The notes under the pieces: model-generated | Databases searched by the model: none | What the model was told of the DNA's origin: nothing | Seen by the model: only the letters and a program-made list of their open reading frames with translations | In this document: positions 1-64,000 of the stretch, in pieces | Numbering within the stretch: position 1 is the stretch's first letter | Layout: every line of letters starts with the position of its first letter | Position numbers and translations under genes: made by a program | Source of the DNA: Bacteroidota bacterium | Lineage (GTDB): Bacteria > Bacteroidota > Bacteroidia > NS11-12g > UBA955 | NCBI GenBank assembly: GCA_027488835.1 | Contig: JAIYAW010000007.1 | Location: forward strand, 248,001-312,000 | Length of the DNA: 64,000 nucleotides | Direction of reading: 5' to 3'

Positions 1-67
1 AAAACATTTGAAACAATCAAAAACTTAATTTACCATAAAATAGTTTTAAACTCAAGAATCCAAAAAA

Positions 68-105
68 TATCCGTATTTATCCGTAAATATCCGAATCGAT
101 ATCCG
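68..105. repeat. four spaced TATCCG repeats
   Basis: The hexamer TATCCG occurs at 68-73, 78-83, 88-93 and 100-105, with start-to-start spacing of 10, 10 and 12 bases. This places the copies on nearly the same face of the helix, about 70-110 bases upstream of the secreted esterase gene at 177. Such phased repeats often bind a protein cooperatively, so this may be an operator. No regulator is identified, and the gene upstream lies outside the window. Confidence 0.4.
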
Positions 106-176
106 AAAATACGATTGGAATTTAAAGGCACCATGATTTAAGGAATCTATTCATTTTTTTAAGGATATTTGCATCA

Positions 177-986
177 ATGCAGCTATTCAATTTAAAAACA
201 GCTTTCTGCTATTTTGTTTTTGCCATCCTTTGCCTAAGCAATCAGTCTTTTGCGCAGAATAAGGCAGTGAACGTCGATTCAAACTACAGTAAAGCGCTTT
301 TTATTCTAGGACAAGATACCCTTCCATATAGGATTTATATAACTACTACCAACTGGGAAGAACCACTTCCCTTGGTGATCTTTTTACATGGCTCCGGTGA
401 ACGCGGCAACAATAATAACGACCAATTGTCGCACGGGGCCGACTGGCTTTATAATGCCGCAATTACAAAATACCCCATGATTGCCGTTTTTCCGCAATGC
501 CCTGCAAATAGCTATTGGAGCAATGTAGAACGCATTGTAGATAGTACCGGGAAACCCCATTTTACGTTCACTGGCGACTCTGTGCCTACCAAAGCAATGA
601 AATTGCTTATGGCGTTTACAAAATACATGTACGACAGACAATACGTAGATGTGAGGCAAATGTATGTGGGTGGACTTTCTATGGGGGGAATGGGAACCAT
701 TGAATTGGTAAGTAGAATGCCAAAAATGTTTGCCGCTGCCTTCCCTATTTGCGGAGGTGGCGTTATTCAAAAGCCCAGAAAAACGAAACGTACCGCATGG
801 TGGTTTTTCCATGGAGCCAAAGACGATATTGTCCCTCCACAAAACAGCATAGAATTGGCGGACCATTTAAAAAAACATTCCAATAAGGTTCGGATTTCCA
901 TTTACCCTGAAGCAAACCACAACAGTTGGGATTCTGCCTTCGCCGAACCAGAATTACTTCCTTGGTTGTTTAGCCACAAACGTTAA
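177..986 (+). CDS. secreted alpha/beta-hydrolase (esterase / peptidase-like)
   Basis: A 269-residue protein with an N-terminal signal peptide (about residues 1-26, ending SFAQ), so it is probably periplasmic or exported. The alpha/beta-hydrolase fold is shown by the oxyanion loop HGSGERG (71-77), the nucleophile elbow GLSMGG with Ser168, an Asp at 216/217 in AKDDIVP, and His248 in EANHNSW. This completes a plausible Ser-Asp-His triad. The closest known groups are the carboxylesterase/phospholipase and 'predicted peptidase' proteins of Bacteroidota, which often act on esters of plant polymers. The substrate cannot be read from sequence. It is convergent with hutI, 8 bases away. It carries one copy of the GTCCCTC word at 831. 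Confidence 0.8.
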   Translation: MQLFNLKTAFCYFVFAILCLSNQSFAQNKAVNVDSNYSKALFILGQDTLPYRIYITTTNWEEPLPLVIFLHGSGERGNNNNDQLSHGADWLYNAAITKYPMIAVFPQCPANSYWSNVERIVDSTGKPHFTFTGDSVPTKAMKLLMAFTKYMYDRQYVDVRQMYVGGLSMGGMGTIELVSRMPKMFAAAFPICGGGVIQKPRKTKRTAWWFFHGAKDDIVPPQNSIELADHLKKHSNKVRISIYPEANHNSWDSAFAEPELLPWLFSHKR

Positions 987-994
987 TCGCCAGA

Positions 995-2245
995 CTAAAT
1001 TCTTTCGCCCAGCACAAAAGTAGCCTCGATGTGATTTTGTCCCACAAAATATGGGATGCCTTTTATCGCTTCTTTGGTTTTGGTAACCACAAAATCGGCG
1101 CGCATACCCACAGCCAAACTTCCTACTTCGTTTTCTAAACGCAGCGCCCTTGCGGCATTGCAGGTAATTGCATGAAAGGCTTCTACAGGCATCATTTTCA
1201 TCTGGGTGCATGCCAATGCCCAAATGGTTTGCAAGGAACACAACGGGCTAGAACCTGGGTTAAAATCTGTTGCCAAGGCAACAGGCAATCCGTTTTCCAT
1301 GAACCGTTTTGTTGGCGTATACGGAATTCCTAAAAAGTAAGACGTTCCTGGCAAGCCAACGGGCATTGTTCCCCCATAATCTTGGGTAAATCCTTTTTTT
1401 AAGGCTGCAATTTCGTTTTCCTCACAGTGCTCGAGGTGGTCGGCACTCCAAGCTTCATGTTCCACGGCTATTTGAACACCGCCAGTTAATCCAAGTTCAT
1501 TGGCGTGAATCTTAGCAGGGATGCCGTATTTCGATGCGGCTGTCAATATTTCTGCGGTCTGTTCCACGGTGAAAAATCCTTTGTCGCAAAACACATCAAT
1601 ATGGTCTGCCAATTGTTCATGAACAATTACAGGAAGCATTTCGTTCAGAATAAGATCAATGTATCCTTGTTGGTTGTTTTTATATTCAAGTGGGAATGCA
1701 TGCGCTCCCAAAAAAGTTGATTTAATTAAACAGGTAAAATTCTGTTTAAGGCGCTTTATCACTCGCAAAATTTTCAATTCCGCGTCTACGGTTAATCCGT
1801 AGCCACTTTTTATTTCAACGGTGGTTGTGCCATGGGCAAGCATGAGTTTCAATCGTTCTGCTGCCTGATCGTACAATTCATCTTCAGACATATCTTGCAG
1901 TTTGCGGGCTGAATTGAGAATTCCGCCTCCATTGGCTGCGATTTCTTCATAAGAAGCACCTGCCAAACGCATGGCAAACTCTTCATGTCTTGGAGCCGCA
2001 AACACTATATGCGTGTGGCTATCAACGAATCCTGGCAACACTTCTGCCCCCAATAAGTCAATTCTTTCCATGACATCAGAAGGCATTTCTAATTGTTCAT
2101 TTCCAATTGCTGCTATTTTTCCATTTTCTACCAAAATCCAAGCATTTTCAACCACATTCAACTGTTGCATTTCTGCACCAGATTTAAATGTTCCACGGTC
2201 ATTGGCTCCGTAAAGTTTAGAAATATTGTAAAACAGCTTTTTCAT
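995..2245 (-). CDS. hutI: imidazolonepropionase
   Basis: A 416-residue metal-dependent amidohydrolase that hydrolyses imidazolone-5-propionate to N-formimino-glutamate, the third step of histidine breakdown in the cytoplasm. Visible family features are the metal motif VDSHTHIVFAAPRHEEFAMR near residues 70-90, KIHANELG, SADHLEH and ATDFNPGSSP, and the length is normal. The ATG at 2245 (MKKLFYN) is preferred over an in-frame TTG at 2254. No hutH, hutU or hutG gene lies nearby in this window, so the rest of the pathway must be elsewhere or absent. It is transcribed away from the gamma-carbonic-anhydrase gene, with about 95 bases between them. Confidence 0.93.
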   Translation of the reverse strand: MKKLFYNISKLYGANDRGTFKSGAEMQQLNVVENAWILVENGKIAAIGNEQLEMPSDVMERIDLLGAEVLPGFVDSHTHIVFAAPRHEEFAMRLAGASYEEIAANGGGILNSARKLQDMSEDELYDQAAERLKLMLAHGTTTVEIKSGYGLTVDAELKILRVIKRLKQNFTCLIKSTFLGAHAFPLEYKNNQQGYIDLILNEMLPVIVHEQLADHIDVFCDKGFFTVEQTAEILTAASKYGIPAKIHANELGLTGGVQIAVEHEAWSADHLEHCEENEIAALKKGFTQDYGGTMPVGLPGTSYFLGIPYTPTKRFMENGLPVALATDFNPGSSPLCSLQTIWALACTQMKMMPVEAFHAITCNAARALRLENEVGSLAVGMRADFVVTKTKEAIKGIPYFVGQNHIEATFVLGERI

Positions 2246-2339
2246 GAGATACAAAAATGCATCAAGAACCTCAATCCATCATTATTTTTCTAATTATTTT
2301 GTAATTTGCCCTTAGTTTTCGAAACTTTACAAAAATAAT

Positions 2340-2867
2340 ATGCCACAAAATTTATTAAAAATGCTTCAGACTCCGATTTCTAAAAATGATTCAACCTTCA
2401 TTGCTCCTAATGCTACCGTCATTGGGAAAGTTGAATTGGGAGACGAAACCAGCGTTTGGTTTGGGGCAGTTTTGCGTGGCGATACAGATTTGATATCCGT
2501 TGGCGACAGAACCAACATCCAAGACAATGCGGTGTTGCATGCCGATCCAGGTTCGCCTTGCATTATTGGTGCTGATTGTGTTGTGGGACATTCGGCCATT
2601 GTGCATGGGGCAAAGTTATCGCATCATGTTTTGGTGGGAATGCATGCCACTGTTTTAAACGATGTTGAAATTGGTGAGTACAGTATCATTGGTGCAAATG
2701 CCCTTGTCCCTCAAGGAATGAAAATCCCTCCTTACTCTATGGTGTTAGGAATTCCTGCCAAAATTGTCAAAACTTTAGGCCCAGAAATAGGCCAAAAAAT
2801 TGATGAAAATGTATCAGAATATGTAACCCGTGGAAAGGTTTACAAGCAATTTTATTCCGAAAAATAA
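2340..2867 (+). CDS. gamma-carbonic anhydrase family protein
   Basis: A 175-residue left-handed beta-helix protein made of hexapeptide repeats (for example APNATVIGKVELGDETSVWF and IGEYSIIGANALV). It resembles the YrdA/PaaY/CaiE branch of gamma carbonic anhydrases. Histidines in HADPG, GHSAIVHG and VGMHATV lie where the trimer-interface zinc ligands are expected. Real carbonic anhydrase activity is uncertain because many family members are inactive or act on other substrates. It is cytoplasmic, with no signal peptide. An AT-rich 95-base divergent promoter region separates it from hutI. It contains one GTCCCTC word (2706-2712). Confidence 0.88.
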   Translation: MPQNLLKMLQTPISKNDSTFIAPNATVIGKVELGDETSVWFGAVLRGDTDLISVGDRTNIQDNAVLHADPGSPCIIGADCVVGHSAIVHGAKLSHHVLVGMHATVLNDVEIGEYSIIGANALVPQGMKIPPYSMVLGIPAKIVKTLGPEIGQKIDENVSEYVTRGKVYKQFYSEK

Positions 2868-2920
2868 CGGCCAAATTGCCCTAAATTGGGTTCAATTTCG
2901 TATAATTGTATGAAATCAAT

Positions 2921-3877
2921 ATGTCACGTACCAAATATTTTTTCAATCCAAAAAGTTTAAGCTTTGAAAAGGTATCCGATCATCGGGGGTATATACGTTG
3001 GCGTACATTTGGTTTGTCGGCATTAATTATTGTTTCCGTTATTTCATTGTCGGTACTTTTTAGCCGATTCATGAAAACGCCAATTGAAGAATCCATTCAA
3101 CGCGAAAACAAATTCATTCAAAAGCAGTTAAGTCAGATGGAACAACAAGCCATTGATTTAGAAAATCAGTTGAATGAGCTGCGAAATCGCGACATTGAAA
3201 TTTACAGAGCAATGTATGGTGTTGAACCTCCAAAGCCCATTAATTTTAAGGGAAGTGATTACTCTGAGCTCATGAAAATGTCGCACGGCAAATTCGTAAA
3301 ACGCTTGCATGAAAAAATGGATTACATGCAGGAAATGTCTAAACAGCAAGAGTCATCCTATAAAATGCTTGAAAAGCTGATTACCAAAAACGAGAAAATG
3401 GTAAATTCGATTCCGGCTATTATGCCAGTTGCAAACAAAGAATTGCGCAGATTGGCCAGTGGATTTGGATATAGAATGGATCCTTTTTACCATACCTCAT
3501 CATTTCATGCTGGGATGGATTTTACAGCCGATATTGGAACAGAGATATATGCAACTGGCGACGGCGTTGTGCTATCTGTTAAAAACGATGGTTGGGGATA
3601 TGGAAATCACATTATTGTAAACCACGGATTTGGTTATACCACCCTCTACGGACATTTAAGTCGTTTTGCAGTTAAACCTGGCACCAAAGTTTCCCGCGGA
3701 CAGTTGATTGGATATGTTGGAAATACAGGCCGATCCACTGGACCACATTTACACTACGAAGTAAGAAAAAATAATAATCCTTTGAATCCTGCGTTTTTCT
3801 ATCGCAACGATTTATCTGATATTGAATACCAAAAAATGCTTGAAATGTCGCAACGCGAAGCGAATCGATTTGACTAA
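2921..3877 (+). CDS. M23 (LytM) family peptidoglycan endopeptidase
   Basis: A 318-residue membrane-anchored cell-wall hydrolase. It has a cytoplasmic N-terminus, one transmembrane segment (about 30-47), a coiled coil (about 55-90) and a C-terminal LytM/M23 domain. The zinc motifs are complete: HAGMDFTAD, the H of NHGFGYTTLYGH, and GPHLHYEV. Such proteins cut peptide cross-links during growth or division. The start is the ATG at 2921; an in-frame TTG five codons upstream (2906) is less likely. Five bases separate it from the MerR gene, so the two are probably co-transcribed. This peptidase-MerR order is common in Bacteroidota, which is family knowledge rather than something seen here. Confidence 0.9.
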   Translation: MSRTKYFFNPKSLSFEKVSDHRGYIRWRTFGLSALIIVSVISLSVLFSRFMKTPIEESIQRENKFIQKQLSQMEQQAIDLENQLNELRNRDIEIYRAMYGVEPPKPINFKGSDYSELMKMSHGKFVKRLHEKMDYMQEMSKQQESSYKMLEKLITKNEKMVNSIPAIMPVANKELRRLASGFGYRMDPFYHTSSFHAGMDFTADIGTEIYATGDGVVLSVKNDGWGYGNHIIVNHGFGYTTLYGHLSRFAVKPGTKVSRGQLIGYVGNTGRSTGPHLHYEVRKNNNPLNPAFFYRNDLSDIEYQKMLEMSQREANRFD

Positions 3878-3882
3878 ACCCT

Positions 3883-4218
3883 ATGAACGAAGAAGAAATC
3901 ATTACAAAAAAGTACTTTAAAATTGGCGAAGCTGCCGAAATTATTGGTGTGCCTGCATCTACATTGAGATTTTGGGAAAAGAATTTCCCTCAGATTAAAC
4001 CAATGAAAAATAAAAAAGGCGACAGGATCTATGCGTCTAAGGACATTGAAGTTTTAAAGGAAATTCATTATCTTTCTCATAACAAAGGTGTTCGTTTAGC
4101 CAATGTATCGAAAAAAGTAAGCAGAAACCCAGTACCGGCCGATGCCCGCGTTTATTTGATACAACAACTAAGGGAATTCAAAGACAAACTTTTAAAACTT
4201 AAAGAGCAGCTAGAATGA
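3883..4218 (+). CDS. MerR family transcriptional regulator
   Basis: A short 111-residue MerR-type protein. The winged helix-turn-helix fills residues 9-75 (YFKIGEAAEIIGVPASTLRF, then WEKNFPQIKP), followed by a helical C-terminus rich in Lys, Leu and Glu that probably dimerises. There is no effector domain and no metal-binding cysteine, so it does not look like a metal or redox sensor. Its ligand and targets are unknown. It sits 5 bases after the M23 peptidase gene, and its stop overlaps the next start by 4 bases (ATGA), which suggests translational coupling. Confidence 0.9.
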   Translation: MNEEEIITKKYFKIGEAAEIIGVPASTLRFWEKNFPQIKPMKNKKGDRIYASKDIEVLKEIHYLSHNKGVRLANVSKKVSRNPVPADARVYLIQQLREFKDKLLKLKEQLE

Positions 4219-5030
4219 GGTACTTGGCGTTGATCGGATTTGCAATTTGTCGCTTTTCTTTTGCACAAATCGCAACTTCTGCCAATGCCACTCAATTCGA
4301 TCCTTGCTTTCAGGTTCCAGACCCAATAAACACCTCCCCCCTTTATTTTTTAGATCGTGCAAAAGCCAATTTTGCCATTGATCATATTTGGTTGTTTACA
4401 TCTACAGATATCACATCAACCAACGCTACTGGAACTTACCAAACAAACTTTACTAAATTTTCAGCCAACATCGTCAACGAAGGCACTGCCGATTTCAATC
4501 AAAATGGATTGACCTTTTCAATTGCTCAAAAGATGAATAAATCGCTTGTGTTAGGCACTGGCATTGCCTTATCAAGCGAAACAGGTATCGAAAACAGATT
4601 GAATCAACTGGGATTCAATATTTACTCAAGCTATCAACTCAATAGCACTGCATCTTTGGCATTTTGGTATTCGCTAATTGGGAAAACCAGTCTTCAGAAT
4701 CTTACCTATAATTTCCAAGTTAATTCAAAAATTTATTCGGGCATTGGAGTAACCATGATTGGTTACGAACCCATTATAAATGGCAGCTTGGTTTATGCAC
4801 CGAATAAATCATTTTACAACACCATTACAATGGGAACGGGCAGTATGCCATTCTCCACTGCAATGAGTTTAATAAAAAACAAATGGACCTATACTTTTAA
4901 ATTGGCCTATTTGGGAAACAACCTTGGTTTCCAACCTTCATTTCGTCTTAATTATCTTATCAATGAACAAAAAAGTAGTACTGAGCCTGTGGGGATTGAT
5001 TTTGTTCGACAAACTGTACCCTCAAATTGA
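4215..5030 (+). CDS. secreted/outer-membrane protein of unknown function
   Basis: A 271-residue protein with a signal peptide (residues 1-18, ending SFAQ). The rest has alternating hydrophobic and polar short strands (such as YNTITMGTGSMPFSTAMSLI and WTYTFKLAYLG) that suggest an outer-membrane beta-barrel. I do not recognise the family with confidence; it is loosely like PorP/SprF-type barrels. It overlaps the MerR gene by 4 bases, and its last 68 bases overlap the start of the next gene in another frame. The overlaps suggest that this and the following helix-hairpin-helix barrel protein are made together. Confidence 0.7.
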   Translation: MRYLALIGFAICRFSFAQIATSANATQFDPCFQVPDPINTSPLYFLDRAKANFAIDHIWLFTSTDITSTNATGTYQTNFTKFSANIVNEGTADFNQNGLTFSIAQKMNKSLVLGTGIALSSETGIENRLNQLGFNIYSSYQLNSTASLAFWYSLIGKTSLQNLTYNFQVNSKIYSGIGVTMIGYEPIINGSLVYAPNKSFYNTITMGTGSMPFSTAMSLIKNKWTYTFKLAYLGNNLGFQPSFRLNYLINEQKSSTEPVGIDFVRQTVPSN

Positions 5031-6840
5031 AATCAACAACAACAATGAACTTCCACAAGAAATTATTGTGCAATCCACAATTGAAGACATTGATGTAAAA
5101 CATCAACCCATTTATATCAATCAATTCTCGGAAGAAGAATTAATGGAAACGGGTTTTTTTAATACCCAACAGAGTGGTTTCATTGTATTTCATAGAATCG
5201 AATTGGGTCCTTTTATTTCGCCCCAAGAATTGGTTCAATGCAACATTCCCATTGACCAGATAAATGCCATTTACAAATTGCTGCGTTTTGAAAAATCCAT
5301 AGGTGTTCAAATCAAAAATATTCACAAACCCGACGATCCAAAATCCACTTTCAGCCTAAGAATCAAACCTGCAACTTTTGAAAAACCCAAGGATGCCCAA
5401 AGTGATTATTTAGGGTTCGAAATGAAAACCAAAATTACCTACAATAAAAATATCCAGTTGGGTTTGAGTATAGAAAATGACGCCTATGAAAAACCCTTGG
5501 ATTTCTATTCTTGCTTCCTACATTTGAAGGATTTACACCCATTAAAATCTCTCATTTTGGGCAAATACAATGTGCAATGGAACAGGGGATTCACATTGGG
5601 AAGCAGTGGGCAGTTTGGATCGCCAATTTCTTTGGAAAATTGGACAAACCAACTAGTTGGTATTAAGCCGTACGCCAGCTATAGTGAGGACTTAGGCCAT
5701 TGGGGTGCAGCAGCGCATATTTGTAAAAACAAAGATGATTTTTACTTTGGAACCGGATTTATTCCGTTCGATTGCAGTTTAAATTGGCAACAAAATGCAT
5801 TTTACCAACGTCAATTTGGAGGCTACCATCAAACACTCACTCAGGTTTCTCGCAAACACAACAACACCGAATTTCAATCGTTTTTGGGTTGGCAAAAAAC
5901 AACATCAAAAGCAATTTTGAACACGCTCATTACCCATTACAATTACATCATTCCTAAAATAAATTCATTGAATTCCAAAGTGCAAAATGACCATTTTTTG
6001 TATTTTGAGGGACAAATTACCGTTCCAAATTTCATTGGCGGCAGGTGGTTATTCAATGTAAGCTTTGACCAAATAAATAAGAAAACAAGTTGGAGTGGTG
6101 CCGGCGTTTGGGCACTCAATAAACAGCTAGATTTAGGTGCAAGAATTCAAACAATACCGAGTGAATTTTCTGCACCAGAAATGTCTTACCAACTAAAATC
6201 AACCACCAATGAAACTATTTTCGAAATGGGAATCGATTATCAATTAAACAAGCGAAATCAATTTAAAATTCGCGGCCAATCCATACAATTTAATACTCCT
6301 AGATTCAATCAGGAAATCAATGAAAATCCCCTGAAAAACATTGTAATTTTCAATCACTCTTTCAGCAAAACAGACATACTGAATATTCAATTCAAAAGAG
6401 AAAAGGAGTTTTATAATGCCAAAGGATACTTATACCAACTCCAATGCAATCAAACCATCAAAGTAAATCTTACAAATACAATCCACCTTGGATTTGTTCA
6501 AAGATGGAAAAATTCAAGCACTGTAAGAAATTATTTAATGCAAGTAGGTTTAAATTCAAGGTTGGGTAAGCGTTTGAATGTATCTGCAGAGCAAAATTGG
6601 TTCTTCTGCCCTACTACGAACATTTACAATTTAGACAATTCACTGCCCGGCGGATTGGGTTATATGGTTTATTCAGACATTGGAACATATTTCAATGCCA
6701 TTGTTAAAGTTAGACTATTTTCGAAGATGTGGCTCAACATTAAGTTGCAGAAAATGCAAAAAATAGATGTAAAAAATATGTCGGCTATCGACACAAAAGC
6801 ATCGTACAATCGTATTTTTGTGCAAATTACTTTTCAATAA
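4963..6840 (+). CDS. outer-membrane barrel protein with N-terminal ComEA-like helix-hairpin-helix
   Basis: A 625-residue protein. A short hydrophobic N-terminus (about 1-20) is followed by a ComEA-like helix-hairpin-helix region at about 50-110 (YINQFSEEEL ... LGPFISPQELVQ ... QINAIYKLLRF). The remainder is strand-rich with many aromatic residues, as in outer-membrane barrels. ComEA-type domains bind DNA during natural transformation. A barrel-linked version is known in Bacteroidota proteins, but its function is not established. The ATG at 4963 is chosen because it starts the hydrophobic segment; the upstream in-frame ATG at 4924 would add a weak extension. The gene overlaps the previous gene by 68 bases and touches pdxJ by 1 base. 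Confidence 0.75.
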   Translation: MNKKVVLSLWGLILFDKLYPQIEINNNNELPQEIIVQSTIEDIDVKHQPIYINQFSEEELMETGFFNTQQSGFIVFHRIELGPFISPQELVQCNIPIDQINAIYKLLRFEKSIGVQIKNIHKPDDPKSTFSLRIKPATFEKPKDAQSDYLGFEMKTKITYNKNIQLGLSIENDAYEKPLDFYSCFLHLKDLHPLKSLILGKYNVQWNRGFTLGSSGQFGSPISLENWTNQLVGIKPYASYSEDLGHWGAAAHICKNKDDFYFGTGFIPFDCSLNWQQNAFYQRQFGGYHQTLTQVSRKHNNTEFQSFLGWQKTTSKAILNTLITHYNYIIPKINSLNSKVQNDHFLYFEGQITVPNFIGGRWLFNVSFDQINKKTSWSGAGVWALNKQLDLGARIQTIPSEFSAPEMSYQLKSTTNETIFEMGIDYQLNKRNQFKIRGQSIQFNTPRFNQEINENPLKNIVIFNHSFSKTDILNIQFKREKEFYNAKGYLYQLQCNQTIKVNLTNTIHLGFVQRWKNSSTVRNYLMQVGLNSRLGKRLNVSAEQNWFFCPTTNIYNLDNSLPGGLGYMVYSDIGTYFNAIVKVRLFSKMWLNIKLQKMQKIDVKNMSAIDTKASYNRIFVQITFQ

Positions 6841-7565
6841 TGTCACAAACTAAGCTCAGCGTAAACATCAACAAATTTGCAACAATAAGAAATGCCCGTG
6901 GTGGTAATAATCCAAATTTAATCCAAATTGCAAAAGATTGTGAGTCGTTTGGAGCGCAGGGCATCACAGTGCATCCAAGGCCCGATGAACGTCATATTCG
7001 TTACCAAGATGTGATTGATTTGAAACAAGTGGTTACAACTGAGTTTAATATTGAAGGATATCCTTCAACAGATTTCATAGAGCTCATTCATAAGGTTAAA
7101 CCAGAACAAGTTACCTTGGTGCCAGACTCACCAGATGCAATTACATCAAACGCGGGTTGGGATACCATCAAATTCCACGATTATTTGTCGGAAATCATTA
7201 CTGAGTTAAAGAAAAGTACTCCTCGAGTAAGTATCTTTTTAAATCCCCAACCTGAATTGGTTTCCTATGCCAAATCATGCGGTGCCGATAGAATTGAATT
7301 ATATACTGAGTATTATGCGGTAAACTATCCCAACAACCCTGAATTGGCGTTAAAGCAATATTTAGAAACAGCAATTGAGGCGCAAAAGGTGGGAATTGGG
7401 TTAAACGCGGGGCACGACTTAGACCTAAATAATTTAAATTACATGGCGAAGCATTTGCCTGGTTTGCTTGAGGTTTCAATTGGGCATGCCTTGGTTTGCG
7501 ATGCGCTTTATTTGGGATTGCAAAACACCATTCAGATGTACTTAGCCAAATTAAGAGTGGAATGA
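6840..7565 (+). CDS. pdxJ: pyridoxine 5'-phosphate synthase
   Basis: A 241-residue TIM-barrel enzyme that condenses 3-amino-1-hydroxyacetone phosphate with deoxyxylulose 5-phosphate to give pyridoxine 5'-phosphate in the DXP-dependent vitamin B6 pathway. The family pattern is clear: SVNINKFATIRNARGGNNPN, then GITVHPRPDERHIRYQDV, LVPDSPDAITSNAGWD, FLNPQPE and GLNAGHDLDLNNL. The length is typical. The start ATG overlaps the preceding stop (TAATG), and its own stop overlaps the next start (ATGATGA), so it lies inside a tightly coupled run from about 2921 to 8500. Confidence 0.96.
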   Translation: MSQTKLSVNINKFATIRNARGGNNPNLIQIAKDCESFGAQGITVHPRPDERHIRYQDVIDLKQVVTTEFNIEGYPSTDFIELIHKVKPEQVTLVPDSPDAITSNAGWDTIKFHDYLSEIITELKKSTPRVSIFLNPQPELVSYAKSCGADRIELYTEYYAVNYPNNPELALKQYLETAIEAQKVGIGLNAGHDLDLNNLNYMAKHLPGLLEVSIGHALVCDALYLGLQNTIQMYLAKLRVE

Positions 7566-8500
7566 TGAAAAAGCTCGGTTTACTGGTTGTGTTGGGGATT
7601 TGTGTAGTTGGGAATATCAGAAGCTGGGGATTTTTATGTCACAGAACTATTAATCAAAATGCCTGCTTGGCATTGCCTAAACCATTATTTAACTTTTATA
7701 AATTGCATGTTGATTATTTGGTTACACATGCAACAGATGCCGACAGCCGCCGAAATATGGTTGAGGGAGAAGCCTGCAAACACTTCATGGACTGCGATTA
7801 TTACGAGAAATCAGTGCCATTAGATACCATTTGCAAAGATTGGAATATGGCAATTGCCAAATACTCTGAAGACACTGTTCTAAAGCATGGAATTGTTCCA
7901 TACCAATGTGCCAAAATGATGTATTGGCTAACCAAAGCCTTTGAAGAAAAAAACGTTGAGAAAATATTAAAACTCTCAGCCGATTTGGGACATTACATTG
8001 CCGATGCGCATGTTCCATTGCACACTTCTTCCAATTATAACGGACAAAAAACAAACCAACACGGCATTCATTCCTTGTGGGAAACCAAAATTCCCGAACA
8101 TCATTTAAGCACTTATCCAATTTTCATATCCGAAGTTAATTTCATTAGAAATTACCCCGATAGCATTTGGAAAGTCGTTGAAGAGAGTTATGGTTTGGTA
8201 AATAAAGTTTTGTTTGATGAAAGAATTGCAAAAGCGCAAACCCCTGAAAATTTACAGTACCAATTCACACAAAAAGGAGGTCGAATCATCAAGCAGGAAA
8301 GTGCTTTTTTTATCAAACAGTACGAAGAAAAAGTTGGCCTGATGGTTCAAAACAGAATAAAAAGTGCAATTAGAATGGTTGCCAGCAGTTGGTATACTGC
8401 TTGGATATTGGCAGGAGAACCTGATTTGAGTTTAAAACATACTCAAATCAATGAGATTCAGGTTCCTACAGTTGAACCAGAAGAAAGTCACCACCACTGA
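7562..8500 (+). CDS. zinc-dependent phospholipase C / S1-P1 nuclease-like secreted protein
   Basis: A 312-residue protein with a signal peptide; the mature protein probably begins near WGFLCHRTIN. The conserved Trp at the mature N-terminus and the metal-binding residues in VTHATDADSRR, HFMDCDYY, LGHYIADAHVPLH and GIHSLWE match the trinuclear-zinc fold shared by bacterial phospholipase C and S1/P1 nuclease. Which substrate it uses cannot be decided from sequence. The start at 7562 (MMKKLG) is preferred to the upstream in-frame ATG at 7496, which lies inside pdxJ and would bury the signal peptide. The protein ends in a His-rich tail (SHHH). Confidence 0.82.
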   Translation: MMKKLGLLVVLGICVVGNIRSWGFLCHRTINQNACLALPKPLFNFYKLHVDYLVTHATDADSRRNMVEGEACKHFMDCDYYEKSVPLDTICKDWNMAIAKYSEDTVLKHGIVPYQCAKMMYWLTKAFEEKNVEKILKLSADLGHYIADAHVPLHTSSNYNGQKTNQHGIHSLWETKIPEHHLSTYPIFISEVNFIRNYPDSIWKVVEESYGLVNKVLFDERIAKAQTPENLQYQFTQKGGRIIKQESAFFIKQYEEKVGLMVQNRIKSAIRMVASSWYTAWILAGEPDLSLKHTQINEIQVPTVEPEESHHH

Positions 8501-8511
8501 GGATTTGAATA

Positions 8512-9714
8512 TTATTCAATTACAATTTTCTGCGTTTGAGAACTATTTCCAACACGTACATTGATAAAATAGATTCCAGCAGATATTCCAGACAATGAAA
8601 TTGATTCAACTTCATTTTGGATTTTATGTTGAATGTATAATTTTCCAGTGATATCTAAAACTTGAACAGTTCCTTGTCCCTCAGAAAACACAAAAACATC
8701 CGTTTTTGCTGGATTTGGGTAAATTTTAATATGACTCGGTTTAATTGATTCAAGTTTAGAAAGGTTTCCTTTGGTTGGCGTTCTCACGCAAAGCACAAAA
8801 TTGGCAACGGTTTTTACATCGTAGGTTGTGATGCCAAAAGAGTTAGACCAATACCAAGCTTTTGTTGTTTGATTTGGCAAAGTGGTAGACGACCAATATT
8901 TGTTTGCTGTTACAGTTGGGAATACTGTTTTGTTAATAGAAGGCTGAACCAATGTTTCATCATTCAAGGATCTTAGTTCTTTAATATTGGGCAAACGCCA
9001 ATCAGAATGACCGTCTAAATAAAGATTTTCAGCTGCAATTAATGCATCTTCCCAAGTGAGTGTGGTTGGCATTGGACTTACTTGCCAAACCAAATTATTT
9101 AAACTGTCGTATACAGAACTATCTCCAACAGAAACATATCGTTCTGCAATGATTGTATTTGCATGGGTATTTCTAACCGCCCTTACATGGAATTTCTTGG
9201 TGCCACCGGCACTTACTGTTTCCGCTTTGGGATGATTGCCAATTCCACCGCCAGAATTGGTGCACCAAATTTTGGTTGCATCATTGGCTTGTTTGTTGCT
9301 TGTCCACCAATATTCGGCAGCTGTTTTAGTAAATACTGAAGTATTCACAGCAGGATTGGTTACCTGTTGATTCAATATGCTAAAGGCTTCAGCGGCAGTT
9401 GGTAAACGCCAATCGGTAAATCCGCCAAGGGTTAATGTATCACAATAAATGGCGGCATTTTCGATGGTCATTTCTCCCCCATCTGTTTTTTGCCATTGCA
9501 AACTGGTTATGGTATCAATTACAGTTCCATTGGTAAACAGTTTAAATCCAGGTGCATTGATGGTATAATCATGATCCTCACCAAAGGTATTTGTATAACT
9601 CGTTGTTTCACCCGTATCTGGTAATTTATCAAGCGATTTCACAACCGACTTCTGCGCCGATAAGGCTGAGCAAATTCCCAAAGCAAATAGGATAAAAGCA
9701 GTATTTTTCTTCAC
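8512..9714 (-). CDS. secreted DUF1566 (Lcl_C) protein with T9SS sorting domain
   Basis: A 400-residue exported protein. After the signal peptide (1-20, ending LSAQ) there are two Lcl_C/DUF1566 modules, one at about 60-185 (SLQWQKTDGG, FTDWRLPTAAEA) and one at about 205-320 (LVWQVSPMP, HSDWRLPNIKELRSL). The C-terminal ~75 residues form a type A T9SS sorting domain (IYPNPAKTDVFVF ... GISAGIYFINV). Lcl_C modules are related to the C-type lectin / formylglycine-enzyme-like fold and occur in surface proteins. The specific role is unknown. It is the last gene of a minus-strand run of four cargo genes, with only 2 bases to the YHYH gene. Confidence 0.85.
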   Translation of the reverse strand: MKKNTAFILFALGICSALSAQKSVVKSLDKLPDTGETTSYTNTFGEDHDYTINAPGFKLFTNGTVIDTITSLQWQKTDGGEMTIENAAIYCDTLTLGGFTDWRLPTAAEAFSILNQQVTNPAVNTSVFTKTAAEYWWTSNKQANDATKIWCTNSGGGIGNHPKAETVSAGGTKKFHVRAVRNTHANTIIAERYVSVGDSSVYDSLNNLVWQVSPMPTTLTWEDALIAAENLYLDGHSDWRLPNIKELRSLNDETLVQPSINKTVFPTVTANKYWSSTTLPNQTTKAWYWSNSFGITTYDVKTVANFVLCVRTPTKGNLSKLESIKPSHIKIYPNPAKTDVFVFSEGQGTVQVLDITGKLYIQHKIQNEVESISLSGISAGIYFINVRVGNSSQTQKIVIE

Positions 9715-9716
9715 GA

Positions 9717-11333
9717 TTAATGAATTATAATTTTTTGAGTAATTGATTGATTCGCAACATCAACGGAAATGAAGTAAATTCCACTGCTGAATTGATTCAA
9801 ATCAATTTTGTTTACGTAAATATTTGTTTTGTAAACAACTTTACCCAAAGAATTAATAAGCGCAATTTGCTTGACAAGTGTTTTTTGTCCCTCATTAGAA
9901 AAAGACAAATTCACGATATCGATTGCAGGATTGGGGTAAATGTTCAATACAATTTCTTTGTTCAATGAATTTATTGCAGATGTAACAGGAACAGTACAAG
10001 GTTTTGAACCATTGTAATTGTTCACTGTAGTTGAACCGTTTACAATAAATTTAAAAGTATACTTTCCAGCACTTGTCCAACTATAATCAACCGTATCTTT
10101 TTCTGAACCAACGGTATAGGTTAATTTATACCCATCTCCTGTAGGATAAGGATAGCAATGTGTGATAGTAGCACCTTTGAGTGGCGTTAATGCGGGTCGA
10201 ACTCCTTTTGCAGCAGCCTGAGGAATAATTTGCAAAGTAGAATCTTCGGTAACTTTTCCTACCATATTTCCAATCATGTAAGGAGCTGAAGACGAAGAGT
10301 GATAGTGATATGCCCCATTGCTGCCATAATGACCATGATTTGCATCTAGGGTTTTCATTGCAGAGCCATCTGGTTCTAGTGATCCATAGATTGCAAATCC
10401 ATCTAAGGCAAAAGCGATTGGCGATGTTTTAGGGATTTTGTTATACAAAACTGTTGGAGCAATGTGATAATGATAATCATCGGCACGACCGCTATGTCCG
10501 CCAAAATTGTCTAATTGACCATCTAAAAAGGCATCAACGCCGGTATTGGTATAAGGATTGAAAATTGCAATACCATTCACAGCCACAGCAACTGCACCTC
10601 TTAAAAAGTGCTTATTATTTACTGGGACAGGCGTAGTAGCAATTACAGGATTCAAAGGAATTGACCAAGCGTTTGCCCCAACGTAACATTGTGGAATTGG
10701 AACTTGTTGTTGCCAAGATGTAATGCCGATCATCATTTCATGATCTGCAATTCCTTTCGATTCCACATAAAAGTAGGTATTGTCCCAACGCGTATTGATG
10801 GTTGGTTTATAGTATGAAAACGCAGAATCCATAAAAGTTGGACTGGTGGTAGTGGCTCTTTTACCAATATTTCCTGACTTAAATCCGATGAAAGAAACCA
10901 ATACCAATGCTCCTGCTACAGGAACGAACAATCGTTTGTTAGTTTTTGCTAAAACTAAAAATATTAGTCCACCCAAAATAATTAAACCCACTTCAATCAA
11001 ATTGAATTGAGATGTTGAATTCTGTGAAGTCGTATTTCGTAAATTGGTTTGTTTAATTTTCTGATTAATTCTTTCAATTTCAACAATTTTGGTATTAACA
11101 AATTTCTGATCGCTTGAGGTCAAGTCAGCAATTGGCAAACCAATTACAGCGCCATCCGCTTTTTCGAAAAATGCCGAATCATTTCTAGAGAAATAGAATG
11201 TGGCATCGATCACCGCATGTTGTTTTTGCAAATACCATTGTTTGGTATTTACATTGTCGTATCGAGCAGAATGGGCAGAAACTTTTCCAAAAGAAAAAAT
11301 CAATATTCCCAAAACTGCTATAAAATTTTTCAT
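9717..11333 (-). CDS. YHYH-domain protein with N-terminal SHD1-like segment, TM hairpin and T9SS sorting domain
   Basis: A 538-residue protein. In order: signal peptide (1-20), a segment at about 30-82 resembling the SHD1 fold (KQWYLQKQHAVIDATF ... ADGAVIGLPIADLTSSDQKF), a hydrophobic hairpin with two probable membrane helices (about 112-129 and 134-151), the YHYH domain (about 270-370, with DDYHYH and GAYHYH), and a type A T9SS sorting domain (YPNPAIDIVNLSF ... SSGIYFISV). YHYH proteins are secreted and of unknown biochemical function, with His-rich metal-like motifs. Two membrane helices inside a T9SS cargo protein are unusual. It lies 11 bases from the upstream metallophosphoesterase gene. 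Confidence 0.85.
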   Translation of the reverse strand: MKNFIAVLGILIFSFGKVSAHSARYDNVNTKQWYLQKQHAVIDATFYFSRNDSAFFEKADGAVIGLPIADLTSSDQKFVNTKIVEIERINQKIKQTNLRNTTSQNSTSQFNLIEVGLIILGGLIFLVLAKTNKRLFVPVAGALVLVSFIGFKSGNIGKRATTTSPTFMDSAFSYYKPTINTRWDNTYFYVESKGIADHEMMIGITSWQQQVPIPQCYVGANAWSIPLNPVIATTPVPVNNKHFLRGAVAVAVNGIAIFNPYTNTGVDAFLDGQLDNFGGHSGRADDYHYHIAPTVLYNKIPKTSPIAFALDGFAIYGSLEPDGSAMKTLDANHGHYGSNGAYHYHSSSSAPYMIGNMVGKVTEDSTLQIIPQAAAKGVRPALTPLKGATITHCYPYPTGDGYKLTYTVGSEKDTVDYSWTSAGKYTFKFIVNGSTTVNNYNGSKPCTVPVTSAINSLNKEIVLNIYPNPAIDIVNLSFSNEGQKTLVKQIALINSLGKVVYKTNIYVNKIDLNQFSSGIYFISVDVANQSITQKIIIH

Positions 11334-11344
11334 ATAATTGTTGT

Positions 11345-13057
11345 TTAACGGTTTAAAATAATCTTGCCTGTTTTAATTTCGGCGTGATTGCTTTTGATAG
11401 AATACCAATACATTCCCGAATTCACATCGGCTCCTAATGAATTGGTTCCATCCCAAATTACTTTATAATTTCCAACAGGGATATTCTGATCTGAAATTAG
11501 TTCTTTCACCATTTGTCCGTTGCTGTTTAAAATTTGGATACTCAAATTTTCAGTTTTCAATACTGAAAACTGGATAGTAGTTTCTTTTTCGAAGGGGTTT
11601 GGGTATGCAATTTCATCTGAGTAATTGCTGTTATACAAAACTGGAATTCCAGATGATAAAGAATCATAACAATTGGTTGCACCAATGTAGTAACTGGCCG
11701 ATACGTCTTTGTTATGTCTTGCCCCAGTTTCATTTTTGGGCAAATAGGTTCTTACATATTCAACTTTCACCCCTTCCGGTGCCACTGAAACGCGAATATG
11801 ACCAGAATTCGGTAGGATTTGTCCCTCCAAATAACCATAAGCAGTTGCAGAACTTGCTTTCATGAAGTTTGGATGACTTGGTTGCGGAACTTCTTGGTAA
11901 ATGAGGCATTCTTTTTCTTGTTTGGCAAAGAAATGGTCATGCCCATGAAAAAACACAGTTACTCTGTGCTCTTTTAATAAGTCTTTAATTGGTTTGTACC
12001 AACCTGGTCGGTTAGTTTCAAATCCACGGGTCCCATTCAAATTATTGCCACCCCATTCGTATCTCTCGGCATATTCAACGCCACCACGACCATCTGGATC
12101 GCCACCAACCAATTGGTGTGCAAAGATAAACTTGAACTTAGAATTGCTTTTTTCCAAAGTAGCTTTTAACCAATCGTATTGAACTTTGCCCAATGACCAT
12201 CTCCAACCATTCAATGAATCTGGTTTGGTTTTGGTATACCAATATGGATCTAATACAATGAACTGAGCGTCGCCCCATGTCCAAGTATAGTAATTTTCTC
12301 TTTGACCTACTATTGGATGAACAATGGTATCGCCTGTATAAAACCCATTTGGAAATGGATTTGTAAAATACTTTTTACGGTCAACCGTTCCCCAAACTGC
12401 TACATTTTGATCGTTTCCAGTCAAATTCCATCCACTTTCACCTTCGTGATTACCCAATGCAATAAATAACGGAACGGAATGACTGATTAATTCATAATAC
12501 GAACGCATCAAATGGCTGCGATAAGTAACAGTGTCGCGAGGAATTTTTCTTGAAGCATTAAATAATTTATCTGACATTAAAATATCACCCAAATCAATTT
12601 GAAAATCGGGTTTGTCTTCCAATTGATTTTTAAGACAAAGCTTATAAATATTGGTATCTGATTGTGCATCTAAATGTGGGTCAGCTTGAATCACAAACGT
12701 GAATGGCGTATTTGCTGGCTTTGCCGTAACAAACGTAAATTCAGGTCTGTAATTAATTGTACTCGTACCTGTTTTTCTTGAATTTACACGATAATAATAT
12801 TTGGTATTTTGTGTCAATCCAACAATTTCAATTTCAGCAGGTTCACCCGCTAAAAAAGAAGCGAAAGGAGTTTTATTTGTGTAATTGCCAGGCGTTGTAC
12901 CATATTCAATTGCAATATCTGCATCCTCATCAAAAAACAATTGTACGGTAATGCTTTTATCGGTCGGACGGCCTAAAATTTCAGTGTGGCGGATTTTTTG
13001 TGCGTGTAAACCTGAACACATCCCCCAAAATACAATTAAAAAAAGTAGATTTCTCAT
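11345..13057 (-). CDS. secreted metallophosphoesterase (purple acid phosphatase-like) with T9SS sorting domain
   Basis: A 570-residue exported phosphoesterase. The signal peptide (1-19) is followed by a fibronectin-like N-terminal domain (about 25-112) typical of purple acid phosphatases, then the calcineurin-like catalytic domain with metal motifs ADPHLD, LGDIL, GNHEGE, FAHQ and HGHDHF. The C-terminal ~90 residues are an FlgD-like/type A sorting domain (YPNPFEKETTIQF ... SGMYWYSIKS). It probably releases phosphate outside the cell. It is a tandem paralogue of the gene at 13059-14690, sharing collinear motifs such as SLGK-QYDWLK, and is separated from it by 1 base. Confidence 0.9.
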   Translation of the reverse strand: MRNLLFLIVFWGMCSGLHAQKIRHTEILGRPTDKSITVQLFFDEDADIAIEYGTTPGNYTNKTPFASFLAGEPAEIEIVGLTQNTKYYYRVNSRKTGTSTINYRPEFTFVTAKPANTPFTFVIQADPHLDAQSDTNIYKLCLKNQLEDKPDFQIDLGDILMSDKLFNASRKIPRDTVTYRSHLMRSYYELISHSVPLFIALGNHEGESGWNLTGNDQNVAVWGTVDRKKYFTNPFPNGFYTGDTIVHPIVGQRENYYTWTWGDAQFIVLDPYWYTKTKPDSLNGWRWSLGKVQYDWLKATLEKSNSKFKFIFAHQLVGGDPDGRGGVEYAERYEWGGNNLNGTRGFETNRPGWYKPIKDLLKEHRVTVFFHGHDHFFAKQEKECLIYQEVPQPSHPNFMKASSATAYGYLEGQILPNSGHIRVSVAPEGVKVEYVRTYLPKNETGARHNKDVSASYYIGATNCYDSLSSGIPVLYNSNYSDEIAYPNPFEKETTIQFSVLKTENLSIQILNSNGQMVKELISDQNIPVGNYKVIWDGTNSLGADVNSGMYWYSIKSNHAEIKTGKIILNR

Positions 13058-13058
13058 A

Positions 13059-14690
13059 TTAGTGATTTACAATAATTTTATTAGTTAATTTAGAATTACC
13101 CGTTTCTATTTTCAAGAAATAAATGCCACTTTCCAAGGTGCTTACATCAAAATCTTTTGAAGATAATTTCATTACATGTTGTCCGGTTGTTGAATATAAA
13201 TCCATCTTTGGATTTACAATATTCTCTCTGAACATGATAGACATTAACGAAGTTCCAGGATTAGGATAAACTTTAACGGCATCTTTATCTAGGGTATTGA
13301 TTGTATTTGCAGGACAAGTACCAATACTATAAGAAAACCCGATTTCTCCATTTTTATGGGCTCCAGAAACTGTATCCATAGGAAGATAAGCTTTTACATA
13401 TTCAACCTTTACGCATTCAGGAGAAACCACCACTCTCAAATGCCCTGTTCCATCTAAGGTATCGGAAACATAGGCATCGGCATTGGCCAATTTACCTATC
13501 ACATAGGTAGAATCTGCAGCCATTGGAAGGGCTTGATAAGTTACTCCATCTAAAACTTCATGCGCGAATACATGGTCGTGACCTTGGAAAAATATATTTA
13601 CGCCATTATCTACAAACAACTTATGAATGGGCTTGCCCCAACCCGGTCTTTTTGTATCGAAGGTATAAGATCTACCATTCTGTTCGTATCCTCCCCATTC
13701 AAATAACTTTGCATTCGTAACACCGCCTCTACCTTGACCGCGTACATGATGACAAAACACGAATTTGTATTTAGAAGTGCTCGTCTCAAGTGTTTTCTTC
13801 AACCAATCATATTGAGGTTTACCCAAAGACCAGTTCCAGCCTTGTGGTTTTGCAGATGTATCGCACTGATCTCGATAAGCATCTAAAACAATAAACTGGG
13901 CATCGCCCCATGTCCAAGCATAATAGTTTTCAGGATTGCCAACACCGTAAGGTTCTATGTTTTGATTTCCCGTATAGAATGAATTCGGGTAAGGATTTGG
14001 ATAGTAGTATTTTCTCCAAAGTGTTGCGTTGACTGCCAAGTTATTCGGTGGAGTTTGAGCCAACCAATAATCCATTTCACCTTCATGATTTCCCAGGCAA
14101 ACATAAAATGGAATGGAATGACATAATTTCCCTAAAAATGGCCTGTAGTTTTCATGCAAAGCCTTTAATTGGGCTGATGTAATCGTTTTAGGATTGTGAT
14201 CATCTCCAAAAATATCACCCAACGACATCATAAAATCGGGCTTGTCGTTGGCTTGGTTTTTCAAGCAAACATCATACATGTTTTTTACGCCTTTTTTATC
14301 GTAAAGATGTTCATCGGCTTCCAACGTGAAAGTAAATGTTTCACCTTTTGCTCTTTGGGTAATAAAGCTGTATTCTGGCGTACTTAAAAAACTTGCAGCA
14401 CCTGTTTTTTTGTATTTAACTAGATAATAATATCTTGTGTTTCCGGTTAAAAAACGCATATCGATATCCGTTGCTTCGCTGGCATTGACAGTAATTACCG
14501 GCGTAGACATTGTATATATTCCAGAAACAAGACCATATTCTAAATACGTAGTTACAGTTTGGTCGAACAGCACATTTGCTGTCATAGAAGTGTCTGTTGG
14601 CCTGCCTAAAATTACATTACAATTTTGTGCATTTGATGTTGAGTTAATTCCAATCAACAAGATAATAAAAAGTAGTTTTCTAAAATTCAT
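13059..14690 (-). CDS. secreted metallophosphoesterase (purple acid phosphatase-like) with T9SS sorting domain
   Basis: A 543-residue paralogue of the next downstream gene. It has a signal peptide (MNFRKLLFIILLIG ... SNAQ), a fibronectin-like domain, and a catalytic domain with ADEHLY, LGDIFGDD, GNHEGE, FCHH and QGHDHVF, then a type A sorting domain (YPNPGTSLMSIMF ... ESGIYFLKIE). The ATG at 14690 is chosen because the signal peptide starts there; an ORF extension to 14747 would precede it with unrelated hydrophobic sequence. It is the first of the four cargo genes and lies 104 bases downstream of the PorE-like gene on the same strand. Confidence 0.9.
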   Translation of the reverse strand: MNFRKLLFIILLIGINSTSNAQNCNVILGRPTDTSMTANVLFDQTVTTYLEYGLVSGIYTMSTPVITVNASEATDIDMRFLTGNTRYYYLVKYKKTGAASFLSTPEYSFITQRAKGETFTFTLEADEHLYDKKGVKNMYDVCLKNQANDKPDFMMSLGDIFGDDHNPKTITSAQLKALHENYRPFLGKLCHSIPFYVCLGNHEGEMDYWLAQTPPNNLAVNATLWRKYYYPNPYPNSFYTGNQNIEPYGVGNPENYYAWTWGDAQFIVLDAYRDQCDTSAKPQGWNWSLGKPQYDWLKKTLETSTSKYKFVFCHHVRGQGRGGVTNAKLFEWGGYEQNGRSYTFDTKRPGWGKPIHKLFVDNGVNIFFQGHDHVFAHEVLDGVTYQALPMAADSTYVIGKLANADAYVSDTLDGTGHLRVVVSPECVKVEYVKAYLPMDTVSGAHKNGEIGFSYSIGTCPANTINTLDKDAVKVYPNPGTSLMSIMFRENIVNPKMDLYSTTGQHVMKLSSKDFDVSTLESGIYFLKIETGNSKLTNKIIVNH

Positions 14691-14794
14691 AGGTATTACA
14701 AGTATTTCATTTTTTAATATGACGATTAAATAGATTATAAGTTGCAACCGTATTTACAAAAAAATGCAATATTCAGAGAGAAATATGAATTGAT

Positions 14795-16696
14795 TTATAA
14801 GTTCAGAATACGAATTTCAATCCTACGATTTTTTGCTCTACCCGTTTCGGTATCGTTAGATTCATTTGGTTTCGAAGCTCCATACCCCTTAGCAATTAAC
14901 CTCAACGGAGCAATACCAAACTTCTCAAGATACAACTTCAATGCTGTTGCCCTATTGGCAGATAGTTCTTTATTGTGAACCTCTGATCCGGTATTGTCTG
15001 TATGCCCTGAAATTTCAATTTTCATTGAAGGATTGGCAGTTAACAATTGCAAAACGGTTTTTAATTCAACATCGCTTTCTGGTTTCAAATCATATTTGTC
15101 AATATCAAAGAAAATATTATTCAAAGTCACAATTTGATTGGTTTTTATGCGCTCCAACATTGCCTCTATGATGTAAGGTTTGTCAATGGTTGATTCTGTA
15201 GGTTGGAAATTCCTTGAATCGAGCATGTATCCTTTTGCCATTGAATGCAACGCATAATTATTTCCCGCATTCACTGGAATTAAAAACGTAGAAACGCTAT
15301 CTTGGAATATCACTTTTTGAGATTGCAAATTTACCAAACGAACCCTCGCAGAAATGGGCTTTTTGGTTTCCTTATCAATGACTTTCCCTAAAAGATAATT
15401 CACTGGTTTTGGTTTGAATTTGTCAATTAATTTGATTGAATAGATATCTAATCCCCCAAAACCACCTTCTCTGGCAGATGCAAAATAGGCCTTTTGAGCA
15501 GTTGCATCTACATAAAATCCTACATCATCTTGAGAAGTATTTACTCCCTTCCCAAGGTTTTCAGGTTTTCCCCATGATGCATCATCAGACAACCTTGACA
15601 TAAAAATATCATGTTTTCCGTATCCTGGATGTCCATTGCTCGCAAAATAGAGTGTTACGCCATCGTAGTGTATAAAAGGAGCCTCCTCATCGAGTTTTGT
15701 GTTAATTGTAGGACCCAAATTAACGGGTTTTGTCCATGCACCGTTTAATTTTTGGGTCATCCATAAATCCTTCCCTCCCATTCCACCTGGTCTTGCACTT
15801 GAAAAAACAATTTTGTTACCATCTCCGCTTATCGAAGGTTGCGCATCCCATTGTGATGAGTTAACAACTTCCCCCATATTTTTTCGTTCTCCCCATTTGT
15901 CGTTGCTCATTTCGGAGTAAAACAAATCGCAGCTACCATAACCACCTTGATTACAAACGGTGAAGAACATCAATTGTTCCTTGGCACCAAAATACACGGA
16001 ATTGGTTCCTTCATTTTCAATTGTATTGATTTTCCCTGGGGCAAACCGTGCTTTTTCCCAAGAACCATTCACACCCAATTTTGCAACATAAAAATCTTCT
16101 TGATTATTCACCAAACGCGTAAAAACGAATGTATTTCCGTTGATAGGCATTCCGGGCCAATATTCATTTAAAGAAGAATTTATGGACTCACCCATATTTT
16201 GGATTTCCATTTTCAATAAATCACCCAAGTCTTTTTTCGCCATTTCAATTGATGCCCTCAATCTATCGACTTTCCCTTTCATACTGGCAGAGGCACCATC
16301 TCTGGATTTGTCAAAATCTTTCATTTGAGGGACTTTATCATATTGAGCAAGCGCAGCCAATGACTCATCGAACCTCGACATTCTGAAAAGGTAAAAAGCG
16401 TAATAATAATAACTCGATTGGTAAAGCGTATCGGTTTTAATGCACATTTTATGCGATTTTATGGCATTCGCACTGTCTTTTATTGTTTCATAAATTTCGG
16501 CTTGAATTGCATAAGCAGTTGAAGCATTTGGATCGCACTTAATTGATTTTTTAATCGACGACAATGCATCGTTATACATACCGGCTTGAAAGTCGGCATA
16601 GGCTTTATCTTGCAATGCTTGACATTTTTTCTTTGGTTGAGCAAACAAAGACAAACTAAAAAAACCTACAAAAACCAATAAAAACTTTTTAATCAT
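14795..16696 (-). CDS. porE: PorE-like OmpA family protein (TPR, PD40 propeller, regulatory-like domain, OmpA)
   Basis: A 633-residue envelope protein. Its signal peptide (1-19) is followed by TPR-like helices (about 25-125), PD40/WD40-like beta-propeller repeats (about 185-400, for example ISGDGNKIVFSSARPGGMGG), a carboxypeptidase-regulatory-like domain (about 405-490, LLGKVIDKETKKPISARVRL) and a C-terminal OmpA peptidoglycan-binding domain (about 520-633, ISGHTDNTGS ... GRAKNRRIEIRI). This order matches PorE of the type IX secretion system, but Bacteroidota have paralogues with similar layouts, so the symbol is tentative. Its place just after gldE-gldD and before four cargo genes supports a T9SS role. 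Confidence 0.72.
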   Translation of the reverse strand: MIKKFLLVFVGFFSLSLFAQPKKKCQALQDKAYADFQAGMYNDALSSIKKSIKCDPNASTAYAIQAEIYETIKDSANAIKSHKMCIKTDTLYQSSYYYYAFYLFRMSRFDESLAALAQYDKVPQMKDFDKSRDGASASMKGKVDRLRASIEMAKKDLGDLLKMEIQNMGESINSSLNEYWPGMPINGNTFVFTRLVNNQEDFYVAKLGVNGSWEKARFAPGKINTIENEGTNSVYFGAKEQLMFFTVCNQGGYGSCDLFYSEMSNDKWGERKNMGEVVNSSQWDAQPSISGDGNKIVFSSARPGGMGGKDLWMTQKLNGAWTKPVNLGPTINTKLDEEAPFIHYDGVTLYFASNGHPGYGKHDIFMSRLSDDASWGKPENLGKGVNTSQDDVGFYVDATAQKAYFASAREGGFGGLDIYSIKLIDKFKPKPVNYLLGKVIDKETKKPISARVRLVNLQSQKVIFQDSVSTFLIPVNAGNNYALHSMAKGYMLDSRNFQPTESTIDKPYIIEAMLERIKTNQIVTLNNIFFDIDKYDLKPESDVELKTVLQLLTANPSMKIEISGHTDNTGSEVHNKELSANRATALKLYLEKFGIAPLRLIAKGYGASKPNESNDTETGRAKNRRIEIRILNL

Positions 16697-16726
16697 CTTA
16701 AGATATTAAACGTAAATATGAAGGAG

Positions 16727-17308
16727 TTATTTCTTCCACTCAAACGATTTCAATAATTCATTTACATCTTTCTCAAGAAATTGAAAAACAGGGTAAATTG
16801 AATCAGTTTGAGTTTGTTTATTAAAATACAACGCACCGCGCAAAAAATGTTTGCTGCTATCGGTTGTGAAAAAATTCAAATTGGTTGCTGTATTCCCTTG
16901 AATATGAAATACTAAACCCTGAACTTTGGAATTATAATTTGAAACGGGCTCTTCAATGATATCTTCAGCTTTCTGCAAATGCTTATTCACCAAACTTCTT
17001 GAATCCGATAACAATGAATCATATGTTTCCCAATTTTTAAAATTGTAGTATGTTAAATGCAACGTTGCATTCAATGTTGGAAAATGTAAGTTATACCAGT
17101 TCTTGCCTTTAGCATTTTCATCGGGCAGCATGATTCCATAGTGTGGGATATTAAAAGTGAAAGGACAATTTTCACTTTCAAATTTAAAATATTTCTTGTG
17201 CGGTAATGTCAGTTTTGGATAGGCATGTGGCTTCGGTACATAGTTGTCTGTTGAAGAACATGACCCCAAGAAACCTATCATTATCAATACTAGAATGCGC
17301 ATCATCAT
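16727..17308 (-). CDS. gldD: gliding motility lipoprotein GldD
   Basis: A 193-residue lipoprotein with lipobox FLGSC (Cys17 counted from the first Met). The GldD family pattern is clear: YVPKPHAYPKLTLP near the mature start, FTFNIPHYG, NWYNLHFPTLNATLHLTYY, and an alpha/beta C-terminal half. GldD is required for gliding and type IX secretion in Flavobacterium johnsoniae, although its molecular function is still unknown. Three consecutive in-frame Met codons (17308, 17305, 17302) could each start the protein. The first overlaps the gldE stop by 4 bases (ATGA). Thirty bases separate it from the PorE-like gene. Confidence 0.93.
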   Translation of the reverse strand: MMMRILVLIMIGFLGSCSSTDNYVPKPHAYPKLTLPHKKYFKFESENCPFTFNIPHYGIMLPDENAKGKNWYNLHFPTLNATLHLTYYNFKNWETYDSLLSDSRSLVNKHLQKAEDIIEEPVSNYNSKVQGLVFHIQGNTATNLNFFTTDSSKHFLRGALYFNKQTQTDSIYPVFQFLEKDVNELLKSFEWKK

Positions 17309-18636
17309 TGTGGTAAAATTACTCTTATTTTTTTCACTTTGCGAGGATCGGCAGCTTCTACAACAAATTTTACATTTTCAATGGTTATATTTTCCCCTTT
17401 TTTAGGAATCAGTCCTTTGAACTCAGTAATCAAACCTGCTAAGGTATCCGATTCAATTTCATGCGCATCGAACAATGAAACTGACAAGCCTGTTTCCCTT
17501 AAAAAATCAACGATTAGGGTTTTGCCTTCATAAATATAAGTGAAATTATTCACCTTGATATAATCTGGAGTTTGCTCATCAAACTCATCATTTAGTTCAC
17601 CAAAAACCTCTTCAAGAACATCTTCTAATGTTACCATTCCCGAAGTACCGCCGAATTCATCAACCACAATTGCTATGTGGGCATGCTTGGTTCTGAGTTC
17701 TTGCAGCAAATCGTCTATGGCCTTGTTTTCCGGAATAAAAAACGGAGCAAAAATGAGAGATTGCCAATTAAAATCGTTATTTTCACTAAGGTGGGGCAAT
17801 AAATTTTTTACATTTAAAACACCCACAATTTGATCCAAGTTTTCTTTAAAAACGGGCATTCTCGAATAGCCCATTTCACGGGTTCGTTTGAGCACTGTTT
17901 CAAAGCCATCTTCAATATCCAAGGCAATCATGTCCAACCGTGAAACCATAATCTGCTTCACTTGGATATTGCCCATGTTCACAATTCCCTTTAAAATTTC
18001 TTTTTCTTGCTTGGCATCATCCTCATCGGTTGTTAAATCAATGGCATGTGAAAGTTCTTCGGATGTAAGTTCTGGGGTGGTATTTTTGGCATTCTTTTCT
18101 AAAAATTCACCTACTTTTTCTAAAATTGAAGTGAAAGGATATAAAACCCAATAAAAAGTGCTCATTGGGAGTACTAAGAATTTTGCAGATTTTTTATAAT
18201 TTTGGGTAGCGTAAACTTTTGGCATTACTTCCCCGAAAATTAGAATAATCAAAGTTACTAAAATTGTATCTATAAAAAATTCCAACCAAGGGTATTTATC
18301 ATTGTTTAAAATATTGTCATAAAACAATTTAGAAAGAATTACAAACGTAACAATTACCAAACTATTCAGCAATAAAATGGTGGCCAAAAGATGTTTTGGC
18401 TTGCTTAAAAGTTTTAAAATCGCGAGAGATTTTCTATCTTTAGATTCTTCTAATTCTGCCAAATCATTTTCTTTGTGCGAGAAAAATGCATTTTCAGAAG
18501 CCGCACAAATTGAAGAAATTACCAAACACAAGAGCATGGCAAGGAACAAACCAACTATTGTTGGAATATTTTCGGAAGGAATATCTTTCAGAATTCCAAA
18601 ACCAGAATTTAAGGCTTGAGGGCCAGCGTCGTCCAT
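17305..18636 (-). CDS. gldE: gliding motility-associated protein GldE (CNNM/CBS family)
   Basis: A 443-residue membrane protein. An N-terminal DUF21/CNNM domain with about four membrane segments (about 20-165) is followed by a CBS pair (about 210-335, including MVSRLDMIALD and DEFGGTSGMVTLEDVLEEVF) and a C-terminal CorC_HlyC domain. CNNM/CorC proteins are linked to divalent-cation transport. In Bacteroidota this protein is always encoded beside gldD and can partly replace it when overexpressed. It follows ssb by 3 bases and overlaps gldD by 4. Confidence 0.93.
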   Translation of the reverse strand: MDDAGPQALNSGFGILKDIPSENIPTIVGLFLAMLLCLVISSICAASENAFFSHKENDLAELEESKDRKSLAILKLLSKPKHLLATILLLNSLVIVTFVILSKLFYDNILNNDKYPWLEFFIDTILVTLIILIFGEVMPKVYATQNYKKSAKFLVLPMSTFYWVLYPFTSILEKVGEFLEKNAKNTTPELTSEELSHAIDLTTDEDDAKQEKEILKGIVNMGNIQVKQIMVSRLDMIALDIEDGFETVLKRTREMGYSRMPVFKENLDQIVGVLNVKNLLPHLSENNDFNWQSLIFAPFFIPENKAIDDLLQELRTKHAHIAIVVDEFGGTSGMVTLEDVLEEVFGELNDEFDEQTPDYIKVNNFTYIYEGKTLIVDFLRETGLSVSLFDAHEIESDTLAGLITEFKGLIPKKGENITIENVKFVVEAADPRKVKKIRVILPQ

Positions 18637-18639
18637 TGA

Positions 18640-19050
18640 TTAATTTAAATGATTATCGTTTTCAACATCTCCTTTAACGTGATCGTCAATTGAATCAATT
18701 GACTTATTTTGATCACCCGATCCACCGCTCATGCTACTCATCATTTGAAAACTTGTTACTCGAATTTTGCGTAATTGCTTTTCAATTCCTTCAGCATCAA
18801 TATATTTATCTGTACGAATTTTACCTTCCACATACAAAAGACTGCCTTTCTTGAAATACTTTTCAGCGGTTAGCGCCTGTTGATCCCACATTTCTAAGTT
18901 ATGCCATTCGGTGCTTTCCATTCTTTGACCATCTTTGGTATAAAAATCATTGGTTGCCAAAGAAACGTTGGCAACAATTCTGCCATTATCGAGCTTACGA
19001 ATTACTGGATCTTTACCCAAACGTCCCAAAAGAATCACTTTGTTAATCAT
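18640..19050 (-). CDS. ssb: single-stranded DNA-binding protein
   Basis: A 136-residue OB-fold protein (MINKVILLGRLGKDPVIRKL ... WHNLEMWDQQALTAEKYFKKG ... YVEGKIRTDKY) that binds single-stranded DNA in replication and repair. The ATG at 19050 is preferred over the TTG at 19059 because family members begin MINKVILIG. It starts 10 bases after the mutY stop, so the two repair genes are probably one transcript. The short C-terminus ends VENDNHLN and lacks the acidic DDDIPF-like tip that usually recruits partner proteins. This may mean that it is a specialised paralogue and that the main SSB is encoded elsewhere. Confidence 0.93.
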   Translation of the reverse strand: MINKVILLGRLGKDPVIRKLDNGRIVANVSLATNDFYTKDGQRMESTEWHNLEMWDQQALTAEKYFKKGSLLYVEGKIRTDKYIDAEGIEKQLRKIRVTSFQMMSSMSGGSGDQNKSIDSIDDHVKGDVENDNHLN

Positions 19051-19060
19051 AGAATTCAAA

Positions 19061-20104
19061 TTATAAATGCAATTTATCTAAAATTTTCACCATCAATTTA
19101 TGCAGTGGAAAGGTACGAATATCATTAATTTTTATCAAATTCCAATTCTTCGAAGGCAGAATATTATTACGATTTGCTTTTAAATGCCAAAGTTTGGCAA
19201 AAATAGTTTGATGGGTTAGCAAATGTTTGAATTCGAAATTATCAATAATTTCAAAAGTCCCGTTCTCGAGTCCTAAGTATTCCACCATATTTTCGGGCAT
19301 TTCATTCACCCCAAGTGATTCAATACAAGGAAATTCATTTAACCCGCCCCATATTCCTTCGCTTGGTCTTTGTTGCAAAATCAAATGTCCCTCCGCTTCA
19401 ACATAAAAAAAGTGCAAATATTTTCGTATCGGTTTCTTTTTTGGGGGATTATTAGGCAAGGTTGCAATTTTATCAAATTTAAATGCCACACATTCCTCTT
19501 GGATTGGGCAAATTGAACACTTGGGATTTAGGGGTGTGCAAACCATAGCACCGAGTTCAATCATTGCCTGATTGAAAATATCTGGTTCGGTAGTTTTGAT
19601 AGCTATGAACAACTCTTTTTCAACCAATTTATAAAATGCAGGGGATGAAATTGGCAAATCAACGCCGTAAAAACGGGCGGTAACGCGCTTCACATTTCCA
19701 TCAATTGCGGGGTAATGTTGTTTGAAGGCAAAAGACGCAATTGCGGCAGCAGTATAATCGCCAATTCCACGTAAATTTTTGATTGAAAAATAATCATTGG
19801 GGAAATTTCCTTGGTGCAAATCAACCATCTGTTTTGCAGCGAAATGCATATTCCTTGCCCGGGCATAATAACCCAATCCTTGCCATATTTTGAGAATTTC
19901 AGCTTCTTCGGCCGTTGCCAACGAAAAAATATCAGGAAATTTATCGACAAATTTTAAATAATATTCACGGCCTTGTTCGACCCTAGTTTGCTGTAAAATA
20001 ACCTCTGAAACCCATATCTGATAAGGATTTGACGTTTCACGCCAAGGGAGCTTTCTGTGTACATTTTTGTACCAAGTCAACAAATTAGGGATAACATTTT
20101 GCAT
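19061..20104 (-). CDS. mutY: A/G-specific adenine glycosylase
   Basis: A 347-residue base-excision repair enzyme that removes adenine mispaired with 8-oxoguanine. Visible features are PWRETSNPYQIWVSEVILQQ, the helix-hairpin-helix LRGIGDYTAAAI with catalytic Asp in YPAIDGNVKRV, the iron-sulphur motif C-x6-C-x2-C-x5-C (CTPLNPKCSICPIQEEC), and a C-terminal NUDIX-like 8-oxoG recognition domain (about 230-345). The ATG at 20104 is chosen because an ORF extension to 20278 would run into the divergent HU gene and adds unrelated sequence. It heads the mutY-ssb-gldE-gldD run. Confidence 0.93.
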   Translation of the reverse strand: MQNVIPNLLTWYKNVHRKLPWRETSNPYQIWVSEVILQQTRVEQGREYYLKFVDKFPDIFSLATAEEAEILKIWQGLGYYARARNMHFAAKQMVDLHQGNFPNDYFSIKNLRGIGDYTAAAIASFAFKQHYPAIDGNVKRVTARFYGVDLPISSPAFYKLVEKELFIAIKTTEPDIFNQAMIELGAMVCTPLNPKCSICPIQEECVAFKFDKIATLPNNPPKKKPIRKYLHFFYVEAEGHLILQQRPSEGIWGGLNEFPCIESLGVNEMPENMVEYLGLENGTFEIIDNFEFKHLLTHQTIFAKLWHLKANRNNILPSKNWNLIKINDIRTFPLHKLMVKILDKLHL

Positions 20105-20146
20105 AAATATTGTGCAAAAAACGGGAATATTTATTTTTTTTGCACA
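20103..20146. promoter_or_regulatory. interleaved inverted repeats between mutY and HU (possible pseudoknot or operator)
   Basis: Two perfect inverted repeats are interlocked in the 49-base divergent region. ATAAATATT (20103-20111) pairs with AATATTTAT (20126-20134), and GTGCAAAAAA (20112-20121) pairs with TTTTTTGCAC (20136-20145). The A-B-A'-B' order is that of an H-type pseudoknot if transcribed, with the HU ATG at 20154. It could equally be two overlapping DNA operators that control both divergent genes. The AT-rich composition weakens the case. Confidence 0.45.
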
Positions 20147-20153
20147 TTGAATC

Positions 20154-20453
20154 ATGACAAAGTCTGAAATTGTAAACGAAATTGCGGTTCGCACCGGTCT
20201 TGAAAAGACTGCTATTGCGGACACTATTGACAACTTATTTGTTGTTGTAAAAAACTCTATGGTGAATGGTAACAACATCTACTTGAGAGGGTTTGGAACA
20301 TTTGAGTTAAAGGAAAGAAAAACTAAAGTTGCGCGTAACATCAAACGCAATACTTCTTTGGTTGTTCCTGCTCATTTTGTAGCCCGTTTTAAACCTGCTA
20401 AAGAATTCGCTGGACAAGTGAAAGAAAGCAAGGTTTTAAACGACAAATTGTAA
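20154..20453 (+). CDS. HU/IHF family DNA-binding protein
   Basis: A 99-residue nucleoid protein with the family layout MTKSEIVNEIAVRTGLEKTA, GFGTFELKERKTKVARNI (the DNA-binding beta arm) and VARFKPAKEF. It bends and compacts DNA as a dimer. It is transcribed divergently from mutY, and its leader holds interlocked inverted repeats (20103-20146). The order HU, TPR protein, small basic protein, rng is one I know as conserved in Bacteroidota. Confidence 0.93.
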   Translation: MTKSEIVNEIAVRTGLEKTAIADTIDNLFVVVKNSMVNGNNIYLRGFGTFELKERKTKVARNIKRNTSLVVPAHFVARFKPAKEFAGQVKESKVLNDKL

Positions 20454-20478
20454 GCAATTTTTGCTTTAATTAAAATTG

Positions 20479-21279
20479 GTGAAAAAAACTTCTAAAGAGA
20501 TTGTTATTGCGGTTGCTTCTGCAGCAGCATTGACATTTACTTTCACATTTAACCGTTGGAAGTCCTCTCAGGCAACACCATCTACCGACACTAAGAATCC
20601 ATCCATGCAAATGGATGGATCTAAAAATGAGCCGGTAGATCGTGTTGCTTTTTTAAATGCCGTTTTTAACAACACAAAACCCCCGATTGACATTTCAAGG
20701 ATTCTGCTTTCTCCTGGAGGATTGATGCCAGTAGACAGCACAAAAAAGGCTTTGAAGTGGTCTGAGGAAACTCAAAATCACGCATTGGTTGCGTTAATTA
20801 ATTACGATTTATTTGCCCTTTTTAGAGAAGGCAATGAAACAGAAATTGCGCGTCAGCTTATTTTTACCGCTGCTGAATATAGCGACAATCCAAAAATTAG
20901 TGGTTTCCTTTTCCAACAAGGAAAAATATTAATTGACAAAGGGCTGGCTCAAAATTCGAAAAATATGGGACTGCGCAACGCGTTAATTATTTTCCAAAGC
21001 GAATATTTGAACCAACCTATGCAATTTTTAGCCACGCTAAAAGAGTCGTTACTCATTGATAGTAATAACATTGAGTTGAATTTCATTCACCTTAATTTAT
21101 TAAAAAAATCACAACAATGGGAAAAAGCGATAAAAAAGTCCCAAAAATTGGTATCTTTGCAACCCCAAAATCCTTATTGGTTGTTTGAAACAAGCGACAT
21201 TTATGGAAACCTGGGAGACTCTATAAACGCGAAGATTTATTTGAATTTAGCGGTGAAAAGTCAAAAAAACCAAAAATAA
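20479..21279 (+). CDS. membrane-anchored TPR-like protein of unknown role
   Basis: A 266-residue protein with one N-terminal membrane segment (about 8-25, IVIAVASAAALTFTF), a polar linker (about 30-55), and a helical C-terminal half whose last ~100 residues resemble tetratricopeptide repeats (LLKKSQQWEKAIKKSQKLV, then LQPQNPYWLFETSDIYGN). The start must be non-ATG: GTG at 20479 (used here) or TTG at 20476. It sits between HU and rng, a placement conserved in related genomes. The function is unknown. A perfect 10-bp hairpin with a GCAA loop lies inside its coding sequence (20597-20620). Confidence 0.8.
   Translation: MKKTSKEIVIAVASAAALTFTFTFNRWKSSQATPSTDTKNPSMQMDGSKNEPVDRVAFLNAVFNNTKPPIDISRILLSPGGLMPVDSTKKALKWSEETQNHALVALINYDLFALFREGNETEIARQLIFTAAEYSDNPKISGFLFQQGKILIDKGLAQNSKNMGLRNALIIFQSEYLNQPMQFLATLKESLLIDSNNIELNFIHLNLLKKSQQWEKAIKKSQKLVSLQPQNPYWLFETSDIYGNLGDSINAKIYLNLAVKSQKNQK
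20597..20620 (+). other. perfect hairpin with GNRA-type loop inside a coding region
   Basis: ATCCATCCAT (20597-20606) and ATGGATGGAT (20611-20620) are perfect reverse complements around GCAA (20607-20610). On the plus-strand RNA this folds to a 10-bp stem capped by a GNRA tetraloop. It encodes the polar linker of the TPR protein, where the protein sequence is probably weakly constrained. It may be an RNA processing or binding site. Confidence 0.4.
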
Positions 21280-21300
21280 TAACCTTTAAAATTTATAGAT

Positions 21301-21390
21301 ATGCCAAGTGGTAAAAAAAGAAAAAGACATAAAATCGCTACTCACAAGCGTAAAAAACGTTTGAGAAAGAATCGTCACAAAAAGAAATAA
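21301..21390 (+). CDS. 29-residue very basic protein, COX24/AURKAIP1 (mS38)-like
   Basis: An ATG-TAA frame of 29 codons reads MPSGKKRKRHKIATHKRKKR followed by LRKNRHKKK; about two thirds of the residues are Lys, Arg or His. It resembles the short bacterial proteins annotated with the AURKAIP1/COX24 domain, related to mitochondrial ribosomal protein mS38, which point to a role on the small ribosomal subunit. It is only 21 bases after the TPR gene and 17 bases before rng, in a gene order conserved in Bacteroidota. The size makes it easy for gene callers to miss. Confidence 0.85.
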   Translation: MPSGKKRKRHKIATHKRKKRLRKNRHKKK

Positions 21391-21407
21391 GCGATAAATA
21401 AACAATC

Positions 21408-22964
21408 TTGTCTAACGAATTAATAATAAAAAAGAGTTCGTCAGGAATAGAGATTGCCTTACTGTCTGACAAAAAACTATCGGAGTTTCACAAAGAAGCA
21501 GTTGACTCACCTTTCCAGGTGGGCGACTTCTACTTAGGGAAAGTTCGTAAAATCTCTCCTTCTCTAAATGCAGCATTTGTTAATGTAGGCGGAGAAAAAG
21601 ACGGCTTTCTAACCTATTTCGACTTAGGGCCCAACGTTCGGTCATTGCAGAAGTTTGTCCGCATGACCCTCGATGGAAACCCCAATTCAGGTGATTTAGA
21701 TAGCTTTGAGCTTGAAGAGCAAACTGTTAAAACAGGCAAAATAGGCAACGTACTTAAATCAGGTGAACTGGCCCTCGTGCAGGTAATTAAAGAACCGATT
21801 GCGAACAAAGGTCCCAAAATCACCTGCGATATTTCTCTCCCTGGCCGATACTTTATTCTCGTCCCCTTTTCTCGCCAAGTTTCTATTTCGAAAAAAATAG
21901 GAAATGTAAAGGAAAAAACACGCCTGAAAGATTTGGCGCATTCCATCAAACCTAAAAACTTTGGGGTGATTGTGCGTACCGTTTCTGAAGGAGTTGCTAT
22001 CGAAGAACTTGATAAAGATTTGCGCGACCTGCTCAAAAAGTGGGATGAATTGGTTATTGGATTGCGCAAGGCAAAAGTGGGAGAAAAAGTAATTGGCAAC
22101 GCCAACCGCGTTGATTCACTGTTGAGAGATATCTTAAACGATTCATTCACTCAAATTTCTGTTGATGATGCCGAAATTCACGCATCCCTCAAAAAAACTC
22201 TTGAAAAATACAATATTGACGCCACCAAAATTCTCCGTCATTACCAAGGAAAACTTCCTATTTTTGACCAATACGGCGTAAATAAACAAATCAAATCTTC
22301 ATTTGGTAAAAATATACCATTCTCTGGTGGTGCTTATTTAATTATTGAACACACCGAAGCCCTTCACGTAATTGACGTGAACAGCGGAAACACTTCTTTC
22401 GATCCTCAAAACCGAGAAGAAAATGTATTCAAAGTAAATACGGAAGCCGTTGATGAAATAGCACGACAAATTCGCCTAAGAGATATGGGTGGAATTATTG
22501 TGATCGATTTCATTGACATGAAAGATCCCAAGAAAAAAGCGGCATTGCATACTGCGTTAAGAGATGCAATGGCGAAGGATAGAGCACGTCATAATATTTT
22601 ACCAATGAGCAAATTTGGCTTGGTGCAACTTACACGAGAACGCGTAAGACCAGCCATTGAAATTGCTACTTCTGAAATCTGCAGCACTTGCTTAGGTTCT
22701 GGTAGGGTTGATAGCTCAGTACAACTTTTGGGCAAAATTGAAAATGAGGTAAATTATTTGTGGGACAATATGAACCAAAAAGGAATTACTCTCAGGGCAA
22801 ATGCGCTAATTACCCATTATTTCAAAGCAGGAATGCCTTCTATTAGAATGAAATGGTGGTTAAGAACAAAACGCTGGCTAAAATTAGAAACTGATCCAAA
22901 TTTACCTTTAACTGGATATGTGCTAATCAATAGTGACAAACAAGTTATTAATAATACTTTGTAA
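21408..22964 (+). CDS. rng: ribonuclease E/G family endoribonuclease
   Basis: A 518-residue enzyme that processes rRNA and mRNA. An N-terminal S1 RNA-binding domain (about 35-135, DFYLGKVRKISPSLNAAFVN) is followed by the RNase H-like catalytic region with acidic metal ligands in LHVIDVNSGN and IIVIDFIDMKDP, and by the zinc-link motif CSTCLGSG (about 424-431). It has the RNase G-like size, with no long RNase E scaffold. The start is TTG at 21408 (MSNELIIKKS matches the family N-terminus, and no usable ATG exists nearby). A strong hairpin terminator follows at 23049-23101. Confidence 0.94.
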   Translation: MSNELIIKKSSSGIEIALLSDKKLSEFHKEAVDSPFQVGDFYLGKVRKISPSLNAAFVNVGGEKDGFLTYFDLGPNVRSLQKFVRMTLDGNPNSGDLDSFELEEQTVKTGKIGNVLKSGELALVQVIKEPIANKGPKITCDISLPGRYFILVPFSRQVSISKKIGNVKEKTRLKDLAHSIKPKNFGVIVRTVSEGVAIEELDKDLRDLLKKWDELVIGLRKAKVGEKVIGNANRVDSLLRDILNDSFTQISVDDAEIHASLKKTLEKYNIDATKILRHYQGKLPIFDQYGVNKQIKSSFGKNIPFSGGAYLIIEHTEALHVIDVNSGNTSFDPQNREENVFKVNTEAVDEIARQIRLRDMGGIIVIDFIDMKDPKKKAALHTALRDAMAKDRARHNILPMSKFGLVQLTRERVRPAIEIATSEICSTCLGSGRVDSSVQLLGKIENEVNYLWDNMNQKGITLRANALITHYFKAGMPSIRMKWWLRTKRWLKLETDPNLPLTGYVLINSDKQVINNTL

Positions 22965-23048
22965 TTTAATACCATAATTTTTTATTTTTAAATTTCATAC
23001 AGCGTAATTTTATAATTGCGTATGGACCACAATTTGTTCCATTGATTC

Positions 23049-23101
23049 GCGGGAAATGTCTACACAATCATACATGTGTAAAACCATTTCCCGCTTTTTT
23101 T
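23049..23101 (+). terminator. rho-independent terminator after rng
   Basis: GCGGGAAATG (23049-23058) pairs with CATTTCCCGC (23085-23094). An inner stem TACACA (23061-23066) / TGTGTA (23075-23080) extends it, and a run of seven T follows (23095-23101). It ends transcription about 85 bases after the rng stop and just before the OmpA lipoprotein gene. Confidence 0.88.
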
Positions 23102-23126
23102 ATGCTCTGAAGTAACTTCGTGTAAT

Positions 23127-24092
23127 ATGAAATTAATTTGGAGTGTAATGTGTGTTGGTCTAACACTTTTTTCTTGTGTGAGCCAAAAGAAATATGATGC
23201 GCTTAACCGCGATAAAGATTCAACAGTTAATTCGTTAAATACCAAGATTGACGATTGTGGAAACATGAATACGTCCCTCAAAGGAGAAATTGTAAATATA
23301 CAAGATCAACAGGAACGCCAGAAATTGGTGATTTCGAAACTGAAGGACAGCATTCAAATTTGTCAAAATGAACTTGAAGAAAGCCAAGCTTACATTCAAA
23401 CCTTGGGAGAAACCCACGACGACCAAAAAATGAAGGTTGCCGCGGAAATCGACAAGAAAAACAAAGCCATTCAAACCAAAGAACTGGAACTTAACAAAGC
23501 CCTTGCCAGTGCAGAGGCTGAACGTTTAAGACTTGAAACAGCCCGCAAAGAGTTGGACAAAGTGAGTGGCCGCGTGAAAGTACTTGAGGCAGAATTACGC
23601 AGAAAAGACAGCGCAGTTATTTTATTAAAAGATGCAATTATCAAAGCCCTTGCAGGCTTCGAAAAGTTGGATGTAAAAGTTGAATACCGAAACGGTAAAG
23701 TATACGTAATTCTTCCTGAAAAATTACTGTTTAAAAGCGGAAGCACTTCTGTTGACCCTAAAGGACAAGAGGCATTGATAGAACTTGCAAAAGCGTTGAA
23801 CAAAAAAGCAGATGTTCAAGTGGCTGTTGAAGGACATACAGACAACGTGCCAATGAATGGTGAAACAATCAAAGACAACTGGGATTTGAGCGTATTGCGT
23901 GCTACTTCAATTGCGAAAATCATGATCAATGAGGGAAAATTAAGTGCAAAAAGAATTTCTGCAAACGGACGCGGTGAAACCATTCCAGTGGCTTCAAACG
24001 ACACCCCAGAAGGACGCGCCAAAAACCGCCGCACCGAAATTATTTTAACACCTCAGTTGGACAAAATTCTTGAAATTTTAAACAACAACTAA
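23127..24092 (+). CDS. OmpA family lipoprotein with coiled coil
   Basis: A 321-residue outer-membrane lipoprotein. The lipobox TLFSC puts the lipidated Cys at residue 17. A long coiled coil rich in Lys, Glu and Leu (about 25-180) leads to a C-terminal OmpA domain (about 195-315, VAVEGHTDNVPMNG ... GRAKNRRTEIILTP) that binds peptidoglycan. It probably ties the outer membrane to the wall. A TAACTTCG element (23113-23120) resembles a Bacteroidota -7 box just 6 bases before the ATG. rlmH follows 2 bases later, so the two genes are probably one transcript. Confidence 0.9.
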   Translation: MKLIWSVMCVGLTLFSCVSQKKYDALNRDKDSTVNSLNTKIDDCGNMNTSLKGEIVNIQDQQERQKLVISKLKDSIQICQNELEESQAYIQTLGETHDDQKMKVAAEIDKKNKAIQTKELELNKALASAEAERLRLETARKELDKVSGRVKVLEAELRRKDSAVILLKDAIIKALAGFEKLDVKVEYRNGKVYVILPEKLLFKSGSTSVDPKGQEALIELAKALNKKADVQVAVEGHTDNVPMNGETIKDNWDLSVLRATSIAKIMINEGKLSAKRISANGRGETIPVASNDTPEGRAKNRRTEIILTPQLDKILEILNNN

Positions 24093-24094
24093 TT

Positions 24095-24556
24095 TTGGCT
24101 ATTGTTATTGCCGCCATTGAGAATCACAAAAACAAAGAAATTGACCTTCTTTGTGCCGATTATTTAAAAAAACTCAATGGCCCTTATGCCACAAAATTAG
24201 AAATATTACCTGCCGCAAGGGTTACTGATCCAGCACAACAAAAAGTGAAGGAAACAGAAACCCTGTTAAAACTTTGTAAGCCTGGCGACAAACTCATTCT
24301 CTGCGATGAACATGGCAAAATGCACGACAGTATTTCCTTCTCACAAATGATTGAAGGTGAATTGTCTAACATAAGAGGAAAACTCATCATTGGTATTGGT
24401 GGAGCCTATGGTTTTACCCGAGAAGCATTGAAAAATTTTCCCTCAATAAAATTAAGCGATTTAACATTTCCACACCATTTGGCAAGGCTCGTTCTTATTG
24501 AACAGGTTTACAGGGCATACAATATTCAAAAAGGTACCGGTTATCATCATATATAA
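24095..24556 (+). CDS. rlmH: 23S rRNA (pseudouridine-1915-N3)-methyltransferase
   Basis: A 153-residue SPOUT-fold methyltransferase that modifies pseudouridine 1915 in helix 69 of 23S rRNA. The C-terminal knot motif is complete (LIIGIGGAYGFTREAL ... LSDLTFPHHLARLVLIEQVY, then RAYNIQKGTGYHH). The only sensible start is TTG at 24095, 2 bases after the OmpA gene stop, since no in-frame ATG or GTG precedes the conserved N-terminal strand (AIVIAAIENHKN). Its length matches the family. Confidence 0.93.
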   Translation: MAIVIAAIENHKNKEIDLLCADYLKKLNGPYATKLEILPAARVTDPAQQKVKETETLLKLCKPGDKLILCDEHGKMHDSISFSQMIEGELSNIRGKLIIGIGGAYGFTREALKNFPSIKLSDLTFPHHLARLVLIEQVYRAYNIQKGTGYHHI

Positions 24557-24557
24557 G

Positions 24558-24588
24558 TTGCTGAAACATGAATTCCATCGTAATTTTG
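24558..24588 (+). promoter_or_regulatory. Bacteroidota-type promoter for argS
   Basis: TTG (24558-24560), a 20-base spacer, then TAATTTTG (24581-24588), a full match to the TAnnTTTG -7 consensus. The argS ATG at 24593 is only 4 bases after the box, so transcription should begin at or within a few bases of the start codon. This predicts a leaderless or nearly leaderless mRNA. The -33 TTG falls 2 bases after the rlmH stop. Confidence 0.65.
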
Positions 24589-24592
24589 CGTT

Positions 24593-26473
24593 ATGAATAT
24601 TGAGGGAGAAATTATTGAGGGAATCGAAAAAGCAATTACCGCTTTATTCGCCAGTCCTGAAGCACCATCGGTGAAAATTGAAAAAACCAAATCCGACTTC
24701 GTTGGAGATTATACCTATGTGGTTTTTCCAATTGTAAGACTATCTCGCAAATCTCCCGAACAAACTGCTGAAGAAATTGGTCAATATTTAAAATCAAACT
24801 GTGCCATTATTCATAACTTTAATGTAATCAAAGGGTTCTTAAATTTAGAAGTTGATGCATCTGTTTGGTTTAATTATTTACAGTTAAATTGGAATAAAAC
24901 TTCGTTTTCACTTCCCTCAAAAAATGAGAAAGTGATGGTTGAATATTCATCACCGAATACAAATAAGCCTTTGCATTTGGGACATATCCGCAACAACTTA
25001 TTGGGTTATAGCTTATCGCAAATATTTGACAACAACGGGTACGAAGTAATCAAAGCCAATTTGATTAACGACCGTGGTATTCATATTTGCAAAAGCATGT
25101 TGGCGTGGAAGTTATTTGGAAATAATGAAACTCCAGAGTCAACCGGCCTAAAAGGAGATCATTTGGTTGGAAGATACTATGTGGTTTTCGAAAATAAATT
25201 GAGAGAACAAACCGCTGACGATATTGAAAATGCAATTGCTGGAAATTTCACTTTCGCAGATGCAACCATTCAAAAGCGCTACACCGATGCCCTAGAAAAA
25301 CTAAATGCAGCAAAGGACGAAAAACAAATTGCAAAATTCTCAGATGACATCAAAGAACTGGTAAGAAACAATTCTCAACTATTGCTTACATGTCAGGAAA
25401 TGCTGCGTCAATGGGAAGCCGGCGACAAAGAAACCATTGCCCTATGGGAAATGATGAACGGTTGGGTTTACAAAGGTTTTGAATCTACCTATTCTCGTTT
25501 GGGAGTTTCTTTTGACAAATACTACTACGAAAGCAATACCTACAAATTAGGAAAAGACATTGTTCAAGAAGGTTTGGCAAAGGGTGTTTTTTACCAAAAG
25601 CCAGACAACAGTGTATGGATTGATTTAACCAATGATGGACTAGATGAAAAACTGGTTCAACGCGGTGATGGAACTTCGGTTTACATTACCCAAGACATTG
25701 GAACTGCGGAGTTGAAATACCAAGAATTTGGCATGGAACGCAGCATTTATGTGGTTGGTAACGAACAAGATTACCACTTCAAAGTGTTGTTTTTAATCAT
25801 GCAAAAACTTGGAAAATCATACGCAAACGGTATGTATCACGCGAGTTATGGCATGGTTGATTTGCCTACCGGCAAAATGAAAAGCCGAGAAGGCACCGTG
25901 GTTGACGCCGATGATTTAATTAGCGAAATGTACCAAACTGCCAAAGACAAAACCATTGAATTGGGTAAATCCGATGGCTTAAATGAAGATGAATTGCATA
26001 ACTTGTACCATCAATTGTCGCTGTCAGCATTGAAGTTCTTTATATTGAAGGTTGATCCTAAAAAACGCATGCTATTCAACCCTGAAGAAAGTATTGATTT
26101 CCAAGGCGATACGGGTCCATTTATCCAATATACCTATGCCAGAATTCAGAGCATTTTGCGTCAGGCAAAAATCAATTGGCAGGATGCAGAAATTCCAAAT
26201 AATTTACATCCCTCAGAAATAAATACAATCAAAGTATTATACGACTTCCCTACCGTTTTGGCCGAAGCGTCAAGAGAATACTCTCCTGCGGTAATTTGTC
26301 AATATTGCCTCGATTTGGCAAGGGCCTACAACCGTTTGTATAATGAAGTTTCTATTTTGAGAGAAACCGACGAAGGATTGCAAAGCCTAAGATTAAAACT
26401 TGCCCACCACACCGCGGAGGGCTTGAAATTCGGCTTGAATTTATTGGGAATCAATGTAGTTGAAAGAATGTAA
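24593..26473 (+). CDS. argS: arginyl-tRNA synthetase
   Basis: A 626-residue class I synthetase that charges tRNA-Arg. It has an N-terminal Add-1-type domain (about 1-105), the HIGH-type signature HLGH within SSPNTNKPLHLGHIRNNLLG (near residues 120-135), a KMSKS-like KMKSREGT (about 428-435), and a C-terminal anticodon-binding DALR domain (about 510-626) ending in the typical LGINVVERM. The start ATG at 24593 gives the full family N-terminus. It is convergent with a serine hydrolase gene, 2 bases away. Confidence 0.96.
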   Translation: MNIEGEIIEGIEKAITALFASPEAPSVKIEKTKSDFVGDYTYVVFPIVRLSRKSPEQTAEEIGQYLKSNCAIIHNFNVIKGFLNLEVDASVWFNYLQLNWNKTSFSLPSKNEKVMVEYSSPNTNKPLHLGHIRNNLLGYSLSQIFDNNGYEVIKANLINDRGIHICKSMLAWKLFGNNETPESTGLKGDHLVGRYYVVFENKLREQTADDIENAIAGNFTFADATIQKRYTDALEKLNAAKDEKQIAKFSDDIKELVRNNSQLLLTCQEMLRQWEAGDKETIALWEMMNGWVYKGFESTYSRLGVSFDKYYYESNTYKLGKDIVQEGLAKGVFYQKPDNSVWIDLTNDGLDEKLVQRGDGTSVYITQDIGTAELKYQEFGMERSIYVVGNEQDYHFKVLFLIMQKLGKSYANGMYHASYGMVDLPTGKMKSREGTVVDADDLISEMYQTAKDKTIELGKSDGLNEDELHNLYHQLSLSALKFFILKVDPKKRMLFNPEESIDFQGDTGPFIQYTYARIQSILRQAKINWQDAEIPNNLHPSEINTIKVLYDFPTVLAEASREYSPAVICQYCLDLARAYNRLYNEVSILRETDEGLQSLRLKLAHHTAEGLKFGLNLLGINVVERM

Positions 26474-26475
26474 TC

Positions 26476-27783
26476 TTATTGAATTACCATTCTTACCGAT
26501 TGCCCGTTTTTTAATTTAATCAAATAAACTCCAGAAGTCATATTTTGGGTGTTTATGCTGTACCCTTCTGTATTAAACTCACCTTCTACCTTGATTGATT
26601 GCCAAAGCGAATTATAGATTTGAGGCACATCCTTACTTTTGGTTTGCAACAAAACCATTTCGCCAGATTTCGCAACGTTAGGAAATAATCCAAGTTTATC
26701 CGATTCCAAATCCAAAGCACCATTCTTTGCGCAAGGCAATTGATTGATGTATTTCCAAATTTCGTTATTGAATATCCATGGAACCAAACCATTGTTGCTT
26801 GGTGCATTCCCCATTCTTATCCAAACCAATCCTTTTGAGGGACAAACATTGATCAGCTGCCCATTTTTACCAAGTGCCATAAAAACATCATTGGGTGCAT
26901 CGGGAGAAATAGAGCCAGTAAACACAAATTGAGTTTGAGGCGCCATGTATGACGTTTTTCCATTCAACCAAGTTAAATAGCCGTAACTTTTATTGATAGT
27001 CTGACTTGAATTGATCATTTGTTTGAAAAAATTAGAATCCTTCATTATGGCTGTGCCATTCCAATTTCCTTTGTTCAACATCAGCAACCCAAATTTGGCC
27101 ATGCTTCTGCTGTCGGATGCATACACATTGTTGTAACCCGATTTAAAATAAATGCCTTTCATTCCAACAACACTTGAAACTTTGGAAAGAACATATGCAT
27201 TCAAAGTCCCCCCTGATGCACTTTCAATCACTTTATCTAGCAAGGTATAAGGAGCATTGTGATAGGCCCAACGAGTTCCTGCAGTTGCTGTATATTGCAA
27301 GCAAGCTGGCAGGGTGCAATCCGGGTCGGTTCCATTGTCCTTCAACCCCGTTGTCATTGCAATTTGATTGATAATGCAAATGCTATCTTCTTGTTTGCTG
27401 CTTAAAGTTGTCCATCCAGCACCCAAATATTTCGAAGATTTGTCGGTCAGTTTTAGAAGTCCTTCTTGATTGGCAATGCCAACGCAAAATCCGGTCAAAG
27501 TTTTTCCGGCACTTGCCCAATACCAATTGCTATCTTTTGTAAATGTTCCAAAGTACTTTTCTAGCACAATTTTACCATCCTTCAATAGAATAAAAGACTT
27601 GGAATTAGATTGACTCAAGAAATTATAAAGGCTATCAATCCGTTCTTGGCAATAACCAAATCGATTCGTTGACAAGGTATCCCAAGTTCCCGTTTTTGGA
27701 GGGAAGTAGGTTTGCGCGTTAAGATTCAGGCAGCAAACAAAAATTAATGCCGTAAAATATTTTTTCAACCCATTGAATTGCAT
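26476..27783 (-). CDS. secreted class C beta-lactamase-like serine hydrolase with T9SS sorting domain
   Basis: A 435-residue exported protein with a signal peptide (about 1-23). Its serine-hydrolase domain has the SxxK nucleophile motif SAGK (in YWASAGKTLTGF) and a YxN-like YHN (in WAYHNAPYTLLD). The C-terminal ~80 residues look like a type A T9SS sorting domain (LGLFPNVAKSGEMVLL ... TSGVYLIKLKNG). Members of this group include esterases, peptidases and lactamases, so the substrate is open. It contains a GAGGGAC word on the plus strand at 26837. It is unrelated in function to its neighbours argS and ruvC. Confidence 0.85.
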   Translation of the reverse strand: MQFNGLKKYFTALIFVCCLNLNAQTYFPPKTGTWDTLSTNRFGYCQERIDSLYNFLSQSNSKSFILLKDGKIVLEKYFGTFTKDSNWYWASAGKTLTGFCVGIANQEGLLKLTDKSSKYLGAGWTTLSSKQEDSICIINQIAMTTGLKDNGTDPDCTLPACLQYTATAGTRWAYHNAPYTLLDKVIESASGGTLNAYVLSKVSSVVGMKGIYFKSGYNNVYASDSRSMAKFGLLMLNKGNWNGTAIMKDSNFFKQMINSSQTINKSYGYLTWLNGKTSYMAPQTQFVFTGSISPDAPNDVFMALGKNGQLINVCPSKGLVWIRMGNAPSNNGLVPWIFNNEIWKYINQLPCAKNGALDLESDKLGLFPNVAKSGEMVLLQTKSKDVPQIYNSLWQSIKVEGEFNTEGYSINTQNMTSGVYLIKLKNGQSVRMVIQ

Positions 27784-27828
27784 ACAAATAAAACGTTATT
27801 TAGAATGAAAAGTTACAACAAAAAATGA

Positions 27829-28401
27829 TTATTCCAACCTGTCGGGATTCTCTTTCACAAATTGTGCCCAACCTCCAGTTTTTTTACCGGTTGATTTTGT
27901 TGTTCCAAATACCCTAGGTTGGAATTGATAAATATGACATAAGGCAGCGGCCAATCCGTCTGTTGCATCGAGTGTTTCAGGGGCAGTTTCAAACTGAAAC
28001 TGAGCTTGAAGCATGGCCAAAACCTGTTCTTTAGACGCAGCACCATTGCCACAAATAGATTGTTTTATTTTTCGAGGGACATATTCATAAACGGGAACTT
28101 TGCGCGAAATGGCTGCCGCTATGGCAACGCCTTGCGCCCTACCCAACTTCAGCATACTTTGAACATTCTTTCCGTAAAAAGGCGCCTCAATAGAAACTTC
28201 AGTTACATTGAATCCATCAATAAGCGCAGCAATACGTTCAAAAATATGAAAAAGCTTTTCTCCATGGTCTTCGAATTTCGACAAACGCACCACTCCCAAT
28301 GTCTCTAACAACGGGGTTTGACCGTCCATTTTAATAATTCCGTAACCCAATAAATTTGTACCTGGATCGATACCCAAAATAATCCGTGGAGAATTCACCA
28401 T
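27829..28401 (-). CDS. ruvC: Holliday junction resolvase RuvC
   Basis: A 190-residue RNase H-fold endonuclease that cuts Holliday junctions. The acidic active-site residues lie in IILGIDPGTNLLGYG, VSIEAPFYGKNVQS and TLDATDGLAAALCH. The ATG at 28401 (MVNSPRIILG) fits the family better than the ORF start at 28434. It is divergent from the aconitase gene with 75 bases between. The C-terminus carries a short basic tail (TKSTGKKTGG). Confidence 0.94.
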   Translation of the reverse strand: MVNSPRIILGIDPGTNLLGYGIIKMDGQTPLLETLGVVRLSKFEDHGEKLFHIFERIAALIDGFNVTEVSIEAPFYGKNVQSMLKLGRAQGVAIAAAISRKVPVYEYVPRKIKQSICGNGAASKEQVLAMLQAQFQFETAPETLDATDGLAAALCHIYQFQPRVFGTTKSTGKKTGGWAQFVKENPDRLE

Positions 28402-28476
28402 ACAAAGATGTCGAAATAATAGAAAATACCACAAAAAAATACGAAATTTGCAGTAAATAGATTAATAAATAAGAAA

Positions 28477-30741
28477 ATGGCTTTTGATATTGAAGTGATT
28501 AAATCTGTTTACGAAAGAATGCCTGAACGTGTAAATGCAGCACGTCAACTTCTAGGTAAACCATTAACATTAACTGAAAAGATTTTGTATTCCCACCTTT
28601 GGGAAAACCCAGCAACAAGAAGTTTTGGCCGCGGTGCTGACTATGTAGATTTCGCACCAGACCGTGTAGCAATGCAAGATGCTACTGCACAAATGGCACT
28701 TTTGCAATTTATGCAAGCAGGTCGTCCAAAAGTTACCGTACCAAGTACAGTTCACTGTGATCACTTAATTACTGCAAAAGTTGGAGCCGATCAAGATTTA
28801 GAAGTTGCGAATACTGAAAGCAAAGAAGTTTACGATTTCTTGGCATCTGTTTCTAACAAATATGGCATCGGTTTCTGGAAACCAGGTGCAGGTATCATTC
28901 ACCAAGTAGTACTTGAAAACTACGCTTTCCCAGGTGGAATGATGATTGGTACCGATTCACACACAGTAAATGCGGGTGGATTGGGTATGGTTGCCATTGG
29001 TGTGGGTGGTGCCGACGCTTGCGACGTTATGGCAGGTTTGCCATGGGAGCTAAAATGGCCTAAATTAATTGGAATTAAATTAACGGGTAAACTTTCTGGT
29101 TGGTGCTCTGCAAAAGATGTTATCTTAAAAGTTGCAGGTATTTTAACTGTAAAAGGTGGTACCGGTTGTATTGTTGAATATTTCGGTGAAGGTGCTACAT
29201 CTATGAGCTGTACCGGTAAAGGTACAATTTGTAACATGGGTGCTGAAATTGGAGCTACTACATCAACCTTTGGTTACGATGAGAGCATGGAGCGCTACTT
29301 GCGCGCTACGGGTCGTGCCGATGTGGCTGACTTGGCTAACGGTGTTAAAGAATATTTAACCGCCGATGCTGAAGTTTATGCAAACCCTGAACAATATTTC
29401 GATCAAGTAATCGAAATCGATTTAAATACCCTTGAACCATATTTGAACGGTCCTTTCACTCCAGATTTGGCTACTCCTATTTCTAAAATGAAAGAAGAAG
29501 CAGCTAAAAATGGTTGGCCAACCAAAGTTGAAGTGGGTTTGATTGGTAGCTGTACCAACTCATCTTACGAAGATATTTCTCGTGCAGTAAGTTTGGCACA
29601 ACAGGTTTCTACAAAAAACTTGAAACCAAAAGCTGAATACCTAATTACTCCGGGTTCTGAGCAAGTAAGATTTACAATCGAACGCGATGGATTCTTGAAA
29701 ATATTTGACCAAATTGGTGCCAAAGTATTTACAAATGCTTGTGGTCCTTGTATTGGTATGTGGGATAGAATGGGTGCTGAAAAGCAAGAAAAAAACACCA
29801 TTGTACACTCTTTCAATAGAAACTTTGCAAAACGTGCCGATGGAAACCCTAACACCTATGCATTTGTGGCTTCTCCAGAATTGGTTACAGCATTGGCAAT
29901 TGCAGGTGATTTAACTTTCAATCCATTGACAGATTCGTTAATCAATGAAAACGGCGAGTCTGTGATGTTGGATCCACCAACAGGATTTGAACTTCCTGCT
30001 TTGGGATTTGCAGTTGAAGACGCCGGTTACCAAGCTCCTGCGGCAGATGGTTCAGGTGTTCAGGTTGCAGTTTCTCCAACAAGCAAGCGTTTGCAGTTGT
30101 TAGATCCATTCCAAGCTTGGGAGGGAACTGATATCACTGGAATGCGTTTGTTGATCAAAGCAAAAGGAAAATGTACAACTGACCATATTTCTATGGCTGG
30201 ACCTTGGTTGAAATTCCGTGGTCACTTAGATAACATTTCAGACAACTTGTTAATTGGAGCAACTAACTTCTTCAATGACCAAGCAAATGCTGTTGTAAAC
30301 CAAGAAACTGGGAAAACAGATACTGTTCCTGCTACACAACGTGCTTACAAAGCCGCTGGAATTGGATCTATTGTTGTTGGCGACGAAAACTATGGTGAAG
30401 GCTCATCTCGTGAACATGCTGCCATGGAGCCACGTCATTTGGGTGTTCGTGCTGTTTTGGTAAAATCATTTGCACGTATTCACGAAACCAACTTGAAAAA
30501 ACAAGGAATGTTGGCGTTAACATTTGCCGATAAAGCAGATTACGACAAAATTCAAGAAGCAGACAAAATCGACATCGTTGGTTTGACAACTTTTGCTCCA
30601 GACAAATCATTGACATTGGTATTAAACCATGCCGATGGCAGCAAGGATGAAATCACTGTAAACCACAGCTACAACGACCAACAAATTGAGTGGTTCAAAG
30701 CTGGTGGCGCATTAAACATCATCCGCAAATCAGTAGCATAA
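28477..30741 (+). CDS. acn: aconitate hydratase
   Basis: A 754-residue TCA-cycle enzyme that interconverts citrate and isocitrate. The three [4Fe-4S] cysteines are visible in [13 protein letters not shown] (one) and [10 protein letters not shown] (two). The mobile C-terminal swivel domain begins near residue 540 ([15 protein letters not shown] ... [17 protein letters not shown]). Length and motifs match the mitochondrial-type aconitase common in Bacteroidota. Codon choice is more optimal than in its neighbours, which suggests high expression. A small hairpin (30745-30764) and a strong terminator (30779-30803) follow. Confidence 0.95.
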
Positions 30742-30744
30742 TTT

Positions 30745-30764
30745 CTTGAGGGACATTCCTCAAG
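30745..30764 (+). other. small inverted repeat after aconitase
   Basis: CTTGAGG (30745-30751) and CCTCAAG (30758-30764) form a 7-bp stem with a 6-base loop, 4 bases after the acn stop. The left arm overlaps the only intergenic copy of the GAGGGAC word (30748-30754). It may protect the transcript 3' end. Confidence 0.4.
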
Positions 30765-30778
30765 GTATATAAAAGAGA

Positions 30779-30803
30779 AAAGGCGCCAGTGGCGCCTTTT
30801 TTT
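30779..30803 (+). terminator. rho-independent terminator after aconitase
   Basis: AAAGGCGCC (30779-30787), loop AGT, GGCGCCTTT (30791-30799), then more T to 30803. The same GGCGCC stem core is used by the terminator after sucD at 39382. Confidence 0.9.
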
Positions 30804-30822
30804 ATGATATAATTAATTGAAT

Positions 30823-31980
30823 TTACTTCAACTTCACACCTTCACTCACATACGTTTTGATGCAATCAAAAACAGGCAGCCCATGTGATTTGTCTATGCC
30901 ATGACCTGTTCTTACAACCACTGCATTTTCGTTTTTCACAATGGCAATGTACTGCCCATGTAGCCCTTGGAAGTAGGTAAATGGAATGCCCTTTGTTTCG
31001 CCTATCCAGAAAGAATGTCCATAGTTCACACTTTTAAATGGCTTTTGTGCCATATCTAAAAATGCAGAATCAATAATTGATTCCCCCCAATTATTTTTAC
31101 CGTGATGCATAACCAATTGACCTAATTTGGCAAAATCTCTTGCGGTTGCATCAAAACAACAATAAGTTAACTCCTTGCCGTTTTCAGCATCCAACGACCA
31201 AAATGCGGGATACTCAGCCCCAATTTTATTCCATAAACTCTCTTGGGTAAACTCCGAAATCGATTTGTATTTGCCCGTTTTGTCAAGCGCCTTTTTCAAT
31301 ACCAATCCTAACAATTGCGTTGACCCGCTTTGGTAATTGAAATTCTCACCCGGTTTTTTTATCACGGCAACCTGCTTCATCACTGCTTCAACATCATTTG
31401 AATAATACGCTTTTGCAGAAACCCCAAATGGTGATAGATAGTTTTCTTCCCAATCCAAACCCGCTGTCATTGTAGAGAGGTTGCGCAAGGTTAAATCCTT
31501 GGCAAATTCGCCTGTTAACCAGGGCAAATAATCGATCACTTTGTCGTCCCACGATCCAATAATTTTGTCTTGAATTGCCTTTTGTACCAACAAAGTTGTG
31601 ATGGTTTTTGCAATTGAAAAAGAATTGGTTTGCGATGAATCTGTAACGCCATTAAAATAATGTTCAGAAACAATGGTATCGTTTTTTAATACAATGTAAG
31701 ACCCAGAATTTGTTTTGGTTAACATCGATAATAATTGAGTGTCTAAGCCATTGCTTTTTGAATAGTTTTTTGAAGGAATGACAAAAATTTTGCTAGGATT
31801 GTTTTGCATTTTTCGCAAATCGAAATATTTCCAATCCAAATAATTCGCAGATTTTTCACCTTTCAAATAGGTTAAGCTCATTCCTTTAACCAAATATTTG
31901 TAAGGCGACAAATAAACAATCGTGCCTAATAATACCAAACTAATAAGTGCAATAAATAGGGTTTTATTTTTTTTCATCAT
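30823..31980 (-). CDS. membrane-anchored class C beta-lactamase-like serine hydrolase
   Basis: A 385-residue protein with one N-terminal membrane segment (about 8-26) and a periplasmic serine-hydrolase domain. The SxxK motif is SIAK (in TNSFSIAKTITTLL), and the YxN/YxS motif is probably YQS in NFNYQSGSTQLLG. It has no T9SS sorting domain, unlike the other serine hydrolase at 26476. The substrate is unknown. It is divergent from the Asp-box protein, and the region between holds a palindrome flanked by direct repeats (32047-32076). Confidence 0.85.
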   Translation of the reverse strand: MMKKNKTLFIALISLVLLGTIVYLSPYKYLVKGMSLTYLKGEKSANYLDWKYFDLRKMQNNPSKIFVIPSKNYSKSNGLDTQLLSMLTKTNSGSYIVLKNDTIVSEHYFNGVTDSSQTNSFSIAKTITTLLVQKAIQDKIIGSWDDKVIDYLPWLTGEFAKDLTLRNLSTMTAGLDWEENYLSPFGVSAKAYYSNDVEAVMKQVAVIKKPGENFNYQSGSTQLLGLVLKKALDKTGKYKSISEFTQESLWNKIGAEYPAFWSLDAENGKELTYCCFDATARDFAKLGQLVMHHGKNNWGESIIDSAFLDMAQKPFKSVNYGHSFWIGETKGIPFTYFQGLHGQYIAIVKNENAVVVRTGHGIDKSHGLPVFDCIKTYVSEGVKLK

Positions 31981-32046
31981 TGTGTGAACAGTTGCAAATA
32001 TATTCAGAAATTGGTTTAAAAGTAATTCAGAAAAAAAATGGCGATA

Positions 32047-32076
32047 TATTGTTTGCCAATTGGCAGTATTGTTTGC
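32047..32076. repeat. direct repeat pair around a palindrome (candidate operator)
   Basis: TATTGTTTGC occurs at 32047-32056 and again at 32067-32076, exactly 20 bases apart. The perfect 12-base palindrome TGCCAATTGGCA (32054-32065) lies between and partly overlaps the first copy. It lies in the 171-base divergent region between a serine hydrolase and a T9SS protein gene, a reasonable place for a regulator to bind. Confidence 0.4.
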
Positions 32077-32138
32077 AATTTACTCGTCATTTTCTACACA
32101 AATCCATCATTAACTCCTCATTGGTAATTCCTTTTTAC

Positions 32139-32146
32139 TACATTTG
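32139..32146 (+). promoter_or_regulatory. -7 box (TACATTTG) next to the ATG at 32152
   Basis: TACATTTG matches TAnnTTTG exactly and ends 5 bases before the ATG at 32152. The nearest TTG (32121-32123) is 15 bases upstream, shorter than usual. As for argS, the predicted transcript would have almost no leader. Confidence 0.45.
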
Positions 32147-32151
32147 TATAT

Positions 32152-34620
32152 ATGTTAAAATTCCAAAGAGCCATAAGCGCAATCTCTTTAAGTATAATTT
32201 TTATAGGATTATTTTCGGTAGGGCTTTTCCTTAAACCAAAACATTCTCCTCAAATTTTTGGAGAAAATCCTGGTTACTTTGAACAGTGGTTTAACGAAAG
32301 GAAAAATGCAAATGGAGAAATTCCTTCATGGTTAAAAACCACATGGAGCAAATGGGATCATTCTCAAATTAGCAATAGAGCCAGTGGAAATCCCATCGAT
32401 AACATCATAGAAATTGGTCCGAATAATGTTGGCGGAAGAACACGCGTGCTTTGGATAGACCCATCAAATGACAACCTCATTTTGGCAGGGGGAATTTCAG
32501 GTGGAATGTGGCGTTCAGAAAATGGTGGCAAAACTTGGAAAGCAATAAACGAACAAGAAATTACATTACAACCCAGCTGCATCACCGCTAATCCATTTAA
32601 TAGCAATGAAATATATTATGGAACTGGAGAGTGCCGTTACGGCGGTTTACACAATCCGGGAAATGGCGTTTTCAAATCTTCCGACAGAGGAAAGTCCTTT
32701 ACTCAGTTAAGTTCAACTGCAAAATTGGGTGGCTTTGATGCCATTTGGGATATTGAATATTCGAAAACAGACAGCAACACAATTTTTGTTGGAACCAATA
32801 CAGCCGGAATGTTCCGCTCCACAAACAAGGGCAATTCATGGTCAGCAGTATACACCGCGGGAAATAAGCAAGTAAATGATATTTTAACATTGCCATCGGG
32901 CCGAGTGCTGATATCACAACAATCTAACAACGTATACTACTCTGATAGCAATGGAAAAACAGGTACATTTATTCCCGTAACCTTCCCTTCAAAACCAGTT
33001 TCAGGGACCTACAGACTTATTAAATTGGCCAATTCGAAAAAATTCCCCAATGTAATATATGCGCTTTTTGAAGGTTGGGATTATACTACTGGACCCGCAG
33101 CATTCTACAAAAGCAGCAATGGTGGCAAAACTTGGATTAAGAAAACAACGCCTTCAGCAATTTCAACCGGGCAACAAGCCTATTGTGTAACGCTGGGTGT
33201 TAGTGCCGTTGATTCAAACAAAATATTCGCAGGTTGTCAATATTCCGCTTCATCTACAAACGGTGGAAATTCTTGGACATCACTTTTTGGAAGCCATGCC
33301 GACAATCAATCGTTTGCAGCGTTTAACACTGCAAGCAATGAATATTTAGCGGGTACAGATGGTGGGATTTATAGATTCAAATGGAACAGCCAAACGGCCA
33401 TGGGAAATTTAAATACGGGCTACAACGTCACCCAATTCTATGCTGGAAGTTATGATATAGATGGAATGAGAGCAGTTGGTGGCACACAAGATAATGGAAC
33501 TCAATTTTCTAAAGGGCCACTCAATACATCTCAAATTTTTGGGGGAGATGGCGCCTATTGTCATATAGGTCAAGAAGACGGCGATGTTGCATATGTGTCA
33601 TACCAAAATGATGGAATTCATCGTTTAGACAATTTCTCAATCTCTGGTTCATCAAATAGTATAAATATTTCTGATTCTCGTTTTGAAAATGACGGAGTAA
33701 GTTTCATCAATGCCTACACCATGAACCATGCCGACCAATACATGCTGTTTTATAGAACCAACAGTGGCGTTTATAGAACCACAGATGGTGGAGATGCTTG
33801 GGAAAAAATAAATAAAATATCTCGCTCTAGTATCAAAGCCTTGGCTTGCTCGGAAGAAACTAATCCCGTATTCTACTATGGTGGAGCCGCAGCACAATTG
33901 TATAAGTTAGAAAATGCAAGAACAGCAATTGGTACAGAAGTGAGCTTCAACAATTCAGTTCCCTCATCCATAACCAGCGACTTTATTAACGGCATTACCA
34001 TTAATCCGGTTAATAAATATCAAATCTTCGTTGCATTTACCACAGTTAGCAACCAAGGACGTGTTTGGAAAGCAAGTAATCTGCAAACAGCTACCCCACT
34101 TTGGGAAAATATTTCAGGAAATTTACCAGCAGGGTTGCCAGTAAATATGGTTGCAGTTGACTCTCAAGATCCTGAAAATAAAATATTCGCAGCAACAGAT
34201 TATGGTTTTTACTTTACGGTTGATGGTGGAAAAACTTGGACAAAAGACACAAGAATTCCAAACGTAGAAGTACATGAAATTAAAATGCGAAATTCAGATA
34301 GAACATTATTCCTCTATACCCATGGAAGAGGAATGTGGGCAATCAAATTGGCTCAATTAAGCAATACCGAGAAAATAGAAAAACTAAAACTTGTAAGTTT
34401 ATATCCAAATCCTGCAAGCAAATATTTAACGGTGAAACTAAATTTACAAACTACCATTCAAGCCATCAATGTATACGATTTAAGTGGAAAGGTTTGCAAG
34501 AACGTGAATAGAATTGAGGAAAATAAAATTGACGTTTGCGATTTGGCAGAAGGTGTTTATTTTGTTCAAGTTGTTACCCCCGAAAAATCTTTCACACAGA
34601 AAATTAAAATTGAAAGATAA
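32152..34620 (+). CDS. secreted Asp-box (BNR/sialidase-like propeller) protein with T9SS sorting domain
   Basis: An 822-residue exported protein. A hydrophobic N-terminus (about 9-27) is followed by a beta-propeller region with at least seven Asp-box-like repeats of the form S-x-[ND]-x-G-x-[ST]-W (SENGGKTWKAI, SSDRGKSFTQL, STNKGNSWSAV, SSNGGKTWIKK, STNGGNSWTSL, TTDGGDAWEKI, TVDGGKTWTKD). The C-terminal ~80 residues are a type A sorting domain (SLYPNPASKYLTV ... EGVYFVQVV). This fold occurs in sialidase-like and VPS10-like proteins. No catalytic sialidase residues are evident, so it may bind rather than cut. The stop overlaps the next start (TAATG). Confidence 0.88.
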   Translation: MLKFQRAISAISLSIIFIGLFSVGLFLKPKHSPQIFGENPGYFEQWFNERKNANGEIPSWLKTTWSKWDHSQISNRASGNPIDNIIEIGPNNVGGRTRVLWIDPSNDNLILAGGISGGMWRSENGGKTWKAINEQEITLQPSCITANPFNSNEIYYGTGECRYGGLHNPGNGVFKSSDRGKSFTQLSSTAKLGGFDAIWDIEYSKTDSNTIFVGTNTAGMFRSTNKGNSWSAVYTAGNKQVNDILTLPSGRVLISQQSNNVYYSDSNGKTGTFIPVTFPSKPVSGTYRLIKLANSKKFPNVIYALFEGWDYTTGPAAFYKSSNGGKTWIKKTTPSAISTGQQAYCVTLGVSAVDSNKIFAGCQYSASSTNGGNSWTSLFGSHADNQSFAAFNTASNEYLAGTDGGIYRFKWNSQTAMGNLNTGYNVTQFYAGSYDIDGMRAVGGTQDNGTQFSKGPLNTSQIFGGDGAYCHIGQEDGDVAYVSYQNDGIHRLDNFSISGSSNSINISDSRFENDGVSFINAYTMNHADQYMLFYRTNSGVYRTTDGGDAWEKINKISRSSIKALACSEETNPVFYYGGAAAQLYKLENARTAIGTEVSFNNSVPSSITSDFINGITINPVNKYQIFVAFTTVSNQGRVWKASNLQTATPLWENISGNLPAGLPVNMVAVDSQDPENKIFAATDYGFYFTVDGGKTWTKDTRIPNVEVHEIKMRNSDRTLFLYTHGRGMWAIKLAQLSNTEKIEKLKLVSLYPNPASKYLTVKLNLQTTIQAINVYDLSGKVCKNVNRIEENKIDVCDLAEGVYFVQVVTPEKSFTQKIKIER

Positions 34621-34994
34621 TGTTGAATAAAGAAATAGAAGCGGCCCTTACTACCCTTGAATCTCAACTCAATGAGATCAATGAAATGCTCAAAGAAGTA
34701 AGTGACGACATTATACAAGGTGGGTTTTCTGAATACCCAATTTTTGTGGCACACCAAGAAGACGCAAAAATTGGAGAATTAATCATTGACAGATCTGAAT
34801 TTGATTTCCCTTTTTCAATCAATGCCACTGTAATGGAAAGGTTAATTGAATTAAACATCCTTACCGATGACCGCAAAGATCAATTCATCAAGGCCTTCGG
34901 CGATACAAAAAACAACATGTGCATTTTGTGGCTCTTCGGGCAACATTCTCAATTTATTTTTATGCCATTCAAGAAAATGGCGAAAGCAAATTAA
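34620..34994 (+). CDS. small conserved-looking cytoplasmic protein of unknown function
   Basis: A 124-residue soluble protein with no signal peptide or membrane segment. The first ~30 residues are a Leu/Glu-rich helix that could form a coiled coil (ALTTLESQLNEINEMLKEVS). The rest is mixed alpha/beta. I do not recognise the family. It overlaps the upstream T9SS gene by 1 base and lies 2 bases before the glycosyltransferase gene, so the three may be one transcript. Confidence 0.75.
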   Translation: MLNKEIEAALTTLESQLNEINEMLKEVSDDIIQGGFSEYPIFVAHQEDAKIGELIIDRSEFDFPFSINATVMERLIELNILTDDRKDQFIKAFGDTKNNMCILWLFGQHSQFIFMPFKKMAKAN

Positions 34995-34996
34995 TA

Positions 34997-36013
34997 ATGA
35001 TCCAACCATCCGTTGATATTGTCATTTTAAATTATAACACCCGTGGTATTTTAGAAAAATGTTTGCCGCAAGTAATTGCAAATTCTAATTACCCGAATTG
35101 CAATGTGGTTGTTGTTGACAATGCCAGCACCGATGATTCTGTAGAATTTGTTAAAGCAACTTATCCAAATTTAGAATTGGTTGTTTTGCCTTACAACTCT
35201 GGATTTGCAGGAGGCTACAATTTGTCCCTCAAAAACAGAAAAGCCGATTACTTTGTGCTGCTTAATTCTGATGCAGAACCAGGACCAAATTGGTTAGAGC
35301 CCATTTTAGAAATCGCAGAAAACAATCCTCAATTTGGCGCTTGCCAACCCAAAATCTTGGATTACTTCAACCGCACTCAATTTGAATACGCAGGAGCTGC
35401 TGCCGGTTTTATTGATATTTTTGGATATCCCTTTTGTAAAGGAAGAATATTTGGAAATGTAGAAAAAGACAATGGCCAATACAACGAATCGGGACAAATA
35501 TTTTGGGCATCGGGAGCGGCCATGTTCATCAAGCGAGAAGCTTGGGAGAAAGCAAATGGCTTAGATGAAGCTTTTTTTGCGCACATGGAAGAAATAGACC
35601 TTTGTTGGAGAATGCAATTATTGGGATACACCATACACAATTGCCACGAAAGTACGTTTTACCACATGGGTGGTGCTACCCTTTCCAATCAAAACCCCAA
35701 GAAAACATACCTCAATTTCCGTAATTCATTGTTGATGTTGCACAAAAATTTGCCATCAAATATCAAATCTAAACGAATTTTGCAACGTAAATTATTTGAT
35801 GGATTGGCGGGATTTTTATTTCTACTACAAGGAAAGCCAAAGCACTTCATTCAAATTATCAAAGCCCACCAATACTTCGACAAGCATAAGCACAATTTTC
35901 AAATGTCTGAAAATACAGTTCCATTAACCCAATTATCGGGGGTGCTTGATTCTAGTTTGGTATTTGGTTATTTTCTAAAAGGCAAAAAAACCTGGAGCAA
36001 TTGGTTTAATTAA
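34997..36013 (+). CDS. family 2 glycosyltransferase
   Basis: A 338-residue GT-A fold glycosyltransferase. The nucleotide-sugar motifs are VDIVILNYNTRGILEKCL at the start, VVVDNASTDDS, the DxD-like NSDAEPGPNWLEPI (near 92-105), and the acceptor-side EEIDLCWRMQLLGY. It resembles rhamnosyl- or galactofuranosyl-type transferases that build surface polysaccharide. The sugar is not predictable. The ATG at 34997 is chosen because an ORF extension to 34919 would overlap the upstream gene. Its end overlaps xerD (convergent) by 4 bases. Confidence 0.9.
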   Translation: MIQPSVDIVILNYNTRGILEKCLPQVIANSNYPNCNVVVVDNASTDDSVEFVKATYPNLELVVLPYNSGFAGGYNLSLKNRKADYFVLLNSDAEPGPNWLEPILEIAENNPQFGACQPKILDYFNRTQFEYAGAAAGFIDIFGYPFCKGRIFGNVEKDNGQYNESGQIFWASGAAMFIKREAWEKANGLDEAFFAHMEEIDLCWRMQLLGYTIHNCHESTFYHMGGATLSNQNPKKTYLNFRNSLLMLHKNLPSNIKSKRILQRKLFDGLAGFLFLLQGKPKHFIQIIKAHQYFDKHKHNFQMSENTVPLTQLSGVLDSSLVFGYFLKGKKTWSNWFN

Positions 36014-36912
36014 ACCGATCTTGGGTGGAACTTTATTAAAGTGTCTGCCAAATAGTTCCTATCTAAGTGCGTGTAAATTTCCGTGGTTGTAATACTCTCA
36101 TGCCCTAACATTTCTTGTACTGCCCTCAAATCAGCACCTGCCTCAACCAAATGGGTAGCGAAACTATGACGAAACGAGTGGGGACTGATTACCTTATCGA
36201 TTCCCGCCAACAATCCTGCTTTTTTGATAAACAAAAACACAGATTGCCGGGTCAAACCCCGTCCATAACGATTCAAAAAGACCAAATCGCGGTACTGTTT
36301 GGAAATATCCAATTTATTTCGTATATTATTGGTATAAAGTTGAATGTGTTTCAACGCCCTTGGTGAGATAGGCACCAATCTTTCTTTGTTTCCTTTTCCC
36401 AAAACCTGCACATATTGTTCGTTGAAATGAACATGGGTAATTTTTAAACCTACCAATTCAGACACCCTCAAACCACAACTGTACAAGGTTTCTAGCATGG
36501 CAACATTGCGTTCGCCTTCGTCGGTTGAGCGATCAATGGTATTGATCATGGCGTCAATTTCTTCAGGACTCAAAACAACTGGTAGCTTTCGACCTACTTT
36601 TGGAGGTTCTAAAAAGTCGGCAGGACTTTCCGCCAACCAATCGTCGAGTACCAAATACTTATAGAACGCCCTAACACCAGAAACAATGCGCGCTTGCGAT
36701 GTAGCTTGAAATCCCAAATCGGCAATAAATGCAGAAAATTGCTCTAAATTTTTTCTTTTGAGGGACAAAGAATTTTGAAATCCTTGGCTCAATGACCAAG
36801 ATTTCAATTTTTCTATATCGCGATGATACGCTTCAATGCTGTGTTTTGATAAAGACTTTTCGAGGGTTAAATATTGTGCGAACCCATTGATTGCTTCATC
36901 CCAACCTAGCAT
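36010..36912 (-). CDS. xerD: site-specific tyrosine recombinase XerD
   Basis: A 300-residue integrase-type recombinase that, with XerC, resolves chromosome dimers at dif. An N-terminal SAM-like domain (about 5-90) is followed by the catalytic domain with Arg in YSCGLRVSELVGL, the HxxR motif in SPHSFRHSFATHL, a His in LGHESITTTE, and the Tyr nucleophile in IYTHLDR. The length and the absence of neighbouring integrase-type attachment sites argue for the housekeeping enzyme rather than a phage integrase. It overlaps by 1 base with the upstream Omp28-like gene. Confidence 0.92.
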   Translation of the reverse strand: MLGWDEAINGFAQYLTLEKSLSKHSIEAYHRDIEKLKSWSLSQGFQNSLSLKRKNLEQFSAFIADLGFQATSQARIVSGVRAFYKYLVLDDWLAESPADFLEPPKVGRKLPVVLSPEEIDAMINTIDRSTDEGERNVAMLETLYSCGLRVSELVGLKITHVHFNEQYVQVLGKGNKERLVPISPRALKHIQLYTNNIRNKLDISKQYRDLVFLNRYGRGLTRQSVFLFIKKAGLLAGIDKVISPHSFRHSFATHLVEAGADLRAVQEMLGHESITTTEIYTHLDRNYLADTLIKFHPRSV

Positions 36913-37763
36913 TATAAACTGAATTTCGTACTGCTAACTTGCAAAATTTCTTTGGTATTATTGTCAAATACCCAAACCATACAACTGAGGTGTTCAGGTT
37001 TCCATTTTGCAACTCTGGGAATATAATAATGTCTTTCGGTTGTGAAACCGGCAACCATTGGCGTTTGCAATGGATCTCCCATTGGAGAATTCACGATTTT
37101 ACGAAGCACATGTTTGAATTTGTATTTTTCATCGTGACCGGTAGCCGTAGATTGTTTTCCAACAATGTCATCTTCGAGTATTGCAATTACCCAACTAACG
37201 TCATTTGCAATGGATGTGTTGGCAGTAGCTTTTACTTCAATCCTCCCTTTGTTATCAGCAGACAACCATCTCGCGTTGATATCAATATTTATTGGTGTCG
37301 TTTTCTTCAATTGACCATCAACCACAACAGACCATGAATTTTCATCAATCAATCTTTTGCTGTTGTAGATGATATTATCAATAATTCCAGAGGGCAAAGC
37401 CGAAACCACACCTACTGAATTGGCCAATTCATCTGCGTCAGGGGTATTTAGTGTATCATAGGGATCTCCCCAAGGATTGGATAAAGGTTTATAGGTAGGA
37501 TAAATCGCCATAATTTCTATGCGCCCTGGATTGGCATCGGCTAAAGAAGCCGCTCTTTCGGCAGCGCGCGGACAGTTATTACAACGAACCCCTGTTACAT
37601 CTGCTAGGAACACTCTTTTTATTTGTGCAGTTGGAACAGCACTCTTATAAGTGGTATCTAACAATGGTCGTTCAGTAAACTTGATTGGTGGATTCTCTTC
37701 TTCACAACTCATGAGCGAAAAAGCCAAAAATATCCCTCCAAAAAAGAAATTAGAAATTCTCAT
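36912..37763 (-). CDS. Omp28-related lipoprotein
   Basis: A 283-residue outer-membrane lipoprotein with lipobox SLMSC (Cys20). The Omp28 pattern is visible: VFLADVTGVRCNNCPRAAER with a CxxC pair (Cys61, Cys64) at the start of a thioredoxin-like domain. Omp28 proteins are abundant in Bacteroidota and may carry redox or adhesin functions, which remain unsettled. It overlaps xerD by 1 base on the same strand and is divergent from the glutathione peroxidase gene. Confidence 0.87.
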   Translation of the reverse strand: MRISNFFFGGIFLAFSLMSCEEENPPIKFTERPLLDTTYKSAVPTAQIKRVFLADVTGVRCNNCPRAAERAASLADANPGRIEIMAIYPTYKPLSNPWGDPYDTLNTPDADELANSVGVVSALPSGIIDNIIYNSKRLIDENSWSVVVDGQLKKTTPINIDINARWLSADNKGRIEVKATANTSIANDVSWVIAILEDDIVGKQSTATGHDEKYKFKHVLRKIVNSPMGDPLQTPMVAGFTTERHYYIPRVAKWKPEHLSCMVWVFDNNTKEILQVSSTKFSL

Positions 37764-37794
37764 GCTACGAAAATAATGAAAACCTTTGTTTGGT

Positions 37795-37802
37795 TATCTT
37801 TG
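37795..37802 (+). promoter_or_regulatory. -7 box (TATCTTTG) for glutathione peroxidase
   Basis: TATCTTTG matches TAnnTTTG and lies 14 bases before the ATG at 37817. No TTG is seen at the expected -33 distance, so only half of the promoter is supported. Confidence 0.4.
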
Positions 37803-37816
37803 TTTCTTTAATAATT

Positions 37817-38410
37817 ATGAGAAATTTAAAAAGAAAGTTGCTCGCTTCGGGCATAATAGCAATCATGACCGGTTGTTTTTTTGGGAAATCAAAAACCATA
37901 GATGCACAATCAGTTCAATCAAGTCAACCATCGGAATCAATTTATGGCATTAAAATAAATACATTAGATGAGAAGACCCCAATTGATTTAAATCAATTCA
38001 AAGGTAAAAAAATATTGTTTGTAAATACTGCTAGCGAATGTGGTTTTACGCCTCAATACGAAGATTTACAGAAGCTTCAAGAAAAATATCCTGAAAAACT
38101 TGTCATTATTGGAAGTCCTTGTAATCAATTTGGTGGTCAAGAACCTGGCAATTCTGAGCAAATTGGTTCATTTTGCAAAAAGAACTACGGTGTTACGTTC
38201 CAATTGACACAAAAATTAGATGTAAAAGGAACAAAACAACATTCTCTTTACGCTTGGTTGGGTCAAAAGTCAAAAAATGGTGTATTGGATTCTGAAGTAA
38301 AATGGAATTTCAATAAATATTTAATAGACGAAAATGGCCATTTATTAGGCTACTTTGCTTCTACTACTGGTCCATTATCGAACGATATTACCAGTTTAAT
38401 AGAAAAGTAA
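37817..38410 (+). CDS. glutathione peroxidase family lipoprotein
   Basis: A 197-residue thiol peroxidase of the glutathione peroxidase family. The catalytic Cys is in [15 protein letters not shown], with the conserved Gln/Trp partners in [14 protein letters not shown] and [11 protein letters not shown]. It uses Cys in place of selenocysteine. The N-terminus has a lipobox-like AIMTGC, so the protein may be a lipid-anchored periplasmic enzyme. The ATG at 37817 ([10 protein letters not shown]) gives a normal signal sequence; the ORF start at 37790 would not. Members of this Cys type often use thioredoxin rather than glutathione. Confidence 0.9.
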
Positions 38411-38457
38411 CGTTTATTTTAGGTGATAAATTCACTTTATTATGGCAATTTGAAGCG

Positions 38458-38472
38458 ATAACGTTATTTTTG
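38458..38472 (+). promoter_or_regulatory. sucD -7 box overlapped by a palindrome
   Basis: TATTTTTG (38465-38472) matches TAnnTTTG and lies 18 bases before the ATG at 38491. The perfect palindrome ATAACGTTAT (38458-38467) overlaps its first bases, which is a plausible repressor position. No well-placed TTG is seen upstream. Confidence 0.4.
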
Positions 38473-38490
38473 CCGTACAAAAATATACAC

Positions 38491-39360
38491 ATGAGCATTC
38501 TAGTAAATAAAAATTCAAGAATAGTTGTGCAAGGATTTACCGGAAACGAGGGAACCTTTCACGCAACGCAAATGATTGAATACGGGACCAATGTGGTTGG
38601 CGGCGTTACTCCTGGTAAAGGAGGAAGTAGACATTTAGATCGTCCGGTATTCAATACTGTAGAATCTGCAGTGAAAGAGGCCGGAGCCGATGTAAGTATC
38701 ATTTTCGTACCACCTGCTTTTGCTGCTGACGCGATTATGGAATCTGCTGACGCGGGTATCCAAGTAATTGTAGCAATCACCGAAGGTATTCCTACCAAAG
38801 ATATGGTAATGGTCAAAGAATATTTAAATTCTAAAAACTGTCGCTTAATTGGACCAAACTGCCCAGGCATTATTACTCCTGAAGAAGCTAAAATTGGTAT
38901 CATGCCAGGTTTTATTTTCAAAAAAGGACATATTGGTGTTATTTCTAAATCTGGAACTTTAACCTACGAAGCTGTTGATCAATTAACCAAATTGGGCATG
39001 GGTCAATCTACTGCCATCGGTATTGGTGGAGATCCTATCATTGGTACAACAACCAAAGAAGCGATTGAACTTTTCATGGCCGATCCTGAAACTGCAGGTA
39101 TTGTTATGATTGGTGAAATTGGTGGAGGAATGGAAGCTGAAGCTGCCCGTTGGATCAAGCAATATGGTACAAAGCCAGTTGTAGGGTTTATTGCTGGACA
39201 AACTGCTCCTGCTGGTCGCCGTATGGGACACGCTGGTGCAATTGTTGGTGGAAAAGACGATACTGCTGCTGCTAAAATGGCAATCATGCGTGAGTGTGGT
39301 ATTCACGTTGTTGAAAGCCCTGCTGAAATCGGACGTCGTATGTTCGAAGTAATGAAGTAA
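38491..39360 (+). CDS. sucD: succinyl-CoA ligase, alpha subunit
   Basis: A 289-residue TCA-cycle enzyme subunit. It has a CoA-binding N-terminal Rossmann domain ([17 protein letters not shown]) and a ligase domain with SKSGTLTYE and the phosphorylated His in [11 protein letters not shown]. The ATG at 38491 ([10 protein letters not shown]) is preferred to an in-frame TTG at 38470. The beta subunit gene sucC is not adjacent, as is usual in many Bacteroidota. Its codons look optimal for high expression. A shared bidirectional terminator follows. Confidence 0.95.
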
Positions 39361-39381
39361 TACAAACACATTCTATAAAAC

Positions 39382-39408
39382 AAAAAAGGCGCCGTTGGCG
39401 CCTTTTTT
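39382..39408. terminator. bidirectional terminator between sucD and lolA-like genes
   Basis: A run of A (39382-39387), GGCGCC, loop GTT (39394-39396), GGCGCC, then a run of T (39403-39408). It is a perfect 12-bp inverted repeat that can terminate transcripts from both directions between convergent genes. Confidence 0.92.
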
Positions 39409-39432
39409 GTTTTATTACGGGATTACGTTTTG

Positions 39433-40149
39433 TTACCCTTTCTTCTTCTTTTTGGTTTTTGTCAAATCAACTACTTCCACCCCATCGTGGCCAGCTTCTG
39501 TCCATTGAAAAAAGTCGTCTTTTAAAGCTGTATTTGGAGTTAATTTCACCATTTCAATAATAACCTCGGTGCCATTCTTATAATGCTGAATTACCTTGCA
39601 TATTTTATAATTCGCATTGTCAATTTCCAATTTCAAATAAGAATAGTTTACCTTCTTTTTAGGCACCAAACGAATTACATTTCTCACTTTGTTTCCATCT
39701 GTAACAATGGGGCCTTCAAACTTACTTTTGTAACCTTTGTTATACACTGTAAATATTTCATTGGGAGTAATGCTATTATCGCGTTTTTTATAATCCTCTA
39801 GCGTAACTTCTGCATCATCTGGATTGTATGTCCATATAATGTTTCCATTGCAAAAAATTTCTTGGCCTGCATAATCCAATTTGAATTTGTTACCCTTGAT
39901 CCAAACACTTCCCTTTGATACAACTGGTTTTTTATTGAGGGATGTTGTTGTTAATGTGAATGACGCTTGAATGGTTTTATAGCCTTTATAAATTGCCGAT
40001 ACCTTTTTTAAGATCTCTTCCGATTTTGGATCACTTTGACCTTTATCGGTATTTGCATTTACAAGCGGTTCTGTTGCTTGTGAGTAAGCGGGATGAAGGG
40101 TAAATAAAAAATTACCTATCGCCAAACTGTATAATAAAAATTTCTTCAT
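39433..40149 (-). CDS. lolA: LolA-like outer-membrane lipoprotein carrier
   Basis: A 238-residue periplasmic protein with a signal peptide (1-23, ending AYSQ). The LolA-type fold is indicated by ILKKVSAIYKGYKTIQASFT, GSVWIKGNKFKLDY and the strand-rich remainder; LolA ferries lipoproteins to the outer membrane. It ends in an unusual Lys run (TKTKKKKKG). It sits 19 bases downstream of ftsK on the same strand, and ftsK-lolA pairs are common. The family is broad, so the symbol is a best guess. Confidence 0.8.
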   Translation of the reverse strand: MKKFLLYSLAIGNFLFTLHPAYSQATEPLVNANTDKGQSDPKSEEILKKVSAIYKGYKTIQASFTLTTTSLNKKPVVSKGSVWIKGNKFKLDYAGQEIFCNGNIIWTYNPDDAEVTLEDYKKRDNSITPNEIFTVYNKGYKSKFEGPIVTDGNKVRNVIRLVPKKKVNYSYLKLEIDNANYKICKVIQHYKNGTEVIIEMVKLTPNTALKDDFFQWTEAGHDGVEVVDLTKTKKKKKG

Positions 40150-40168
40150 TGTAGTATTGTTATTTGCA

Positions 40169-42856
40169 TTAAAGGTGATTTAAGAATTGCTCTAAAGCAA
40201 ATTCATCTGGAACATTGACTTGGCGGGGTTTACTTCCTAAATTTGGACCAACAATACCTGCATCTTCCAATTGATCCATCAATCTACCTGCCCTATTATA
40301 TCCAATCTTTAATTTCCGTTGAATCATGCTTGTGCTACCCACTTGGTTTTGAACAATGACTCTTGCTGCATCTTCAAATAGAGAATCTCGCTCATCTGCA
40401 TCCAAATCTCCACCGCCCAAGGTAGTTGTTTCATCTTTGACTTCGGGCAAAATATACGCAGTGGAATAAGCCCTTTGCTCACCAATAAAGTCGCAGATTC
40501 TCTCAACCTCTGGGGTATCTACAAAAGGACATTGTAAGCGAATCATTTCATTCCCACCACTAAAAAGCATATCTCCCTTTCCTATTAATTGATCGGCCCC
40601 ATTTCCATCAAGAATAGTACGGCTATCAATCTTAGAAGTTACACGGAAAGCAATTCTTGCAGGGAAGTTAGCCTTAATCATACCTGTGATTACATTCACC
40701 GAAGGACGTTGAGTTGCCAAAATCAAATGAATTCCAATGGCCCTTGCAAGCTGTGCAATACGTGCAATTGGCATTTCAATTTCTTTACCTGCTGTCATCA
40801 TCAAATCGGCAACCTCATCAATTACAACAACAATATATGGCAAAAATCTATGTCCGTTTTGCGGATTCAATTTTCGATTTACAAACTTGCCGTTATATTC
40901 AACAATGTTTCTCACCATTGCATCTTGAAGTAACTTGTAACGGTTATCCATTTCAACACAAAGTGAATTCAGGGTATTTACAACTTTGGAGTTTTCAGTA
41001 ATAATTGCTTCTCCATCTCCGGGTAATTTTGCCAAAAAATGACGTTCAATTTTATTGAACAGTGTCAATTCTACTTTCTTGGGATCTACCAATACAAACT
41101 TAACGTATGCAGGATGCATTTTATAGAGCAACGAAACCAATATTGCATTCAACCCAACAGACTTACCCTGACCGGTAGCACCCGCCATGAGCAAATGGGG
41201 CATTTTTGCCAAATCCGCAATAAATATTTCATTTGAAATTGTTTTTCCCAAAACAACAGGAAGTTGGAAATCGCATTCTTGGAATTTCTTACTAGCCAAC
41301 AATCCACGCATCGGCACCATTTCCGGATTTCTATTGGGTACTTCAATACCAATTGTGCCTTTTCCAGGAATTGGAGCAATGATACGAATACCCAGGGCTG
41401 CCAAACTCAATGCAATGTCGTCTTCAAGGTTTTTAATTCTCGAAATTTTCACGCCTGGAGCAGGAATGATTTCATATAACGTAACGGTAGGACCCACACT
41501 GGCCTTGATACTAGAAATACCAATTTTATAATTCTCTAAGGTATCCTGAATTAATTTTTTACTTTTATTTATTTCTTCAAAGTCAATTTCTTGCCTTTTT
41601 GTGTCGTAATCTTTTAATAGATCCAAAGTTGGATATTGGTATTTACTCAAATCTGCTTTGGGATCAAACTCTGTATCAACGCCAAATCGTTCCACGCCTA
41701 AATCGCCTTGGTTTTCATCAACCAATTCATCCTCATGTTGCGTTAAATCTTGAATGGCAAATCCATCTTCGAATTTAATTTCCTTTGAGGGAGATGGGGT
41801 TTCAACTGCAATCGGTTCTGGATTGCCTTTGAATATATATTCTTCCGGTTCATCGAATTCAACCACATTCTGATGATTCAAATGATTGGTTGAAATTTCT
41901 TTATCTTCAATAATAGGTTCAAACGAAGGTTTAGATATCTCATGATGTACAGGTTTTGGTTCAACCGGTTCAACTTTCTTAACGGTAATATTCATACCGT
42001 CCCAATTTTCAAAATCACTTACACTAGGGCCATCGTCAATATCTTCATCATCAACCAATAAATCGTTGTCATTCTCACCATCCACTTTAATTGTAGGTGG
42101 AATTTTACTCGCTATTGATTCAACCTTTTCGGCTACAATATTTAAATCTCGGGCATTTTCTATATCCTCTTCTTGGAATTCATCGTGCAATAAATCATCT
42201 GGATTTTTAAGTACAATGCGAGCGAAGGGATTCATATTCAAAAAAACAAATGAATAAACCACCGCAAAGGCGGCTAAAAACAAGAAAGCACCAATGGGTC
42301 CAATTGCATTTTGAATTTGCAGGATACCAAAATAACCGAATGTACCACCTAAAAGCGGATACCAAATTTGAAAGCAATAGCCCAAAAACAATGACACCCA
42401 AATAACAAATAAAATGGTATTGGTCAATATTCTCAGTAGTGAAAATGGACGATAATCAAATAAAAGATACAAGCCGCTTAAAATGATATAGGGTAATAGT
42501 GCAAAAGCGCCTAATCCAAATCCGTTGTGCATAAAGAAAAAGGCCAATCCAGAACCAATACTTCCCATGGCATTGGTTGATTTCTCTGTCATTGACGAAT
42601 CAAAATCGCCACCATCGGAAGCCACACTTTGATCTGTTTGCCAAGTAAAGAAAAAGGAGATAAAACTAACTAGCAGGATAATTGAAAAAACGAGCAAGAG
42701 AAATCCGATAACTTTCCGCGTCGTATCATTTTTCAAAGTAGCAGCATTCCAAATTTCCTTACCTGAAATTTGGTCAGTTTTGTCAGTAGGTCTTTCCTTT
42801 AAGAAATCTGCTGACGATTTTGTTTTTTTTGAAGATTGTTTAGGTGCTGCACTCAT
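40169..42856 (-). CDS. ftsK: DNA translocase FtsK
   Basis: An 895-residue septum-bound motor that pumps DNA and activates Xer recombination at division. It has about four N-terminal membrane helices (about 45-215), a variable acidic linker (about 220-420), the motor with Walker A GATGQGKSVGL (about 555-565) and Walker B in ILVVVIDEVADLM-like IVVVIDEVADL, and a C-terminal winged-helix gamma domain (about 825-895, STSMIQRKLKIGYNRAGRLM) that reads polar DNA words. xerD lies about 4 kb away. It starts 105 bases from the rnz end, and lolA follows. Confidence 0.94.
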   Translation of the reverse strand: MSAAPKQSSKKTKSSADFLKERPTDKTDQISGKEIWNAATLKNDTTRKVIGFLLLVFSIILLVSFISFFFTWQTDQSVASDGGDFDSSMTEKSTNAMGSIGSGLAFFFMHNGFGLGAFALLPYIILSGLYLLFDYRPFSLLRILTNTILFVIWVSLFLGYCFQIWYPLLGGTFGYFGILQIQNAIGPIGAFLFLAAFAVVYSFVFLNMNPFARIVLKNPDDLLHDEFQEEDIENARDLNIVAEKVESIASKIPPTIKVDGENDNDLLVDDEDIDDGPSVSDFENWDGMNITVKKVEPVEPKPVHHEISKPSFEPIIEDKEISTNHLNHQNVVEFDEPEEYIFKGNPEPIAVETPSPSKEIKFEDGFAIQDLTQHEDELVDENQGDLGVERFGVDTEFDPKADLSKYQYPTLDLLKDYDTKRQEIDFEEINKSKKLIQDTLENYKIGISSIKASVGPTVTLYEIIPAPGVKISRIKNLEDDIALSLAALGIRIIAPIPGKGTIGIEVPNRNPEMVPMRGLLASKKFQECDFQLPVVLGKTISNEIFIADLAKMPHLLMAGATGQGKSVGLNAILVSLLYKMHPAYVKFVLVDPKKVELTLFNKIERHFLAKLPGDGEAIITENSKVVNTLNSLCVEMDNRYKLLQDAMVRNIVEYNGKFVNRKLNPQNGHRFLPYIVVVIDEVADLMMTAGKEIEMPIARIAQLARAIGIHLILATQRPSVNVITGMIKANFPARIAFRVTSKIDSRTILDGNGADQLIGKGDMLFSGGNEMIRLQCPFVDTPEVERICDFIGEQRAYSTAYILPEVKDETTTLGGGDLDADERDSLFEDAARVIVQNQVGSTSMIQRKLKIGYNRAGRLMDQLEDAGIVGPNLGSKPRQVNVPDEFALEQFLNHL

Positions 42857-42961
42857 TGTGAATTACGAATGTATAACGAAATCTTTGTTAAAAAGATTGT
42901 ACTTATTCACAGAAAAGTAAGTGTGTATTATTTCAATCAGAAATTCAGAAGATAGCTAATA

Positions 42962-43885
42962 TCAACTGTTTAATTGAAAAACTTCACCTTCCAATGCCAA
43001 ATATGTTTCGAGATGATTTTTTCTTGCTTCTAACAACAAAGGCTCTAAATTATCGTAACGTGCACTGTAATGACCAATGATTAAATTTTTCACTTTTGCC
43101 AATTTCGCGATTATACCCGCTTGAAGAGATGTAGTATGAAAAGTTTCCTCAGCCCTCTTTAATCTATCATGCAAAAACGTTGATTCGTGGTACAACAAAG
43201 TAACGTTTTCAATGTGGGGAATAATTGTTTCATCGTATATGGTGTCAGAAATATATGCGAATTTTCTGTTCTTATATCCTTGTACCGTTAACAATTCATT
43301 CGCAACCAAAATGCCACTATCCCCTATAAAATCATTTCCAAATTTCAGAGATTCATAAAAAGAAACAGGAATACTATAATTTTCGCAAGCTTCTAGATTG
43401 ATTTTCCTCTCAGGACCCTTCTCTTCAATAACAAAACCTGTGCAAGGAATTCTGTGTTTTAACGGCACAGAATGAATAGCAAAATCTTCTTCGGAATGCA
43501 CCAATTCAGGAGAATCAGGATTTGTGAAAATATAATGAATTTGAAATTTTATACCTGCATCACCAATTGTTAAAATTATATCTAGAATTGATTTAAGTTG
43601 CTCTGGACAAACTATAAACAATGGGTCAACGCGACCAAAAAGTGCCATTGAAGTAATTAAGCCGGGCAATCCAAAATAATGGTCTCCATGCAAATGTGAA
43701 ATCAAAACAAACTTGATTTTTTGCATTTTAAGATTGTACTTGGTAAGTTGCAATTGTGTTGCTTCTCCACAATCTAATAAGAAATAATGCTTATCCAAAC
43801 GAACATGTTGAGCACTCGGATTTCTATCTCGTGTTGGTGTAGCAGAAGAAGTTCCCAATACCGTTATTTCAAATGGTTTTTGCAT
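42962..43885 (-). CDS. rnz: ribonuclease Z
   Basis: A 307-residue metallo-beta-lactamase-fold endonuclease that trims tRNA 3' ends. The zinc motif HLHGDHYFGLPGLI (about 62-75) is complete, and the early loop GTSSATPTRDRNPSAQ and late metal residues (FAYISDTIYDE, LLYHESTFL, and GHYSARY) match the family. It is cytoplasmic. It lies between ftsK and a GT9 glycosyltransferase on the same strand, with 71 bases upstream. Confidence 0.94.
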   Translation of the reverse strand: MQKPFEITVLGTSSATPTRDRNPSAQHVRLDKHYFLLDCGEATQLQLTKYNLKMQKIKFVLISHLHGDHYFGLPGLITSMALFGRVDPLFIVCPEQLKSILDIILTIGDAGIKFQIHYIFTNPDSPELVHSEEDFAIHSVPLKHRIPCTGFVIEEKGPERKINLEACENYSIPVSFYESLKFGNDFIGDSGILVANELLTVQGYKNRKFAYISDTIYDETIIPHIENVTLLYHESTFLHDRLKRAEETFHTTSLQAGIIAKLAKVKNLIIGHYSARYDNLEPLLLEARKNHLETYLALEGEVFQLNS

Positions 43886-43956
43886 GCTTTACGAATGTAA
43901 GTCTTCCAGAGCCAAAATTATGCCATTTTAGGATCAGATTTTGGCAAGATCACAAT

Positions 43957-45021
43957 TTACTTTGCAAAGAGTAGTTTTTTTAACTCTATTTTCACCGCTT
44001 CCACTTCAATCCTCTCAATGCAGGGTTTACTTGTACTGGTGCAATTTATTTGATCACAAGGATTGCATTCCAACACATGATGAATTACAGTGGCTCGTTT
44101 ATTTTGAGGATAAAAAACATCTTTCACTCCTGGCCCAAATAACCCAACGCATGGGATATTTGCCAAATCGGCCAATTGCAAAGGGCCACTTTCATTTCCA
44201 ATAAATAATTCTGATTGCTGCATTACAGCATATAGCGTTAACAAACTGTCGTTCGATACCCAAATCTTACTCTCATTGCAAATGTTTTTGATTTTATTCA
44301 AACATTCAACTTCATCATTTGTGCCAATAAAAAGCGGTGTGATTTGAAATTCTGCGTACAAAAACTTTGCAATTTCTGCAAATCTTTCTGCAGGCCATTG
44401 ACGCAAAATTCGTCGGGCAGAAGGATGTATTACTGCAAAACGGGTTAATCCAAATTCTGCAATTCTTTGATTCGCCAATTCTATTTCTTCTATTGAGGGA
44501 TACAAGGTTGGACGGCAAAATGGATGTTCCAATATTTCATTTATTCCATTGCATTTTTGTCCCTCAAATAACAAATGTTCAATAACGCGGTAATTGGTTA
44601 AAATTTCATGTGGCTGATTGCCTCGCTGTGTGAACCTAACGCTTCCCCTATCGGCCCTGAACTTTCTGCAATGCAATAAAGATTTAAATAAGGTTTTCCA
44701 GTTTCCACGCAATTCAACCCAGATGTCAAACTTTCCATTAACCTCAGCAATATCAGTTACAATAAAATCAATATTGGGATCATTCTGAATCAGCGACTTT
44801 ACAAAAGGCTTACACAACAGGGTGATTTTTGCATTGGGATATTGCTTTTTCAAAAATGAAAACACGTGAACCGATGTCGCCATATCGCCAATTTCATCCA
44901 ATTTCACCACCAAAATTGATTCAATTTTAGTGCATTCTTGAAACGTTGACTTATTAAACCAGCTATTGATTTTGGTTGCAACCATATTGGCTGCATAAAG
45001 CCACTTTTCGCTCAAGGCCAT
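43957..45021 (-). CDS. family 9 (heptosyltransferase-like) glycosyltransferase
   Basis: A 354-residue GT-B fold enzyme. Family signs are ILVVKLDEIGDMATSVHVF near the start, and in the C-terminal half the donor-site pattern FIGNESGPLQLADLANIPCV, then GLFGPG. Such enzymes add sugars to the LPS core or similar glycans. The ATG at 45021 (MALSEKWLYA) starts just after the upstream cyclase gene stop; the ORF also extends to 45069 inside that gene. A terminal Cys-rich CNPCDQINCTSTSKPC segment (about 310-330) is typical of this group. It has one GTCCCTC word at 44559. Confidence 0.88.
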   Translation of the reverse strand: MALSEKWLYAANMVATKINSWFNKSTFQECTKIESILVVKLDEIGDMATSVHVFSFLKKQYPNAKITLLCKPFVKSLIQNDPNIDFIVTDIAEVNGKFDIWVELRGNWKTLFKSLLHCRKFRADRGSVRFTQRGNQPHEILTNYRVIEHLLFEGQKCNGINEILEHPFCRPTLYPSIEEIELANQRIAEFGLTRFAVIHPSARRILRQWPAERFAEIAKFLYAEFQITPLFIGTNDEVECLNKIKNICNESKIWVSNDSLLTLYAVMQQSELFIGNESGPLQLADLANIPCVGLFGPGVKDVFYPQNKRATVIHHVLECNPCDQINCTSTSKPCIERIEVEAVKIELKKLLFAK

Positions 45022-45022
45022 A

Positions 45023-45772
45023 TCAAATTGGCAATAAAGGATATAAAATAGGTTGCGAAGGCACCGCATCAGAAGCGATTTTGGGCACCATTAAATTCAG
45101 AAAATATAATCCATCTTGAATTGAATTACCCGCATAAATAAGTTCGGTAATACTGGCTTTTTTTCGTGTATTTTCGGGATATTGCCACCAAATACGATGT
45201 GCAGCCAGTGCGCCGCTATCTTCCTCCGGATCAACAGATGGCAAGTCGGTTAACAAATGCATAAAACCAAAGTCGACTAACATTTGCATTGCATTTAGGG
45301 TAAAATATGGAGGATTATTTCCTGACCAAATTCTATTTTGTTTATCTCGGTCATTGGGCAAAGTTCTAATTACGATTGCCTCTGTTTTTGTGAAAGTATG
45401 TTTTAATAATTCTGATTCGTGTATCACCCAATCTCCCTCAATTTCAATCAATGGTATTGTAACGAGTTGGGCCGAAAAAAAATGTTTTTCTAAAACATCA
45501 GAAACTGAAATTCTTTCAGTGGCAATATGTCCAACCCCTTCGGTATGGGTTCCATTACCATGTGCACAATAAGTAACTATTTCACAATTGGCGGAACCGC
45601 CCTCAATCACACTTCCCACAAATGAACCCACTCTAATTGGCTCTACTTTTGCAAAATCAATGTGAAATGCATTCGGATTTTCAAAATTGGGACCAAATCC
45701 TAAGGTGATATTGGAGGGATTTGACAAATCAACTTGATAAGGGTTTTGCTCAATATGAATAGATAGTTGCAT
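45023..45772 (-). CDS. cyclase / kynurenine formamidase-like metal hydrolase
   Basis: A 249-residue cytoplasmic protein of the cyclase superfamily. The metal motif HxGTHxDxxxH appears as HGNGTHTEGVGH, with Glu in place of the usual Asp, and a late His/Asp region is present (MHLLTDLPSVDPEEDSGALA). The group includes kynurenine formamidase, isatin hydrolase and polyketide cyclases, so the substrate is open. The ATG at 45772 (MQLSIHIEQN) is chosen because the ORF start at 45850 overlaps the divergent kinase gene. Its stop is 1 base from the GT9 start, which suggests co-transcription. Confidence 0.82.
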   Translation of the reverse strand: MQLSIHIEQNPYQVDLSNPSNITLGFGPNFENPNAFHIDFAKVEPIRVGSFVGSVIEGGSANCEIVTYCAHGNGTHTEGVGHIATERISVSDVLEKHFFSAQLVTIPLIEIEGDWVIHESELLKHTFTKTEAIVIRTLPNDRDKQNRIWSGNNPPYFTLNAMQMLVDFGFMHLLTDLPSVDPEEDSGALAAHRIWWQYPENTRKKASITELIYAGNSIQDGLYFLNLMVPKIASDAVPSQPILYPLLPI

Positions 45773-45867
45773 TGCTTCAAAATTGGTAAAAAGAAATGGA
45801 AAACAAAAAGAAAATGCGCTTTTTTTATTAGAATTGTAAAGCATTTGCAATGAGCTACATAAGAGAG

Positions 45868-48747
45868 ATGAAAAATAAAATCCTTTTTGCCCTGTTATTT
45901 TTCTTTTCTTTAATCAAAAATATTGATGCTCAACAATATATATCATTTTTTCCAAGTCCAATCAACGACCAATTATTTCAAAATACAGTTACCGGCTTAA
46001 ATAAAGATAAATATGGATTTTTATGGATTACATCTCAGTTTGGTATTTATTGTTACGATGGACACAATTTAAAGCACTTTAATACGGCAAACACAAAAGA
46101 ATTAATAAGTAATAGATTTTCAGGAATCTTTAAAATGAAAAACAATAATCAATTGTTTGCGTTGGGTGAATTTAATCAGGTTTATCTATTAGAAAATAAA
46201 AAAATTAAAATCCATTATCCCTCCAAAAACACTAACTTTTTATTTTACAAAACTGTAATCATTGCGGATTCACTCAAGCAATTCAAAGCGCATATTCAAA
46301 AATTAGATAACATGTATTCGGCTGAATCCATGTTAAAAAATCATATTCTCTATTCTTACAATAATTTAATTATAAAAGATTTCAACCATAAGATTCAGGT
46401 AATTACAAAAGCAAAAGACATTAAACTCTCTTATAAATTCAAATACCAAATATTATCAATAGGTTCAAAATACTTAACAGTACAAATCGATAATAAACTC
46501 TACTGTATAGACTTATACAAAACTGAAATTCGTTTTCATGTTTTATTATCTAGGTTATTCGAAACAGATTTAACAACGGCATATTTTGATGAAATTTCCA
46601 ATATTATTTATTGCGGCACATTTAATAATGGCTTAATCCAGTTTTCGCCTAATTCAATTGAACGATTTTCACTTGGTACAGATCCCGAAGATTTCACTTA
46701 CTTATATTCTTATACGTTCGATAGCATTACACAATCGATTTTTTCAATTTTAGATAATGGTGTATATCAATGGAAAGATAAAAATCCAGACAATCCAATC
46801 AGAATTACCAAAGGCAAATGGTCTGGAAGTGCATGTGCGATATTGAAAAACAGAGAACTGTTTTATTGCATAAATGAAAAGCTCAATTGTTATTCAATTG
46901 AAGATAAAAAAATAAAATTCCAAATTACTTGCAAGCCTGAAATTGCTGACATTTTCGAATTTAACAGCAAGTATTATTTTATTTCAGGAAACAGTATTTA
47001 TGAATTTAACAACGAGAAAATTTGGATTGTCAAATCTTTTGCAAGCAAAAATTACATTTATAAAGTTAAGATTTACAATAACAATATTCATTTATGCTGT
47101 AGTGATGGAATTATTGTTTTGGACGGCAAACTCAATAAGATAGGGCACTATCTCAAGCAAAAAACAGTTAGAGATGTGCAACGTTACAATTCAAGTTTAA
47201 TTGCAGCAACCTATGGAACGGGTGTTTATATAATTAATAATCAACATGAATTTCGTATTCCAAATGACCCCAAAAACTGGATGCTTGCCGCCTTAGGTTT
47301 AAGGAAAGATACATCCAATCGGGTTTGGATAGTATGTAATAAAGGTATTTTTATTATTCCCGAAAACAACTTCAAAAAATTTACATTTGATAGTTCTAAC
47401 TACATATCATTAAACATCCACTCCGACCTTCCAGCCTCAGAATTAAATGGGGGTATTTACCCCGAAAACCAACAAATTGTCAATAACAAAATCCTCATCC
47501 CTTCTGACCATGGTCTTTTGAAAATCAATCAAATTCACACCAACTTAAACAAAATCAATTTAAACGTATATCTTGAAAACATTTTGGTTAACAACAATCA
47601 AAAATTAGGGAAACAAAACAATATAATTTTACCGAGAGACCATACTGCGCTTGAAATTTTTATTCAAACTCAATATTTTCAAATTGGAAAACCCTTGCCA
47701 ATCTTTTTTAAACTTAAGAACATTGATGCGAATTGGCAAAGAGTATCAAATAGCCGTTCCATTAAATTCTCAAGATTACCGCCAGGAAGTTATTCTTTAT
47801 ATATCTTTCAAAATAACAGAGAGCTAAAAATATTAGAGATTACTGTAAATCAAATTTGGTATGCGACATGGTGGTTTATTCTATTGTTGATTTTGGCGCT
47901 GGGCTTGGCTATTGTTTTTGTTTTTATTCGAAATCAACGAAAATCAAAAGAGGAAAAAGAAATTTTAGATTTAATTGTAAATCACAAAACGATGGAGTTG
48001 CAATTCACTGTTGCTGAATTGTTAAGAGCTCAAAAAATATTACAAGAAGAAAACAATTTCAAAAATCAATTGTATGCAATTTTGATGCACGACATTAAAT
48101 CGCCTTTAATGTTTCTTGCAGAATCTTCGTATTTGATTTATAATAAACATAAAGAAAATGAAAACGACTTAACCAACTTTGTTCGAATTGCCGCAAATAC
48201 ATCCAAGGAACTCCATGATTTTATTTCGGATTTTTTAAATTGGCTAGGTACACAATTTACCGACTATAAAGTAGAAATAAATCAGATTAATGTTAAAAAT
48301 ATAATTGCTGAATTGGTCAAATTTTACCAACCCATTGCAAATGCAAAGAATATTGTCATTCAAACGAATCATGCAGAAAACGATACATTCATCAATTCCA
48401 ATGTGACAATATTACAAACTATTTTGAGGAATTTTATTGACAATGCGATTAAATATACCCCTTCCGGTGAAATCAATATTTCGATAATAGAAGATAGCAA
48501 ACATGTTAACATTATCATTGCCGACTCTGGAAATGGATTACCCTCAGATATTGTTAAAATTATAAAAGATTGGGAAAACCAAAAGCTAGCGGAAGCCATG
48601 ATTGGACATTCAACTACGCATAAAATGGGAATTAAAATCACCCTAGAGTTTATTAAACTCATAGAGGGAGAAATTACCTACGTTGAAAAAAAATCAGGTG
48701 GTTCAATCATTCAAATATCCCTCAAAAAGGATATTACATTGAAGTAA
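45868..48747 (+). CDS. sensor histidine kinase with two-component propeller and Y_Y_Y domains
   Basis: A 959-residue membrane kinase. In order: signal peptide (about 1-22), a large periplasmic propeller with Reg_prop-like repeats (GLNKDKYGFLWITSQFGIYC, GLRKDTSNRVWIVCNKGIF), a Y_Y_Y domain (about 590-660), one membrane helix (about 668-690, WWFILLLILALGLAIVF), a HisKA domain with phospho-acceptor His in ILMHDIKSPLMFLAE, and an ATPase domain (NFIDNAIKYTPSGE, IADSGNGLP). There is no receiver domain, so it needs a separate partner. The likely partner is the convergent response regulator, whose 3' end overlaps this gene by 14 bases. ATG 45868 is preferred; ATG 45850 is also possible. Confidence 0.9.
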   Translation: MKNKILFALLFFFSLIKNIDAQQYISFFPSPINDQLFQNTVTGLNKDKYGFLWITSQFGIYCYDGHNLKHFNTANTKELISNRFSGIFKMKNNNQLFALGEFNQVYLLENKKIKIHYPSKNTNFLFYKTVIIADSLKQFKAHIQKLDNMYSAESMLKNHILYSYNNLIIKDFNHKIQVITKAKDIKLSYKFKYQILSIGSKYLTVQIDNKLYCIDLYKTEIRFHVLLSRLFETDLTTAYFDEISNIIYCGTFNNGLIQFSPNSIERFSLGTDPEDFTYLYSYTFDSITQSIFSILDNGVYQWKDKNPDNPIRITKGKWSGSACAILKNRELFYCINEKLNCYSIEDKKIKFQITCKPEIADIFEFNSKYYFISGNSIYEFNNEKIWIVKSFASKNYIYKVKIYNNNIHLCCSDGIIVLDGKLNKIGHYLKQKTVRDVQRYNSSLIAATYGTGVYIINNQHEFRIPNDPKNWMLAALGLRKDTSNRVWIVCNKGIFIIPENNFKKFTFDSSNYISLNIHSDLPASELNGGIYPENQQIVNNKILIPSDHGLLKINQIHTNLNKINLNVYLENILVNNNQKLGKQNNIILPRDHTALEIFIQTQYFQIGKPLPIFFKLKNIDANWQRVSNSRSIKFSRLPPGSYSLYIFQNNRELKILEITVNQIWYATWWFILLLILALGLAIVFVFIRNQRKSKEEKEILDLIVNHKTMELQFTVAELLRAQKILQEENNFKNQLYAILMHDIKSPLMFLAESSYLIYNKHKENENDLTNFVRIAANTSKELHDFISDFLNWLGTQFTDYKVEINQINVKNIIAELVKFYQPIANAKNIVIQTNHAENDTFINSNVTILQTILRNFIDNAIKYTPSGEINISIIEDSKHVNIIIADSGNGLPSDIVKIIKDWENQKLAEAMIGHSTTHKMGIKITLEFIKLIEGEITYVEKKSGGSIIQISLKKDITLK

Positions 48748-49363
48748 TTACGTTATAATAAAATGCAAGCTTTGTCAAAGATGCAATATTTTTCACATCG
48801 AGCTTATTGAAAACTCTCATTTTATAAGTACTAACCGTTGAAGCCTTCAATGTTAAAATATGACAAATATCAGTCGTAGATTTGCCTTGTAAGTAAAGCA
48901 TCATCACTTCTAATTCTTTTGCCGATAATTTCTCAAATGGGGTTGAATCTGCATTAGATTGTATTTTCTTGTTCTTTTTCCCATTTTCAATATTTCCCAT
49001 TATTTCAAAAACCGCCTCTGTCAACATTTGCAATCCATCTCCTTTATAGACATATTTTTGTATATTTAATGAAGACATCGCATTTTCCATAACGTCTTTT
49101 GGGAACATAGAAAATACAATAATTGGGGTACGTTTTTCAACCTTGCGAATCGCTTTTATCAATTCATGTGAACTGATATCGGGTAAATTCAAATCAGAAA
49201 TGATCAAATCATAATCGTAATCTTTAAGCAAACCTAAGGCATGATTGGCATTGGGGGACTCACTAATTTTCAGACCAATAAATTTCTGCTCTAATACCTG
49301 AATCATTCCAAATCTAACAATTTCATGATCGTCAATGATTAATATTTCAAACTGCATTTTCAC
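48734..49363 (-). CDS. NarL/LuxR-type response regulator
   Basis: A 209-residue two-component regulator. The receiver domain (1-120) has the acidic pocket IIDDHEIV, the phospho-acceptor Asp in DLIISDLNLPD and the Lys in KYVYKGDG. The C-terminal LuxR/GerE helix-turn-helix (about 143-205) reads LSAKELEVMMLYLQGKSTTD, ICHILTLKASTVSTYKMRVF. It is encoded tail-to-tail with the histidine kinase and overlaps it by 14 bases, so each 3' end is antisense to the other. Its targets are unknown. Confidence 0.92.
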   Translation of the reverse strand: MKMQFEILIIDDHEIVRFGMIQVLEQKFIGLKISESPNANHALGLLKDYDYDLIISDLNLPDISSHELIKAIRKVEKRTPIIVFSMFPKDVMENAMSSLNIQKYVYKGDGLQMLTEAVFEIMGNIENGKKNKKIQSNADSTPFEKLSAKELEVMMLYLQGKSTTDICHILTLKASTVSTYKMRVFNKLDVKNIASLTKLAFYYNVITSM

Positions 49364-49413
49364 CTAAAGAATACTAAGAATTCACAAATATACGTATTTT
49401 GAAATTGTTTTAA

Positions 49414-49986
49414 TCATTGACCTATAGCATCTTCGAGAATTGACAAGAATTTCTTATGACTGATTTCATATGCGCCAAATTGCTCAATATGATTATTCAA
49501 ATATTGCGTATCTAATAATTTAAAATGATGCTCTCTCAAAAATTCCACCAGAAAAATCAAACAAACCTTACTGGCATCAGTTACCGTGTGAAACATGCTT
49601 TCCCCGAAAAACGCTTTTCTGATACAAACTCCGTAAAGACCTCCAACCAACTCCCCATCTAAATAAGCTTCAAAGCTGTGGGCAAATCCTTCTTCATGCA
49701 AATCAATATATGCCTCTTTGATTTCTTCCGAAATCCATGTGTCGTCTTCCCTATTTTGTGAACAACGTTCAATGACTTCGGCAAAATTTCGGTTAATAAC
49801 CAGTTCAAACTTTCTTTTGTTGTATAAACGTCTAAGATTTTTAGAAACTTTAAATCTATCATCCAAAGGAATCACTCCACGCCTTTCAGGGGTATGCCAA
49901 TAAATGGCATTTCCTTCGTCGGGATCAGCCATTGGGAAAGAACCCGACAAATAAGCCTGAATTAATAATTGAGGAGTCAGTAACAT
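49414..49986 (-). CDS. aat: leucyl/phenylalanyl-tRNA-protein transferase
   Basis: A 190-residue GNAT-fold enzyme that adds Leu or Phe to proteins with N-terminal Arg or Lys, marking them for ClpAP (the N-degron pathway). Family motifs are YLSGSFPMADP, WHTPERRGVIPLD, DDTWISEEIKEAYIDLHEEG, FAHSFEAYLDGELVGGLYGV, FFGESMFH and LLDTQYLNNHIEQFGAYEIS. The length is slightly shorter than the E. coli protein, but the core is complete. It is divergent from trmB, 64 bases away. Confidence 0.94.
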   Translation of the reverse strand: MLLTPQLLIQAYLSGSFPMADPDEGNAIYWHTPERRGVIPLDDRFKVSKNLRRLYNKRKFELVINRNFAEVIERCSQNREDDTWISEEIKEAYIDLHEEGFAHSFEAYLDGELVGGLYGVCIRKAFFGESMFHTVTDASKVCLIFLVEFLREHHFKLLDTQYLNNHIEQFGAYEISHKKFLSILEDAIGQ

Positions 49987-50050
49987 TTCTGCAAAAGTAA
50001 TTCAACATAAAATGTGGGAATTCATTTTTCTTATGTTTTTTTGCACCATA

Positions 50051-50743
50051 ATGGGAAAAGGTAAAAACAAATCCGAAAAATTCGCCGAATTTGATTCATT
50101 TGAGAATACTTACGATTATAATTCTATCACAAAAGGCAAATGGGCATCAATTTTTGGAAATTCAAATCCCATTGTTTTAGAACTTGCTTGCGGAAAAGGT
50201 GATTATGCCATTGGTTTGGCTAGGATGAATCCCAACATCAATTATGTTGGCGTTGACATTAAGGGTAATCGACTTTGGAAAGGTGCTAAAATATGTACAG
50301 AACAGGGTATTCAAAATGTGCGATTTTTGCGAATAGAAATTGATAAACTTTTTGAATATTTCGCAAAAGATGAAGTTTCTGAAATGTGGATTACCTTTCC
50401 TGATCCACAACCACAAAAAGAGCGCAAGCGTTTAAGCAGTGGTAGATTTTTGAATGTTTACCGACAGGTGATGCCACCAACAGGCATGATGAATATCAAA
50501 ACAGATTCAGACTTGTTTTATGAAAGTAGTTTGGAACAAGTAGCAGAAGACAATTTAACATTGCTCGAAAACATAAATGACGTTTACGGTACAATTCCCG
50601 TTCCCGAGTTTTTACAAATTCAAACCTTCTACGAAGCAATCTGGCTAAAAATGGGCAAGAAAATAAAATATGTTAAATTTATTTTGGGGGACGTGAAAAG
50701 TCGCGAAACAAAAAAACCAAAATTACAGAATGATAGACCTTAG
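50051..50743 (+). CDS. trmB: tRNA (guanine-46-N7)-methyltransferase
   Basis: A 230-residue SAM-dependent methyltransferase that makes m7G46 in tRNA. The SAM loop is VLELACGKGDYAIGLA, and the substrate motif is WITFPDPQPQKERKRLSS, with TMW-like FYEAIWLKMGKKIKYVKF near the end. The ATG at 50051 (MGKGKNKSEK) is preferred over the ORF start at 50012, which would prepend an unrelated hydrophobic segment. Its stop overlaps the convergent lipoprotein gene by 4 bases. Confidence 0.94.
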   Translation: MGKGKNKSEKFAEFDSFENTYDYNSITKGKWASIFGNSNPIVLELACGKGDYAIGLARMNPNINYVGVDIKGNRLWKGAKICTEQGIQNVRFLRIEIDKLFEYFAKDEVSEMWITFPDPQPQKERKRLSSGRFLNVYRQVMPPTGMMNIKTDSDLFYESSLEQVAEDNLTLLENINDVYGTIPVPEFLQIQTFYEAIWLKMGKKIKYVKFILGDVKSRETKKPKLQNDRP

Positions 50744-51369
50744 GCCTTTTTTAATACAATAAGCAAAATCAATATCAATGCTACCAAAAACAAAAGCGTA
50801 ACTATTGTTCCAATTATTCCACTAAAAACACTAAAAATTGAAATTGCAATTCCTGCATAACATAATATTCTGCCAATAAAGCCAGGACGGACTTTCAATC
50901 CCACCAACCCAATTATTACGCCACAAGCTGCCAACAAAATTGACAAAAAATTACCACTGAAGAGGGTTGCCAGCAATCCCAAAAATATACTCGTCCAACC
51001 CATTGTTCTTCCAATATCTTTTGATGAAACCAAACGGCTAGATTTATTGATTTTTAATTTTGCGATTTCCTTTTGAACTGGAATTGATGTAATCGTATTT
51101 ACAAAAGTCTTTTCAGTAAATAATTGACCCTTCTCGGATTTAAATTGAGAAAATTGAACGATATTTGGATCGTTTTTAATTTGTTCAAGATTTGCAATAG
51201 TTACAACGGAATCAACAATTGTGTTCTTTGGGGCGAATGCCTTATTTGCACTTTTAGGCATTGAAAAGTTTCCACCTCCAAATCCAATTTCACGGGTTTG
51301 AACTGAACAACTATTTAAAAATAAAGCACCTACAATTAAAATAATTCCTAAAAAACGATTCAATTTCAT
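50740..51369 (-). CDS. lipoprotein with C-terminal membrane helices, unknown function
   Basis: A 209-residue protein with lipobox LFLNSC (Cys21), a polar middle region (about 22-120), and two or three hydrophobic helices in the last 80 residues (about 128-150, 168-185 and 188-207), ending KKA. A lipid anchor plus membrane helices is an unusual mix; it could lie in the inner membrane. I do not recognise the family. It sits 43 bases downstream of yigZ on the same strand. Confidence 0.72.
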   Translation of the reverse strand: MKLNRFLGIILIVGALFLNSCSVQTREIGFGGGNFSMPKSANKAFAPKNTIVDSVVTIANLEQIKNDPNIVQFSQFKSEKGQLFTEKTFVNTITSIPVQKEIAKLKINKSSRLVSSKDIGRTMGWTSIFLGLLATLFSGNFLSILLAACGVIIGLVGLKVRPGFIGRILCYAGIAISIFSVFSGIIGTIVTLLFLVALILILLIVLKKA

Positions 51370-51412
51370 ATATGCAATTTACACCTTATAAGTTAATATG
51401 ACAATACACATT

Positions 51413-52021
51413 TCACTTATTAATTTGTAAGTTTACCAAATAAGAATCGTTTGTTGTTTTTTCAAATTGCATCACTTGATTCTTCCTAATTGCAATGGTG
51501 TAGATTACTTTTTCAGTGTATTCTCTGTTTACAATTCGAACTTGAAATTGATTTAAAATTCGGTGAATTTCTTGCTCATATTGAAAATCTGTGGCCATTA
51601 AAAATTGTTCTTCCATCATCTTTTCTACTCTGCCCGATTCATTCAAAACCAATACCGCAGATGCGCCATAGCTTTCTATTAAACCTGGAATACCCAATAA
51701 GGTCCCCCCAAAATAACGAACTACAACCACCAACACATTTGTTAATTGTTGAGATAAAATTGCCCTGAGAATGGGTCTCCCTGCTGAATTAGAAGGTTCA
51801 CCATCGTCGTTTGCTCTTTGGGCTTCGCCACCCTGCCCAATTACATAGGCATAGCAGTGATGGGTAGCATCGGGATATTTCGATTTTAATTCGTTCAATT
51901 GTTTTTTAACTTCCAGCTCATTGTATACAATATAGCTATATGCAAGAAACTTACTTCCCCTTTCACGCAAAGAAGCTTCTGCATTTTGAGTTATTTCGTT
52001 ATACGTATCTGAAAACAACAT
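51413..52021 (-). CDS. YigZ/IMPACT family protein
   Basis: A 202-residue cytoplasmic protein. The YigZ/IMPACT signature is clear: KYPDATHHCYAYVIGQGG, EAQRANDDGEPSNSAGRPIL and LVVVVRYFGGTLLGIPGLIE. Eukaryotic relatives (IMPACT) modulate translation through Gcn1. The bacterial function is not settled. The start overlaps the EamA gene stop by 1 base, placing it third in the ribD-EamA-yigZ run. Confidence 0.9.
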   Translation of the reverse strand: MLFSDTYNEITQNAEASLRERGSKFLAYSYIVYNELEVKKQLNELKSKYPDATHHCYAYVIGQGGEAQRANDDGEPSNSAGRPILRAILSQQLTNVLVVVVRYFGGTLLGIPGLIESYGASAVLVLNESGRVEKMMEEQFLMATDFQYEQEIHRILNQFQVRIVNREYTEKVIYTIAIRKNQVMQFEKTTNDSYLVNLQINK

Positions 52022-52866
52022 TAGTTCAACAAGATCAATGCAAAAATGGCCAAGGCCAAACCAAAATAACCTTTGGCAGTTATTTTTTCCTTAAATGCCA
52101 GTCCAACCAAGGTAGACAATAAAACAACACCCACATTGTTCATGGTAAAAAACAAAGCTGTTTTGCCATGATAAAAATCAATGGCTCTGAACATGGCAAT
52201 CAATGAAAAGAAATTTGCAGTACCCAATAAAACTCCACCCAATGCACTTCTAAAATCAAAATTCCTCAACAACTTTGGATTTATTGCTATAATAATCAAT
52301 CCAGATAAAAATGCTCCGAAAAATAACAATGTCGACATTTTTGCATCCGTCCAAAAAACGTAGTGCTTGTTCTTCAAAAGATTTAACCCTGTATCAACCA
52401 ATCCGCTTCCTATAAAAACCAATAATAAAATCCAATTAAATTTAGTACCCTCATTAGATTTATTCGTAATTAAAACAACACTTAATAAAGACAAAGCTAT
52501 TCCACCCAATTTAATTGCATCAATATATTCCTTTAAAACAAACATGGCCACAATTACGGGCAACACCACACTCATTTTAGAGACCATAGAACTTAAAGCA
52601 GCTCCCGATTTATGGGTGGAAACACCCATTAAAAAAAATGTACCTATAAAAACTATTCCCATGCATATAATTGGCAAAAAGCCTTCTTGGTGAATTACTG
52701 ATGCATTCATAATATGCTCAGACCCCAAATAAATATTACCTAACAAAAAACAGGTTAAATAATTAAAAATAATTGCGGAAAATACATCGATGGATAATTT
52801 TGAAAATAATTTAAACGCCACAAAAAGTGCAGTACTCAACAATACACTTAAAAGCAACCAAATCAT
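52021..52866 (-). CDS. EamA/DMT family transporter
   Basis: A 281-residue inner-membrane protein with about ten hydrophobic segments arranged as two EamA repeats (the second beginning near residue 145), typical of the drug/metabolite transporter superfamily. The substrate is unknown. It overlaps ribD by 4 bases and yigZ by 1 base, so the three are co-transcribed. Coupling to ribD might suggest flavin-related export, but that is only a neighbourhood guess. Confidence 0.87.
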   Translation of the reverse strand: MIWLLLSVLLSTALFVAFKLFSKLSIDVFSAIIFNYLTCFLLGNIYLGSEHIMNASVIHQEGFLPIICMGIVFIGTFFLMGVSTHKSGAALSSMVSKMSVVLPVIVAMFVLKEYIDAIKLGGIALSLLSVVLITNKSNEGTKFNWILLLVFIGSGLVDTGLNLLKNKHYVFWTDAKMSTLLFFGAFLSGLIIIAINPKLLRNFDFRSALGGVLLGTANFFSLIAMFRAIDFYHGKTALFFTMNNVGVVLLSTLVGLAFKEKITAKGYFGLALAIFALILLN

Positions 52867-53897
52867 AATAAACTATTGTTTTTAAACACTTCGTAAAAAT
52901 CGTTTGGCAATTCTTGACAAGAAACCGAATTGGCTTTTATTTCAGGAGCCAAATCTCCATCGTTTATACGTATGCTTTTACTTTTAAACCGATGTATTTC
53001 GTCATACAAATTGTGTTTGATAAATTCATTTACTGTGAAAGCCCCTCCTTCAACCATCAAGCTGTTTATGTTAAGGTTAAAAAGTAATACCGACAAATTG
53101 TTTAGGAAATTTTCATCAAAATCCATTTGGATAGAATGCACATTTCCAACAACTTCATTTTTGAGTGAATTCAATACATAAACCGGTGAATCTCCAACAA
53201 ATTCGTTAGAGTAATTCCCAATTAAAGTATTATCAACCACAAATCTCCGAGGCGAAGTTCCACTCCATAATCTATTGTTCAACTGTGGTTTATCAATGTT
53301 CCACGTATTCACCCCAACCAAAATTGCAGAAATATCTCTTCTTAAGGAATGGGTTATTGCTTGGGTTTCTGTCCCAGAAATTTGGAATCTAGCTTTTGGA
53401 GAAGGGGCCATAAAACGATTGGCACATTCGGCCCACTTTAAAACAATATAGGGTCTTTTTTTTGTATGGAAGGTTACAAAGAACTTATTCAATTCTAAGC
53501 AATCTTGGTTGCAAATATTTTCGATTACTTCAATTCCATTTTCACGCAACATGGCAATGCCTTTTCCCGCAACCAACTGATTTGGATCTGTCATACCAAC
53601 CACTACCCTATTTACTTTGTGATCAATCAATAAATTTGCACAAGGTGGAGTTTTGCCAAAATGCGCGCAGGGTTCGAGATTCACATAAACCGTTGAATCT
53701 TTCAAAACTGTTTTATCTGCAAGTTGCAGTATCGCCATCCGTTCAGCATGGTCTTTACCAAAAGCGGTATGCCATCCCTCAGAAATGATTTTACCGTCAT
53801 TCACAATTACGCAGCCCACCATCGGATTTGGATTTACAAATCCGGCACCTCGTTTTGCTATTTCGAGGCATCGCTGCATAAAATATTCGTGATTCAC
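52863..53897 (-). CDS. ribD: bifunctional riboflavin deaminase/reductase RibD
   Basis: A 344-residue enzyme for two early riboflavin steps: deamination of diaminohydroxyphosphoribosylaminopyrimidine, then reduction of the ribosyl chain. The N-terminal deaminase has its zinc residues in DHAERMAIL and LEPCAHFGKTPPCANLLI, and the C-terminal reductase starts near residue 145 (RPYIVLKWAECANRFMAP ... LMVEGGAFTVNEFI). It heads the ribD-EamA-yigZ run. The 435-base region upstream holds no clear gene. Confidence 0.95.
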   Translation of the reverse strand: MNHEYFMQRCLEIAKRGAGFVNPNPMVGCVIVNDGKIISEGWHTAFGKDHAERMAILQLADKTVLKDSTVYVNLEPCAHFGKTPPCANLLIDHKVNRVVVGMTDPNQLVAGKGIAMLRENGIEVIENICNQDCLELNKFFVTFHTKKRPYIVLKWAECANRFMAPSPKARFQISGTETQAITHSLRRDISAILVGVNTWNIDKPQLNNRLWSGTSPRRFVVDNTLIGNYSNEFVGDSPVYVLNSLKNEVVGNVHSIQMDFDENFLNNLSVLLFNLNINSLMVEGGAFTVNEFIKHNLYDEIHRFKSKSIRINDGDLAPEIKANSVSCQELPNDFYEVFKNNSLL

Positions 53898-54332
53898 TTA
53901 GTAAGTGCGAAGTTAAAGTTATTTTTGAGGTGAAATGTAAAAAATACCACGCTGCTTTAATAAGTGCCGCAATTCATATGGCTCCATATATTACTGTTTC
54001 TCATGCTATCCTGAGTTTAATGGGCAATAGAATTCTAACAAAATTAAAAATATTTTTAATTTCCGCCATCATTAATTATACCATTTGTGTGCGATATCTA
54101 TTTCTCCACTGCTAAATCAACCACCATATATCCTGTCGATATTCGATTTTCAAATGCTATAACATCACTTTAATTTTGCATTTTCTCATCAAAATGTGTT
54201 AAAAAAATATAACAATATATACTATTTTCGCTAAAACCCATTTGTTTTCATTTAAATAACATAGAATAAATTCTATTAATGATTTCTTTACATAGATTTG
54301 AGAGGCAATAAAATCAACTGAAAATCACACAC
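53898..54332. other. 435-base AT-rich intergenic region
   Basis: No convincing gene. A 61-codon plus-strand frame (53930-54115) has no family signs and an odd composition. The region holds TGTTA/TAACA (54197-54214, 8-base spacer), a TAATTTTG box (54171-54178), an inverted repeat (54261-54276) and a second -7 box (54293-54300), so it is best read as the regulatory region of the gene at 54333 plus the ribD upstream. Confidence 0.55.
54261..54300 (+). promoter_or_regulatory. promoter with overlapping inverted repeat for the gene at 54333
   Basis: ATAGAAT (54261-54267) and ATTCTAT (54270-54276) form a 7-bp inverted repeat with a 2-base spacer. A TTC (54271-54273) within it sits 19 bases before TAGATTTG (54293-54300), a match to TAnnTTTG. 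The repeat would cover the -33 position, a good place for a repressor or activator. The ATG is 33 bases downstream. Confidence 0.45.
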
Positions 54333-54962
54333 ATGTTAAAACTTGGAAATCTCATTGAGAAAGATGTTTTCTTATTAGATTTTGAAACATCAGATTTTAA
54401 TCATTCTTGGCAGGAAAATTACAAATTCCATCTCTTTCAAAACGAATTTAAATCATATGAAATTGGAATTCCTTTCAATCATAAAAATCTATTGCTCGAC
54501 GTAGTAGTTCAATTTATTGAATCCGTAAAAGATTTCAAAGGCAGTTACTTTATCTACTTTGATGTAAAACGAGATACAAAATTACTTAAGATAGTAGAAA
54601 GTAATCAGATTGAATTACACAATAAAAAAGTATTTTTATTGCCCGAAAAAAACTTAAAATATTCAGAATTCTCATCCGAATTTTGGAAAATGACCATCAT
54701 GGGCTATGAAATTAATATTTTAAAATGCGATAGGATGTCTCAATGTCAAAGGGATCCCAAAATTATCAATAAATATTTATTGAAAGGCGCAAGAATTGGA
54801 ATCACCGGATCAAATAAACATTCATTTGGTTTTCTACACAAAAGAAGAATCGCTCAGTTATTTAAAGAAAATTTAATCGATTATTGGATTACCGAAACAA
54901 TCAATCAAAACGATTCTTCTTATTTTCAGGAAGTAAAACTTAAATCAGATATCCTAAAATAG
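54333..54962 (+). CDS. cytoplasmic protein of unknown function
   Basis: A 209-residue soluble protein, Lys-, Asn- and Phe-rich, with no signal peptide, membrane helix or motif that I recognise. The C-terminal third is basic and helical (FGFLHKRRIAQLFKENLIDY). It has a long regulated-looking upstream region and is convergent with the Crp/Fnr regulator, 2 bases away. Low GC and lack of family resemblance suggest a lineage-specific gene. Confidence 0.7.
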   Translation: MLKLGNLIEKDVFLLDFETSDFNHSWQENYKFHLFQNEFKSYEIGIPFNHKNLLLDVVVQFIESVKDFKGSYFIYFDVKRDTKLLKIVESNQIELHNKKVFLLPEKNLKYSEFSSEFWKMTIMGYEINILKCDRMSQCQRDPKIINKYLLKGARIGITGSNKHSFGFLHKRRIAQLFKENLIDYWITETINQNDSSYFQEVKLKSDILK

Positions 54963-54964
54963 AT

Positions 54965-55675
54965 TTAATCATCTAAATTAGCCGTTGAAACCAACTTGGC
55001 ATGTGAAATAACTTTTATCTTTTTCCCTTCCAACGAAATAATATTATCGGATTTAAACTCAGACAGCAATCGAATTACAGTTTCGGTTGCGGTACCCACT
55101 AAGTTTGCCAATTCCTCCCGAGAAAGTTTCAAATTCAATGTTGAGTTGTCGGCTTCAAAACCGTAAGATTCTTTTATAAATAGAAGGGCTTCTGCCAAAC
55201 GTTCCCTAACAGGCCTTTGCGCCAAATGCGTAATACTAATTTCTGCTTTTCTTAAGTCATCGCTCAACAACTTCATGATTTCCATTGAAAACGCACCATC
55301 TTTTTGCAAAATTCCCATAAAAAGTTCCTTGGGAATGAAACAAACCCCAGAATCTTCAAGCGCTACAGCTGAAACGCTGTATTTATCTTGACTCAACAAT
55401 GATCTATAACCCATCAAATCGCCGGGTTTAACCAACCTTAAAAGCTGCTCTTTGCCATCGTCTCCAAACTTAGAAAGTTTGATTTTACCTGAATTTACGC
55501 AGTAAATCCCGAATGGACGTGAACCTTCATGAAAAATCACTTGGCCTTTTTTGTAAAAAGTGCAAATTCTTTCTTCGTTTATTTGCTCAATAGAATTATA
55601 CTTAACCTTGCATAATACAGACGCAAAGCGTTGTGTGCAAGTTTTACAATCTAACTGGCTATGCTCGAGACTCAT
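54965..55675 (-). CDS. Crp/Fnr family regulator with four FNR-like cysteines
   Basis: A 236-residue transcription factor: a cyclic-nucleotide-binding-like sensor domain (about 30-150), a dimer helix, and a C-terminal helix-turn-helix (about 185-215, LSREELANLVGTATETVIRL). Cys10, Cys13 and Cys22 (LDCKTC ... VLCKV) plus Cys112 (SGVCFIP) line up with the FNR cluster cysteines of E. coli (Cys20, 23, 29 and 122), although the third N-terminal gap is longer (8 rather than 5 residues). An oxygen- or NO-sensing [4Fe-4S] cluster is plausible but not shown. A TAAATTTG box on the minus strand (55696-55703) lies 20 bases before the start. Confidence 0.88.
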   Translation of the reverse strand: MSLEHSQLDCKTCTQRFASVLCKVKYNSIEQINEERICTFYKKGQVIFHEGSRPFGIYCVNSGKIKLSKFGDDGKEQLLRLVKPGDLMGYRSLLSQDKYSVSAVALEDSGVCFIPKELFMGILQKDGAFSMEIMKLLSDDLRKAEISITHLAQRPVRERLAEALLFIKESYGFEADNSTLNLKLSREELANLVGTATETVIRLLSEFKSDNIISLEGKKIKVISHAKLVSTANLDD

Positions 55676-55844
55676 AAGGATGAATAAACAATACCCAAAT
55701 TTATGCGTTTAATTCCGGTAATGGTTTTTTTGTTTGAGAAATTTCAACTACCGTAGAATAATTATTAATTCAATGGCGAGTATGATGCGTGCAGCGCCTC
55801 TCACAGAACAGTGAGCTTAGAACAAAATGAATGGCAATAAGTAT

Positions 55845-55858
55845 TTGATTTTTAACAA
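55845..55858. promoter_or_regulatory. FNR-like half-site palindrome
   Basis: TTGAT-TTTT-AACAA matches the FNR consensus TTGAT-N4-ATCAA at 9 of 10 specified bases. It lies between the Crp/Fnr gene and the small secreted protein gene at 56015, about 170 bases upstream of the former's start. It could serve autoregulation or control of the neighbour. AT-rich sequence makes chance matches possible. Confidence 0.45.
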
Positions 55859-55983
55859 AACCTGATGGAATTAAATTTACTCCAACTTAAGTAAAAATTA
55901 AATAATGAGTACGTTGGTTTATAAATTTATGAATAAAAAATAAATTGTAGATAAAATTCTATTTTATTCTAATTGGAAAATAT

Positions 55984-55991
55984 TAATTTTG
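55984..55991 (+). promoter_or_regulatory. -7 box (TAATTTTG) for the gene at 56015
   Basis: A full TAnnTTTG match, 23 bases before the ATG. No TTG lies at the expected -33 distance, so only the -7 half is supported. Confidence 0.4.
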
Positions 55992-56014
55992 AAACTAACT
56001 AAATCAAAAAATCT

Positions 56015-56404
56015 ATGAAAAAAATCGCATTCATTTTAGTCCTTCTTTTTAGCTTTACCAAAAGCGCCTCAGCTCAAGTAGCTGCAACGGAGGTTGAAGA
56101 ATCTCAATTCACTAAAAATCCTTCAGCTTACGTTGGTAAAACAATTAAGATTAAAAACATATCTGTTTTTTTGCCAGACGCCCCGATTGCAAATAAACAA
56201 GGCTCAAAGCCATGTAATCCTCCAACAGCAGGCAGCAAAATGATTAAATTAGAATTTGCTAATCCTAATTTTAATGGATGTTTTGAAATTCCAGTGAATA
56301 TATGTGGATCAATACCTAAAAATTTAGAGTGTATTGGCAACGTAATTATCAAAATAGATGCTACAGGAAATTACAAAATTATTGATTGTAAAATTCAACC
56401 GTAA
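56015..56404 (+). CDS. small secreted protein of unknown function
   Basis: A 129-residue protein with a signal peptide (about 1-20, ending SASAQ). The mature part begins with a segment resembling OB-fold nucleic-acid-binding domains (TKNPSAYVGKTIKIKNISVF), but without wider family evidence. It has five Cys residues (KPCNPP, NGCFEI, NICGSI, LECIGN, IDCKIQ), which could form disulphides in the periplasm or outside. A strong shared terminator follows at 56419-56470. Confidence 0.75.
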   Translation: MKKIAFILVLLFSFTKSASAQVAATEVEESQFTKNPSAYVGKTIKIKNISVFLPDAPIANKQGSKPCNPPTAGSKMIKLEFANPNFNGCFEIPVNICGSIPKNLECIGNVIIKIDATGNYKIIDCKIQP

Positions 56405-56418
56405 AAAATATTAAAATT

Positions 56419-56470
56419 GTCATATCAAATAAAAAAGGGGATTAACATCCCCTTTTTTATTTGATATGAC
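56419..56470. terminator. perfect 24-bp bidirectional terminator palindrome
   Basis: Bases 56419-56442 and 56447-56470 are perfect reverse complements around a TAAC loop (56443-56446). The core is AAAAAAGGGGAT / ATCCCCTTTTTT, with A and T runs on both sides. It lies between convergent small secreted protein genes and should end both transcripts. Confidence 0.92.
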
Positions 56471-56479
56471 TTGATACAA

Positions 56480-56746
56480 TTAATCCTTCTTGATTGTAGT
56501 TGTGGTTGTTGTAGCGCCAGTTTTTTTGATATTTACTTTATCAATGCTCACTGGTTTAGCTTTGTTTCCACCATTTTTACCAACTGGATTATTTACACCT
56601 GCACCTTTTGCGTCGGCAGGGTTCATTGGTTTTGTAATATTCGATTGGTTTGAAACTTTTGGATTAGGCTTAGAAGGATTTGCAGTTTGAGCAAACATTG
56701 AAGAAGCGGCAATCATCAATACAGATAACAAAGTTAATTTTTTCAT
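56480..56746 (-). CDS. small secreted Asn/Lys/Pro-rich protein
   Basis: An 88-residue protein with a signal peptide (1-20, ending SMFAQ). The mature part is low-complexity, rich in Asn, Pro, Lys and Thr (ANPSKPNPKVSNQSNITKPM), ends in a Thr run (GATTTTTTIKKD), and is probably disordered. The ATG at 56746 starts a typical signal peptide; the ORF start at 56830 would not. The function is unknown. A promoter on the minus strand (56770-56799) lies upstream. Confidence 0.7.
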   Translation of the reverse strand: MKKLTLLSVLMIAASSMFAQTANPSKPNPKVSNQSNITKPMNPADAKGAGVNNPVGKNGGNKAKPVSIDKVNIKKTGATTTTTTIKKD

Positions 56747-56769
56747 GGTTTTTTGTTTTTTTCTATTCA

Positions 56770-56818
56770 CGAAGATAAAAATAAAACTCAAATGACAAAT
56801 ACCTTTTTTTTGGTATTT
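56770..56818 (-). promoter_or_regulatory. promoter and overlapping inverted repeat for the small secreted protein gene
   Basis: On the minus strand TTTG (complement of 56796-56799), an 18-base spacer and TATCTTCG (complement of 56770-56777) resemble the Bacteroidota promoter, with one mismatch in the -7 box. AAATACC (56797-56803) and GGTATTT (56812-56818) form a 7-bp inverted repeat around eight T, overlapping the -33 element; it may be an operator. Confidence 0.45.
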
Positions 56819-56909
56819 ATCAACTTTCAAAGTTATTTTTAAAAACCAAATTGATTAAAATTGTTTTTTTAATGTCATAAATTTATTTTTTTTTGTTCAA
56901 ATAGGGCAA

Positions 56910-56932
56910 AATTGACAAAAAAGTCGTCAATT
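56910..56932. repeat. inverted repeat upstream of the large T9SS gene
   Basis: AATTGAC (56910-56916) and GTCAATT (56926-56932) with a 9-base spacer lie 22 bases before the ATG at 56955. It may be an operator or a leader hairpin. No clear -7 box is seen nearby. Confidence 0.4.
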
Positions 56933-56954
56933 CGTAAAATATATTACCTAAATA

Positions 56955-59747
56955 ATGCAATTACAAAAACAAAACAAGTATTTACACTTCACAAGACTAT
57001 TGTATTTTATACTTTTATTAACTTTTTCACTTCAATCAAAAGTATCAAAAGCACAGGTTTGTAGTGATGGAATTACCTCAAAATATGTTACACTAACAGA
57101 AAAAATTGTTGGGGCTGCAAAATTAACTTCAATCACCAGCCATAGCATTGTTTCGGTTCCTGGTGGATTTTGGATGGGTGGACTTGCAACTTTATCAGGA
57201 GGAAATGTTGAATTTTTTTATGCAAAAGCTAACGATACTGGAAAATTATTATTTTTTAAAACGATTGGTCTTGCTTCTAATGAAGCAGCTTATTCCGTTA
57301 AATTAGCAGCAACCCCATCTGGAGGTGTAATTATAACAGGACAATCATATGAATCGTCAATTACAATTAATTTAGGTGCAATAATTTCAATCGATAATAA
57401 GGGCAATCTAAAATGGTATAGAAAGACGCCAAGCGCAGGAAATAAGGGGATTCTTGACCAAATAAGAGCAGTTACAGTTGAACCAAACGGCGATGTAGTT
57501 ATTGTAGGTGACGCTCAACAATATTCCAACTTAAACTATTCAAGAGTAATGATTTACAAAGTTGATAGCAATGCAAATCAAATATTTTCAAATCAAATCA
57601 ACCTCGCTGTCAATACAACAAATCAACAAGCTCATCCTACTGATATTCAAATTACGCCATATGGGTATTTAATTGCTGGTTGGATTACATCAGCACAAAA
57701 TCCATTTCTATTGTTAGTAAATAGTAGTACAGGAGCATCTATCAGTGCAATAAATATGCCACATGCTAGTCGCCATAGTCCAGATAAACTTATATACACC
57801 CCTTCAGGAAAAGTTTATTTAATAGGTTACACAAATAGAAACGGAACAGCTGATGGATTTGTTGCAGCTCTAAATTTAATTACGGGAAACATTCTTTGGC
57901 AAAAAAGCATTGCATCTACAGGTGGAGCAAACGATTATTTTAACAATGCTTATCTCGATAAAAATATAATTTATATGTCCATGCAATCCAACGGACTCGG
58001 TGGAGGTGGTTTGCGTCAAGGTTTTGTAGGAATTGATACTAATGGCAATTATCAATCTGGAAATTCAATCTATTTCGGCACAAGAAGATTTGCAACTGCA
58101 CTTTCAGGTATTGATTTTGCTGTTCTCAAAAATAGTGGAACCGTTTTCTTTGGTCAAGACAATGGCGCAACGGGAGTTCGTTTAAATTTTGCAATTAATA
58201 GCCCATGTATTTCCACTAGCTGCGCCAATCATACACAAACATTTTCGAATTTCAATACCAATTTAACTGTATCAAGTTTAAATATTTCTGATTATCGCTT
58301 AGGTGATTTGACTGCACAGTCTCCAACAATAACGGATATTCTCATAAATGAAAATATTGAATGCAGGCAAGCATGTAAAAAACCAACATCAATTTTAATT
58401 GACACAACGCTTTTGTGCACAACGAGTACCTCTGTAAATGTTGATGCAACACAAACAAACTGCACATACCTATGGGATGATGGGGATGTTAATGCAAAAA
58501 AATCATTTACAAGTAGTGGGACGTATTTTTTAACTACCACCAATGCCTGTTCAAGTATCAAAGATACTTTAACGGTAATAGCAGGAGATGTTCCAACTTC
58601 GCCTAGTTTTAAAGATACTACATTTTGTACTACAGGTTGGAGTCTGTATAAAAACATCAAACAAATAGGATGCACCTATATTTGGGATAATGCCAGTACA
58701 AAAAGTTACAGAACATTTACAGCTCCCGGTAATTTTTGGTTAGAAACTTCCAACTCTTGCGGTAAACGCGTTGATACCATTAAAATCAAACAAGGTGCAG
58801 TGGTTGTAATGCCCCCAAAATTACAAGACACAGGTATTTGCATTGGTGAAACCATTATTCAAAATATAACAACCAGTCCTTTTCACCAATATTTATGGAG
58901 TGATGGTGATACAAATGCAACCAAAGGTTTTAAAACATTTGGTAAATATTTTTTGACAGTTTCAACAGCATGTCAAACAAAACAAGATTCATTTAATATT
59001 TTACTAAGAAGGAAACCAATTAAAGCACCTATTAAAGATACAGTTTTTTGTGCAAGTCCGATTTTATATTCTGTAAATGCCTTTCAACCCAATTGCATAT
59101 ATGTATGGAGCGATGGAACATCAAATCCATCACTTACAGTAAACAGAAGCGGCAAATGGTGGCTTATTACTGAAAATCGTTGCGGAAATAGAATAGATTC
59201 GTTTAAGGTAGATAAAGACACAATTCCTGTTAAAGTATTAAATAACGATGAATATTTTTGCCAAGGTCAACCTTTAAAAATCAAAGCTTATCAACCCAAT
59301 CTAGGAAAGTTTAATTATTTATGGAGCACCGGCGACAAAGGTCCTGAAGTGAGTATTCCATATTCAACTACTATTTCATTGGTAACTTCTAATACTTGTG
59401 GTACACGAACAGATTTTGTTACAGTTTACAGTTACCGCTGTGATTGTTCAATGTGGGTGCCAAATGCATTTTCTCCGAGAAATTCCGATAATTTAAATGA
59501 TGGATGGGCTCCATATTTTGAATGCCAGGTGAAATCTGGATATTATTCAATTTACAACCGCTGGGGAGAATGTATCGTATATCAAAAATCATTTCTTGAT
59601 CCTTGGGATGGCAAATTAGCCAATGGTGATTATGCACCAGAAGGAGTTTACTCGTATATTGTTCACGGATTGTACGCGGAATCAGTTACGGGGACCAGAA
59701 CATTTGATCAATTCGGTGACTTAACAATAATAAACGGCAAAAAATAA
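56955..59747 (+). CDS. large secreted protein with five Ig-like repeats and type B T9SS sorting domain
   Basis: A 930-residue exported protein. The signal peptide (about 1-33) is followed by a propeller-like N-terminal half (about 40-470) and five tandem ~70-residue repeats (about 485-828), each with a C-x-Y-[IL]-W-[DS]-[DNT] core (CTYLWDDGD, CTYIWDNAS, QYLWSDGD, CIYVWSDGT, NYLWSTGD), an N-x-C or similar Cys and a closing D. The last ~100 residues are a gliding-motility-associated/type B sorting domain (WVPNAFSPRNSDNLNDGW, YNRWGECIVY, WDGKLANGDYAPEGVYSY). The repeats resemble SprB-type adhesin repeats, so a surface adhesion role is possible. Confidence 0.88.
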   Translation: MQLQKQNKYLHFTRLLYFILLLTFSLQSKVSKAQVCSDGITSKYVTLTEKIVGAAKLTSITSHSIVSVPGGFWMGGLATLSGGNVEFFYAKANDTGKLLFFKTIGLASNEAAYSVKLAATPSGGVIITGQSYESSITINLGAIISIDNKGNLKWYRKTPSAGNKGILDQIRAVTVEPNGDVVIVGDAQQYSNLNYSRVMIYKVDSNANQIFSNQINLAVNTTNQQAHPTDIQITPYGYLIAGWITSAQNPFLLLVNSSTGASISAINMPHASRHSPDKLIYTPSGKVYLIGYTNRNGTADGFVAALNLITGNILWQKSIASTGGANDYFNNAYLDKNIIYMSMQSNGLGGGGLRQGFVGIDTNGNYQSGNSIYFGTRRFATALSGIDFAVLKNSGTVFFGQDNGATGVRLNFAINSPCISTSCANHTQTFSNFNTNLTVSSLNISDYRLGDLTAQSPTITDILINENIECRQACKKPTSILIDTTLLCTTSTSVNVDATQTNCTYLWDDGDVNAKKSFTSSGTYFLTTTNACSSIKDTLTVIAGDVPTSPSFKDTTFCTTGWSLYKNIKQIGCTYIWDNASTKSYRTFTAPGNFWLETSNSCGKRVDTIKIKQGAVVVMPPKLQDTGICIGETIIQNITTSPFHQYLWSDGDTNATKGFKTFGKYFLTVSTACQTKQDSFNILLRRKPIKAPIKDTVFCASPILYSVNAFQPNCIYVWSDGTSNPSLTVNRSGKWWLITENRCGNRIDSFKVDKDTIPVKVLNNDEYFCQGQPLKIKAYQPNLGKFNYLWSTGDKGPEVSIPYSTTISLVTSNTCGTRTDFVTVYSYRCDCSMWVPNAFSPRNSDNLNDGWAPYFECQVKSGYYSIYNRWGECIVYQKSFLDPWDGKLANGDYAPEGVYSYIVHGLYAESVTGTRTFDQFGDLTIINGKK

Positions 59748-59762
59748 TTAAACTAAACAACT

Positions 59763-61637
59763 ATGAATTATAAAAAACTACTAATTTTTACTTTTATAGC
59801 AATCTTGCTTTTAAATGTAAACATCTCATTTGGTCAAGCTGAGCTTAAAACAGAGGATTTAGAAACCAATGCATTTCCACCAACAGGATGGGCCGGCGTT
59901 GGAAATATAAATTTATGGAATAGAAGAACGGGTGCCCAAACCAATCCTACTTGCAATCCTCATGGCGGAACAGGAACATTGCGCTTTGCATCTAGAAACG
60001 CATTTGCAGCAGGTACACAACAAACTATTTCTTCGCCATTAATGGATTTAAGTTCTAGAGGCAGCGGAAACTCATATTTTAGTTTCTATATTTATCGAGA
60101 TACTGTTTTTAATCAAGCAGATAGTTTAACAATTTTTATCAATACCAGTAGATCATTAACAGGGGCAAAAAGACTAGGAGTGGTAGCTAGGTATGCAAAA
60201 TTAAACTTACCTGATATTGTAACTGAAGGATGGCAACAATATTCTTTTTCTATTCCTGCGAGTTATAGCGGTACCTCAAACTACATTTTAATACAGGGAA
60301 CAGCAAGAAGCGGTGCAGGTGCAGGTGGAAATATATTTTTAGATGATTTTGAATGGCAACATTATCCAACGTATTGCTCAGGAACCCCAACCGCGGGAAG
60401 CATTACTTCTAGTCCGACAAAAATTTGTGCGGCCACGGGTCAAGCTACATTTACAATTGCAGGCAATACCTCTAGTTATGGTACCTCAATTCAATGGCAA
60501 AGAGCTACTGCTGATACTGGAACATATATTAATTTCGGTACAGGCACAAATCCAACTACGGGTAATTTGAATGGAACACGTTTTATTAGAGCAATTATTA
60601 CTTGCTCTCAATCAGGAGAATCAGATACAACCCCATACATTGAGGTGAGAACCAATGCAGGAATAGCACCCACTTTAATACTTACCCCTAACTTCGGCAG
60701 TATTTGCACTGGTGGCAAACCTGTTACTTTAACGGCTGCAGCTTCAGGCAATTCAACCATCACCTGGTCACCAACTACAGGTTTAGATAAATCTACAGGT
60801 GATACCGTAAATGCAAGCCCAACAGTGAACACCAACTACACAGTTGTTGCTACAGATACAGCAGGTTGCACTGCACAAAGAAATGTAAATGTATTTATTT
60901 CAGGAAATCCAGTAATCAATTTAACATTCAAAGACAGCAGCATGTGCGCTGGCGATTCAATGTTAGTTACAGCTGCAGCAGGTGGTGGTGGTGGAACAAC
61001 ATACTCTTGGTCAAATGGTGCAGCCAAAGCCGCTACTTATATTCGTGCAGCAGGCAAAACAACTGCAACGGTAACAGTAAAAAATGGAGCAGGTTGCACC
61101 GGAACCAAATCACAAAACTTCTATGAAGTAGCTAAGATTAAAGCAAATTTCTCTTATGTTCAAAATGGATTTACATTTAACTTCAAAAATTTAACCACAG
61201 GTGGAAAAGGATTCCATTGGTTCTATGGTGATGGAAATGAAAGCTTCCAGGAAATGCCTACTTATAAATATTCAAATGCCGGACCTGTTGAAGTTACATT
61301 TATTGTTGACAATGCCCCATGCGGTTCAGATACAATAAAACAATTCATTAATCCACAGCCTTTGAGCAGCTCAACCCGTCAATACTTGGTAGAAGGTGTT
61401 ATGGTTTACCCTAACCCTGCAAACAATGCCTTAACAGTATATGTCCCTGCTATTCATGGTAATTCTTCTATCAACGTTAGAAATATTCAAGGACAATTGG
61501 TTGGTTCAAATAAAATCAGTACCAACAACAGCCGCCAAACTAAAATCAATACAGAAAGCTTGGCATCTGGCATTTACTTCGTTGAAGTAATTGCAAACAA
61601 TAAAAAAGACACATACAAAATTCAAGTAACTCACTAA
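59763..61637 (+). CDS. secreted multi-domain protein with PKD-like domain and type A T9SS sorting domain
   Basis: A 624-residue exported protein. It has a signal peptide (1-24, ending ISFGQ), a MAM/choice-of-anchor-like jelly-roll domain (about 30-200, NAFPPTGWAGVGNINLWNRR), Ig-like domains with paired Cys (about 205-460), a PKD-like domain (about 465-540, WFYGDGNESFQEMPTYKYSN) and a type A sorting domain (VMVYPNPANNALTV ... ASGIYFVEVI). It follows the type B cargo gene by 15 bases, probably as one transcript. Its job, likely binding, is unknown. Confidence 0.86.
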   Translation: MNYKKLLIFTFIAILLLNVNISFGQAELKTEDLETNAFPPTGWAGVGNINLWNRRTGAQTNPTCNPHGGTGTLRFASRNAFAAGTQQTISSPLMDLSSRGSGNSYFSFYIYRDTVFNQADSLTIFINTSRSLTGAKRLGVVARYAKLNLPDIVTEGWQQYSFSIPASYSGTSNYILIQGTARSGAGAGGNIFLDDFEWQHYPTYCSGTPTAGSITSSPTKICAATGQATFTIAGNTSSYGTSIQWQRATADTGTYINFGTGTNPTTGNLNGTRFIRAIITCSQSGESDTTPYIEVRTNAGIAPTLILTPNFGSICTGGKPVTLTAAASGNSTITWSPTTGLDKSTGDTVNASPTVNTNYTVVATDTAGCTAQRNVNVFISGNPVINLTFKDSSMCAGDSMLVTAAAGGGGGTTYSWSNGAAKAATYIRAAGKTTATVTVKNGAGCTGTKSQNFYEVAKIKANFSYVQNGFTFNFKNLTTGGKGFHWFYGDGNESFQEMPTYKYSNAGPVEVTFIVDNAPCGSDTIKQFINPQPLSSSTRQYLVEGVMVYPNPANNALTVYVPAIHGNSSINVRNIQGQLVGSNKISTNNSRQTKINTESLASGIYFVEVIANNKKDTYKIQVTH

Positions 61638-61651
61638 TTTGAATGTCTCAC

Positions 61652-61689
61652 ATAACAAAAAAGCCACCCTAGGGTGGCTTTTTTGTTAT
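61652..61689. terminator. perfect bidirectional terminator palindrome
   Basis: The 38-base stretch is a perfect palindrome (19-bp arms, 61652-61670 and 61671-61689) with core AAGCCACC-CTAG-GGTGGCTT and A/T runs outside. It lies between the convergent T9SS cargo and receptor genes and should stop both transcripts. Confidence 0.9.
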
Positions 61690-61697
61690 ATCGTATT

Positions 61698-64000
61698 TTA
61701 ATTCAAACCACCGCCATTGGGCATCCCCATTCCTGGCATTGGCATTCCCGGAGGAGGTGTTCCACCCGGAAACATAAACATTCTCCTGTCTTTATCTTCC
61801 TTACCTTGACCTTTACTGCCCTTAAATTGACGCAAATTGTATGTAACTGTAATCATGGCATAACGGGTTAATACCCTCGTGTTTACATCTTCAAAATAAA
61901 TTTGTGTTACGTTTCTTGCAATGGCCTTGTTCTGATTCAAAATATCATAAACACTTAACCTTACTTCAATTGTATTCTTATTGAATTTCTTTGCCAATCC
62001 CATGTTCCACAAATAAAACGTTTGATTGTAACTGCTACTCAATCCTGTAAATGCACTTTGAGTAATATCTGAGACTAATGCCCAACTTTCAGTAGGATTA
62101 TAATTCAACTTAAACTGAGTATTTTGATTGATATAACTTTGATTTAAAGACTTTTGTAGTGTATTCAATACATAACTATAAGTGGTTGTACTCATCAAAG
62201 TAATATCCAATTTGTTTACGTTTGTACCCAAAACAATTCCTAAACTTGCCGAAGGATTTCTAGACGTATTCGCTTTCGCCTCGCTATTTCCAAGTTGTAT
62301 CAGACTCGGAGTTTGAACGTAATTTAGTCCCCCATTAACATTCAAATTCAACTTGCCAGAATCTAATGGTGTTCCATACGTACCAAACAATCTCAAGTTA
62401 TAATATCCATCTAAATTCACTGCCTTAGATAATTGCGCACCTGGATTCAATCGAATCATTCCAGTATCGCCAACTTTCACTAATAATGGTGAATTCCCTG
62501 CTATTTGTGTCAACGATGAAATATAATTCTTTGTATATGTTGCGTTAATTAAGATAAATAGATTTTTGCCTTTTTCTGGTTTTACAGAAAAATATCTCAT
62601 GGTTACATTGTGCTGATAATCCTGGACCAACGATTTGTTCCCGACACTTAATTGTAGTGAATTGCTATTATTAATAACCTCCTGCAATTGATCAACCGAT
62701 GGCGCATTATTTGAAGTTCTATAATTCAGTCTCAAATTCTTTTTCATTCCCAATTTATACCGTACACTCAAAGAAGGCAAAATTGAGTAAAACTGTTTGC
62801 TTAAGTTTGTAACTATAGGGAAAGTTTGATCGCCGTCTAACATTGCAACTTGTCCACTTAACCCAATATTGGTATTCCACTTGTAATTCTGAAATTGATA
62901 TTGACCACCCACTGAATGACTGCTATATCCATTTTTATATCTATTCGATAAAATTGTATCAAGGTAATTGATTTCAGACAAATAGTTTTGAGGGACAAAA
63001 TTTAAACGATTGCTTCCATTTTGGTTTAAATTTCCAGTATACATTACAGAAATTAAATTGTTTGAATCCAAACCCTCTGTAAATGTCAAATTTCCATTCA
63101 ATGTTAACCCAGTTTTTCCAATATCCAAACGCTGCAACCGAATTGTATCTATGTTATTTCCAAATATATTAAAAATACTTCTTTGGTTAATATCGGTTTC
63201 GCCAGTTTGATTTGTGAACCCTGGATTTACAGAAACAGACATCGTTCGTCCTTTCTTTTTAAACGACCGCATCCAATTTATATTCACCCCGCCATTGTAA
63301 CCCACTGAATTATTGACATAACCATTTACTAATTTACTGAATATGGAATCAACCGACTCTTGATTTGAGGTAATTCCTGTGAGTGGATTTTTAATCCCAT
63401 TTGTTTGAAGCGTCAATCTCGGCTGAATAATAACTCTATTCACAGTATCTGGTCGCCAATCAAAACGCAAATTAAACCTGTGATTTCTATTGTGGGATAA
63501 ATTCTGAGCGGTTTCACTATAATTATAACCAGTTTGACTTCCCGTGATGAAAATTCGATTTGTAGATGTTGAATTGTCATTATCAGAATTATTTAAAAAA
63601 TAGCTGGCAGAAAAATCTAAGTTTTTCTTCTTTCCTAATTTGTCTGAATAGCTTAACCCAATTGCTGCCGTTGATGTAATTCCATTTTGACTTCCCACAA
63701 AGAATTGTCCAGCACCCCCCATGCCACCACCAGCACCTCCGAACATTCCGCCGCCTCCACCTCTGCCACCTCGAGAACCACCTCCCATTGAACCCATAAT
63801 GTCTTCAATAGAAAAGTTTTGTTCGTTAATGTTATTCAGTTGCGACAATAATGTAAAACGTCTATCGCCAGAAAAGTAGTTTAGATTTAACCCTGCCTTG
63901 TATTTATTGATATCGCCGCTTCCATCAAAAGATCTTCCATAACCTCCAAAACCCTTACCAAAGACTCCATTTTTAAATCCCATTTTGGTAATAATATTCA
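61698..64000 (-). CDS. TonB-dependent-receptor-like outer-membrane beta-barrel protein (partial)
   Basis: At least 766 residues, running off the window end. The in-frame sequence before the internal Met at 63983 reads NIITKMGFKNGVFGKGFGGY, typical of the end of a TonB receptor plug domain, so the N-terminus (carboxypeptidase-like domain and plug) lies beyond 64000. The rest is the barrel of the Bacteroidota outer-membrane beta-barrel family. A Gly-rich loop (GGGSRGGRGGGGGMFGG region) and a Pro/Gly/Met-rich C-terminal tail (PPGMPMPGMGMPNGG) are odd, since barrels usually end in an aromatic residue. The ligand is unknown. Confidence 0.85.
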   Translation of the reverse strand, partial: NIITKMGFKNGVFGKGFGGYGRSFDGSGDINKYKAGLNLNYFSGDRRFTLLSQLNNINEQNFSIEDIMGSMGGGSRGGRGGGGGMFGGAGGGMGGAGQFFVGSQNGITSTAAIGLSYSDKLGKKKNLDFSASYFLNNSDNDNSTSTNRIFITGSQTGYNYSETAQNLSHNRNHRFNLRFDWRPDTVNRVIIQPRLTLQTNGIKNPLTGITSNQESVDSIFSKLVNGYVNNSVGYNGGVNINWMRSFKKKGRTMSVSVNPGFTNQTGETDINQRSIFNIFGNNIDTIRLQRLDIGKTGLTLNGNLTFTEGLDSNNLISVMYTGNLNQNGSNRLNFVPQNYLSEINYLDTILSNRYKNGYSSHSVGGQYQFQNYKWNTNIGLSGQVAMLDGDQTFPIVTNLSKQFYSILPSLSVRYKLGMKKNLRLNYRTSNNAPSVDQLQEVINNSNSLQLSVGNKSLVQDYQHNVTMRYFSVKPEKGKNLFILINATYTKNYISSLTQIAGNSPLLVKVGDTGMIRLNPGAQLSKAVNLDGYYNLRLFGTYGTPLDSGKLNLNVNGGLNYVQTPSLIQLGNSEAKANTSRNPSASLGIVLGTNVNKLDITLMSTTTYSYVLNTLQKSLNQSYINQNTQFKLNYNPTESWALVSDITQSAFTGLSSSYNQTFYLWNMGLAKKFNKNTIEVRLSVYDILNQNKAIARNVTQIYFEDVNTRVLTRYAMITVTYNLRQFKGSKGQGKEDKDRRMFMFPGGTPPPGMPMPGMGMPNGGGLN

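Follow-up and report, generated by a model that had tools for sequence, protein, structure and literature searches.

FNR is the textbook oxygen switch of bacteria, and its ligand pattern is used to recognize such regulators in genomes; in Escherichia coli FNR, the ligands are the cysteines at positions 20, 23, 29, and 122. FnrL and FixK control the cbb3 oxidase in Alphaproteobacteria, and the regulator described here resembles them as a Crp/Fnr protein tied to cbb3 genes but differs from them in phylum, operator, and Cys set. The one study found to assign a Flavobacteriales Crp/Fnr homologue groups it with the carbon regulator MalR (PMC8510549). A search of open-licence literature found no description of regulators with the Cys arrangement reported below as class (i).

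The window analyzed is a stretch of 64,000 nt from a Flavobacteriales-type genome (G000; 2.49 Mb, 9 contigs, 99.37% complete). The genomes of its relatives are metagenome derived and labeled mostly Flavobacteriales or Bacteroidetes, with lake and pond names among them, and the host is probably a freshwater bacterium. A gene on the minus strand at 54965..55675 encodes a 236-aa predicted Fe-S sensor, which a preliminary description of this DNA had assigned to the Crp/Fnr superfamily. That assignment is borne out by Pfam families, orthologues, and an AF2 model: the protein contains both a beta-roll (cNMP-binding) domain (PF00027, 82.7 bits) and a Crp-type winged helix-turn-helix domain (PF13545, 57.8 bits), and its fold matches. 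Viral contigs searched for relatives of the regulator contained none.

The AF2 model, built from 28 homologues (mean pLDDT, 86.6), is closest to a Porphyromonas gingivalis protein (2gau), the best PDB match both by sequence (E 2.8e-37) and by fold (VIA Z 29.2, rmsd 1.5, 218 aligned residues), which differs in having Tyr at the place of C59 and Leu at that of C112. The match to cAMP-binding GlxR (Z 27.4) is above those to holo-FNR of A. fischeri (5e44, Z 24.6, rmsd 2.6, 225 aligned; 9qll, Z 25.3), so the fold does not reveal the signal. The nearest Fe-S sensor in the PDB is A. fischeri FNR. With the curated NCBIfam Fnr model (NF008365), the protein scores 93 bits versus a cut-off of 228. It shares with FNR of Gammaproteobacteria the Crp/Fnr fold, the recognition-helix Glu and Arg, and the operator core TGAT-N4-ATCA, and C10, C13, and C112 fall on three FNR ligands when it is aligned to A. 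fischeri FNR (9qlt). It differs in having Ser19 at the place of the third ligand and C59 where FNR has Ala, in the recognition helix (Ile rather than Ser), and in the outer operator base (A rather than T).

From the gene itself, the co-variation of its cysteines, gene order, a deletion, and the layout of an operator, we infer, with a probability of about 0.68, that the window protein is an Fe-S activator of a cbb3 regulon, responsive to O2 (or NO), which was orphaned by the deletion and has one clear target left. The protein would be a dimeric Crp/Fnr activator with an oxygen-labile [4Fe-4S] cluster held by an N-terminal CxxC (C10 and C13) and by C59 and C112 of the beta-roll. With the cluster intact at low O2, and possibly when NO is absent, it would bind directly to tandem ATGATNNNNATCAT dyads placed 22 bp apart, the nearer of them centred approximately 41 to 42 bp before the start, and in related species would switch on the cbb3 oxidase genes. 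In G000, the adjacent oxidase cluster has been deleted, the regulator has been kept under purifying selection, and a single clear tandem-operator target, a gene for a 129-aa protein, has been retained.

An FNR-like regulator tied to a cbb3 oxidase is ordinary in kind, and the unusual points are three: the predicted shift of a ligand to C59, an operator of rigidly paired dyads, and the persistence of the regulator once the neighbouring regulon was lost. A class with one ligand moved into the beta-roll would, if true, escape the FNR ligand pattern. With dyads set 22 bp apart and TTTG 30 nt on, the rigid layout would make much of the regulon readable from sequence, and the window provides a natural experiment in which a regulator outlasts the deletion of its main target. 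The chances seem about even that these features define a broad Bacteroidota class of O2/NO sensors, in which an FNR-type [4Fe-4S] cluster is built from CX2C plus C59 and C112 of the beta-roll, lineages have swapped between C59 and a tight third N-terminal Cys for the fourth ligand, and cbb3 genes are driven through paired dyads exactly two helical turns apart.

Association with the cbb3 oxidase cluster

In each of the seven loci that include both the regulator and the cbb3 cluster (L094 to L100, from congeners and sister genera), the regulator stands at the end of the cluster. The order is CcoI-type ATPase, CcoN-O fusion, CcoP, CcoG, FixH, DsbD_2, and regulator, preceded in most by a 170-aa gene; the families were assigned on L095, and the small ccoS frame before ccoN was identified by reading of the sequence. 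FixO and FixG_C occur in seven of 14 genomes of the genus, all of which have the regulator. With G000, the regulator is present in 8/14, and the other six genomes, two of them <85% complete, are without the regulator or FixO/FixG_C. FixO and FixG_C were sought in G000 and not found, and its sole match to the ccoN profile, far below the cut-off, was taken for an aa3-type oxidase. Both marks of a cbb3-linked regulator, adjacency to the cco cluster and operators before cco genes, are found in congeners, and in G000 the cluster is deleted. Cytochrome bd was considered as a surviving target and dropped, as PF01654 was found in 0/14 genomes of the genus.

Since the gene closes the cbb3 cluster in congeners and its Cys set co-varies (see below), the reading of the protein as an FNR-like Fe-S regulator responsive to O2 or NO, as put forward in the preliminary description, is supported indirectly. 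The link is looser elsewhere: the regulator adjoins a CcoI-type gene in G015, G021, G031, and G034, with no ccoN in the stretch examined, and many genomes have ccoN without a close regulator. Order- and family-level relatives also contain fusions of Crp to a response-regulator-like domain (L021 to L027, L030, and L031; the receiver-like domain was named by reading of the sequence). Their Crp part has 34 to 43% identity to the window protein, but the receiver-like input replaces the Cys set, with no CxxC, C59, or C112. Crp matches of similar frame length lie on the ccoN contig in G014, G025, G033, G040, G053, and G055, the fusion being seen in the sequence for G025 and G055 only. As related Cys-less Crp proteins with a receiver-like domain are found close to these oxidase genes in other genomes, a swap of the sensor may have taken place.

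Paired dyads and the 129-aa gene

In congeners, ATGATNNNNATCAT or a near copy is located upstream of ccoS and of the operon of the 170-aa gene and ccoI, with a second, weaker dyad 8 bp later. The candidate operator defined by computational footprinting consists of two ATGATNNNNATCAT dyads 22 bp apart and precedes ccoS, the ccoI operon, and the 129-aa gene. Every ccoS promoter examined (11/11) has the pair at 22 bp, centre to centre, with a TTTG ending exactly 30 nt on. These pairs score 15 to 19 of 20, and 300 shuffled regions gave a maximum of 16, with five scoring ≥15. The TTTG is at 30 in six of eight 129-aa promoters examined; the two exceptions belong to a gene remnant (G013) and to a promoter mis-paired by the script, which chose a pair upstream of the visible one (G028). 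The eight ccoI-side promoters examined have dyads and in no case TTTG at 30. In the c11 rows of G016 and G028, the scored pair differs from the strict-pattern match. The TTTG offset is 30 in 30 of the 69 distinct tandem sites in the loci examined (next commonest offset, 9 of 69 sites). Searches with a strict tandem pattern matched 76 times across 27 of 57 genomes, and its reversed control gave 9 matches in 6.

The consensus of the Bacteroidetes -7 promoter element is TAnnTTTG. With the -7 element at its usual position, the nearer dyad would presumably be centred near -41 to -42 and would therefore occupy an activator place. The regulator gene itself has a likely -7 element, TAAATTTG (55696..55703, minus strand), which we take to be one from this consensus, and a similar element lies upstream of the congener orthologues.

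The distributions of operator and regulator do not coincide fully. Strict tandem matches occur despite the absence of the regulator in G003 (one) and G006 (two), and in G029, G020, G024, and G026, where a class (i) regulator is present, none was found. Order-level relatives (L293 to L296, G047 and G042 among them) have comparable tandem sites, with the spacing of 30 nt, and since G047 and G042 hold Cys-less REC-Crp homologues, this layout may extend beyond the Fe-S form. Genes whose products look secreted or signal-peptide bearing are preceded by paired dyads, with TTTG exactly 30 nt downstream, in L293 to L296 and L298 (G047, G042, and G021), which hints that the targets may differ between genera. 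Many 36-bp paired palindromes, which may be operators or a repeat element, are present in L280 to L292 (G041 and G052), mostly matching both strands and several just after stop codons; G041 and G052 belong to the same order, and each has a class (i) regulator and no ccoN over the cut-off.

The strict pattern occurs at one place in G000 (contig C7, 43740-43774) and its reversed control at none. The site precedes an intact 129-aa gene, with TTTG at 30, and this gene comes after one for Fe-S assembly and one with an S4 domain. An 87-aa antisense ORF over the site (C7:43739) was taken as spurious. Nine single dyads are present in the genome, of which two are intergenic by reading, that at C7:43740-43774 and another at C8:161774. 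The 129-aa protein is 91 to 93% identical to its G008 and G010 versions, which share the tandem operator, and homologues lie 3.8 to 4.5 kb from ccoN in G040, G053, and G055. No Pfam family over the cut-off and no PDB match by profile were found for it; searches of NCBIfam with the family gave scattered weak matches to helical proteins and, for the G000 member, none. No match to the 129-aa protein was found in G002, G004, and G011, where the regulator is present. Only a remnant of the gene is left in G013. G006 has a truncated copy and no match to the regulator, and yet dyads still precede the gene there, so dyads can persist for some time after the regulator is lost.

The persistence of dyads in G006 is also consistent with a reading in which the G000 regulator is a decaying relic, functionless since the cco deletion, and the 129-aa gene is not its target. 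The loss of the cco genes and the faster evolution of the orphan fit such decay: by three-way subtraction, dN on the branch to the G000 regulator is ~0.047 versus 0.024 for G010 and 0.016 for G008. Nevertheless, the frame is intact, all six cysteines are present, and dN/dS of the G000 regulator versus those of G008, G010, and G013 is about 0.05 to 0.07 (0.03 to 0.04 among those three), figures that are rough because synonymous changes are near saturation. The low ratio indicates that the regulator is still under purifying selection, and both the operator and the 129-aa gene are intact, with the protein conserved as described above. A functionless relic is consequently considered unlikely.

Cysteine co-variation and predicted ligands

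The window protein has six cysteines, at positions 10, 13, 22, 38, 59, and 112. The preliminary description, which listed neither Cys38 nor Cys59, placed Cys10, Cys13, Cys22, and Cys112 near the FNR ligands; all four are present and C10, C13, and C112 align, but C22 does not, the third-ligand place being occupied by Ser19. In an alignment of 28 homologues with identity down to 26% (A3), C10 (codon 55646..55648, minus strand, as are all codons given here), C13 (55637..55639), C59 (55499..55501), and C112 (55340..55342, the equivalent of FNR Cys122) are invariant in 28/28 rows, in an alignment where just 12 columns are invariant; neither C22 (55610..55612) nor C38 is. The N terminus reads CX2CX8C, as opposed to the CX2-3CX5C that, with a central Cys, constitutes the FNR ligand set.

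Cysteines were also tallied in 112 Crp-family proteins, comprising loci from other searches and 70 of 113 matches listed from 118 genomes of the phylum; this is not a random sample, because the search profile was itself of class (i) and the 70 were for the most part the highest-ranked matches. Among the 58 proteins with CxxC, C112 is present in 58, C59 in 49, and C22 in 22. Among the 54 without CxxC, C59 is present in none and C112 in four, one of which is a fragment without its N terminus (L048), tallied here and left out of the tree. All nine CxxC proteins without C59 have a tight, FNR-like third N-terminal Cys (CX2CX4C or CX4CX2C). Every CxxC protein therefore has C59 or a close third Cys, and a few have both; the regular expression for the tight third Cys also matched five C59 proteins, three of them via a Cys upstream of CxxC. 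Class (i), defined by CX2C, C59, and C112 with no tight third Cys required, comprises the window protein and 48 others of the 112. The rows are related, so these counts are not independent events. When the columns of C59 and C112 were left out of the tree, the three Cys classes required 4 changes (shuffled mean, 42.9); the tree is a quick build in which 50/108 inner branches are poorly supported.

The co-occurrence of these residues and the alternation between C59 and a tight third Cys argue for C10, C13, C59, and C112, rather than the FNR set, as the predicted [4Fe-4S] ligands, with C59 probably the fourth. The same cysteines could instead bind zinc or haem, or form a redox switch of the thiol/disulfide type, with no Fe-S cluster. 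There is precedent in the Crp/Fnr protein FixK2, for which one report describes a redox-sensitive Cys thiol (PMC12937710). FNR chemistry is a better fit to four co-varying cysteines that include the equivalents of C20, C23, and C122 and to the cbb3 linkage, and these other chemistries appear quite improbable.

A further arrangement retains the cluster but has it bound by the canonical FNR-type set of C10, C13, C22, and C112, with a longer loop before C22 and a structural role for C59. C112 sits at the FNR Cys122 place, and C22 is kept in 16/16 sequences of the tree clade that holds the window protein. When the four residues named in the preliminary description were followed through the orthologues, however, C10, C13, and C112 kept together and C22 did not: it is absent from 36 of the 58 CxxC proteins, all 36 of which have C112. 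Its replacements in relatives include H, N, E, K, S, G, A, and others, and L013, 56% identical to the window protein, has His at this position. The CxxC proteins that lack C59, meanwhile, all have a tight third Cys (9/9). C22 is thus probably not an essential ligand, and the canonical set appears quite improbable. Another locus (L044:1776-4524) has three closely spaced Crp-family genes, of which one is in the opposite orientation to the others; two of the three carry CxxC, C59, and C112.

The deletion scar and the FNR-like box

Comparison by blastn with L094, L095, and L096, together with gene order, places a scar at 55777..55942, where ~9.3 kb of the congeners, the cco cluster, has been replaced. 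Homology stops at 55776, which in the L094 alignment falls within the DsbD_2 gene close to its end, and restarts at 55943 (L095) or 56006 (L094). The flanks are collinear with those of congeners (L094 and L095 to L098 taken together): the genes at 50012, 51413, and 52021, ribD, and the gene at 54333 lie on one side and the gene at 56015 and the next two on the other. The gene at 54333..54962 (plus strand) is a conserved neighbour of the regulator by gene order, and no Pfam family was found in it. The gene at 56015..56404 (plus strand) encodes a small secreted protein and lies beyond the cco cluster in L094, L095, L097, and L098; it stands beside the regulator because the intervening cluster has been deleted. 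The loss is probably derived, since in the tree the window protein clusters with those of G008, G010, and G013, genomes that have the cluster. That the absence of cco genes is an artefact of a metagenome assembly is very improbable: G000 is in 9 contigs and <100% complete, but the junction lies within a contig and has novel sequence, completeness is 99.37%, and the searches for FixO, FixG_C, and ccoN described above argue against it. A Na+/H+ antiporter gene (PF06965 in L095) located between ribD and the 54333 gene in congeners is also missing from the window, at 53898-54332.

The scar contains the FNR-like box on which the preliminary description based possible control of the regulator by itself and of the gene at 56015. 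The sequence exists at 55845..55858 (TTGATTTTTAACAA, a 9/10 match to TTGATNNNNATCAA) and is near chance level, as an equally good site is present in 6% of replicas that a Markov model generated for the 339-bp gap between the two genes. No tandem operator was found in this gap. Neither form of control is upheld, the box lying in a scar that is unalignable to three congeners and the adjacency of the 56015 gene being due to the cco deletion. The E. coli FNR box was dropped as the operator: congener cco promoters carry ATGATNNNNATCAT, and the perfect TTGATNNNNATCAA places examined, 15 of 38 in G000 (5 for the reversed pattern), are all inside ORFs, so the box is no promoter mark here. The window contains 17 one-mismatch matches to TTGATNNNNATCAA versus 9.35 expected, a number reached in 0/100 shuffles. 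Perfect copies are present in the window twice, at 9792-9805 and 37983-37996, each inside an ORF.
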